Below, piece after piece: positions 1 through 38,155 of a DNA stretch of 38,155 nt. Origin of the DNA: an uncultured Clostridia bacterium. Lineage in GTDB: Bacteria > Bacillota > Clostridia > Oscillospirales > Acutalibacteraceae. Where the stretch lies: positions 1 to 38,155 of the forward strand of contig CANQLX010000013.1 of the NCBI GenBank assembly GCA_947624835.1, read 5' to 3'. A model generated the notes under the pieces. It ran no database searches. It worked only from the letters and a program-made list of their open reading frames with translations, and was not told the DNA's origin. Position 1 is the first letter of the stretch. Each line of letters begins with the position of its first letter. Position numbers and translations under genes: made by a program.

Positions 1-1325
1 GTGTTTTTTATCGGTCTGGCTTCTATATTTCTGCCTAAGCTGTAGAAACCGTCCTTTCCCTTTATAACTCCAAGAAATGCTCTCGGCGGTGTAACAGCAC
101 GAACTACAACGGCAACAAATGAAAATACAACTCCTATCATAACTCCGGCGACCGTTCCAAAAAATAACACCGATAAAAATGCACCCATGAATATATAAAA
201 CTCATTTCTGCTTGTTTTCCATAACCTTTTAGCTTCATGAAATTCGCAGGCATTCATCAGTGCGGACACGACTATGGCAGTAAGCACAGGGACAGGCATA
301 TATTCTATTATCGGTGTTGCAAAATACAACACTGCAAGCATTGCACCGGCCGCTGATACAGAAAGCCACTGTGATTTTGCACCGAACTGACGTACAATTC
401 CCGTCCTTGAAACGCTTCCGTTCACAGGACAACAGCCTGTAAGTGCGGCAGAGAAATTTCCAACGGAATACGCAAGCACCTCACGGTTATTATCAAGCTT
501 ATATCCATCCTTTAATGCATTTCCCCTTGACGCAAGCAGCGATTCCGCCAATATTACGACAGCTACCGAAAGGGAGTTGAAAAGATACTCACCTATGCTG
601 CCCTTTATATTTCTGGGCTGCGGAATAAAAAATCCGGCAAAACCGCTGTCGACATGGGGCAAAAGCTTTACTCCCATACTGTCAATATGAAAAAATAAGG
701 TAAGCAATGCTCCGATGACCATAACTATAACGGAAACAGGTACCCTCGGGATAAATTTCTTTCCAATCATTATAAGTACTATTGCAGAAATACCTAATAT
801 CAAGGCAATCGGATTAAAATTTCCACACTGCTCAATAATATGCTTTATAAGCTCCGGTGCTTCGCCCGTTCCTGCCGAGCCGCCGAATAATTTTGGCACC
901 TGCATAAGTATTATGGTACAGCATATACCGGAAACAAAGCCTCCCATAACGGGTGAGCTTATGTATTGTACTATACGTCCTGCCTTAAAAATATAAAAAA
1001 CCAAAAGCCATAAAGAAACCAATACGGTTATAATCGGAACAGCATTCATAGCCTCGGCAGATTCGGCAGCTATACCCATTGTTGCTATTGCCCCACCCAC
1101 AAGTGCGGCAGGGGCGGCATCGACTCCGAAAACAAAATCCTTTGACGATGTAAGCAGACCAAATAAAAATATGGGTATGACCGAACCGTACAAACCGTAC
1201 TGCATAGGCAAACCGGAAATCTGCGCATACCCCATTGATATGGGTATTGATATAAGAGCAACTATTATTCCACCGAAAATATCCTTGATTAACTGATTCG
1301 GTGCAACAGCAAATTTACCTTTCAT
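1..1325 (-). CDS. SulP-family anion permease, partial (C-terminus beyond window)
   Basis: This frame reads as a polytopic membrane protein of the SulP (SLC26-like) family, which moves sulfate, bicarbonate or other anions across the cytoplasmic membrane. About 441 residues are present. An early segment PISMGYAQISG resembles the family's first conserved membrane motif, and the later PVNGSVSRTG segment matches the conserved region near the transport core. Hydrophobic helices follow almost without break. The C-terminal part, including any STAS domain, lies beyond position 1. The ATG at 1325-1323 comes one base after the mrnC stop, and its ribosome binding site (GGGGAAGAGGAA) lies inside the end of mrnC, so translation is probably coupled. 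It is the last visible gene of an obgE-mrnC-sulP transcript. The substrate cannot be read from the sequence. Confidence 0.85.
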   Translation of the reverse strand, partial: MKGKFAVAPNQLIKDIFGGIIVALISIPISMGYAQISGLPMQYGLYGSVIPIFLFGLLTSSKDFVFGVDAAPAALVGGAIATMGIAAESAEAMNAVPIITVLVSLWLLVFYIFKAGRIVQYISSPVMGGFVSGICCTIILMQVPKLFGGSAGTGEAPELIKHIIEQCGNFNPIALILGISAIVLIMIGKKFIPRVPVSVIVMVIGALLTLFFHIDSMGVKLLPHVDSGFAGFFIPQPRNIKGSIGEYLFNSLSVAVVILAESLLASRGNALKDGYKLDNNREVLAYSVGNFSAALTGCCPVNGSVSRTGIVRQFGAKSQWLSVSAAGAMLAVLYFATPIIEYMPVPVLTAIVVSALMNACEFHEAKRLWKTSRNEFYIFMGAFLSVLFFGTVAGVMIGVVFSFVAVVVRAVTPPRAFLGVIKGKDGFYSLGRNIEARPIKN

Positions 1326-1326
1326 A

Positions 1327-1722
1327 TCATTCCTCTTCCCCGCCGAGTGCTATAAGCTCTCTTATTCTTTCTATATTGTCCGAAAGATAAAGGTAACCTA
1401 TAAGTGCTTCAAGAGCCGTTGCCATATGATAATCAGCCATACTTGCATTTTTAGGTACATGACCGGTGTGTGCGTTTCTCCCCCTTCTGAGAATATCGGC
1501 TTCCGCCTGTGTAAGATGCGGCTCAATTCTTTTTGCAAGCTTTGCTTGTGATTCACAGCGTACAACCTCAACCTTTTTCAGATTAAGCTCCTTTACAGGA
1601 CGGTTTGCCTGACATACAAGCTCCTCCCTGACAATAAGATCATATACACCGTCACCTACAAACGCAAGACCGAGCGTACTTATTTCATTAGGGTTACATT
1701 CAAGTAGAGATAATCTTGCCAT
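1327..1722 (-). CDS. mrnC: Mini-ribonuclease III (23S rRNA maturation)
   Basis: A 131-residue protein consisting only of an RNase III catalytic domain, without the double-stranded RNA binding domain of full RNase III. In Bacillus the homologue trims 23S rRNA precursor ends, helped by ribosomal protein L3. The first signature helix reads LAFVGDGVYD with Asp24 in the metal-binding position, and the second signature ALEALIGYLYL carries Glu105; together they form the acidic active site of the family. The length fits mini-III. It begins nine bases after the obgE stop and is followed almost directly by sulP, so it sits in an obgE-led operon, a setting that fits ribosome maturation. Confidence 0.93.
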   Translation of the reverse strand: MARLSLLECNPNEISTLGLAFVGDGVYDLIVREELVCQANRPVKELNLKKVEVVRCESQAKLAKRIEPHLTQAEADILRRGRNAHTGHVPKNASMADYHMATALEALIGYLYLSDNIERIRELIALGGEEE

Positions 1723-1731
1723 ATATCCTCC

Positions 1732-3003
1732 TCATTCCATATATTCAAATTCAAAATCATACAGACTAACTGTATCGCCATCGTGTATTCCTGCCTTTTT
1801 CAGCTCATCAATAACTCCGGAGCTTTCAAGCACCTTCTGAAAATACTGTAATGAATCGGTATCGTTGAAATCTATCATACGAAGTACTCTCAGAAGCCTA
1901 TCAGCCTCGACAAAGAATACACCACCCTTATTTACAACCTTAATATCAACCTCATTCAACTCATCAATATCAGGCAGCAGTGCAGGCTCCGCCTCATACC
2001 TTACAACAGGAGGAAGCTTTGAGAGCTGCTCCTGAATTTCTTTCAAAAGGGGTTCTACTTCGTATGAAATGGCAGCCATTATCGGAAAGAATTTGTAGCC
2101 CTGTTCCTCTATAAATTTACGGAAATCCTCAACAACCTCATCATCGGTAAGATCACATTTATTTGCTGCAACTATCATCGGTCTTTCGGCAAGTTCCGGA
2201 TTAAATTTCTTCAATTCCTCATTTATAATGCGGAAGTCCTCTTTCGGATTTCTTCCCTCACTTCCCGATACGTCAACCATATGGACAAGCAGACGGCAGC
2301 GTTCAACGTGCCTTAAAAACTGATGTCCGAGTCCGAGACCGTCACCCGCTCCCTCTATAAGACCCGGTATGTCCGCCATAACGAAGGAAGAATCCGGTCC
2401 CATTCTCACAACACCTAAAATTGGAGTGATTGTTGTGAAATGATAATTTGCGATAATAGGCTTTGCCTCGCTCACAACGGATATCAGAGTGGATTTTCCT
2501 ACGTTGGGAAAACCCACTATGCCGACATCGGCAAGCAGCTTAAGCTCAAGCTTAACCTCAAATTCCTCTCCCGGCTGACCCGGCTTTGCAAATCTCGGTG
2601 TCTGGCGTGTTGGTGTTGCAAAATGTGTATTTCCCCAGCCGCCCTTGCCGCCCTTAGCAACAATCACAGGCTCCTTATCGGAAATATCAGCAATTATTCT
2701 TCCGCTTGAAACCTCTCTTATAAGAGTACCGCGAGGAACACGTATAACAAGATCCTCTGCTTTTTTTCCGTTGCAACGTGAACCTCTGCCGTTTTCACCC
2801 TTCTGAGCAACATATTTTCTTTTATATCTGAAATCGGCAAGAGTTGAAAGGTTATCATCTGCCACAAACACGATATTTCCGCCTCTGCCCCCGTCACCGC
2901 CGTCGGGACCGCCCGAGGCAACATACTTTTCCCTGTGAAAAGCAACGGCACCGTCGCCGCCATCGCCTGCTTTTATAAATATTTTCGCTGTATCTACAAA
3001 CAT
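1732..3003 (-). CDS. obgE: GTPase ObgE/CgtA, ribosome assembly
   Basis: A 423-residue Obg GTPase that acts in late large-subunit assembly and links it to growth and the stringent response. Three family domains are visible in order: the glycine-rich Obg fold (residues 1-158, with repeats such as GGPDGGDGG), the G domain with P-loop GFPNVGKS at 164-171, a G3 DIPG and a G4 NKCD, and a C-terminal OCT domain of about 80 residues ending EYME. The ATG at 3003 follows an AGAGGG ribosome binding site. It has its own promoter at 3061-3089 and lies beyond a strong terminator after rpmA, so although the rplU-rpmA-obgE gene order is classic, here obgE seems to be transcribed separately. Confidence 0.97.
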   Translation of the reverse strand: MFVDTAKIFIKAGDGGDGAVAFHREKYVASGGPDGGDGGRGGNIVFVADDNLSTLADFRYKRKYVAQKGENGRGSRCNGKKAEDLVIRVPRGTLIREVSSGRIIADISDKEPVIVAKGGKGGWGNTHFATPTRQTPRFAKPGQPGEEFEVKLELKLLADVGIVGFPNVGKSTLISVVSEAKPIIANYHFTTITPILGVVRMGPDSSFVMADIPGLIEGAGDGLGLGHQFLRHVERCRLLVHMVDVSGSEGRNPKEDFRIINEELKKFNPELAERPMIVAANKCDLTDDEVVEDFRKFIEEQGYKFFPIMAAISYEVEPLLKEIQEQLSKLPPVVRYEAEPALLPDIDELNEVDIKVVNKGGVFFVEADRLLRVLRMIDFNDTDSLQYFQKVLESSGVIDELKKAGIHDGDTVSLYDFEFEYME

Positions 3004-3060
3004 ACTTTTTCCCTCTTAATACTGTCAAAAAATAATATCTCAACATTGTTATCCTACACA

Positions 3061-3089
3061 AATATACCACATTTATTCAATTATGGCAA
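3061..3089 (-). promoter_or_regulatory. Sigma-A type promoter of obgE-mrnC-sulP
   Basis: On the minus strand TTGCCA (3089-3084) is followed after 17 bases by TATATT (3066-3061). It lies between the rpmA terminator and the obgE start, about 58 bases before the ATG. Confidence 0.65.
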
Positions 3090-3127
3090 GAATAACATAT
3101 GGGGAGAAACTGATTTTTTATTAACCG

Positions 3128-3172
3128 AAAAAACCGACAACCACATAACCGAAGCGATCATGTAATTGTCGG
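3128..3172 (-). terminator. Intrinsic terminator of rplU-prp-rpmA
   Basis: Minus-strand hairpin with arms CCGACAATTACAT and ATGTGGTTGTCGG (13 pairs including two G-U) followed by six Ts. It lies about 70 bases after the rpmA stop and separates the ribosomal protein operon from obgE. Confidence 0.85.
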
Positions 3173-3243
3173 ATTTTGAATTTAATATCAAAAATAAGCC
3201 TTTTTCACGGGATCTCTCCAAAGGCAGTACGGACACACCGTCA

Positions 3244-3525
3244 TTACTCTGCTGCGTAAACCGAAACCTGCTTGCGGTCCCTACCTACACGCTCAAATTT
3301 AACAACACCGTCAATCTTCGCAAAAAGAGTATCATCCGAGCCGCGGCCCACATTGTTGCCGGGATGAATATGTGTTCCTCTCTGCTTTACAAGAATATTT
3401 CCTGCAAGAACAAACTGTCCGTCTGCACGCTTTGTACCAAGACGTTTGGATTCGGAATCACGACCGTTCTTTGTAGAACCGCCTCCCTTTTTATGAGCGA
3501 ATAACTGTACATTTATTTTCAGCAT
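3244..3525 (-). CDS. rpmA: 50S ribosomal protein L27 with cleavable N-terminal extension
   Basis: A 93-residue L27, a large-subunit protein whose N-terminal tail reaches the peptidyl-transferase centre. The protein begins [18 protein letters not shown]. The VQLF-AHKKG junction matches the Firmicute pattern in which the first nine residues are removed by the protease Prp, leaving an N-terminus AHKKGGGST. The protease gene lies immediately upstream, three bases before this start, as in Bacillus and Staphylococcus. The rest of the protein shows the conserved [10 protein letters not shown] and [13 protein letters not shown] segments. Because of the cleavage the extra residues are real and not a wrong start. 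Confidence 0.97.
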
Positions 3526-3528
3526 AAC

Positions 3529-3849
3529 TTACACCTCCGTTAAAATTAACTTTAAATTATCGGGATACTGCTTCTCTGTTTCCTCCAAATGAAGCCTGAG
3601 TCCTTCGAGTATAATCTGACATTCCGATATATCCTTTTCCGTCACCGTAAGCAGCATATCCCCGTCACCGACCTCTGCATGAGCATCTGCACATATTACA
3701 TCGGTCACAGTATTTGATGTCATATAGGCTGCCGAGGAAACAAATGCACAAAGCACGTCCTCCCCGTATTCCGCCATTCCCGAATGACCTGTTATATGAA
3801 AGCCTTTCAAAAAACCCTCACGGCTACGAAAAAACTCTGCTGTTATCAT
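3529..3849 (-). CDS. prp: Ribosomal-processing cysteine protease Prp
   Basis: A 106-residue cysteine protease (YsxB family) that cuts the N-terminal extension off L27, a step needed for working ribosomes in Firmicutes that carry it. The catalytic pair is visible as His22 in GHSG and Cys34 in the [10 protein letters not shown] segment, at the same spacing as in the staphylococcal enzyme. The start codon overlaps the rplU stop by four bases (ATGA), and rpmA follows at once, so protease, substrate and L21 are translationally linked. The substrate's cleavage motif is present in the neighbouring rpmA. Confidence 0.93.
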
Positions 3850-4154
3850 GCCTCAATGGACTCGATCTGTACCTTAGTGTATCTCTGTCTGTGACCCATC
3901 TTTCTCTTCGAGCTTTTCTTGGGTTTATAGGTAAAAACAGTAATTTTCTTACCCTTAACGGTATCAAGAACCTTAGCCGTTACCTTTGCCCCGTCAACGT
4001 AGGGAGCACCTACTTTAAAGCCATTGTCTGTGCTGACTGCAACAACCTTGAAGTCAACTGTGGATTCGTTTTCGGCATCAAGCTTTTCAACGTATACAAC
4101 ATCACCGCTTGTAACCTTGTACTGCTTTCCGCCTGTTTCAATAACTGCGTACAT
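3846..4154 (-). CDS. rplU: 50S ribosomal protein L21
   Basis: A 102-residue L21, which binds 23S rRNA in the large subunit. The start [14 protein letters not shown], the central [17 protein letters not shown] and the overall length match the family throughout. It is the first gene of rplU-prp-rpmA and is preceded by a leader resembling the Firmicute L21 leader and by a near-consensus promoter. The last four bases overlap prp. Confidence 0.97.
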
Positions 4155-4231
4155 ATTGGCACCTACCTGTTTATAAACTCGCTACCGGAGGCGGAGAATA
4201 ACTCACTTATCAGCCCACAGTATGCGGCTTT
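4155..4231 (-). ncRNA. L21-type leader RNA of rplU
   Basis: The roughly 75-base 5' leader between the promoter and rplU. It starts with a hairpin of arms AGCCGCA and TGTGGGCT (4229-4212), then a purine/pyrimidine stretch with CTCCGCCTCCGGTAGCGAG, and ends in GGTAGGTGCC just before the ATG. From memory these blocks match the Rfam L21 leader family found upstream of rplU in Firmicutes, thought to allow control by L21 itself. The match is by eye only. Confidence 0.7.
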
Positions 4232-4234
4232 TAT

Positions 4235-4263
4235 ATCATAACACACCCATCTTCACTTGTCAA
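4235..4263 (-). promoter_or_regulatory. Strong sigma-A promoter of rplU operon
   Basis: TTGACA (4263-4258), 17 bases, TATGAT (4240-4235) on the minus strand: a perfect -35 and a one-mismatch -10 at ideal spacing. It lies just downstream of pheA, so the ribosomal operon does not depend on readthrough from the aromatic genes. Confidence 0.85.
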
Positions 4264-4308
4264 GGAATTTTTTACAGTTATTTTTCAGTATAAATTATAT
4301 CTGTTTCT

Positions 4309-5442
4309 CTATTTTTCATTATAGTTCCCTAAAAACGAAAATTCCGCCAGTTCATCAGAGAGAGCACAAATAAGCTCAACAGTATCTCTGTTACTTGTAC
4401 TCCCGGCAAAATCAAGATAAAACATATACTCAAATGACTTCCCGTAAATTGGACGGGATTCAATTTTTGTAAGATTAAGTCCGTGAGAAGCAAAACGGCA
4501 AAGTGTACTGTACAGTGACCCCGTCACATGGGGAAGAGCAAAGCAAAGACTAATTTTATCGGAGTCCGGCTCGATATACATATCCTTTGCAACGACAATA
4601 AATCTTGTAGTATTGTTCGGGTTATTCTGAAATCCACGGAGTATGACCTCAAGTCCGTACTCCTCCACCGCTTCCTCGGAGCATATTGCAGCCGCAGAAA
4701 CATCCACACCCTCGGAAACCATTTTTGCAGCCTGTGCCGTGCTTACATATTCCTTCACCTTAATGCCACTTCGGCTGTTAAGGAAATCAGAGCATTGAGA
4801 TATGGCCTGCTCATGAGAATAAATAGATTTTATATTCTCCAATGCTGTTCCTTTTTTTGCCGCAAGACAGTGATTAACGGGAATATCCGCCGCTGCGGCT
4901 ATGTAAAAACGGTATTTTAACATAAGATCATAAACCGCCGTAACGGAACCTGCCAAGCTGTTTTCTATAGGGACAACACCGAAATCGGCTTTTCCGTCCT
5001 GTATTGCTCTGAATACCTCCTTGAACGGAGAATAAAACTCCGGCTCGGCATTCGGAAATACCTTTTTTGCAGCCATATGTGCATATGTTCCTGATACACC
5101 GAAGCAGGCAACCCTTACCTTGTCCGACTGAAAAGGCAGATTCCTCTGTGCAGCGACTATCCTATTTTTAAGCTTGTTTCCGCTTCCGAGCATATCATGC
5201 TGTAATGCTCTGCTAAGCTCCATTATGGTCGAATAAAGGAGCTTTGCACTTCCGCTGTATTCACCTGCCTTTTCAGCAACACTGTCAAGTACCTGCTGCT
5301 CCCTTTCGGCATTGAATATCTTCATTCCGTTTTCAAGTTTATACTGTGCAACCTTTTTTGAACATTCCATACGTCTTGTAAAAAGCTCAATAAGCTGCTT
5401 ATCTATCTGATCTATTTCATCTCTTATAGGCTTAAGACTCAT
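4309..5442 (-). CDS. pheA: Bifunctional chorismate mutase / prephenate dehydratase (P-protein)
   Basis: A 377-residue fusion that turns chorismate into prephenate and then phenylpyruvate, the committed route to phenylalanine. Residues 1-85 are an AroQ-type chorismate mutase (IRDEIDQIDKQLIELFTRR; later ELSRALQHDML). Residues 108-285 are prephenate dehydratase, with GVSGTYAHMAA, VVPIENSLAGSV and the catalytic TRF at 279-281. Residues 295-372 are an ACT domain with GSLY (308-311, usually GALY) and ESRP (328-331), the phenylalanine-binding motifs for feedback inhibition. It follows aroC by 24 bases, giving the order aroA-aroC-pheA. In Bacillus these activities are separate proteins, so the fused form is worth noting. 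No clear terminator follows. Confidence 0.95.
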   Translation of the reverse strand: MSLKPIRDEIDQIDKQLIELFTRRMECSKKVAQYKLENGMKIFNAEREQQVLDSVAEKAGEYSGSAKLLYSTIMELSRALQHDMLGSGNKLKNRIVAAQRNLPFQSDKVRVACFGVSGTYAHMAAKKVFPNAEPEFYSPFKEVFRAIQDGKADFGVVPIENSLAGSVTAVYDLMLKYRFYIAAAADIPVNHCLAAKKGTALENIKSIYSHEQAISQCSDFLNSRSGIKVKEYVSTAQAAKMVSEGVDVSAAAICSEEAVEEYGLEVILRGFQNNPNNTTRFIVVAKDMYIEPDSDKISLCFALPHVTGSLYSTLCRFASHGLNLTKIESRPIYGKSFEYMFYLDFAGSTSNRDTVELICALSDELAEFSFLGNYNEK

Positions 5443-5466
5443 TTTTCTCCCCCATTTCTCTGTATA

Positions 5467-6552
5467 CTAAAGCATATTTACATCTTTCAAAATATTTATA
5501 ACTGCAACTGCCGCCGCCGCTTCCACAACAGGCACTGCTCTTATAACAACACAAGGATCATGCCGTCCTTTAATAATAATTTTCGTATTCTCATGATTTC
5601 GGAGATCCACTGTATTCTGCTCCGATGATATTGACGGAGTCGGCTTGAATGCTGCCCTAAATACAACAGGCATACCCGAGCTTATTCCTCCTAAAATACC
5701 TCCGTGATTATTTGTCCGTGTCCTGACAGTATCCCCGTCATAATAAAATTCATCGTTATTCTGACTTCCACGCATTCCGGATGCTGCAAAGCCTGCACCA
5801 AATTCTATTCCCTTTACAGCCGGTATGCCGAATACTATTGAGGAGATAACATTTTCTATTCCGTCAAACATGGGTGAGCCCGCACCTGCCGGCATTCCCA
5901 CTATCGCGCATTCAACAATGCCGCCTATGCTGTCACACTCCATTCTGCACTGCTCTATAAGCTCACGCATTTCCGTTTCCTTTGTCTTATCTATAAGTCC
6001 GAATACTTCCCCTGAAAGCCTGTCTGTAAGCTCATTGGGAATATTGACAGGATCAAAGCCGCTGTCCTTTATATTTCCTATTGAAAAAATATGTGCACCT
6101 ATTTTTATTCCCCTACGGCTGAGTATCTGCCTGCATACAGCACCTGCAAACACAAGCGGGGCAGTAAGTCTCCCGGAAAAATGTCCGCCTCCGCTTATAT
6201 CATTAAATCCGTTATATCTGACACTTCCAGTATAATCCGCATGACCCGGTCTGGGACAGAAAAGTATATTGCCATAATCCCCCGAACGTGTATTTGTATT
6301 TTTTATAACGGCACAAAGCGGCGCACCTGTTGTTGTATCATTGAGTACACCGGACAAAACCTCCGGTATATCCTTTTCAAGCCTTTGTGTGGCTGTTTTA
6401 TCCTTACCCGGTGCTCGGCGTGACATCTGCCTATATATTTCATCAAAATCAAGTTTTTCACCGGAGGGAAGTCCGTCAATAACAACTCCTATGCCTCCGC
6501 CGTGACTTTCACCGAATATTGATATCTTCACACCATTACCCCATGATGACAT
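5467..6552 (-). CDS. aroC: Chorismate synthase
   Basis: Last shikimate enzyme: removes phosphate from 5-enolpyruvylshikimate-3-phosphate to give chorismate, using reduced flavin. The 361-residue product starts MSSWGNGVKISIFGESHG, with the conserved GESHG near the N-terminus. It also shows RRAPGKDKTATQR, SGRLTAPLVFAGAV, GMRGSQNNDE and GGISSGMPV. An upstream in-frame ATG at 6585 exists, but the start at 6552 has a good ribosome binding site (GGGAGG, seven bases away) and gives the usual N-terminus. The gene then overlaps the end of aroA by 17 bases, so the two are probably translated together. Confidence 0.95.
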   Translation of the reverse strand: MSSWGNGVKISIFGESHGGGIGVVIDGLPSGEKLDFDEIYRQMSRRAPGKDKTATQRLEKDIPEVLSGVLNDTTTGAPLCAVIKNTNTRSGDYGNILFCPRPGHADYTGSVRYNGFNDISGGGHFSGRLTAPLVFAGAVCRQILSRRGIKIGAHIFSIGNIKDSGFDPVNIPNELTDRLSGEVFGLIDKTKETEMRELIEQCRMECDSIGGIVECAIVGMPAGAGSPMFDGIENVISSIVFGIPAVKGIEFGAGFAASGMRGSQNNDEFYYDGDTVRTRTNNHGGILGGISSGMPVVFRAAFKPTPSISSEQNTVDLRNHENTKIIIKGRHDPCVVIRAVPVVEAAAAVAVINILKDVNML

Positions 6553-7804
6553 CTGCTTTACCTCCCAGTTTTTTGTAATCCTCAAAAAATGACGGATAGG
6601 ATTTGTTTACACTTTCCATATCTGATATAATTATATCACCATTACAACCTACTGCCGCCATGGCAAGCGACATGACAATTCTGTGGTCGTTATATCCCTC
6701 AACCTCTCCGCCATGCAAAATATCCGCTCCGTCAATTATAAGACCGTCCTCAGTTTCTACTATATTTGCACCGAGTCTTGAAAGTCCGTCCGTCATGGCT
6801 GCAAGTCTGTCACACTCCTTTATTCTCAGTCTTGCAGCCCCCTTGATTACCGTTCTCCCCTTTGCAAGTGCTGCCGCAACAGACAATGCCGGAACCATAT
6901 CCGGAATATTTTCCGCATCTATTTCAATACCGATAAGCTTATCGGGTCTTATCATTATTTTTCCATTATTCTCCGTAATTTCAGCACCAAACCGCCTGTA
7001 TATTTCAACACATTCCTTATCACCCTGTGAGGATGTCATAGAAAGATTATCTATGCATATTTCACTTCCGAGTGCAGCAGCAGTCATATAAAAGGCTGCG
7101 TGTGACCAATCACCCTCAACCGTGAACTCCTGCGGAACATATTTCTGTCCGCCTGAAATTTTCCAGCCAAGGGCGGTTTTTTCTATATGAACACCAAAGT
7201 CGTTCATTATATCTACTGTCATTTCAATATATCCTGCGGACTGTGCCTTTGATGTGAGCCTTATCTCGCTGTCACCGTCAAGCAGTGGGAGTGCAAGCAT
7301 AAGTCCGGTAATAAACTGTGAGCTTATATTTCCCGGAATTTCATAAATACCGTTTCTGAGCCTGCCCTTTATTTCAAGCGGAAGTCCCTTTTTTGTACTA
7401 AAATATACACCCTTATCCGGCATACATTCGGTATAAACTCCAATCGGTCTTTCCGGAAGCTTTCCGTGTCCGACAAAAGCAGTCTCTACGCCTCCCACTG
7501 CCGCAACCGGTATAAGAAAGCGAAGTGTTGAACCGCTTTCCCCGCAGTCAAGCACGGTCTTCTTGACACAGAGTGTATCAGTCCCGTCAACAACAAGAGT
7601 ATCCCCGACAAGGGAAATATCTGCTCCTAAATTTTTCATACAGTCAATAGTTGCACTTATGTCATTCGATAGATCTATCGGACGGATAAGACTCCTCCCC
7701 TTTGCAAGGGAAGCACATATTATTGCCCTGTGAGCGGCACTCTTTGACGGCGGCACCGATACCGTTCCTTTCAGCCTTTGCGGTGATACTCTGACCTTAT
7801 GCAA
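6536..7804 (-). CDS. aroA: 3-phosphoshikimate 1-carboxyvinyltransferase (EPSP synthase)
   Basis: Joins phosphoenolpyruvate to shikimate-3-phosphate, the step before AroC. Family motifs are PSKSAAHRA near the N-terminus, LDCGESGSTLRFL, the substrate loop LPERPIG, and ECDRLAAM toward the C-terminus. The open frame extends to 7891, but those extra residues are hydrophobic and unlike the family. A TTG at 7804-7802 lies eight bases after AAAGGA and gives a product of 422 residues starting just before KVRVSPQRLKG, a normal EPSP synthase N-terminus; an ATG at 7828 is the alternative. It heads aroA-aroC-pheA on the minus strand, divergent from the TPR gene. Confidence 0.93.
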   Translation of the reverse strand: MHKVRVSPQRLKGTVSVPPSKSAAHRAIICASLAKGRSLIRPIDLSNDISATIDCMKNLGADISLVGDTLVVDGTDTLCVKKTVLDCGESGSTLRFLIPVAAVGGVETAFVGHGKLPERPIGVYTECMPDKGVYFSTKKGLPLEIKGRLRNGIYEIPGNISSQFITGLMLALPLLDGDSEIRLTSKAQSAGYIEMTVDIMNDFGVHIEKTALGWKISGGQKYVPQEFTVEGDWSHAAFYMTAAALGSEICIDNLSMTSSQGDKECVEIYRRFGAEITENNGKIMIRPDKLIGIEIDAENIPDMVPALSVAAALAKGRTVIKGAARLRIKECDRLAAMTDGLSRLGANIVETEDGLIIDGADILHGGEVEGYNDHRIVMSLAMAAVGCNGDIIISDMESVNKSYPSFFEDYKKLGGKADVIMG

Positions 7805-7829
7805 ATCTATACATCCTTTAATATACATT

Positions 7830-7857
7830 TTTATATATAATAACATAATTTTGTAAA
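7830..7857 (-). promoter_or_regulatory. Possible promoter of aroA-aroC-pheA
   Basis: TTTACA (7857-7852), 16 bases, TATAAA (7835-7830) on the minus strand. Transcription would start close to the ATG at 7828, which favours the TTG start of aroA. The surrounding AT-rich sequence makes chance matches easy. Confidence 0.4.
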
Positions 7858-7962
7858 AAAGTAAAATGAAATCTTCAATACATAACAACATATTTGAATA
7901 ATTGCCGTTTCAGAAAAATCGGTTTATTCTTAAAAAATTTATAAAAAAATTTTCATTCTTTA

Positions 7963-7991
7963 TTGACAATATTAAAGGCTTACTATAAAAT
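7963..7991 (+). promoter_or_regulatory. Promoter of the TPR gene
   Basis: TTGACA (7963-7968), 17 bases, TAAAAT (7986-7991), about 30 bases before the start codon. The -35 is perfect. Confidence 0.7.
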
Positions 7992-8023
7992 AGAGAAAAA
8001 GTATACAAGAAGGTAAAATAATA

Positions 8024-8893
8024 ATGTTTGAGTTTCTGAAAAACAAAAAATATACTGATGAACCCAACAGTCCCGAATTGGCACAGCGGATGCAAAATGA
8101 CGCTGAGGATCTGAACGATAACGACGAACCTAAAAAGGCACTTAAATTATGTCTGAAAGCGTATGAAATATATACCGAATTTTATTCAAAGGACAGCGAT
8201 AAATTCAAGCCGTCCCTTGCGTCATGCTGTAATACTCTCGGAAATATTTATAACAAACTCGACAAATATGAAGAGTCCTATGTGTACCATAATATTGCAC
8301 AGGAAATATATACCGAGCTTTCGGCAAGCGGTGACCCGGGATACAGAGAACTTCTGGCTGATCAATACAGCAATATCGGTGATACCTTCTTTTTCAAGGG
8401 GAATTATGAGGCGGCAGAGGATAATTATAAGAAATCACTTGAAATTTATACAGAGCTTTCCGAAAGTGACCATGACAGATACGATGAAGATGTAGCATAC
8501 TGTTACGACTGCATTGCAAAGGCATATGGCGGAATGGAAAATTACACATCTTCGATTGAGGCATATGAAAAGGTCATAAAAATATATGAGGATCTTATTT
8601 CAGGCGATATCTATGATTCCCCTGATGAAAAGGAAATTGAATACAATGATGGTCTTGCCTCGGCATATAATGATATCGGATATACATATTCATGTGTTAA
8701 GGATTTTGAGGATGCGGAGAAGTATTATCTCAAGGCTGCGGAAATATACAGGATACTTACGAAAATAGATGCGTATGAATATTCATATGACCTCTCGGTG
8801 CAATATGAAGATCTTGCTGCTCTTTACGAGGATATGGGAAAGCCGGAGCTTGCCTCCGAATATGAAAAAAAGGCAAAAAAGCTTGGCTTATAA
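8024..8893 (+). CDS. Tetratricopeptide repeat protein, cytosolic
   Basis: A 289-residue protein made almost wholly of helical TPR units of the kinesin-light-chain kind: phrases such as ALKLCLKAYEIYTE, YHNIAQEIYTEL, NYKKSLEIYTEL, AYEKVIKIYEDL and YYLKAAEIYRIL recur roughly every 45-50 residues, with a conserved pattern of small and aromatic residues. There is no signal peptide, membrane segment or catalytic domain, so it is probably a protein-protein scaffold, possibly binding a peptide in its groove. It is acidic. It has its own promoter and a strong terminator, so it is monocistronic. An AAGAAGG lies ten bases before the ATG. The partner and process are unknown. Confidence 0.85.
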   Translation: MFEFLKNKKYTDEPNSPELAQRMQNDAEDLNDNDEPKKALKLCLKAYEIYTEFYSKDSDKFKPSLASCCNTLGNIYNKLDKYEESYVYHNIAQEIYTELSASGDPGYRELLADQYSNIGDTFFFKGNYEAAEDNYKKSLEIYTELSESDHDRYDEDVAYCYDCIAKAYGGMENYTSSIEAYEKVIKIYEDLISGDIYDSPDEKEIEYNDGLASAYNDIGYTYSCVKDFEDAEKYYLKAAEIYRILTKIDAYEYSYDLSVQYEDLAALYEDMGKPELASEYEKKAKKLGL

Positions 8894-8900
8894 TTCATTC

Positions 8901-8942
8901 TTCTGCTGCATAAAACAATGCGGCAGAATTTTTTTATTTTTT
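8901..8942 (+). terminator. Terminator of the TPR gene
   Basis: Arms TTCTGCTGCA and TGCGGCAGAA (ten pairs, one G-U), eight-base loop, followed by seven Ts and more T-rich sequence. Confidence 0.92.
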
Positions 8943-8954
8943 TTTAAAAAACAC

Positions 8955-8983
8955 TTGACAAAGTATTTCAAATAATATATAAT
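8955..8983 (+). promoter_or_regulatory. Consensus promoter of tRNA-Leu
   Basis: TTGACA (8955-8960), 17 bases, TATAAT (8978-8983): a perfect sigma-A promoter, about 30 bases before the mature tRNA. This strength suits a stable RNA gene. Confidence 0.92.
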
Positions 8984-9012
8984 AGACAATGTTCTGAGGG
9001 AACAATGAATAA

Positions 9013-9094
9013 GCGAGTGTGCTGGAATAGGCAGACAGGCACGTTTGAGGGGCGTGTGTTTCACGACGTATGGGTTCAAGTCCCATCACTCGCA
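9013..9094 (+). tRNA. tRNA-Leu (anticodon GAG)
   Basis: An 82-base tRNA that folds as a class II (long variable arm) leucine tRNA. Acceptor arms are GCGAGTG and CACTCGC with discriminator A, the D stem is CTG/CAG, and the T arm is ATGGG-TTCAAGT-CCCAT. The anticodon stem CACGT/GCGTG encloses TTGAGGG, placing GAG at positions 34-36, which reads CUU and CUC codons. The CCA end is not encoded and would be added afterwards. It has its own consensus promoter and terminator. Confidence 0.94.
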
Positions 9095-9118
9095 CTGTGT
9101 GTCCGCAGAGGACAGTGT

Positions 9119-9150
9119 GCGTTCGGAGTTTTCCGAACGCATATTTTTTA
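9119..9150 (+). terminator. Terminator of tRNA-Leu
   Basis: Perfect nine-base arms GCGTTCGGA and TCCGAACGC with a four-base loop, then ATATTTTTT. It lies 25 bases after the tRNA 3' end. Confidence 0.92.
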
Positions 9151-9265
9151 CCTGCATATAAATCATATAATTTTTCTGTACCGATATATTTCAGGCATTC
9201 CGAAATCTCCCGGCAGTATTGATTTTCTCGGTATTACAGTCAGTTTCCGATTGGAGGGTATATCA

Positions 9266-9742
9266 ATGAAAAAGTATTTCAGCGGTCTGCTTTCGGCAGT
9301 TTTGATTCTTTCCCTTATAGTTCTGAGCGGATGCTCGGATTTTGACTTCAATCCGTTGGGACGCTGGGAGTACCATGAAGAAATATATTATGTTGACGGC
9401 AAAGAGGTCCGGCGTGTCGGAAAGGAGGATATGGCATATGACAGTATGACGTACATCTTTGAAAAATCCGGGACAGGATATATTGAAGTTGACGACACTC
9501 ATACCATAGATTTTACATATGATTATGACGATAAGAATATTTTTATGCATATGATATTATCGGACAAATTGAATAAATCCGAAATAGCGAATAAGGACGG
9601 CATGGTTGACGTAGAATATACTGTTTATAATAACGAAAAGGACGGTTCTGAAAAGCTTATCCGAACAGAGGAATATAAAGCCGAGGACGAAAACGGAAAA
9701 GAGGTTTCCGTAAAATGTGAATATATTCTATTGAAGCAATAG
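9266..9742 (+). CDS. Small predicted lipoprotein, function unknown
   Basis: A 158-residue exported protein. It starts MKKYFSGLLSAVLILS and has a lipobox LSGC at about residues 20-23, so it is likely lipid-anchored on the outer face of the membrane. The mature part begins with an FNPLGRWEYHE segment and alternates polar and hydrophobic residues in a beta-rich pattern, similar in style to small clostridial lipoproteins that carry a lipocalin-like 'G.W' motif; this likeness is only suggestive. The frame is open upstream through the tRNA, but the ATG at 9266 has GGAGGG just before it and gives the signal peptide, so this is the true start. No clear promoter was seen. Confidence 0.8.
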   Translation: MKKYFSGLLSAVLILSLIVLSGCSDFDFNPLGRWEYHEEIYYVDGKEVRRVGKEDMAYDSMTYIFEKSGTGYIEVDDTHTIDFTYDYDDKNIFMHMILSDKLNKSEIANKDGMVDVEYTVYNNEKDGSEKLIRTEEYKAEDENGKEVSVKCEYILLKQ

Positions 9743-9774
9743 GCTGTGTCAGATAAAGCAGCTATGTTCAGCGT

Positions 9775-9809
9775 CGGCAGCTTCATGACCGCAAGGTAGG
9801 AAGCTGCCG
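9775..9809 (+). terminator. Hairpin after the lipoprotein gene, probable weak terminator
   Basis: Perfect ten-base arms CGGCAGCTTC and GAAGCTGCCG around a 15-base loop, about 30 bases after the stop. The following TTTGGTT is a poor T-tract, so termination may be incomplete or factor-dependent. Confidence 0.5.
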
Positions 9810-9852
9810 TTTGGTTACATAAAAATACCGTATTCCGGAAACTTTTACCAAA

Positions 9853-9905
9853 TTGACAATTCTTTTATTAAACCACTTTAAATTTTATCAATTTTATGAT
9901 ATAAT
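9853..9905 (+). promoter_or_regulatory. Possible promoter region of the PAP2 gene
   Basis: A perfect TTGACA at 9853-9858 has only a poor -10 (TTTAAA at 9877) at 18 bases. A perfect TATAAT at 9900-9905 has no good -35. Either could serve the PAP2 gene. Downstream lie an inverted repeat AGTCT...AGACT (about 9915-9933) and the palindrome CGTTATAACG (9948-9957). Confidence 0.3.
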
Positions 9906-10014
9906 TAAGATGATAGTCTGATGTAATTAGACTTTGTTCTTACTGTACGTTATAACGAATTAGTTTCAAATATTTACGTATTGGATTTTGATTAATCGAA
10001 GAAAGGAGCGGACT

Positions 10015-10551
10015 ATGCTTGAACGTATAAAAGCCTGGGATAGTCGGATGCTTACAAAGCTTTCGTCTAAACATACAAAAAAGCTTGACAGACTTATGGT
10101 TATAATCACCAAAAGCGGAAATAACGGTTATATTTGGTTTGCATTGTCTATTCCTTTGCTTTTGATGTACCGATACAGACTGGTGGGGTATACCATGATC
10201 CTTTCCATGCTCATAGGCGGACTCTCCGGAGAAGTAACAATCAAACATATTGTGGGCAGACTCAGACCATGCAGCAGAGAATTTGAAAAGGATCTTTTGA
10301 TAAAACACCCTGCACATTATTCTTTCCCCTCCGGACATACAACTGCATCTTTTGCTGTAACCACAGTTGTTTTTTTGATGATGCCTGTACTTTTTGTTCC
10401 GGTTTTTTTCTACGCCTGCCTTATAGGCTTCTCCAGAATGTATGTGCTTGTCCATTATCCCACGGATGTAATTGCCGGAGTTTTTCTCGGAATACTATGC
10501 GGATTAGTTGCGGTTACGGTTTCACCGTACATTCCATTCTTTTCAACATAA
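10015..10551 (+). CDS. PAP2-superfamily membrane phosphatase
   Basis: A 178-residue integral membrane phosphatase of the type 2 phosphatidic acid phosphatase family. All three signature blocks are intact: Lys77 to Arg84-Pro85 (K-x6-RP), Pro105-Ser-Gly-His108 (PSGH), and Ser140-Arg141 to His147 and Asp151 (SR-x5-H-x3-D). Several hydrophobic helices surround them. Family members act on undecaprenyl pyrophosphate (cell wall carrier recycling), phosphatidylglycerol phosphate or phosphatidic acid; which one cannot be told here. The ATG at 10015 has AAAGGAG a few bases upstream, better than a TTG at 9988. It stands alone, followed by a terminator. Confidence 0.9.
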   Translation: MLERIKAWDSRMLTKLSSKHTKKLDRLMVIITKSGNNGYIWFALSIPLLLMYRYRLVGYTMILSMLIGGLSGEVTIKHIVGRLRPCSREFEKDLLIKHPAHYSFPSGHTTASFAVTTVVFLMMPVLFVPVFFYACLIGFSRMYVLVHYPTDVIAGVFLGILCGLVAVTVSPYIPFFST

Positions 10552-10556
10552 AATCA

Positions 10557-10604
10557 TGGGGTTCGCCCTGAGCTTAAATAAACTCAGGACGAACCCCTTT
10601 ATTA
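10557..10604 (+). terminator. Terminator of the PAP2 gene
   Basis: Arms GGGGTTCG and CGAACCCC continue, after one mismatch, into CCTGAG and CTCAGG, followed by TTTATT. It starts within ten bases of the stop codon. Confidence 0.85.
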
Positions 10605-10835
10605 CAAATCTGAATACTGCTGAATAGCTGTCGCCGCCACCGGCGACAGCTCGGATATTGCAGACCGTTAAAAACTATGCTGCGTTGTTCTTCTCAGGCT
10701 TTCGGATTCCAAAACTTGCCTTTGGAATCCGAAAGCCTTTTTCAAAACCGTTACTTGGAACGAATTTTTTGCAGCTTCAGCACATTCGTTACCTACGTCA
10801 TAGTTCGGCTGCCCGGATTTTTACCTATTGAGTAT
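10605..10835. repeat. Gene-free stretch with two long perfect hairpins
   Basis: No credible gene. Two strong inverted repeats stand out. At 10626-10651 are eleven-base arms AGCTGTCGCCG and CGGCGACAGCT with a four-base loop and no T-tract. At 10696-10738 are perfect 18-base arms with a seven-base loop, followed by TTTT. An ACGAAT...ATTCGT pair follows around 10758-10793. On the minus strand this is the tail downstream of the gene ending at 10836. It may be a spread-out intergenic repeat family or a set of terminators; copy number cannot be judged from one window. Confidence 0.55.
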
Positions 10836-11759
10836 CTATATTGTATTAATAAATTCATCAAGCCCAGGTTCATTATCAAAATGAATTTCATTTTTACAAT
10901 ATGCAAAAATCCAGCTCTCTATATGTCTTGCCGATTCACCCGGACCTATCATATAAAACGGACTTGTATTCTGTATGCTTAGATAATCCTCATTTACCGT
11001 TGCAAAGGCAGAGCAGCTTGTAAAAGGATAAAGTGCATTCCGATTGTGAACATATCTTTTTATAAGTGAATATCCGTTTTCAATATATCCGCAGAAGCCG
11101 GCTGTATTATTGGTTCCTATTTTTAATCGGCTTTTACCGAAATCTCCACCTATAAGCCTGAAATCTCCCGCATCATCTTTTCCGAAGGCATCACTGTGGA
11201 CAGTGATATATTGATCACCTATAAAAAGTCTGCTGTCGTCCCAACGGCAATTATCCCAGAGAGAAACAACCCTGCTCGGACGGTCTGTTTCACGTATATT
11301 GCTTTGTGGGATAAATACAAAGCCCTCGATGCAAAACGGTGTTTCGGTATATATAGAAAGCTTTACGTCCTCCTTTGATTTATTGTACACACTGTGCACA
11401 ACCATAAAATCACCGATATCGGTATCGAATACCACATCCATTGAAAGCTCAAGCTGTACAGGTTCGTTAAGGGTCTGTATAAAACTCACACCGTCGGACA
11501 TAGGACTGTAACGGACAGGAAAATCATCGCAATAAACTGCATTTGTACTCTTCTCAATCGTTATACGCATTTTATGCCCGTGATTTCTTTGGAACTGCAA
11601 ATCCTCCCTGTTATATATCAGATTATGATTATTCCCTCTTTTGGCACTAACAATTCTCGGACCGTAATCGAGGGTTACAACTATTTCTATATCCTCATAT
11701 GTTAATAATGCACAATGACCGAATTTTTCAGTATTTGTATCTTTTACGTTAAGTGACAA
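10836..11759 (-). CDS. Protein of unknown function, possibly mutarotase-like fold
   Basis: About 307 residues, soluble, with no signal peptide. The early segment LDYGPRIVSAKRGNNHNLIYN resembles the strand-turn near the N-terminus of aldose 1-epimerase-like beta-sandwich proteins, and the rest alternates strands with aromatic residues and a few His and Glu (FMVVHSVYN, HIESWIFA), but no full catalytic set could be assigned, so the fold is a guess. The frame opens at 11843. A TTG at 11759 lies nine bases after GGAGG, whereas the ATG at 11768 is only one base from it, so TTG is preferred. It follows tmcAL on the same strand and probably shares its transcript. Confidence 0.6.
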   Translation of the reverse strand: MSLNVKDTNTEKFGHCALLTYEDIEIVVTLDYGPRIVSAKRGNNHNLIYNREDLQFQRNHGHKMRITIEKSTNAVYCDDFPVRYSPMSDGVSFIQTLNEPVQLELSMDVVFDTDIGDFMVVHSVYNKSKEDVKLSIYTETPFCIEGFVFIPQSNIRETDRPSRVVSLWDNCRWDDSRLFIGDQYITVHSDAFGKDDAGDFRLIGGDFGKSRLKIGTNNTAGFCGYIENGYSLIKRYVHNRNALYPFTSCSAFATVNEDYLSIQNTSPFYMIGPGESARHIESWIFAYCKNEIHFDNEPGLDEFINTI

Positions 11760-11829
11760 ATCAATCATTCCTCCAAAATTCAGATATAAATGTAAAACAG
11801 TCAGTAAATTTATTTTCCCGGCTTTTATA

Positions 11830-13068
11830 TTAATCTGCAACAATAATTTTTTCAGTCAAGTTTTTTCCGCATATATCTATATTTTTCCCGCTTAATGCAA
11901 AAATATCATCACAGCGGCTTTCAAGCTTAAACATTTTTTTCCTCTCTGCACCCAATCTTCCGATATCTGCGTATCTCATGACAATTGGAAGCGACGAGGT
12001 TTCCTTTGCCTTTTTAAGTATCTCCCTTCCACGGCTGTTAAATCCGAGTATTTTTATATATTCAGGTTTGTCAGGCATATCCGATTTTGTAATTCCTAAA
12101 AATGCATACATAATTATTCTGCATATCCTCGATCGGGTATAACGTTTGCTCTTTATCGCATCTATAATTTCTTCAAGGCTTTTTCCGTTTCTCACGGCAG
12201 AGTATATGCGGTTTTCAAGTCCTTCCCCTACCTCAGGAAGCCGTGACAGCTTTCCTTTATCTGCCATTCTCAGACTGTATAATATCGCACCCTCAAGCCT
12301 CGACATTCTTCCTCCGATCTGCGGTTTGTTTTTTGCTCCCCTAAAAAATTCCGAAGCGTATTCAGGCATGAATAAATCGGCATTTCCGCCTTTTTCTATT
12401 ATATATCTTATATGTTTTGCACTCGCAATATTTTGATGTGTATTACAGCTGTCATGCCTTGCTCCCGTTCTTTTTAATGTTGACGGCATTATATCGGAAC
12501 CAATCCTGTTAAGTGCTTTTATATATTCAACCGCAAGGATATTGTTAGGCTCGGAGAGTATATCCGATATTTCCCTTCCGTATATCTTCTCTACTGCGGT
12601 CTGTCTTGCACAGGCAAAGGTTACACCTGTTTCAAGAAAACTCCGCATCGTTTCCGATACTCTTTTATTCTCAACAGCAAGTGCCGCACCTCTCAAAAAA
12701 TCAATATTTCCACATTCGCTCCCGAATACTATCTCATCAACACATCCGAGAGAATCCAGCAGGTATATTCCTCCATATGCAAAACGCTCTGCACCCGCAC
12801 AGGAAAATGTTACAGGCAACTCAATCACAAGATCAGCACCTCCGCAAAGAGCCGCCCTTGTCCTTGTATATTTATCATATATCGCCGGACTTCCTCTTTG
12901 TACAAAATTTCCACTCATACAGGCAACTATATAATCCGCACCATTCTCACGCATTTTTTTCAACATATATTCATGCCCGTTATGGAAAGGATTATATTCG
13001 CATATAACGGAGGATACTTTATTGTTATTTTTATTGGATTGTTTTTTATTTATATCAGTTTCAAACAC
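11830..13068 (-). CDS. tmcAL: tRNA(Met) cytidine acetate ligase TmcAL
   Basis: A 412-residue enzyme of the YlbM/DUF795 family. The studied Bacillus member uses acetate and ATP to make N4-acetylcytidine at the wobble base of elongator tRNA-Met. The nucleotidyltransferase motif is clear near the N-terminus: EYNPFHNGHEYML, an HxGH-type site. Further family segments are CMSGNFVQRGSPA, ELPVTFSCAGAERFA and EPNNILAVEYIKAL. The start is a GTG at 13068, with GGGAGGAG about 12 bases upstream, rather far. A lysine- and asparagine-rich stretch (residues 8-17) precedes the core. It uses acetate, and the acetate kinase gene lies directly upstream on the same strand, though a hairpin separates them. Confidence 0.92.
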   Translation of the reverse strand: MFETDINKKQSNKNNNKVSSVICEYNPFHNGHEYMLKKMRENGADYIVACMSGNFVQRGSPAIYDKYTRTRAALCGGADLVIELPVTFSCAGAERFAYGGIYLLDSLGCVDEIVFGSECGNIDFLRGAALAVENKRVSETMRSFLETGVTFACARQTAVEKIYGREISDILSEPNNILAVEYIKALNRIGSDIMPSTLKRTGARHDSCNTHQNIASAKHIRYIIEKGGNADLFMPEYASEFFRGAKNKPQIGGRMSRLEGAILYSLRMADKGKLSRLPEVGEGLENRIYSAVRNGKSLEEIIDAIKSKRYTRSRICRIIMYAFLGITKSDMPDKPEYIKILGFNSRGREILKKAKETSSLPIVMRYADIGRLGAERKKMFKLESRCDDIFALSGKNIDICGKNLTEKIIVAD

Positions 13069-13170
13069 TGTTCCGACAAGCTCCTCCCAATATTATAAAC
13101 AACAATGCCGTAAGTTGGTCAGCGTTTCTGCAATTATACCGATTATGATATAAAAACTCGCTTTATCAAA

Positions 13171-13196
13171 GAAGGCAAGCACGAAAGCCTGCCTTC
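13171..13196 (-). terminator. Hairpin after ackA, probable terminator
   Basis: Minus-strand arms GAAGGCAGGC and GCTTGCCTTC (ten pairs, one G-U) with a six-base loop, followed by only TTTGAT. It lies 27 bases after the ackA stop. Confidence 0.6.
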
Positions 13197-13223
13197 AGTA
13201 TTATTATTCCGTTATTTACCGTT

Positions 13224-14429
13224 TTATGCCTTTTCAACCAAAGCAGCAGTATCCCTTGCAATTACTATTTCTTCATTTGTGGGGATTACAAATACATCAA
13301 CCTTACTGTTTTCTGTTGAGATTTTGCCCTCAAAGCCACGGATTGCCTTAGCGTTTACCTCTGCATCAACCTCTACACCCATATAACCGAGCTTTTCACA
13401 TACATTCTGACGGTGTGAGCTTTGATTCTCGCCTATTCCTGCGGTAAATACTATAGCATCTACTCCGCCGAGCACAGCCACATATGAGCCTATATATTTA
13501 AGTATTTGATACTCAAGCATATCTATTGCAAGCTTTGCCCTTTCATTACCGTTTTCAGCAGCGGCGGATACATCCCTGTCGTCACTTGAGATTCCCGAAA
13601 TTCCTAGGAATCCGGATTTTTTATTGAGAAGCGTATCCATCTCCGAGGGATTGAGTCCTTCCTTTTCCATGATAAATGTCACAACAGACGGATCAAGACA
13701 GCCTGTGCGTGTACCCATCATTATACCGTCAAGGGGAGTAAGTCCCATACTGGTATCGACAACCTTACCTCCGTCAATGGCCGTGATTGACGAACCGTTT
13801 CCGAGGTGACAGGTTATAATCTTGAGATCCTTTATGTCCTTGCCCATAAGCTCCGCACACCTACCGGAAACATATCTGTGTGATGTTCCGTGGAAACCAT
13901 AGCGGCGAACAGCATATTTTTCATAATACTCATACGGTACTGCATACATATAAGCTGTCTGGGGCATTGTCGAATGGAACGCCGTATCAAATACAACAAC
14001 CTCAGGTACATCCTTACCGAATACATCAATACAGGCTCTTATGCCCTGAACATGAGCGGGATTATGCAACGGGGCAAGCGGAATAAGGCTTTCGATGCCC
14101 TCGATTACCTTCTCATCAACAATCTTTGACTCCTTAAATATTGAGCCGCCCTGCACAACCCTGTGACCTATTGCGGAAACCTCACTAAGATCCTTTATTA
14201 CTCCAACCTTTTCATCAATAAGGGCATTTTTAATCTGAACAAAAGCCTCGGTATGGTCGTTCATTGTAACATCGTATTCAGCCTTTCTGCCGTCGCCTGT
14301 CGTATGCTTGAAATGACCGTCAATACCTATTCTTTCACAGTTACCCTTTGCAAGTATGCTCTCATCTTCCATATCAATAAGCTGATATTTCATCGAAGAA
14401 CTGCCTGCGTTAATTACAAGAATTTTCAT
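13224..14429 (-). CDS. ackA: Acetate kinase
   Basis: Interconverts acetyl phosphate plus ADP with acetate plus ATP, the energy-yielding last step of acetate fermentation. The 401-residue sequence keeps the active-site set known from this family: Asn7 (VINAGSSS), Arg90 (GHRVVQGG), Asp148 (VFDTAFHS), His180 (YGFHGTSHRYVS), Arg241 (MGTRTGCLDP), and Glu386/387 (PTNEE). No phosphotransacetylase gene is adjacent, although the two are often paired. The ATG follows GGGAGGAAAATAAA, and a promoter is visible at 14466-14494. Confidence 0.97.
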   Translation of the reverse strand: MKILVINAGSSSMKYQLIDMEDESILAKGNCERIGIDGHFKHTTGDGRKAEYDVTMNDHTEAFVQIKNALIDEKVGVIKDLSEVSAIGHRVVQGGSIFKESKIVDEKVIEGIESLIPLAPLHNPAHVQGIRACIDVFGKDVPEVVVFDTAFHSTMPQTAYMYAVPYEYYEKYAVRRYGFHGTSHRYVSGRCAELMGKDIKDLKIITCHLGNGSSITAIDGGKVVDTSMGLTPLDGIMMGTRTGCLDPSVVTFIMEKEGLNPSEMDTLLNKKSGFLGISGISSDDRDVSAAAENGNERAKLAIDMLEYQILKYIGSYVAVLGGVDAIVFTAGIGENQSSHRQNVCEKLGYMGVEVDAEVNAKAIRGFEGKISTENSKVDVFVIPTNEEIVIARDTAALVEKA

Positions 14430-14465
14430 TTTATTTTCCTCCCGAATTTTATTTCGTACATATTA

Positions 14466-14494
14466 ATAATATACCAATTTTACACTAAATTCAA
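14466..14494 (-). promoter_or_regulatory. Promoter of ackA
   Basis: TTGAAT (14494-14489), 17 bases, TATTAT (14471-14466) on the minus strand. An overlapping alternative, TTGAAA, 17 bases, TAAAAT, lies a few bases upstream. Either fits a start about 30 bases before the ackA ATG. Confidence 0.55.
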
Positions 14495-14621
14495 TATGTT
14501 TTCAAAACAAATTTACAATGCGGACCCACAATATGCAATCTTTCGCAGTAATTTTGCTGATACTTACAAAGTGCAGACAACTGCTGAAATCCGAAATATG
14601 TGATTACTAAATAAAAGGAAA

Positions 14622-14656
14622 CTATCGGATAAACTTTATTTAAGCTTATTCGACAG
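14622..14656 (-). terminator. Probable terminator after birA
   Basis: Minus-strand hairpin core CGAATAAGCTT and AAGTTTATCCG around a five-base loop, extended by a few more pairs, followed by TTTCCTTTTATTT. On the plus strand it is followed by TTTTTATAAT, so it could work in both directions. It lies about 85 bases after the birA stop. Confidence 0.5.
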
Positions 14657-14739
14657 CCTCTTTTTATAATATTACTTATTACAATTTTAAAAAACAACAG
14701 AATTACCAATATCATATGTATGCAAACTATAATAATTTA

Positions 14740-15705
14740 TCAATATATTCCCTGCACCGCAACCTCACCGGAATTAATAATGTATTCCTCGCCGTCATCA
14801 TCAACGATAATAAGCTCACCATTCGGATTTATTCCCGTAGCTTTTCCCTCAATAAGTCTGACGCCTCTCTGTACCGATACCCTCCTGCCGATTGTCGCAC
14901 AAAGCTCTGTGAAAGATGATATATCATCAATCGACATACTTACTATGAATGAGGAAATAACCTTATCAAGCCTGCCTATGACACATCGGAAAAAGTCATT
15001 CCTGTTGATTTCCTTTCCAAGCTCAATATAGAGTGATGTTGCCTTGTCACTTATTTCCTCGGAAAAACTCCTGTGGTTCACATTTATTCCGATACCTATT
15101 GCGGCGTAATCAAGCATATCCGCCTGTGCAGCAATCTCTGTAAGTATGCCGACAACCTTCTTATTGCCTATTATCACATCGTTTGGCCACTTTATCCTTG
15201 CATCAAGACCGGTATATTCCCTTATTGCAAGGCAAACTCCGTATCCCGCAGCAAGGGTTATCGAGGAAATCTCACCCGGAGAAAGCTCCGGACGTATAAG
15301 AGCAGTAAAAAACAGTCCCCCCTTATGTCCGTCCCATGATTTTCCGAGTCTGCCCTTACCCTTTGTCTGCTCCTCGGCAACAATGATAAGACCGCTCTTT
15401 TCACCTTTTGCAGCTCTGCGTTTTATTTCCTCATTTGTAGAATCAACAGTGTTCAATATTTCTATCTTTTTTCCTATCACAGATGTATTAAGTCCATGAG
15501 AAATAATATCCCCGTCCAACAGGTCGGGGATTTGTTCAAGCCGATATCCTCTGTTTGTCACAGAGGATATCATACAACCGTCATTTCTGAGGGAATTAAT
15601 ATTCTTCCATATTGCCGTACGGGAAACACCAAGCCTTTTGCTCAGTTCCTCACCCGATACATAATCATTTGTGTTCTCAAGTATTTTGAGTATCTTTTTT
15701 TTCAT
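14740..15705 (-). CDS. birA: Biotin-protein ligase / biotin repressor BirA
   Basis: A 321-residue two-function protein: it attaches biotin to carboxylase carrier domains and, through its DNA-binding domain, can repress biotin genes. Residues 1-60 form a winged helix-turn-helix (GEELSKRLGVSRTAIWKNI). The ligase core shows STNEE, the biotinyl-AMP loop KGKGRLGKSW (more often GRGRxGR, a mild departure), KWPNDV, and GIGINVN. A C-terminal SH3-like domain follows (GKATGINPNGELII). It sits 41 bases downstream of an ECF transporter S component on the same strand. An AAGG lies just before the ATG. Confidence 0.95.
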   Translation of the reverse strand: MKKKILKILENTNDYVSGEELSKRLGVSRTAIWKNINSLRNDGCMISSVTNRGYRLEQIPDLLDGDIISHGLNTSVIGKKIEILNTVDSTNEEIKRRAAKGEKSGLIIVAEEQTKGKGRLGKSWDGHKGGLFFTALIRPELSPGEISSITLAAGYGVCLAIREYTGLDARIKWPNDVIIGNKKVVGILTEIAAQADMLDYAAIGIGINVNHRSFSEEISDKATSLYIELGKEINRNDFFRCVIGRLDKVISSFIVSMSIDDISSFTELCATIGRRVSVQRGVRLIEGKATGINPNGELIIVDDDGEEYIINSGEVAVQGIY

Positions 15706-15746
15706 GTTTCTACCTTATCCAAAATATATTTTAATAATAATTCTTT

Positions 15747-16472
15747 TCATCTTTCTGACGATGTATTTTTCACCTTTTTTAAAATCACAGAAAGCACCTT
15801 CGCAATAACGGTTCCTAAAATACAACAGACAACAGCCTCCAATATTGCCTGTAATCCCATTGTATTAATCAAAAAACTCAGGACATTATTATTCATTACT
15901 CCAACAAATGCAGCAGAAAAATCAGGCGGAAGATTGCTGCCGGCAGCCTCGGGATTTATATATATTATAACATTCGTCATCACATACAGTGTTGTTGTAA
16001 ACAGCAACGTATTCATTATCGGAACGATCAGACTTATTACAATATAGGAAATAAAATCCGTCCTGTCCACATCATTAATATATCTGAATATAAGTCCGCC
16101 CAACAATCCCACAACAATACGTGGAACAACACATAAAGAGAATGTCAGTACCGGATTAAGTCTGAAGAGTGCACCTGTAAGCGTGCTTGTTCCGAAAATA
16201 GCCTGAACAAAGCTCGTAATGCCGAACAATGCACCTATAATTGCAGCATCTCTCGGTTTGAGAAACACAGATGCAACCGTAACGGGAACGGACATGAAAG
16301 TGATTATAATAAGACCGTCATGTACATATCCCAACGGTGTAAAACCCATAACCAAAGTCACAGCGGACAATATCGCAAGCCCGATCATTTCATGCGATAA
16401 ACTCATTTCACCTTTACGGTTTAATCCTTCATTTTCGTTATCTGAAAACAGATCTTCTGAAATTTTCTTCAT
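15747..16472 (-). CDS. ECF transporter S component (substrate-binding membrane subunit)
   Basis: A 241-residue membrane protein with about six hydrophobic helices after a polar N-terminus of some 24 residues. FTPLGYVHDG (44-53), then SVPVTVASVFLKPRDAAIIGALFGITS, match the signature of energy-coupling-factor S components, which bind a vitamin and share a common ATPase/T module encoded elsewhere. The motif looks closest to the pantothenate-type (PanT-like) group, while the neighbour birA points to biotin; a standard BioY it does not resemble. The substrate is therefore open. GGAGG lies nine bases before the ATG. No ATPase or T subunit genes are in the window. Confidence 0.8.
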   Translation of the reverse strand: MKKISEDLFSDNENEGLNRKGEMSLSHEMIGLAILSAVTLVMGFTPLGYVHDGLIIITFMSVPVTVASVFLKPRDAAIIGALFGITSFVQAIFGTSTLTGALFRLNPVLTFSLCVVPRIVVGLLGGLIFRYINDVDRTDFISYIVISLIVPIMNTLLFTTTLYVMTNVIIYINPEAAGSNLPPDFSAAFVGVMNNNVLSFLINTMGLQAILEAVVCCILGTVIAKVLSVILKKVKNTSSER

Positions 16473-16589
16473 CCGGCATTACCTCCGAATACTTTCCATG
16501 GAAACAAACAATTTTCGATAAAATAAATCTCCATATTAATTTTCCGGAAGTATCGGCTGTTTCCGCAAACAGGCTCTGATAAATCAGAA

Positions 16590-17129
16590 CTACTCATCAT
16601 CGGCAGCCTCTGCATCAACAGAATCAATAACACTTTTGCCGGATTTTTCCTTTTTCTGTGCTGTTTCCTTTTCGGTTTTCGGCTCGGTTTCCTCTTTTGC
16701 CTCTTGTTTTCCCGTTTCGTCAGCAACGGCTATCGTAATATCCTCAGCCTCTTCCTCTTCTTTCGGCTCGTCCTCTGTTTCACAGTCACCGCTGACATCA
16801 TCTACGGGATGTGCCACTTCAACATCATCCACAGAGTTTACAGGCATTCCGAATACCCTAATATAATCATATCTTGCTTGGGCCTTTTTCAGTCTTGCCT
16901 CAGTAAATTTTATAACCTCACAAATCTGCTTTGCATCAACGCTTTCTTCATTATTTTCAAGCGTTCTGTAATACTGTTTTCCAAGCGTGGCATAGGCATG
17001 TTCAAGAACCGCCTTTTCATTTTTGATTATAGCAGCAAGTCTGTTAAGCTGGGCAAACTGTCTGTTCTTCTCCACAATTATATCAATCGTGTTTACAATT
17101 TCCTCACCGATTTTATCAAAAAAATTCAT
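16590..17129 (-). CDS. Acidic coiled-coil protein, function unknown
   Basis: A 179-residue cytosolic protein in two parts. Residues 1-95 are predicted helical coiled coil (MNFFDKIGEEIVNTIDIIVEK; LNRLAAIIKNEKAVLEHAYATLGKQYY), a pattern common to small clostridial proteins that often end in a zinc ribbon. Here the ribbon is absent and residues 105-179 are a low-complexity tail rich in Glu, Lys, Asp and Ala. No known domain was recognised. AGGGAGGAA precedes the ATG, and a promoter lies at 17165-17194. It is 117 bases upstream of the ECF S component on the same strand and may share a transcript with it and birA. Confidence 0.7.
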   Translation of the reverse strand: MNFFDKIGEEIVNTIDIIVEKNRQFAQLNRLAAIIKNEKAVLEHAYATLGKQYYRTLENNEESVDAKQICEVIKFTEARLKKAQARYDYIRVFGMPVNSVDDVEVAHPVDDVSGDCETEDEPKEEEEAEDITIAVADETGKQEAKEETEPKTEKETAQKKEKSGKSVIDSVDAEAADDE

Positions 17130-17164
17130 ATATATTCCTCCCTGTATTTATTTTATTCAAAAAC

Positions 17165-17194
17165 ATTATACTACAATACTATTGGGTTTGACAA
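17165..17194 (-). promoter_or_regulatory. Promoter of the coiled-coil gene
   Basis: TTGTCA (17194-17189), 18 bases, TATAAT (17170-17165) on the minus strand, about 35 bases before the start codon. It may drive the coiled-coil gene, the ECF S component and birA. Confidence 0.6.
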
Positions 17195-17241
17195 GAGTTT
17201 TTTCAAAGCTTTGAGCTATACCTATAATTTTGGTGTACAAA

Positions 17242-17889
17242 TCATTGCTCAACAGAAAAATATGCCTGATCCTCTTCATATTCTCCAAGCACAATAAGAT
17301 AATCCTTGAAATGTTCAGGCAATATGAAGGCAATTTTTCCGCCGTGTATTTGCTCAAAATAGTATTCCCCGTCAGTAATATTTACCGTGACCGGGTTGTA
17401 GCTTTTTCCTCCGCTTTGAATATAACCGCCGTCCTGATCGGTGACAAATGACACTATTGAGCAATCCGCCCCCACCTCATCAAGCGGGAAGCCGTCCAAG
17501 CACAGCTCATATTCGGCTAAAACCCATTCCTCACCCTTATCGGGTTCCTTATAGGTATATTCATCACTTTCCTCCATAAAAGCTTTAACCTTGTCCTTAG
17601 CCTTATCTCCCCGCATCAAACCCGTGATCCTAACCGGGATATCATAATACTCCTGCTTTGATGTTGAATATTTTGCGGCAGTACCCCAAACCCCCGATTC
17701 AAGCGGAGATGATACCGAGGACGACACCGCTTTTATATCCTCCTTTTTGGAATCTCCGCTTACCTGCGAAGCCTTGCTTTCGGGTGCGGATTCATTTGCC
17801 GGAGAGGTTTCCTCGCCGCCTTCAGCACAAGACGGCATCATAAGCAAAGAAACCGTTGTTATTATCAAAAAAGCAGTTTTAAACTTCAT
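17242..17889 (-). CDS. Predicted lipoprotein, function unknown
   Basis: A 215-residue exported protein: MKFKTAFLIITTVSLLMMPSC gives a signal peptide with a lipobox ending at Cys21. A Ser/Glu/Lys-rich linker (22-65) leads to a beta-rich domain with YDIPVRITGLMRGD, EEWVLAEYELCL and FILPEHFKDYLIVLGEY. The 'able to keep up an extracellular beta domain' layout recalls the Ig-like DUF4352 group of lipoproteins, but the match is loose. GGAGG lies ten bases before the ATG. It begins 44 bases after the secA stop, so it may be transcribed with secA. No terminator was seen after it. Confidence 0.78.
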   Translation of the reverse strand: MKFKTAFLIITTVSLLMMPSCAEGGEETSPANESAPESKASQVSGDSKKEDIKAVSSSVSSPLESGVWGTAAKYSTSKQEYYDIPVRITGLMRGDKAKDKVKAFMEESDEYTYKEPDKGEEWVLAEYELCLDGFPLDEVGADCSIVSFVTDQDGGYIQSGGKSYNPVTVNITDGEYYFEQIHGGKIAFILPEHFKDYLIVLGEYEEDQAYFSVEQ

Positions 17890-17933
17890 GCAATCAATGC
17901 CTCCGAATATACTGTCAAATTAATGGAGTAAGA

Positions 17934-20900
17934 TTATTTATCCCTGCCGCAGCATTTCTTATATTTCTTTCCGCTTCCGCACGGACACGGATCATTTCTG
18001 CCGATTTTCTTTACACCTCTTACGGTTTTGTTTACTGAGCCGGATGTTGAATCCATATTTGTTGATGTAGGCTTAGCAACCTGTTCCCTTTCCATAAGCT
18101 TTCCTGCCGCCTTTTTTATATCCTCCTCAGTAATTTCCTTATCCTCTTCGGAATTGCTTTCAGGTTTACTGATTTCAACAGTTTCAAGAGTCACCTCCGG
18201 AACAGGCGTACTGTCTGTATCAACATTTGTTCCGGCACTAAGGGCTTCCTTGGCCTTAAGGGCTGCAACAGCCGCTGCCTGTGCCCTTCCCGTTGCACCC
18301 CTTTTGAGAGCCATACTACGCATTCTTTCCTGCTCCTCAATTCTCTGTGCAACTCTCTTCGGAACAACAAGCAATATCTTGACTGTATCCTCCCGTATGC
18401 ATTTGATCATACCGTCGAACATATCGAAGCCTTCAAGCCTGTATTCAACAACGGGATCATGCTGTCCGTAGGAACGCAGACGTATTCCTCTTTTGAGCTC
18501 GTCCATTGCATCAATATGATCCATCCAGTAATTATCAACATTTTTGAGTAGATAAACTCTTTCAAGTTCACGCATTGTTTCCTCGGGAATAAGCTTCTCA
18601 TTTTCCTCATAGATCTTTGTTGCCATATCCGAAAGCTCGCCCACAAGGTACTCCTTTTCAAGCTTTTCGAGTTCATCCGTGTCATATACAAAGGTATCTT
18701 CATCCTCGTCATCAAGTATCCAGCCCTTAAGTGCCTCCCTAAGACCTTCAAGGTTCCAGTTATCCTTGTCATCATGCGGCAGATACTCATTCACAAGTGA
18801 TTCCATTGTTTCGGTAACCATTTTCATAATGGTATCTCTGAGGTTTTCTCCGTCAAGTACCTGATCCCTCTGCGAATAGATAATCTCACGCTGACGGTTC
18901 ATAACATCATCATATTCAAGGACGCTCTTTCTTATATTAAAGTTTCTTCCCTCAACCTTGGACTGTGCACTCTCAATAACGCTTGTAAGCAGCTTACTCT
19001 CAAGCGGCTCGTCTTCCTCTCCGGGCATTCTGTCCATTATATTCTTTATTCTGTCGCCCGCAAACAGTCTGAGTATATCATCCTCTGCTGAGAGATAGAA
19101 ACGGCTTGCTCCGGGATCCCCCTGACGACCCGAACGTCCTCTAAGCTGGTTATCTATTCGTCTTGATTCATGTCTGGTTGTACCCATTATGAACAATCCG
19201 CCGGCTTCACGAACCTTCTCAGCCTCAACTTCTATTTCTTTCTTATATTTTTCAATAAGCTCCCTATAAACCTGACGGGCCTTCAGAATTTCCTCATCAT
19301 CGGTTTCGGCATATCCGGTTGCCTCATTAATCATTTCCTCGCTGAAATTCTGTCTGCGCATTTCATCCTTTGCAAGAAATTCCTCATTACCGCCAAGCTT
19401 TATATCGGTACCACGACCTGCCATATTTGTAGCTATCGTAACGGCACCCAGCTTACCTGCCTGTGCAACTATCTCTGCCTCTTTTTCATGGAATTTAGCA
19501 TTCAAAACATTGTGCTTTATCCCTCTCTTTTTCAGAAGCTTACTCAGCTCCTCCGATTTATCAATAGAAATTGTACCCACAAGCACAGGCTGTCCGTTTT
19601 TATGTGCTTCCTCTATGTCGTTAATCAGACATTCATATTTTCCTTTTTCGGTTCTGAATATAACATCCGGAAGATCAATTCTCTGTATCGGCTTATTTGT
19701 CGGTATTTCGATAACATCAAGCCTGTATATTTCCGAAAACTCCGTTTCCTCTGTCATTGCGGTACCCGTCATACCGGAAAGCTTCTTATAAAGACGGAAG
19801 AAATTTTGGAATGTTATTGTTGCAAGGGTTTTACTTTCTCTTTCTACCTTAACGCCTTCCTTAGCCTCAATGGCCTGATGCAGTCCCTCATTATAACGTC
19901 TGCCGTACATAAGACGACCCGTAAACTCATCAACGATTATAACCTCGCCCTTATCATTTACTATATAGTCCGTATCTCTGTGCATAACACCGTGTGCCTT
20001 TATTGCCTGATTGACATGATGCTGTATGGTAAGATTTTCGGGATCGGTGAAGTTTTCAATATCAAAGAATTTTTCAGCCTTCTTTACACCTGAAGGGGTA
20101 AGCGTAGCTGTTTTTGCTTTTTCATCGACAATATAGTCTATACCTTCCTGCACATATTGCTCGTCATTATCCTCTTTTGAATCTGTTTCTGCCACAACCT
20201 TTTTCTTAAGTGTCTTTGCAAGATCATTGGCTTTGTTATACAGCTCCGTAGATTTATCCCCCTGTCCGGAGATAATAAGCGGTGTTCTCGCCTCATCAAT
20301 AAGGATTGAGTCAACCTCATCGACTATTGCAAAGCTATGACCCCTCTGCACCTTATTTTCCTTATACACAACCATGTTGTCACGCAGATAGTCAAATCCT
20401 AATTCATTGTTGGTTGCGTATGTAATATCTGCATTGTATGCTTCTTTTCTGTCAGCATTAGAGGTATCATGCTGCAGCACACCGACAGTAAGTCCAAGGA
20501 AGCGATAAAGCTTGCCCATCCACTCAGCATCACGCTTTGCGAGATATTCATTTACAGTAACAACGTGTACACCCTGACCGGCAAGTGCATTAAGATATGC
20601 CGGAAGAGTCGCCACAAGTGTTTTACCTTCACCGGTTTTCATTTCGCTTATTCTTCCCCTGTGGAGAATAATACCGCCTATTACCTGCACACGGAAATGC
20701 TTCATTCCGAGCACACGCCACGAAGCCTCACGGCAAACAGCAAATGCCTCGGGAAGAATTGAATCAAGCATTTCATCCCTCTTCTTATCAGTCAGTTCCT
20801 CATCCCTGAACATTTCCTGAAATCTTCTTGTTTCTTCCCTGAGTTGATCGTCTGTATAGTCCTGATATTTTTTTTCAAGCTCAAAAACCTTATCAACCAG

Positions 20901-20963
20901 AGGATTTATCCTCTTCAATTCTCTTCTGCTGTTGCTTCCGTTAAACCATGCCTTTATTCCCAT
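17934..20963 (-). CDS. secA: Preprotein translocase ATPase SecA
   Basis: The 1009-residue motor that pushes unfolded preproteins through SecYEG. Visible landmarks are Walker A MKTGEGKT (108-115), [14 protein letters not shown], Walker [38 protein letters not shown], and [17 protein letters not shown]. The C-terminal zinc site [18 protein letters not shown] (Cys993, 995, 1004, 1005) normally contacts SecB or ribosomes. It is longer than the roughly 840 residues of Bacillus SecA. About 65 charged residues are inserted in the second nucleotide-binding domain (near 522-588), as seen in other clostridia, and a low-complexity linker of roughly 100 residues precedes the zinc site. GAGGTGA precedes the ATG. 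Confidence 0.97.
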
Positions 20964-21017
20964 TGGTACTCACCTCATAAATTCTTTGTTAAATACGGAC
21001 CCTCCGTACATTTTATT

Positions 21018-21047
21018 AGTATAACACATATTATACATATTTTACAA
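21018..21047 (-). promoter_or_regulatory. Possible promoter of secA
   Basis: TTGTAA (21047-21042), 18 bases, TATACT (21023-21018) on the minus strand, 55 bases before the ATG. A small palindrome ACGGAGGGTCCGT lies in the 5' leader. Confidence 0.45.
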
Positions 21048-21077
21048 TGCTTTTCAGCTAAATGCAAATACATAAAA

Positions 21078-21096
21078 AGGAAATATTTATATTTTC
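21078..21096 (-). terminator. Weak hairpin after the CxxC protein gene
   Basis: An AT-rich minus-strand hairpin (GGAAAATAT and ATATTTCC with one bulge) is followed by TTTTT, just after the stop at 21104. Low stability makes this tentative. Confidence 0.4.
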
Positions 21097-21103
21097 CCAT
21101 ACC

Positions 21104-21772
21104 CTATTTTTTAAGCGGTATAAAAATATTTTCCCTAAGACTTTTCAGAAGTTTGCCCTCCTCCATATTTCTGCCTCCGCACTTAATACAGCCATTCACC
21201 GTCACATAGCTCTCAATATACGGTATACCGCTGTTCTCAAGACGGGTTATAGTTTTCCTTCTTTCTCTCTTTATTTCCTCTGCCCTGACATTTATCAGAA
21301 TTTCTATCTGTTCTTCAAGATTTCCGTTTTCCATACCGTCAACTATCCTTTTGGCAATTACAGGCTTTGAAATAAATTTATCAATATCCGTCAGAGTAGC
21401 TTCCATCCTTCCGCATTCAGGACATTTTGAAACTGTCATAATCTCATTTGCCACACCGAAATTTTTTCTCATAAAATCAATTTCGGGTTTTATACCTCTC
21501 TGATGGAAAAAATCAAGCTGAGCGGACATTGCTATGAGTGCCGAAAAAGTATTGGCTGTCCAGAAGCATTTTTCAACATCCGGTATGAGCCGTGTATCAA
21601 TCCGGAAATCCGCAAAAGGACCCTTTGCATCAAATGTCTTTTTGAATGCCGAAGAATCGCCCTCGTTTTTCCATTTTTCGGCACAATCTTCAACAACGTC
21701 TGCATATCTGTCAAGACCTGTATCATTGAGCAGCTTTTTTACACCGTTGAGCGTCATAAGATAATAATCCAT
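21104..21772 (-). CDS. Protein of unknown function with two CxxC pairs
   Basis: A 222-residue soluble protein, not recognised. The N-terminal 110 residues are mostly helical (GVKKLLNDTGLDRYADVVEDCAEKW begins it). Two cysteine pairs follow: Cys117/Cys120 in KCPECGR and Cys195/Cys198 in GCIKCGG. They lie about 75 residues apart and could together hold one zinc, or form two half-knuckles. Between them is a charged helix (EEIKRERRKTITRLE). No signal peptide or membrane segment. GGAGG lies seven bases before the ATG, supporting this start. It lies upstream of secA on the same strand with about 140 bases between. Confidence 0.7.
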   Translation of the reverse strand: MDYYLMTLNGVKKLLNDTGLDRYADVVEDCAEKWKNEGDSSAFKKTFDAKGPFADFRIDTRLIPDVEKCFWTANTFSALIAMSAQLDFFHQRGIKPEIDFMRKNFGVANEIMTVSKCPECGRMEATLTDIDKFISKPVIAKRIVDGMENGNLEEQIEILINVRAEEIKRERRKTITRLENSGIPYIESYVTVNGCIKCGGRNMEEGKLLKSLRENIFIPLKK

Positions 21773-22139
21773 TCCTCATCCTCCATATTTCAGAGTACAA
21801 AAATACATACTAATTATAAACTAAAACAGTAGAATATACAATGGTTTTTACAATATTTTTTAATAATGTGCCCCCGTATCATTTTGCGGTTTATGATATG
21901 CATTAACAAATTTTCAAAAAAATATTGTGCTGACATTGACAAAAACCAAACAATAACATATACTTTAAAGTGGTATTTAAGACTGAATTAATTTTGATGG
22001 GTTATATAAATCCTACAGCATATAATTACCTGTTACACCAAAATCCGCATATATTATCGGTGTAAAATAAATATATAACACAAATCTGACAGAGCTTGAG
22101 GCAAAAAGCAAAAAATCATGAAAAGGAAGGCTGAATAAA
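21773..22139. other. Gene-free divergent interval with promoter and long leader
   Basis: About 370 AT-rich bases between two divergent genes of unknown function. It contains the strong plus-strand promoter at 21936-21964 and then about 170 bases of 5' leader. The leader has an inverted repeat TTACACC...GGTGTAA (about 22034-22066). No riboswitch class was recognised. No clear minus-strand promoter for the CxxC gene was seen. Confidence 0.6.
21936..21964 (+). promoter_or_regulatory. Strong promoter of the 391-residue unknown gene
   Basis: TTGACA (21936-21941), 17 bases, TATACT (21959-21964). The predicted transcript starts about 170 bases before the ATG at 22140. Confidence 0.8.
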
Positions 22140-23315
22140 ATGACTGTAGTCGATATCAGAAGTATTTTTTCTCAGAGAAACATTGAGCTTTTCGAGGTAA
22201 ACTCCTCTTACATCTATTATGCAGAGGAAAAAAATGAGGACGGACACAATAACCTGTTTATTCTTGAATATAACCGCTCCACAAGAAAGGAGCGGCTTGT
22301 GACAAATTACACCCTGGAGGATCCGACATTTGTAGAACATATTTTTGCATTTGAAAGTACGCTGGTGCTTATACTCGAAAACGGCAGCAACAGTATGTGG
22401 CTGATAGAAATTGACAAGAATAACGGAATGGAGCTTAACAGAAGGAAGGTGGTATGCACAGGTACCTTTAGGAGCTGTACAGCTCTTGACAGTGAACATA
22501 TACTCATATATATGGGACCTGATGAGGTTAATGCCGAAATGTTCAAAAGATACAGTGAAGTAACCGGATGTGAATGTCTTTGCTATATGTATGACTTGAA
22601 AACCAATATCAAGCATTTTATAAAAAATCCGCTTATTGCCAAACTCGGCACAAATAACATAAAGCAGATGGACGTGCATGACGAAAAATATCTTATACTT
22701 CTCGATCCGTTTGCCGATGAAGATATTAAAAGAGGCTATTATGAGGAACAGAGATGGATCAATGCAGATATAAGAGATAATATATGGCTCTGCAGACTTG
22801 AAGAATTTGAAAAGCAGCTTGAAGCAGGTGCCGAAAATATCAACAAGAAATGCATAGCAAGCGCAGACATAAAGGCTCTTGCAAGGTATATGGGAATTGA
22901 TGGAGATAAGATGTTTTTCCGTGCAAAGGAATTTAGAACAGGGATAGAAAAAATATGCAGCTATGATGTATTTACAAATTCCCTTGCCGTTGAGGCGGAG
23001 CTTGATGTCACAAACAGTAATACAGTATACATAATTGAAGAAAAACCGTTTTCTGTTTTTTCGGTAACATCGGGTGATAGTGAAACATCGGTCAAGGGTA
23101 TAATAAACAGCAGTGCGGAGCTTTCATATAAGAATGAGCTTGGAAGCTTTATGACCTGTATCGAAAACAGATATATAGTAACCCAAAGTAGGGTTATAGA
23201 CAGTACATCAAAAACGGAAAAACAAATATGCAGCATATATGATTCAAGCCTCGATAAAAGCGAAAGCTATGAATGTAACTGCTGCCTTAAGGGAGACACT
23301 TTGGTTCTGTATTGA
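22140..23315 (+). CDS. Protein of unknown function, beta-rich, 391 residues
   Basis: Not recognised. The product is soluble, acidic, and has no signal peptide or membrane helix. The sequence alternates short strands and turns (SSYIYYAEEK, NNLFILEY, TLVLILENGSNSMWLIEID, CYMYDLKTN, KYLILLDPF, DKMFFRAKEF, KICSYDVF) in a rhythm suggestive of a beta-propeller such as those built from repeated 'value plus label' blades, but no named repeat could be fixed. A helical stretch (IRDNIWLCRLEEFEKQLEAGAENINKK begins near residue 215) breaks the pattern. Two cysteines sit together near the end (CNCC). AAGGAAGG lies nine bases before the ATG. It has its own strong promoter and a long leader, so it is probably well expressed. 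Confidence 0.7.
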   Translation: MTVVDIRSIFSQRNIELFEVNSSYIYYAEEKNEDGHNNLFILEYNRSTRKERLVTNYTLEDPTFVEHIFAFESTLVLILENGSNSMWLIEIDKNNGMELNRRKVVCTGTFRSCTALDSEHILIYMGPDEVNAEMFKRYSEVTGCECLCYMYDLKTNIKHFIKNPLIAKLGTNNIKQMDVHDEKYLILLDPFADEDIKRGYYEEQRWINADIRDNIWLCRLEEFEKQLEAGAENINKKCIASADIKALARYMGIDGDKMFFRAKEFRTGIEKICSYDVFTNSLAVEAELDVTNSNTVYIIEEKPFSVFSVTSGDSETSVKGIINSSAELSYKNELGSFMTCIENRYIVTQSRVIDSTSKTEKQICSIYDSSLDKSESYECNCCLKGDTLVLY

Positions 23316-23407
23316 TTTTATGCTTAATTATTTTTGTATTCAGGCATTATAATCTGTTACAAATGAATATATGTTCTCAATAAATACTTATTTATGCAAA
23401 AAAATAC

Positions 23408-23436
23408 TTGCAAATCCGGTATATTTATGTTAGAAT
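23408..23436 (+). promoter_or_regulatory. Promoter of rimP-nusA-rnpM-ylxQ-infB
   Basis: TTGCAA (23408-23413), 17 bases, TAGAAT (23431-23436), about 155 bases before the rimP start. Confidence 0.65.
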
Positions 23437-23462
23437 GATAGAGGTAATTTATGTAGGCTTGT

Positions 23463-23491
23463 TAAAAGAGTGGGGGCGACCCACTCTTTTA
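23463..23491 (+). promoter_or_regulatory. Attenuator-like hairpin in the rimP leader
   Basis: Perfect arms TAAAAGAGTGGG and CCCACTCTTTTA around GGCGA, about 22 bases after the predicted transcription start and 100 bases before rimP. With the T-run at its 3' side it looks like an intrinsic terminator placed inside the leader. In Bacillus subtilis the equivalent operon is autoregulated by NusA-dependent termination in its leader, so the same role is likely here. Confidence 0.7.
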
Positions 23492-23590
23492 CTGTTAGTA
23501 GGCTGCTTGATATATATGTTGTTTCCCGTCAGAAAATGTTATTTTATTGTGTGATTGCGTCCTGTCGGGATACCAAAACGGAGGAAAAAT

Positions 23591-24073
23591 ATGTCTGAAA
23601 GAAAAAGAGGAAATACTGTTACAGAGGTCACAGAACTCATACAGCCGATAGTGGAAAGCATGGGGCTGTTGTTGTGGAATGTCTGCTATGTTAAGGAAGG
23701 TTCGGAATATTATCTCAGAATTTTTATTGACAAGGACGGCGGTGTTACCATTGATGACTGTGAAAACGTGACAAGGGCGATTGATGAACCGCTTGACAGG
23801 CTCGACCCCATAGACGGAAATTACATTTTGGAGGTATCGTCTCCGGGGGTTGAACGTGAACTTATACTTGATTGGCACTTTGACAGATATCTTGGAGCCC
23901 CTGTCATGGTGAAGCTTATAAGACCTGATGAAAGCGGCATAAGAGAATATAAAGGCACTCTTATCTCACACAGCAAAGAAACGGTAACTTTAATGCTTGA
24001 AAGCGGCAGCGAAACTGTAATAAAAAAGAAGGCCGCAGTATATATTAAACTGGATGATTTTAACATTAATTAA
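23591..24073 (+). CDS. rimP: Ribosome maturation factor RimP
   Basis: A 160-residue factor (YlxS/YhbC family) needed for assembly of the small ribosomal subunit. Conserved segments are LRIFIDKDGGVTIDDC in the N-terminal domain and LEVSSPGVERELILDWHF at the domain junction, followed by an Sm-like C-terminal domain. The frame is open back to a TTG at 23555, but the ATG at 23591 has GGAGG seven bases upstream and gives a standard N-terminus. It is the first gene of the nusA operon; nusA starts 14 bases after it. Confidence 0.94.
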   Translation: MSERKRGNTVTEVTELIQPIVESMGLLLWNVCYVKEGSEYYLRIFIDKDGGVTIDDCENVTRAIDEPLDRLDPIDGNYILEVSSPGVERELILDWHFDRYLGAPVMVKLIRPDESGIREYKGTLISHSKETVTLMLESGSETVIKKKAAVYIKLDDFNIN

Positions 24074-24087
24074 CGGAGGAAAGAAAA

Positions 24088-25305
24088 ATGAAAAAGAACA
24101 AGGAACCCGAAGAAAACCTGTTTGAAGCCCTTAAGCTTATAGAAAAAGAAAAGGGCATCCCCACAGATTTTATGATTACACAGATAACAAAGGCTATCAT
24201 TACAGCGTGTAAAAACTCATACGGCGGAAACGATGATGTTACGGTTGAATGTAACAGTGTGACCGGTAAGCTTGAAGCAAGACTCAATAAGACGGTTGTC
24301 GAAGAAGTAAATGACATCAATAGGGAGATAGCTCTTGACGAAGCAAGAAAAATTAGTCCTCTTGCCAATATAGGAGATAAGGTAGGAATTGAGCTTGATC
24401 CGAAAAATTTCGGAAGAATTGCGGTTTCAACGGCAAGAAATATGATACGTCAGGGAATACGTGACGGTGAAAAGGAACAGGCTCTTTCCGAATATCAGAG
24501 TAAATTGCAGGATATAGTTACAGCAACAGTTGAGCAGGTAGACTCCTCAACAGGAAATGCAACACTCAAGGTAGGAAAATCAATAGCTATACTCCCCAAA
24601 AGTGAACAGATTCCCGGTGAGGTGCTCAATGTCGGCGACATGATAAAGATTTATGTTGTAAATATAAAATCCGGCGACAAGGGACCGAGAGCAATTATTT
24701 CAAGAACCAAGCCTGATTTTGTAAAAAGACTTTTTGAGGAACAGGTTCCCGAAATATTCGACGGGGTTGTGCAAATCAAAAATATTTCAAGAGAACCCGG
24801 CTCAAGAACAAAGATTGCTGTTGTCAGCAATGATTCGGAGGTTGACGCTGTCGGTGCCTGCATAGGCCCGAAGGGTCAGAGAGTGGGAACTATAGTAAAT
24901 CAGCTATGCGGAGAAAAGATTGATATAATAGAATTTAGTGAGGATCCGGTTGAATTTATTAAAAAGGCACTCTCCCCTGCTGAGGTTCTCGAAGTTGCTA
25001 TAGATCCGAGCGGCGAAAAGAACTGCAGAGCGACCGTTCCGGACAATCAGCTTTCGCTTGCAATAGGAAACAAAGGACAGAATGTACGTCTTGCGGCAAA
25101 GCTTACAGGCTGGAAAATAGATATCCGTCCCGAAAGCGGCTTCTTTGGAGAAGATGAGGATGAGGATGAAGAATATATCGGCGACGGACTTGATGACAAC
25201 AGGGAAGAAATTATTGAGGATGACAGCATTGAAAATATGACAGAACCGGCAGATGAAAATGCCGATATTGCCGAAAATTCAGATGTGGAACAGGAAATCG
25301 AGTAA
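24088..25305 (+). CDS. nusA: Transcription termination/antitermination factor NusA
   Basis: A 405-residue RNA polymerase-binding factor that promotes pausing and modulates termination. The N-terminal polymerase-binding domain (1-130, with NFGRIAVSTARNMIRQGIRD) is followed by an S1 domain (about 135-200) and two KH domains (GACIGPKGQRVGTIVNQL and LAIGNKGQNVRLAAKLTGW). Residues after about 350 form a very acidic tail (for example EDEDEDEEYIGDG), unlike the short C-terminus of Bacillus NusA and without the helical repeats of the Escherichia coli protein. GGAGGAAAG precedes the ATG. Confidence 0.97.
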   Translation: MKKNKEPEENLFEALKLIEKEKGIPTDFMITQITKAIITACKNSYGGNDDVTVECNSVTGKLEARLNKTVVEEVNDINREIALDEARKISPLANIGDKVGIELDPKNFGRIAVSTARNMIRQGIRDGEKEQALSEYQSKLQDIVTATVEQVDSSTGNATLKVGKSIAILPKSEQIPGEVLNVGDMIKIYVVNIKSGDKGPRAIISRTKPDFVKRLFEEQVPEIFDGVVQIKNISREPGSRTKIAVVSNDSEVDAVGACIGPKGQRVGTIVNQLCGEKIDIIEFSEDPVEFIKKALSPAEVLEVAIDPSGEKNCRATVPDNQLSLAIGNKGQNVRLAAKLTGWKIDIRPESGFFGEDEDEDEEYIGDGLDDNREEIIEDDSIENMTEPADENADIAENSDVEQEIE

Positions 25306-25371
25306 GAGAATATTTCTGTCAGGATTCCGTTTGCGGGAATGTTCAGTACTTTCATGAAAGGAAATATTAAA

Positions 25372-25659
25372 TTGCGTCAGAAGAAAATACCATTGCGAAA
25401 ATGTACCGGCTGCGGAGAAATGAAAGATAAAAGGCAGCTTATAAGAATTGTCAAGTCCCCTGATTCAGAGGAATCGGAATGTAAAATATCAGTGGATCTT
25501 ACAGGAAAAAAACCGGGACGCGGGGCATATATCTGCAATGACCCCAACTGTCTGGCTAAGGCTAAGAAGGCACGAAGGCTTGAAAAGACGTTTTCATGCA
25601 AAATTCCCGATGAGGTGTATAACAGGCTCTCACAGGAACTTGAAATCTCTGCTGAATGA
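25372..25659 (+). CDS. rnpM: RNase P modulator RnpM (YlxR)
   Basis: A 95-residue YlxR-family protein; recent work on the Bacillus member shows that it binds the RNA subunit of RNase P and dampens its activity. The core reads KIPLRKCTGCGEMKDKRQLIRIV and then GRGAYICNDPNCLAKA. Two CxxC-like cysteine sites (Cys11/Cys14 and the later pair in ICNDPNC) may bind metal, as in many clostridial members. The frame extends to an ATG at 25339, but a TTG at 25372 lies nine bases after AAAGGA and yields the usual family N-terminus MRQKKIPLR. It sits between nusA and ylxQ as in Bacillus. Confidence 0.93.
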   Translation: MRQKKIPLRKCTGCGEMKDKRQLIRIVKSPDSEESECKISVDLTGKKPGRGAYICNDPNCLAKAKKARRLEKTFSCKIPDEVYNRLSQELEISAE

Positions 25660-25702
25660 ATATTGAAATTATCGGATTTGTCCGGAAAGAGTGATTTGGT
25701 TA

Positions 25703-26005
25703 ATGAATAATAAACTGCTGTCGTTGTTGGGAATAGCAAGACGAGCGGGACGTGTTTCGCTCGGATTTGATTCCGCCGTTGACTCCATGCATAATGGAAA
25801 ATGCAGGCTTCTTTTGCTTGCAAGTGACTTGTCCGAACGCACAAAAAGATTAGCTGCAAGGGCGGCGGAGGACAGCGACGTACGGACAGTTTTTTTGGAT
25901 ATACCGATGGAGGAGCTTGGTGCTTCAGTCGGAAAGTATACCGGGATAATTGCGGTAAATGATCGGGGCTTTGCTGACAGGATAATATCGCTTTATAACG
26001 AATAA
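25703..26005 (+). CDS. rplGA: L7Ae-family RNA-binding protein YlxQ
   Basis: A 100-residue protein of the L7Ae/L30e/S12e/Gadd45 fold, which binds kink-turn RNA motifs; the exact job of YlxQ is not settled. Conserved segments are LLSLLGIARRAGRVSLGFD at the N-terminus, LLLLASDLSERTKRL in the middle and GKYTGIIAVNDRGFADRI near the end. The ATG at 25703 gives the standard N-terminus. A GTG at 25691 is in frame but lies too close to the only plausible ribosome binding site, GGAAAGAG. It is followed by infB after 21 bases. Confidence 0.92.
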   Translation: MNNKLLSLLGIARRAGRVSLGFDSAVDSMHNGKCRLLLLASDLSERTKRLAARAAEDSDVRTVFLDIPMEELGASVGKYTGIIAVNDRGFADRIISLYNE

Positions 26006-26026
26006 ACAGACAGGAGGAATGATTGT

Positions 26027-28549
26027 ATGATAAAATATAAGCTTAGCGAGGTAGCCAAAAACTTTAATATACCGAGTAAGGAGCTTTCCGAGGTACTCAA
26101 AACATATCTTAATGTGAATAAAAAATCAGGAGCAATACTCACAGAGGGTGAGCTTAACCTTATTGTTGAGTATTTCACGCAAAAAACTATGATGAGTAAT
26201 CTTAATGATTATTATGCAAGTGCAGGTGATCCTAAAACGGATGTAAAGGAGAAAACGGAGGCAGCCGCTGAAAGGATCAAAACAGTAAAAACTGAAAAAC
26301 AGGATAAAAACAGGAACCGCAAAAAGGACAGTAGAAACGATAGCGGAAAACCTCAGAAAAACGAAAAAACCGGAAAAGCCGAGAATAATGGTCATGTTAA
26401 AAATAATCAGGACAATAAAAATTCCGAAAAACAAGGAATTAACGATAAATACTCAAATAAGAGGCAGAAGAAAAACAAAGCTCCGGCAGCGGCACGCCCG
26501 AAACAGGAAACACACATTCTCTCCGGGAAGCAATTCGATAAAAGTGAGGCTGTCACGGAGGATAACAGTAAGGTAAACGAAAACAGGGGCAGAGTTATAA
26601 ATACCAGATCATCCCATGTAAATATAGATAAATATAATGAAAAATACGACAGGCTTGCAAGTGAGAAAATGCATAAGGAACCCACTGTTCAGAAGCAAAA
26701 GATAAATCAACGCTCACAGCAGAAAGGCAAGCCCCGTAATTCACGAAAGGAAACTGAACAGGAACGCCTAAACAGAATTGCAAATGACCGTAAGAATAAG
26801 CCAATTACCGTTCAGATACCCGATGAGATCACGGTCGGAGAGCTTGCACTAAGATTAAAGGTTACAGCTGCTGAGCTTATCAAAAAGCTTATGCTTCTTG
26901 GTGTTATGGCAAGTGTCAGTGATGTTATAGATTTTGATACCGCCTCTCTTGCCGCTATGGAGTTCCATGCAAAAATAGAAAAGGAAGTTATAGAAACAAT
27001 AGAGGAAAAAATAATTGATAACAGTGAGGATGAAGATATTAACCTTGTTGAGCGTGCACCTGTGGTCGTTGTTATGGGTCATGTAGACCATGGTAAGACA
27101 TCATTACTTGATACGATACGTCATGCCCATGTTACCGATACAGAGGCAGGAGGTATCACTCAGCATATCGGAGCATACCGTGTTAAAATCAATGGCAGAA
27201 ATATAACCTTCCTTGATACTCCCGGACATGAGGCATTTACAACCATGCGTGCAAGGGGTGCTCAGGTTACGGATATTGCAATACTTGTTGTAGCTGCTGA
27301 TGACGGTATTATGCCACAGACGGTTGAAGCGATACATCATGCAAAGGCAGCAGGAGTTTCGATTATAGTTGCAGTCAATAAGATTGACAAGCCCGGTGCT
27401 GATGTTGAACGTGTAAAAACACAGCTCACAGAGCATGAACTTGTTCCCGAAGAGTGGGGCGGAGATGTTCCCGTCATTCCTGTATCGGCACATACAAAGG
27501 AAGGTATTGATGACCTTCTTGAGATGGTATTACTGGTTGCCGATATGAAGGAGCTTAAAGCCAATCCTGACAGAGCTGCAAAAGGTACTGTTATCGAAGC
27601 AAGACTAGACAAAGGAAGAGGACCGATTGCAACCGTGCTTGTACAGAACGGTACTCTTAATATCGGTGATATTATTGTTGCCGGAACAACTGTAGGCCGT
27701 GTCAGGGCAATGACAAACGATAAGGGCATAAAGGTAAAGACAGCCGGACCGTCTGTGCCGGTAGAAATAACGGGTCTTAATGATGTTCCGACCGGCGGAG
27801 ATATATTCAATGCCGTTTCAGATGAACGCCTTGCGAGAGAGCTTGTTGAGCAGCGACGCAATGCGGAAAAGGAGCAACGTTTCAATTCCGTAACAAAGGT
27901 AACTCTCGATAACCTCTTTGACCAGATGAAGATGGGCGAGATGAAAGAACTTAAGATCATAGTTAAGGCGGATGTTCAGGGTTCAGTTGAGGCAGTCAGA
28001 CAATCACTTGAAAAGCTTACTAACGATGAAGTTCGTGTAAATGTAATATACAGTGGTGTAGGTGCAATAAAGGAATCCGACGTTATGCTTGCTACTGCGT
28101 CAAACGCTGTTATAGTAGGCTTCAATGTACGTCCCGATTCTGTTGCAGAGGATAATGCCAAACGAAACGGCGTTGATATGCGTCTGTACAGGGTTATTTA
28201 CGATTGTATAGAAGAAATTGAAGCTGCCATGAAGGGTATGCTTGCACCTAAGTTCAAGGAAAATATCTTAGGAAAGGTAGAAGTTAGACTTACCTACAAA
28301 ATTACGAATGTAGGACTAGTTTCAGGTTCGTATGTACTCTCCGGCAAGGTTGTCAGGGGTGCAAATTGCCGCGTTGTCCGTGACGGCATTGTAATAGCTG
28401 ATGATAATATTGCTTCTCTTCAGAGATTCAAAGACAGCGTAAAAGAGGTTTCTCAGGGCTTTGAATGCGGCATAACCCTTGATAAATACAGTGATATAAA
28501 AGAGGGCGATATTTTCGAGATATATGAAATGGAAGAAATCAAGCAGTAA
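26027..28549 (+). CDS. infB: Translation initiation factor IF-2
   Basis: An 840-residue GTPase that places initiator fMet-tRNA on the ribosome. A short helical IF2N domain (1-50) is followed by a Lys/Asn/Glu-rich, probably disordered stretch (about 80-260), then a second IF2N-like segment ([20 protein letters not shown]). The G domain has G1 GHVDHGKT at 351-358, G3 DTPGHEA and G4 NKID, and further beta-barrel domains lead to the fMet-tRNA-binding C-terminus. AGGAGG lies nine bases before the ATG. A terminator follows 50 bases later, so rbfA, which usually comes next in Firmicutes, is not in this operon. Confidence 0.97.
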
Positions 28550-28600
28550 TCTTCTGTATTATAGATTCCATAGAAATATTTGACCTTATATTGACTGTTT

Positions 28601-28632
28601 AGGTGTCACCCGGTGAGGGTGACACCTTTCCG
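28601..28632 (+). terminator. Terminator of the nusA-infB operon
   Basis: Perfect eleven-base arms AGGTGTCACCC and GGGTGACACCT with a five-base loop, about 50 bases after the infB stop. The T-run is short (TTTCC), but the stem is very stable. Confidence 0.75.
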
Positions 28633-28855
28633 TGCTGTCTCATATCTGACCTTACAGCCTCTCTCCAATTTAAGCTGTAAATTATAAGAACGGCATTGTA
28701 AGTTCTGATTAACCATTTGAGAATAATATTGAGATTGAATTATAAATCACGAAGACATAGAAAACGAGACTGTTCCATAGAGAAATCTACAGAACAGTCT
28801 CAAAAATTTACTGTCAATAAAGAAAATATAAAACTTCAAGAATATGACTCTCACC
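28633..28855. other. Gene-free convergent interval between infB and the pilin genes
   Basis: Together with the flanking terminator this makes about 305 bases without a gene. Apart from the minus-strand terminator at 28766-28801 nothing recognisable is present. Confidence 0.6.
28766..28801 (-). terminator. Terminator of the pilin gene pair
   Basis: Arms GAGACTGTTC and GAACAGTCTC (perfect, ten bases), with further inner pairing TAGA/TCTA, followed on the minus strand by GTTTTC. It lies about 55 bases after the second pilin gene. Confidence 0.65.
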
Positions 28856-29554
28856 TTAAGAAACAGGCTGCATCTGGAATGCAATACCGGTAGTTCTTAA
28901 GCTGTCGCCACCAACCTTAAATGTACCTCCGGCTCCACCGTAATTACCGTCCTCAACAAAATCGTTACTCAAAGCAGTCCTAACATTTCCGCAGCCTTCC
29001 ATTACAACAGAACCGCTTACAGAATATCCGTCAACCATGTTGATCTCATAATTCAAATAGAAGAAAAGACCTCCCCTTGTCGGATCACTTTCACTTCTGC
29101 CGATCTTCTGCTTGGATATTGAAAATACAATATTATCAACACCGCTGACATTCAATTCAGCTTCAGGAATTAAATTTCCTGACGCATCCTTGACATTTGT
29201 TTTATATCTCATATTTGTCGAATCCGGATCTATCATCATATAATCCACTTCATCCGTAGTACTCAGAATAAGAGAATCAACGCCGCCCGGAGTAAGAAAA
29301 TTTGTAGCACCGCCGCCGCTTGCTGTAGAATCAATGAAATACAGCGACTCACAAACACTCGCATTATCATATATATAATTTTCAATCTCGGTTACCTTTT
29401 GCTGTTCCGTAGCGAGTACAGATGCTGACGAATAGTTATTCATAGTCGAAGCAAATATTCCAACACCCATACCTGCCGTTATTGACATAATTGCCACGGT
29501 AACAACAAGCTCAACAAGAGTAACACCCTTCTTACTAATGAATTTACGCATCAT
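28856..29554 (-). CDS. Type IV prepilin-like protein B
   Basis: A 232-residue protein with a class III signal: SKKG then VTLVELVVTVAIMSITAG. The peptidase would cut after Gly10, leaving Val at +1 and Glu15 at +5, the residue needed for pilus assembly. The hydrophobic helix that follows is the assembly spine. The rest is a beta-rich globular domain with two cysteines (one in ASVCESLYF, one in MEGCGNVR) that could form a disulfide. A length above 200 suggests a minor pilin or adhesin more than a bulk subunit. Two adjacent ATG codons exist; AGGTGA lies four bases before the first and seven before the second, so the second (29551) may be used. It follows prepilin A by nine bases. Confidence 0.88.
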   Translation of the reverse strand: MMRKFISKKGVTLVELVVTVAIMSITAGMGVGIFASTMNNYSSASVLATEQQKVTEIENYIYDNASVCESLYFIDSTASGGGATNFLTPGGVDSLILSTTDEVDYMMIDPDSTNMRYKTNVKDASGNLIPEAELNVSGVDNIVFSISKQKIGRSESDPTRGGLFFYLNYEINMVDGYSVSGSVVMEGCGNVRTALSNDFVEDGNYGGAGGTFKVGGDSLRTTGIAFQMQPVS

Positions 29555-29563
29555 ATACTCACC

Positions 29564-30145
29564 TTAGCTTTCTTTATACGGAATAAAGCTTTCGTTCATA
29601 ACAGTTCCCTGTGCAGACTCAAAACTTGTTATAAGCCTTATACCCGGTATTTCAGGATCAACTGCCGTTCCCATTGTTGTCACATGATTCCTTACCTCGG
29701 GAATCAATGTATACTGGAAAGATACACCACTAACAAAAGCCGGCTGGAATCCGGTTGTTATGTTACCGGTTGGCGGTACGAATACGGCACCCGGTATTTT
29801 CTCCTCAACAGCAGCCGTAATAGCCGTTCCGTAATCATCTCCGGAGCCATCGCTGTTAAGTATCTGCTGAACAAGGTCATTGGCAGAAATTCCTCCGTCA
29901 TCAATAAGTGCACCGGTATTCCTTATTCTCTTGATTGTAGTGAAAACAATATCATTAACAGATGCATTAAGCAGACCTGCCCTGTTCTCATCAGCATTAT
30001 AAACCGTTGTTGTATATCCGCTTACCATTGCACCGAGTGTCGAAGCAAAAACTATAACAATTATCGCAACACCGATAAGTATTTCCACAAGGGACATACC
30101 TTTCTTTGATCTGAACTTATTTCTATGTAATATCAATCTTTTCAT
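29564..30145 (-). CDS. Type IV prepilin-like protein A
   Basis: A 193-residue prepilin with signal RSKKG then MSLVEILIGVAIIVIVFA: cleavage after Gly16, Met at +1 and Glu21 at +5. The hydrophobic helix is followed by a region starting GYTTTVYNADENRAGLLNAS and a mostly beta-type domain without cysteines. The frame is open to 30214, but the ATG at 30145 has AGGAGG nine bases upstream and gives a normal short leader. It is the first gene of a two-pilin unit with its own promoter at 30221-30248, downstream of the assembly genes. Whether it is the main subunit or a minor pilin is not clear. Confidence 0.88.
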   Translation of the reverse strand: MKRLILHRNKFRSKKGMSLVEILIGVAIIVIVFASTLGAMVSGYTTTVYNADENRAGLLNASVNDIVFTTIKRIRNTGALIDDGGISANDLVQQILNSDGSGDDYGTAITAAVEEKIPGAVFVPPTGNITTGFQPAFVSGVSFQYTLIPEVRNHVTTMGTAVDPEIPGIRLITSFESAQGTVMNESFIPYKES

Positions 30146-30220
30146 TATCAGGAACCTCCTGTACGATGTATTTTGCAGACACAGAATCCACACACCTCTA
30201 AGTGTAATATACATACTTCA

Positions 30221-30248
30221 ATTATACTATAGATTTAAATAATTTCAA
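30221..30248 (-). promoter_or_regulatory. Promoter of the pilin gene pair
   Basis: TTGAAA (30248-30243), 16 bases, TATAAT (30226-30221) on the minus strand, about 75 bases before the first pilin ATG. It allows pilins to be made at a different level from the assembly proteins. Confidence 0.7.
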
Positions 30249-30321
30249 TACATTTTCAAAAGATAAAATCAACAAAATTTAAGATTTTATTTTGGTTATA
30301 TTCATAGTACGGACAGGCAAA

Positions 30322-30353
30322 CGGTACACTGACATATATCTGCCAATGTACCG
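30322..30353 (-). terminator. Hairpin after pilC, possible terminator
   Basis: Minus-strand arms CGGTACATTGGCA and TGTCAGTGTACCG (13 pairs with G-U) and a six-base loop, followed only by TTTGCC. It lies between pilC and the pilin promoter and could stop or weaken transcription from the assembly operon. Confidence 0.5.
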
Positions 30354-30410
30354 GAAGCCACCCTGTATTTGTAAGCTTTGTAAGACAGATACAAGGTAAA
30401 TACCCATAAA

Positions 30411-31649
30411 TCAAGTATTAGTATCAATTACACCATAGATACCGAACATCGGAAGAATCATAGATACAACAACTGTACCGACAACTACACCAATTACAAC
30501 CGTCATTACAGGTGTCATTGCATCGGTAAGCTTTTGAGTTGATTCGTCACTCTGCTCTTCAAAAAGCTCAGCCATCTTATACAGTGAATCGCCAAGCATA
30601 CCGGATTCCTCACCGACACGAACCATCGATACAAGTATCGGGTCAAATACAGGATGCTTTGACATTGCTTCATTTATAGTCACACCTATCTGTACGTCAT
30701 CAATAACCGCCTGTATCTGCTCCTTTACATATATATTCGGAACAGCATCACGTGCAAGTCCCATAGCTTTATGTATAGGTATACCTGCATCGGTAAGTGT
30801 TGACATAAGACGGCTGAAACGTGCAAGTGAACTCTGACGTATAATAGGACCGACAAGCGGAATTTTTAAAGACACCTTTGCTATTGTCATCTGAAATTCT
30901 TTGTTATTCTTCTTAAGTGTAACAAATGAAAAACCGATAATGAAAACTACAATTAAAATCAGCCACCAATAACCTATAAGAATATCCGAGAATGCCATAA
31001 CTGCAAGGGTCAGTCCCGGAAGCTCTGCACCAAACGAACCATACGTATCCTTAAAGGTCGGAAGAACGAAGCCGCAAAGGATTATAATAAGTGCAACAAC
31101 AAGAACGATAAGGAATATAGGATATGTAAATGCACTTCTGAGCTTACCGGAAAGTGCGATATCTTTCTTACATATAAGCGCACACTGCTGGAAAGCCGAA
31201 TCAAGACGACCGTTTGCTTCACCGGCCTCTATAATACTTATATATACACCGGGAAATCCTTCAAAGTTCTTCATAGACTGTGACAACGTAAAACCGTTAT
31301 ACAGATTCTCATTGATTTCACGAAGAATCTTCTGCATTGCAGGATCCTTCTCGGAGTCAATCATAATCTGCATTGACATTGAAAGGTTAATACCCGCCTT
31401 CATCATCATACCAAGCTGGTTAAACAGCATAAGCAAAGCTTTTTTCTTAAGCTTTTTGTTATGAACGTCTCCGCTCATATCCATCTGCCAGATACTTGTG
31501 GGGACGTCAGAACCTGAAGCTTCTTTAATATCCTGAACGATAAGACCCTTCTCACGAAGCAACGCTACAGCCTGACTCTGTGTGTCGGCCTCGATCGCAC
31601 CCTCTTTTTTCTGATTTCTGGCATTCATCGCCACATATTTATATTTCAA
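30411..31649 (-). CDS. pilC: Type IV pilus inner-membrane platform protein PilC
   Basis: A 412-residue member of the GspF/PilC family, the membrane platform on which PilB and PilT act to add or remove pilins. Two cytoplasmic T2SSF helical domains are present. The first (about 72-195) carries FNQLGMMMKAGINL and the FPGVYISIIEAGEANGRLD signature; the second (about 275-400) carries FSRLMSTLTDAGIP and a MVRVGEESGMLGDSL repeat of the same motif. Hydrophobic helices lie near 176-197, 212-243 and 380-403. An N-terminal segment MKYKYVAMNARNQKKEGAIEA is typical. It follows pilT by 13 bases. Confidence 0.95.
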   Translation of the reverse strand: MKYKYVAMNARNQKKEGAIEADTQSQAVALLREKGLIVQDIKEASGSDVPTSIWQMDMSGDVHNKKLKKKALLMLFNQLGMMMKAGINLSMSMQIMIDSEKDPAMQKILREINENLYNGFTLSQSMKNFEGFPGVYISIIEAGEANGRLDSAFQQCALICKKDIALSGKLRSAFTYPIFLIVLVVALIIILCGFVLPTFKDTYGSFGAELPGLTLAVMAFSDILIGYWWLILIVVFIIGFSFVTLKKNNKEFQMTIAKVSLKIPLVGPIIRQSSLARFSRLMSTLTDAGIPIHKAMGLARDAVPNIYVKEQIQAVIDDVQIGVTINEAMSKHPVFDPILVSMVRVGEESGMLGDSLYKMAELFEEQSDESTQKLTDAMTPVMTVVIGVVVGTVVVSMILPMFGIYGVIDTNT

Positions 31650-31662
31650 GACAGCTCACCCC

Positions 31663-32709
31663 TTATCTCCTGGCATCAGTGTCGCCGATATCAAAGTTCC
31701 ATGCCTTAGCAACTTGTTCGGTTATAAGTCCCTGTGCAAGCAAATTATCTATACTCTTGCTCATGGTAATCATACCGTACTGCTGTCCGAGTTGTATTGA
31801 CTGTTGTATATTAGCTACCTTGTTTTCACGAATAAGGTTACTGATAGCTCCGGTAACAAACATTATCTCAAATGCTGCAATTCGTCCGCCGGTTGCTCTC
31901 GGCAGAAGCCTCTGTGAAATAACAGCCTTAAGAGATGTCGAAAGCTGCACTCTTATCTGCTGCTGCTGGTCCGGCGGGAAGATATCAACAAGACGGTCAA
32001 TCGTCTTTGCTGCACCCTCAGTATGAACTGTTGAAAATACCAAGTGACCTGTTTCTGTTGCCGTAAGTGCAATCTGAATGGACTCACGGTCACGCATCTC
32101 TCCGACAAGTATAATATCCGGGTCCTCACGCATTGCAGCTCTCAATGCCATAGGATATGAACGGCTGTCCAAACCTATTTCTCTTTGGTTTATGATACAA
32201 CGCTTCGGAGTATGCAGGAACTCAACAGGATCCTCTATTGTGATTATATGTTTGCTCTTGTATTTGTTAATTTCATTTATAAGAGCTGCAAGAGTTGTAG
32301 ACTTACCCGAACCGGTAGGACCGCACATAAGAACAAGTCCCGAATTGAGGTCAAGGGTCTTTCTTATTGAATTAGGAAGACTCAGAGTTGAAAGCTCAGG
32401 AACAACACTGTTGATTACACGGAGAACCAACGATGTGCCGTTACGCTGTCTGAAAGCATTTGCTCTGAAACGTCCGCATTCACCAATTTCAACTGCGGCA
32501 TCCGCCTCACCTGTCGCAAGAAAGGTCTCAAACCTTGATTGGTTGAGCACTGCCTTGATAATTGCTGTAACCTCGGCCTCCTTCAAAGCCGGGTCATTTG
32601 TAAAAAATGCATTACCATGCAAACGGTATGCCGGATGATTACCCGATGCAATATGTATATCGGATGCCCCCTTACCGACAGCTTCTTTTACAAGGCTATA
32701 AAAATCCAT
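31663..32709 (-). CDS. pilT: Type IV pilus retraction ATPase PilT
   Basis: A 348-residue hexameric ATPase that disassembles the pilus, giving retraction and twitching or DNA uptake. Present are Walker A GPTGSGKS (130-137), the Asp box around IITIEDPVEFLH, Walker B DIILVGEMRD (198-207) and the His box from His222 to His229 (GHLVFSTVH). The C-terminal part keeps QRLLPRATGGRIAAFEI, close to the conserved PilT retraction region. The N-terminus (ASDIHIASGNHPAYRLHG) and length match PilT and not PilB. A retraction ATPase in the cluster argues for a dynamic pilus and not a simple secretion pseudopilus. Confidence 0.95.
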   Translation of the reverse strand: MDFYSLVKEAVGKGASDIHIASGNHPAYRLHGNAFFTNDPALKEAEVTAIIKAVLNQSRFETFLATGEADAAVEIGECGRFRANAFRQRNGTSLVLRVINSVVPELSTLSLPNSIRKTLDLNSGLVLMCGPTGSGKSTTLAALINEINKYKSKHIITIEDPVEFLHTPKRCIINQREIGLDSRSYPMALRAAMREDPDIILVGEMRDRESIQIALTATETGHLVFSTVHTEGAAKTIDRLVDIFPPDQQQQIRVQLSTSLKAVISQRLLPRATGGRIAAFEIMFVTGAISNLIRENKVANIQQSIQLGQQYGMITMSKSIDNLLAQGLITEQVAKAWNFDIGDTDARR

Positions 32710-32770
32710 TATAATCTACCCCATTCTGTGTATAGAATTTGTGCCGAAACACTTTTATATTCAGATCTCA

Positions 32771-34477
32771 TCAATCATTTGAGATCGTCATGTCAATATA
32801 CTCCTCGTAGGAGGTAAGACCCTCAAGCACGTCTCTTCTGACGTTTTCCTTCATAGGTATCATACCCTCCTTAATTGCCATATCTCTAAGCTCATCTGTG
32901 CTGACTCCCTGTGTAACAGCCCTTTTAAGAGTTGTTGTCAGAAGCATTACCTCATGAACTGCTATACGTCCCTTATATCCCTTCATATTACATTTCTCGC
33001 AGCCAACCGGGCGATAAAGTGTAATTTCCTCATTTTCATCAAGACCGAGACCAATTCGCTGGTTCTGGTCGGGATTATACGCTTCTTTACAGTTTGTGCA
33101 AAGCCTTCTTGCAAGCTTCTGGGCTATAATTCCAAGAAGTGCTGACGAAACCATGTATGGCTCAATTCCCATATCTACAAGACGTGCGACGGAGCTCGGT
33201 GCATCGTAGGTATGGAGGGTTGAAAGCACAAGGTGACCTGTGATAGCCGCCTGTACAGCTATTCCCGCAGTTTCACCGTCACGGATCTCACCGATCATTA
33301 TGATATCCGGGTCCTGACGGAGTATACTACGCAGAGCGGAGGCAAACGTAAGTCCCGCCTTTTCATTTGTCTGCACCTGTGTTATACCCTGCTGGATCAT
33401 TTCTACAGGGTCCTCAACCGTTATAATATTAATATCCTCGCCCATTACCTCATGCAAAGCCGTATACAGTGTGGTGGATTTACCCGAACCGGTAGCACCT
33501 GTTACAAGAATAATTCCTCTGTGGCTCTTTACAAGGTGGTCGAATTTTTCAAGATTTTCGGGAAGGAAGCCTATATTATCCTTTTTAAGCTCCATTCCGA
33601 GCGAGGTCGTAATACGCATAACTATCTTCTCACCAAACAGGCAGGGAAGAACAGAAATACGGAAGTCAATATCACTTCCTCCTACACGGTATTTAATACG
33701 ACCGTCCTGAGGTATACGTTTTTCAGCTATATTCATATTGCCTATGAACTTAATACGTGATGTTACCGAGGGAATAAGTTCGGCTGCCGTTTCCATATAT
33801 ATCTGCAGCTTACCGTCAACACGGAACCTTATCCTCAGGCAGGACTCCATAGGTTCTATATGAATATCGGATGCCTTTGTAAAAATTGCTTCCTCAAGCA
33901 TACTGTTTACAAAACGGATAATCGGCTGATCATTTGCCGAGGCCTCCTGAGCAGCTGCCGCTTCAGCCTCAAGCTCTGCCTTCGACTTACCTCCGCTTTT
34001 GGATTCAAGAAATTCCTTAGCATCGTCAATGGCTTTTTTGGCTGCATAAAGCTCACGGAACTTACCTGCTATCTTTGAGTTTTCGGCGATAACAGGCATA
34101 ATCTTAAGCTTTGTCGTTATACCGATATCTTGTATTCCGTTATAGTTTGTAGGGTCAGCCATAGCAACGGTAAGAAAACGTCCGTTTTTTTCTATAGCTA
34201 TTGCCATATGCTTCTGTGCTATATCCTCTGGTATAATTCCGGATATATCCTCAGGGATCTGTACATCATCAAGATTTATATAGGGGATTCTGAGCTGCTG
34301 CTCGAGTGCCCTGCAAACCTGCAATTCGGTTACCACTCCGTCCTCAATAAGAATATCCGCAACACGCTTGCCGCTTTCGCTTTTTTTTTGCTTTGTCAGT
34401 GCTTCGTCAAGCTGTTCATCGGTAATAGCTCCGGCATCAATAAGAATTTGTCCTATTCTAAGACGATTTGCTTTCAT
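32771..34477 (-). CDS. pilB: Type IV pilus extension ATPase PilB
   Basis: A 568-residue assembly ATPase of the GspE/PilB family. The N-terminal GspE-N domain (1-145) begins RLRIGQILIDAGAITDEQLDEAL, a fold that in some relatives binds cyclic di-GMP or connects to PilM. A Lys/Ala/Glu-rich linker (150-182) follows. The motor domain has Walker A GATGSGKS (327-334), Walker B DIIMIGEIRD (391-400) and the His box GHLVLSTLH. A four-cysteine zinc site is complete: Cys460, Cys463, Cys493, Cys496. It is 15 bases after pilD and 61 bases before pilT. Confidence 0.95.
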   Translation of the reverse strand: MKANRLRIGQILIDAGAITDEQLDEALTKQKKSESGKRVADILIEDGVVTELQVCRALEQQLRIPYINLDDVQIPEDISGIIPEDIAQKHMAIAIEKNGRFLTVAMADPTNYNGIQDIGITTKLKIMPVIAENSKIAGKFRELYAAKKAIDDAKEFLESKSGGKSKAELEAEAAAAQEASANDQPIIRFVNSMLEEAIFTKASDIHIEPMESCLRIRFRVDGKLQIYMETAAELIPSVTSRIKFIGNMNIAEKRIPQDGRIKYRVGGSDIDFRISVLPCLFGEKIVMRITTSLGMELKKDNIGFLPENLEKFDHLVKSHRGIILVTGATGSGKSTTLYTALHEVMGEDINIITVEDPVEMIQQGITQVQTNEKAGLTFASALRSILRQDPDIIMIGEIRDGETAGIAVQAAITGHLVLSTLHTYDAPSSVARLVDMGIEPYMVSSALLGIIAQKLARRLCTNCKEAYNPDQNQRIGLGLDENEEITLYRPVGCEKCNMKGYKGRIAVHEVMLLTTTLKRAVTQGVSTDELRDMAIKEGMIPMKENVRRDVLEGLTSYEEYIDMTISND

Positions 34478-34492
34478 ATTTTCAGCTCCCGA

Positions 34493-35398
34493 TTAAAAAT
34501 TAAATAAGTTAAGATATAATTGTACCAAAAATTTTAAAAGGTCAAACAAAACAATATATATTGCTATTGCTGCCGTAATATAAGGACCGAACGCAAGATA
34601 CGAACCAAATCCCACATTTCCGTCATCTTCTTCTGCCGTTTCACCGGCACCGTACTCTTTTTCCTCAGATGTATCCGGAACATTTCCGGTATCAGGAATA
34701 GAACCCCCTTCTCCGGACTCCTCGGAATTCCTGCCGTATACAATTTTTGATATAATTATTATTGTCACAAAAAATACAGTAGCAGTTATTATTGAAATAA
34801 TAAAAGTGGTAATTGTACCCGGAAAACCCGTCAAAATACCGCCCGCCAAAAAAAGCTTTACGTCCCCGAAGCCCATTCCGTCACGCTTATATACCAACAT
34901 TCCTATAAAATCTATAAGCAGCATTGAAGCGGCACCTATTCCGGCACCGGCGAGCGGAGACCACCACGCACAATGGAATATATTATATCCTCTCACTATA
35001 TCATATACGCTTATTACTGCTGCAAGTATTCCTAAAATAATTGTAAACTGATCAGGTATTATCTGATATTTTATATCTGCCACAGCTATAAGCAGGCAAT
35101 CAAAAATTATCAATGCAAGGACACAGAAATATATATCGTATCCTTTATTAAACTGAAGCCTGCACAGTGCCAAACAAACCGACATTAATACAGAAACAAA
35201 TATTCCTGATGGCAGATACTTTACTCTCTTGCCGTTCAGGAGTTCCTCTGACGGGGTTTCATTATAATCGCATAACCATTTTGCAGGTATGCGATTAATA
35301 ATGTAGTAACCCAACGCCGTCAAAGCAAATCCGAGCGGCAAACACAATATCACCCATATTAATCCCACAGGCGAACTCAAATAACTTAGCGGCTGCAT
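34493..35398 (-). CDS. pilD: Type IV prepilin peptidase, lacking the methylase cysteines
   Basis: A 301-residue membrane aspartic protease (A24 family) that removes prepilin leaders. The two catalytic Asp residues are visible: Asp108 in AVADIKYQIIPD and Asp179 in GMGFGDVKL. About eight hydrophobic helices surround them. The N-terminal cytoplasmic loop (about 36-62) holds a single Cys43 where the classic enzyme has four zinc-binding cysteines (two CxxC) needed for N-methylation, so methylation of the new pilin end is doubtful. A second oddity is a polar loop of about 43 residues (222-264), Glu/Gly/Thr-rich, before the last helices. It lies between pilO and pilB with gaps of 27 and 15 bases. 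Confidence 0.92.
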   Translation of the reverse strand: MQPLSYLSSPVGLIWVILCLPLGFALTALGYYIINRIPAKWLCDYNETPSEELLNGKRVKYLPSGIFVSVLMSVCLALCRLQFNKGYDIYFCVLALIIFDCLLIAVADIKYQIIPDQFTIILGILAAVISVYDIVRGYNIFHCAWWSPLAGAGIGAASMLLIDFIGMLVYKRDGMGFGDVKLFLAGGILTGFPGTITTFIISIITATVFFVTIIIISKIVYGRNSEESGEGGSIPDTGNVPDTSEEKEYGAGETAEEDDGNVGFGSYLAFGPYITAAIAIYIVLFDLLKFLVQLYLNLFNF

Positions 35399-35425
35399 TA
35401 AAATCTCCCCGAACTGTTATTCCTG

Positions 35426-36118
35426 TCAGGCTGCTGAGGACTCGCCGCTTACCGATTCGGCAGCTGAAGTATCATTAGCCTGATTCTTTGTTACATCGAA
35501 GAAGTACAGTCGAATTTCAAGGGTTGATACATACATCCTATCTGCACTTGTTGTGGCCTGCTTTGAACCCTCTGTTGCCTCCTGCTCAGTAGGTGTGGTT
35601 GCTTTTTTATCCTCTTCGGTAACGGAAATCTTACTTACAAAATAGGAACCGTTAGATTCAGACTCGAAGTATTTCAAGGTTTCTATCAGTTTCTTTTCTG
35701 TTGTTGTGAACGAAAACCTTATAGTTGTCACATAGAGCGGGTCACCGGTAGCTGACACTCTTCCCTCGCTGTCCGCCTGTCTTTCTGCGATTGAAAGACT
35801 TGAAAGATCATATCCGAGATCCTTAAGCATATCCCTTATATCGTCAGCGGTTTTCTCTGCATTGATAGTAAGTGCAGCATTTTTTTCCTCACACTCTTTT
35901 TTCATATTGTCTATGGATGTCTGAACTTCTTTGGCACGTGAAAGATAATCCTTATACATATTGATCTGTGCATCGGCAGACGCATGATCAGAATTATACT
36001 TGTCTATTTTCTGGGAAAACGGTATCTGCACAGCGACAAGAAATATGATACATACCACCACTATAAGCAAAATTGCCCATACAAATTTAGGAATTGTTAT
36101 AGATTGTTTTTTATCCAT
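35426..36118 (-). CDS. pilO: PilO-like alignment protein
   Basis: A 230-residue bitopic membrane protein with PilO architecture: short cytoplasmic N-terminus, one membrane helix (about 11-31), a coiled coil (about 36-85, KYNSDHASADAQINMYKDYL begins it), then an alpha/beta domain with FSFTTTEKKLIETLKYFESES, which fits the ferredoxin-like domain of PilO. A Thr/Glu/Ala-rich insertion follows (KATTPTEQEATEGSKQATT), then STLEIRLYFFD, and a low-complexity tail ending GESSAA. Sequence identity to proteobacterial PilO is low, so the call rests on layout and on position after pilMN. It would pair with the PilN part of that protein outside the membrane. Confidence 0.8.
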   Translation of the reverse strand: MDKKQSITIPKFVWAILLIVVVCIIFLVAVQIPFSQKIDKYNSDHASADAQINMYKDYLSRAKEVQTSIDNMKKECEEKNAALTINAEKTADDIRDMLKDLGYDLSSLSIAERQADSEGRVSATGDPLYVTTIRFSFTTTEKKLIETLKYFESESNGSYFVSKISVTEEDKKATTPTEQEATEGSKQATTSADRMYVSTLEIRLYFFDVTKNQANDTSAAESVSGESSAA

Positions 36119-36143
36119 TTTAGTTTACCTCCGTCAGATTATA

Positions 36144-37946
36144 TCAGGCTGCACTGTTATCTGAGCTTGCATCAGCCGCAGTACTGCCTTCGGGTGTCTG
36201 AGAAGCCTCACCGCCTGTTGTACCCTCAGCGGTTGTACCTGTCTTGCCGGCAGCCTCCTCAGCCTTGAGAATTGTCTCCTCTGTTACATCAAGAATAATA
36301 TCGCCCCTTATTCTCTGAATCGGATTAGTTCCCTCAGTTGATTTATCAACAACCGCATTAATACTCATAGTATCCTCAGGTTTAAAGTAACCTGTGTCCA
36401 CAAGCTCATTCTTGAACTTGATGAAGTCATCGTAGCTGTCAACATCAACGCTTGTTGTAACCGTATGATTTGTACCGTCAACGTCAAATGCCGTACAGGA
36501 TACAACCTTATCTCTTACCTGAGCGAAAAATTCGGTCGTTACATCTGCAGACTTAAGGCTTGTATCGGGGAGCATCTGAAGATTGCTTTCGATATTTGTA
36601 AGCTCCTCCTTCCATTGCTTTTCGTCCTTAATAAGCTGTTTAGCGGAAGCATATTTACTGTTGTTAAGCTCATTATTATCGTTGTTTTCACGCATAGCGA
36701 GTGCACCCCACCATCCAAGAACAGCCACCATCCATATAGCCGCTGCAACGCCTATTCCGGTGGTTATCATCTTGCCGAGCTTTGCTGTACTGTCGTTAGC
36801 CATTGCGGTGAGGACATTTGCTTCACCCATAAGAAGGTTTGCCTCTGAGGGCGGCATTGTGAGAATACCGTTAAGTGTTATAAACGAAGCAGTATCGTAA
36901 TTCTTCTCAGCAGCGGAATTATCCGCTGTAGGCGGCAGTGTTCCGCCTGTAAAAAGTCTTGTTACATTTTCTATAGGAGCAGTAAGTCCTACCTGTCGGC
37001 AATAGTTAGCTATGTTCGGAAGCTTTGCAAGAGCATCAACCAATATAATCTCATCTACATCGAGATGTTTCTGAGACATAACCAATCTCATGTTTCTTAC
37101 AACTTCTTGTGCAGCCGTATCAAGCATCATCATTGTCTGTTTGCGGGTATTTGCGGACTTACACTTATTACATACACCAAGACCTTCCTGACGTATAAGC
37201 TCAATAGCACCGAGCTTACTGAGGCCGAACTCAAGTGAAAACAGCTCTGCTATATCCTCAAGCACACTTGCTATTGACTGTTGATATACAGGTGCACCGT
37301 TATGCAAAAGCACAATACGGGTTGCCACGAAGTCCATGCTGATGAGTGCAACAGCTCTCGTAGCGGAGTTGATATCCGACTTAGCGGTATAAAGCATACC
37401 TGCTATAGGCGGAACTATTTTCACAACATTTACACCTTCAGCAGCAAAGGAAGCTCTCAGGTTAGTAAGCAGCTCCGTCTTTATAGCAAAAAGAGATGCG
37501 GATATTTCATCGCTCTTGCTTGCCTTACCGTATTGCTGACCATACTCAAAGTTAAGGATAGTATACTTCTCAACCTCCTGATGCAGGACCTGCTCTGCCT
37601 CAACTCTCGCAAAGGTCGGGAGGAGTTTTTCCTTTGCCGGGGCGTGTTTATACTCCTTACTTATAAGTACGTCCTCATCCTCTATGCATATAAATACATC
37701 ACCCAACACTATGCTTGCACTTTCAGCACAGCGTTTAACAAAAGCCGCCAGCTCATCTCCCTTCTCATAGGGATGATCCTTAAGAGATTCATTCAACTCA
37801 AAGATCTGAGGAACGGAAAAAGTTGAAGCCATTGAAGGCCTTTTGTTTTTTACTGCAAAGCCACTGCCCTCAGGTTTATCATACTTAGCCGGGGTAAGAA
37901 TAAGCATTCCTCTGGTTAATTGCAGTATAGTAGCTGTTGTTTCCAT
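36144..37946 (-). CDS. PilM-PilN fusion, type IV pilus alignment protein
   Basis: A 600-residue protein joining two parts usually encoded separately. Residues 1-370 resemble PilM, the actin-like cytoplasmic scaffold: FSLEFGLSKLGAIELIRQEG, ALISMDFVATRIVLLHNGAPV and DEIILVDALAKLPNIANYCRQVG match its second ATPase half, while the first phosphate loop is degenerate. A Cys259/Cys262 pair lies within this part. A membrane helix follows at about 394-416. Residues 420-555 look like PilN: a coiled coil (SAKQLIKDEKQWKEELTNIE) and a ferredoxin-like domain (TTSVDVDSYDDFIKFKNEL). A Thr/Glu/Ser-rich tail ends DNSAA. No separate pilN or pilM occurs nearby. It heads the pilus operon. Confidence 0.85.
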   Translation of the reverse strand: METTATILQLTRGMLILTPAKYDKPEGSGFAVKNKRPSMASTFSVPQIFELNESLKDHPYEKGDELAAFVKRCAESASIVLGDVFICIEDEDVLISKEYKHAPAKEKLLPTFARVEAEQVLHQEVEKYTILNFEYGQQYGKASKSDEISASLFAIKTELLTNLRASFAAEGVNVVKIVPPIAGMLYTAKSDINSATRAVALISMDFVATRIVLLHNGAPVYQQSIASVLEDIAELFSLEFGLSKLGAIELIRQEGLGVCNKCKSANTRKQTMMMLDTAAQEVVRNMRLVMSQKHLDVDEIILVDALAKLPNIANYCRQVGLTAPIENVTRLFTGGTLPPTADNSAAEKNYDTASFITLNGILTMPPSEANLLMGEANVLTAMANDSTAKLGKMITTGIGVAAAIWMVAVLGWWGALAMRENNDNNELNNSKYASAKQLIKDEKQWKEELTNIESNLQMLPDTSLKSADVTTEFFAQVRDKVVSCTAFDVDGTNHTVTTSVDVDSYDDFIKFKNELVDTGYFKPEDTMSINAVVDKSTEGTNPIQRIRGDIILDVTEETILKAEEAAGKTGTTAEGTTGGEASQTPEGSTAADASSDNSAA

Positions 37947-38155
37947 AAATACACCACACTCTTAAAAAATTTTTCTCTGACTTTCGGATAATCTCTACGG
38001 TAGAGTGAAACCACAAAATTCAAAGGTCGTATTCCGACCTTTGGATTATTTGTACAATGGTCCCTAAGTTAGAATATCCTTTTTATTAGTTTATCACAAA
38101 AAAGACAAAAAGCCAATGATTTTTTTATAAAAAAATGTATTTTATGCATATCGTT
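37947..38155 (-). promoter_or_regulatory. Leader and probable promoter region of the pilus operon
   Basis: Gene-free sequence upstream of pilMN. Two candidate minus-strand promoters are TTGGCT-17-TAAACT and TTGTGA-17-TATTCT, both around 38070-38120. Between them and the gene are a perfect hairpin with arms CAAAGGTCG and CGACCTTTG (38021-38043) and an exact short palindrome CTCTAC-G-GTAGAG (37993-38005). These could be an attenuator or an operator. No good ribosome binding site consensus is seen just before the ATG; AAGAGTGTGGTG is the nearest purine-rich stretch. Confidence 0.45.

Follow-up and report, generated by a model that had tools for sequence, protein, structure and literature searches.

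The locus analyzed here bears on how force and signals pass from the cytoplasmic motor to the membrane platform of the type IV pilus, and it raises this question in a particular form: does one gene encode both PilM and PilN of such a platform as a single chain, and, if so, what has become of the nucleotide site of PilM and of the N-terminal peptide with which PilN docks onto it? The gene, here called pilMN, lies in a stretch of 38,155 nucleotides (the window) from an uncultured bacterium related to Ruminococcus, and is listed with its neighbors in Table 1.

Table 1. Features of the pilus locus in the window, with residue numbers for the parts of PilMN.
Feature	Positions	Strand	PilMN residues	Basis
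pilMN	36144..37946	(-)		ATG start, one ORF, 600 aa
PilM half			~1-362
Junction EANLLMG	36825..36845	(-)	368-374	conserved island 5' of membrane helix, where the PilN docking peptide would lie
Membrane helix	36702..36770	(-)	~393-415	hydropathy and model helix
PilN-like domain			~430-558
Low-confidence tail			569-600
pilO	35426..36118	(-)		hhalign against 14 other PilO (identified by eye): 98.2, E 3.2e-14
pilD, prepilin peptidase	34493..35398	(-)		PF01478, 54.8 bits (cut-off 26.5)
pilB, extension ATPase	32771..34477	(-)		PF00437 and PF05157 (Pfam) and NF053729, over cut-off
pilT, retraction ATPase	31663..32709	(-)		TIGR01420, 436.3 bits (cut-off 319.1)
pilC, platform protein	30411..31649	(-)		PF00482, 178.7 bits, over cut-off
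Prepilin (minor pilin-like)	29564..30214	(-)		PF07963 and TIGR02532, over cut-off
Prepilin (minor pilin-like)	28856..29554	(-)		PF07963 and TIGR02532, over cut-off

Identity of the two halves

The initial annotation read the protein as PilM, a membrane helix and PilN in one chain, and proposed Pfam profiles and structure prediction as checks. Neither PF11104 (PilM) nor PF05137 (PilN) matches the window protein at E 5 or any protein of the genome, and PF11104 matches only one of 53 members of the lineage (E 0.0091). By the letter of the Pfam check the claim therefore fails, and more sensitive tests, namely profile–profile comparison and the predicted fold, have to carry it. No separate PilM or PilN is recognized by Pfam in the genome, which is 85% complete. 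Because standard profiles miss both halves, the platform protein of this clade goes unannotated.

The structure of the protein was predicted using AlphaFold from 53 sequences, giving a mean pLDDT of 74.6 and a pTM of 0.58 (the remaining four models, 57–59). The model shows the succession anticipated in the initial annotation: an actin-like half, a helix spanning residues 390–427 that includes the membrane segment, and ferredoxin-like strands with a helix at 483–554. The best 19-residue hydropathy window begins at residue 393; pLDDT falls below 50 at residues 378–393, near the junction. The two halves are unequally conserved, with a majority fraction across 53 genes of 0.84 in the PilM half versus 0.47 for residues 416–555.

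The NCBIfam profile TIGR01175 (pilM) matches the window protein at residues 193–318 (E 2.6e-4, 20.1 bits, cut-off 133) and 28 of the 53 lineage members (best E 3.7e-7), in no case above cut-off. This match is not specific to PilM, because two MreB proteins score better in a search across the same genome (E 9.8e-7 and 1.6e-5, against 7.9e-5 for PilMN). These two other matches (C3 and C5) are MreB by both Pfam and NCBIfam, and the idea of a second, separate PilM in the genome was rejected.

Comparison of alignments with hhalign, in which E-values are those of single comparisons, was specific. When 26 diverse lineage members were aligned with 36 split PilM, the probability was 99.3 (E 2.4e-20), rising to 99.5 (E 1.3e-22) for the PilM half alone; a less diverse alignment of the lineage (A1) gave 96.8. 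Crossed negative controls gave 0.1 and 0.4. In comparisons limited to two or three sequences per set, the PilM half scored 97.2 and 97.8 against PilM, 57.9 against FtsA-like proteins and 0.6 against MreB. Alignment A1 scored 9.4 (E 0.0035) against six canonical fusions alone and 91.1 against six degenerate ones. The model gave a similar result: among its ten best Foldseek matches in the PDB, nine are PilM entries and one is a chain from the model of a pilus machine, the best being PilM 5eoy (E 2.0e-17), and PilM entries with bound PilN peptide (5eou and 2ych) also belong to the ten. FtsA follows further down, from 1.2e-13. Sequence searches of the PDB returned nothing over cut-off with the window protein (best PilM 2ych, E 0.22) and no pilus protein with three profiles, that of the lineage recovering no PilM. 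In fold and in kinship, the PilM half is nearer to PilM than to other actins.

For the second half, alignment A1 compared with 26 split PilN gave a probability of 92.2 (E 5.8e-7) over residues 430–558, and the more diverse lineage profile gave 95.3 (E 2.3e-8). In a control, the PilN half scored 96.4 against PilN and 60.5 against PilO; PilN and PilO are related folds, and the call is therefore less sharp than that for PilM. The PilN half is thus predicted to consist of a membrane helix followed by a ferredoxin-like domain, and is kin to PilN.

These results bear out the proposed architecture: the window protein is a PilM-like actin fold, a membrane helix and a PilN-like ferredoxin domain in a single chain. 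A 1:1 stoichiometry of PilM and PilN, also proposed in the initial annotation, follows because both sit in one chain; the same architecture is no evidence for the change in signaling that was coupled to it.

Conservation of the fusion

Relatives were collected by a scan seeded with a pattern, in which each species was represented by one genome and which detects only close relatives. The scan yielded 55 relatives of 52–85% identity, recorded as uncultured Clostridia, Clostridiales, Ruminococcus or Ruminococcaceae and in one case as ‘bacterium’. Alignment A1 left out three of the 55, two that start at a contig end (L020 and L037) and one that matches from residue 5 and has no start by our rule (L034). 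Two relatives, L032 (385-2667) and L040 (129-2327), are 760 and 732 residues long, compared with 581–632 in the other complete ones. In all 55, PilMN is a single open frame, followed downstream by pilO and then pilD. The order pilO-pilD-pilB-pilT-pilC is found in all 29 loci with more than 9 kb of downstream sequence, in 26 of them with both prepilins.

This uniformity argues strongly against an artefact of assembly or annotation. The related idea, that an internal start yields free PilN in addition, might draw on Met364, which is invariant (53/53) and stands just before the junction; however, a ribosome-binding energy of -5 or better precedes it in none of the 53 genes, compared with 98% of 51 true starts, and an internal start there was rejected. 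We consider either explanation hardly credible.

A profile of the lineage was also run over 120 genomes of the same GTDB family and found matches in 10, one of which is the genome of the window. Of the remaining nine, eight are single-frame fusions with PilO- and PilD-like genes downstream, as judged by eye; a stop counted in one of the matches (L063) is the gene's own stop codon. In the last of the nine (L061), contig ends truncate the gene, which was omitted from the junction and tree sets.

The operon and the type of system

The gene pilMN heads a block of eight genes on the (-) strand, in the order pilMN-pilO-pilD-pilB-pilT-pilC followed by two prepilins, and Pfam recognizes all of these over its cut-offs except pilMN and pilO. 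The pilO product, compared in Table 1 with other PilO, scored 79.3 against PilN and 0.4 against PilM in hhalign controls. Profile PF04350 (PilO) matches two of the 53 lineage members (best E 4.3e-4); the PilO alignment (A3) comprises 37 of 55 available rows.

A rival reading is that the protein is GspL of a system resembling type II secretion, and not a pilus PilMN. A system of that kind is recognized by a secretin in the genome and by an operon that contains no PilT. GspL has the same domain order, its profile TIGR01709 weakly matches five of 53 relatives (best E 3.9e-4), the neighboring pilO product weakly matches NCBIfam GspM (E 2.6e-4, below cut-off), and Foldseek returns the cytoplasmic domain of GspL (from E 1.2e-7). 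Yet PilM structures match the model better than GspL by about ten orders of magnitude, more than half of the lineage matches the pilM profile TIGR01175 as described above (though this profile also takes MreB), PilT is encoded in the operon, and no secretin (PF00263) was found in the genome, at 85% completeness. We therefore regard a GspL as very unlikely. The absence of a secretin is expected because the cell has a single membrane. With both halves in one chain and pilO, pilB, pilT, pilC and pilD beside them, the locus is that of a type IVa pilus with a PilMN fusion.

The product of pilB scores 589.5 bits against TIGR02538 (pilB), below the cut-off of 675.65. Its N-terminal domains are MshEN and an NCBIfam c-di-GMP motif domain, each over cut-off, and pilus extension is therefore probably controlled by c-di-GMP. 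In the pilD product, the PF01478 peptidase domain is the sole match over cut-off. Its N-terminus reads CDYNETPSEEL (a CDYDEEP-like sequence in divergent relatives), and the usual CxxC pairs are present there in the operons of L067, L106, L107 and L110; the methylase part of PilD may have been altered or lost in the window's clade.

Away from the operon, two more neighboring prepilin genes (L118 and L119; contig C15, 13921-15002) encode strong GFxxxE motifs and are probably the major pilins. The same genome has a ComEC-like protein on contig C65. At the operon, no Rfam RNA reached the gathering threshold in the window, L003, L005 or L031, and one tRNA did so in L014.

Fused and split forms in other genomes

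For comparison with more distant loci, TIGR01175 was run over a family sample of 120 genomes and, at the level of the class (presumably Clostridia), over 341 genomes, of which 117 match at E 1e-14 or better. We inspected 52 loci by eye: the top 10 and the top 30 from these searches, and 12 regions that were selected for the most part because of their long frames. They comprise 36 split PilM, 12 fused PilMN, three FtsA-like genes (L075, L114 and L115, for which Pfam ranks FtsA first and PilM second) and one locus that was not used. Fused forms are not rare, and the ratio of 12 to 36 is not a rate, given how these 12 regions were selected. By our rule, 10 of the 36 split loci have no PilN, leaving the 26 split PilN used here.

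The 12 additional fused genes lie beyond the window's lineage, two of them in the window's own family (L067 and L074) and ten in other families (L084, L097 and L106–L113). Their domain order is like that of the window protein, and in most a PilO-like gene follows, as judged by eye. Together with nine sequences of the window's lineage they make up the 21 fused sequences analyzed below.

The nucleotide site

The initial annotation had noted a degenerate first ATP loop. This is correct, and the degeneration extends to all three motifs of the site, namely phosphate 1, phosphate 2 and adenosine: the window's lineage has Q-x-T, S-x-D and D-A in place of DxG, DxG and GG. The altered residues are themselves fixed, Q9, T11, S203, D205 and D304 each being present in 53 of 53 members. 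Among split PilM, the three motifs are retained in 34, 33 and 32 of 36 cases (three thus lack phosphate 2), compared with 7, 6 and 4 of the 21 fused sequences, of which five (L058, L060, L064, L065 and L108) have no residues at phosphate 1, their start perhaps having been read too late. The six fused proteins with phosphate 2 differ from the window protein in keeping a textbook docking peptide as well.

By simple rules, six of the 21 fused proteins have both nucleotide site and peptide, 14 have neither, and one (L065) has the peptide only. A canonical peptide and phosphate 2 are either both present or both absent in 20 of the 21 fused proteins and 23 of the 26 split pairs (the exceptions among the latter being L069, L070 and L116). 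The tree gives too few independent pairs, and for this reason we do not claim a joint decay of site and peptide. In two split loci of the same family (L072 and L073), PilM lacks the nucleotide motifs and PilN has VSLLPES for the usual motif.

A PilM without ATP may nevertheless be functional, to judge by analogy with Thermus thermophilus, where according to PMC6325625 PilM K26A does not bind ATP, still binds the motor PilF and stimulates it together with PilN, and PilM without PilN does not stimulate PilF. The mutant offers a precedent for an ATP-less PilM half.

The junction peptide

The segment between the actin-like half and the membrane helix stands where the N-terminal peptide of PilN would be, as the initial annotation stated. 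It forms a conserved island: N370 and G374 are present in 53 of 53 members, L371 in 52, A369 in 51, E368 in 49 and L372 in 48, and the mean majority fraction is 0.89 for residues 368–374, compared with 0.67 for 363–367 and 0.63 for 375–392. Residues 368–381 (36804-36845, minus strand) form an imperfect repeat, EANLLMG-EANVLTA, in which ten of the 53 members lack residue 375, where the second copy begins. A low-confidence hhalign alignment sets the PilN motif on this second, less conserved copy (N377) and not on N370.

Resemblance to the PilN peptide was measured with a score matrix derived from 24 of the 26 split PilN N-termini, mostly of the form [RKN]-D-x-N-[LF]-[LF]-x; the PilN of L072 and L073 have no motif match and were left out of the training. 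The matrix is partly circular, because the pattern picked its training stretches. The window junction scores -1.2 and is the sixth-best site of the protein. The junction region holds 55 of the 594 possible places, and by a rough estimate a rank of 6 is often expected by chance; with this score and rank, the likeness is not significant on its own. The initial annotation had found EANLLMGEAN to resemble the PilN peptide. Its place and conservation suit a docking peptide [RKN]D-x-N-[LF]-[LF] before the helix; its score does not, and the likeness is weak.

The case for the window junction rests on its conservation and on other fused lineages in which an RDINLLP-like peptide occupies the same place. 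Six of the 21 fused proteins (L084, L097, L108, L109, L112 and L113) have a strong docking peptide of this kind between PilM and the helix, scoring 13.9–19.8 and in each case the best site of its own protein. The best site is also at the junction in L065 (7.5) and L111 (6.4), giving eight of 21 in total, and the junction site is second-best in L067, L107 and L110 (0.6–0.7). It ranks 4 or 5 in L058, L060 and L064 and 11 in L062; in L057 the best site of the region lies elsewhere and GNFL comes second. In L059, L063, L074 and L106, the region's best site (ranks 11, 3, 24 and 10) is a stretch other than the junction, and L106 lacks a peptide of this kind. Seven of eight divergent members of the window's lineage have N-[LF]-[LMA] at the junction, a pattern drawn up post hoc: L057 GNFL, L058 GNLL, L059 NNLA, L062 DNFL, L063 NNLM, L064 NNLM and L065 VNFL, the exception being L060 with IDFL. 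A motif RD(MILF)N(FYW)FS has been proposed as conserved in monoderm PilN by a review (PMC6916266), which calls it C-terminal. In the split PilN of the present loci, a motif of this make-up is at the N-terminus.

The junction may instead be a conserved linker, or the end of PilM, that has no docking role and resembles the peptide by chance. The score and rank of the window junction would suit such a linker, as would the short helix at 366–369 in the model and the strong conservation of the PilM half as a whole, which makes a conserved end unremarkable. Against this, residues 368–374 are more conserved than the flanks on both sides, the post hoc pattern recurs at the same place in the divergent relatives, and other fusions keep the full motif. 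A mere linker is a plausible account, though one we are inclined to doubt. With moderate confidence, we regard EANLLxG as a putative docking peptide that has been eroded.

Relation to known systems and proposed working

A fused PilM–PilN is already known in Clostridioides difficile (PMC6916266, citing Melville and Craig 2013), and the name PilMN appears in PMC6143707. As far as this literature describes it, the C. difficile protein resembles that of the window in being one chain of a monoderm type IVa pilus with PilO. PulL/GspL of type II secretion is also known as a fusion of this kind, and PMC4471445 calls the PilMN complex an orthologue of GspL; PulL/GspL shares with the window protein the actin-like cytoplasmic domain, single membrane helix, ferredoxin-like outer domain and a PilO/GspM-like neighbor. 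The window system differs from it in having PilT, in that a secretin was not found, and in being nearer to PilM in sequence and fold. The split PilM–PilN of T. thermophilus and Pseudomonas aeruginosa (PDB 2ych and 5eou) share the PilM fold but, unlike the window protein, are two chains, and their PilM entries contain ATP or ADP. In Ruminococcus flavefaciens 007, a PilM-like gene forms part of a pilus cluster, according to PMC3672088.

The fusion as such is therefore not new, and the window protein is a divergent member whose PilM half lacks nucleotide motifs. What is added here is the loss of all three motifs, the conserved island EANLLxG, and the textbook peptide kept by six of 21 fused proteins. 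In the open-licence literature consulted (including PMC3244431, PMC6958937 and PMC8389850), we found neither a survey of fused forms nor any comment on retention of the docking peptide or loss of the nucleotide site in fusions.

We think it likely that pilMN is a fusion of PilM and PilN of a monoderm type IVa pilus platform that works as follows. Loss of the motifs suggests that the PilM half no longer binds ATP; it would serve as a rigid adaptor that keeps PilB and PilT, the motor ATPases, beneath the membrane. Because PilM and PilN are one chain, motor strokes would be passed directly to the outer PilN/PilO layer, and to PilC. EANLLxG would replace the PilN docking peptide and may pack on its own PilM half or on that of a neighbor in the ring, which would hold ring and membrane in a set geometry; docking might also define the state in which the motor is stimulated by PilM.

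Tethering makes recruitment needless, yet six of 21 fused proteins, products of at least two fusion events, keep the peptide, which suggests that docking itself matters. We tentatively propose, as a possibility that we would not put as high as an even chance, that docking in cis or swapped between neighbors sets the working state of the ring, and that in the window's lineage this has gone further, to a pseudo-actin free of nucleotide whose peptide, though eroded, is fixed; its platform would be held permanently docked, with PilB and PilT as its only drive. PilMN is interesting mainly as a test case: with the nucleotide motifs gone from a fused protein, both the recruitment of PilM and its cycling of ATP would seem dispensable in at least one lineage, and other fusions, which retain the peptide, allow the purpose of docking to be examined cleanly.

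Origins of the fusion

A tree was calculated from the PilM halves of the 21 fused proteins and the 36 split PilM. The nine fused sequences of the window's lineage form one clade (support 100/100), and the others fall into lineages that lie apart in the tree: L084, L097 and L109; L108, L112 and L113; L067, L074, L106, L107 and L110; and L111. All degenerate fusions form one clade on the best tree, which is unsupported (45/65). The fused or split label changes at least three times on the best tree and at least twice by well-supported branches. A single clade of all 21 fused sequences is rejected (p-AU 0.000165), but is not rejected (p 0.28) once the three sequences of family f27 are removed, a set defined with the tree already in view; together these values support the statement of at least two origins of the fusion and nothing beyond it.

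The clearest example is family f27, where the split locus L095 is sister to the fused L084, L097 and L109 (support 100/100). The PilM of L095 ends NVLGLAYREER and its PilN begins MRRDINLLPDRYRD; the junction of the fused L084 reads NVLGLAFRDQKNKNRDINLLPEGYRD, that is, PilM, a few residues, and then PilN from its first residues. This sister pair shows the docking peptide carried over into the fusion.
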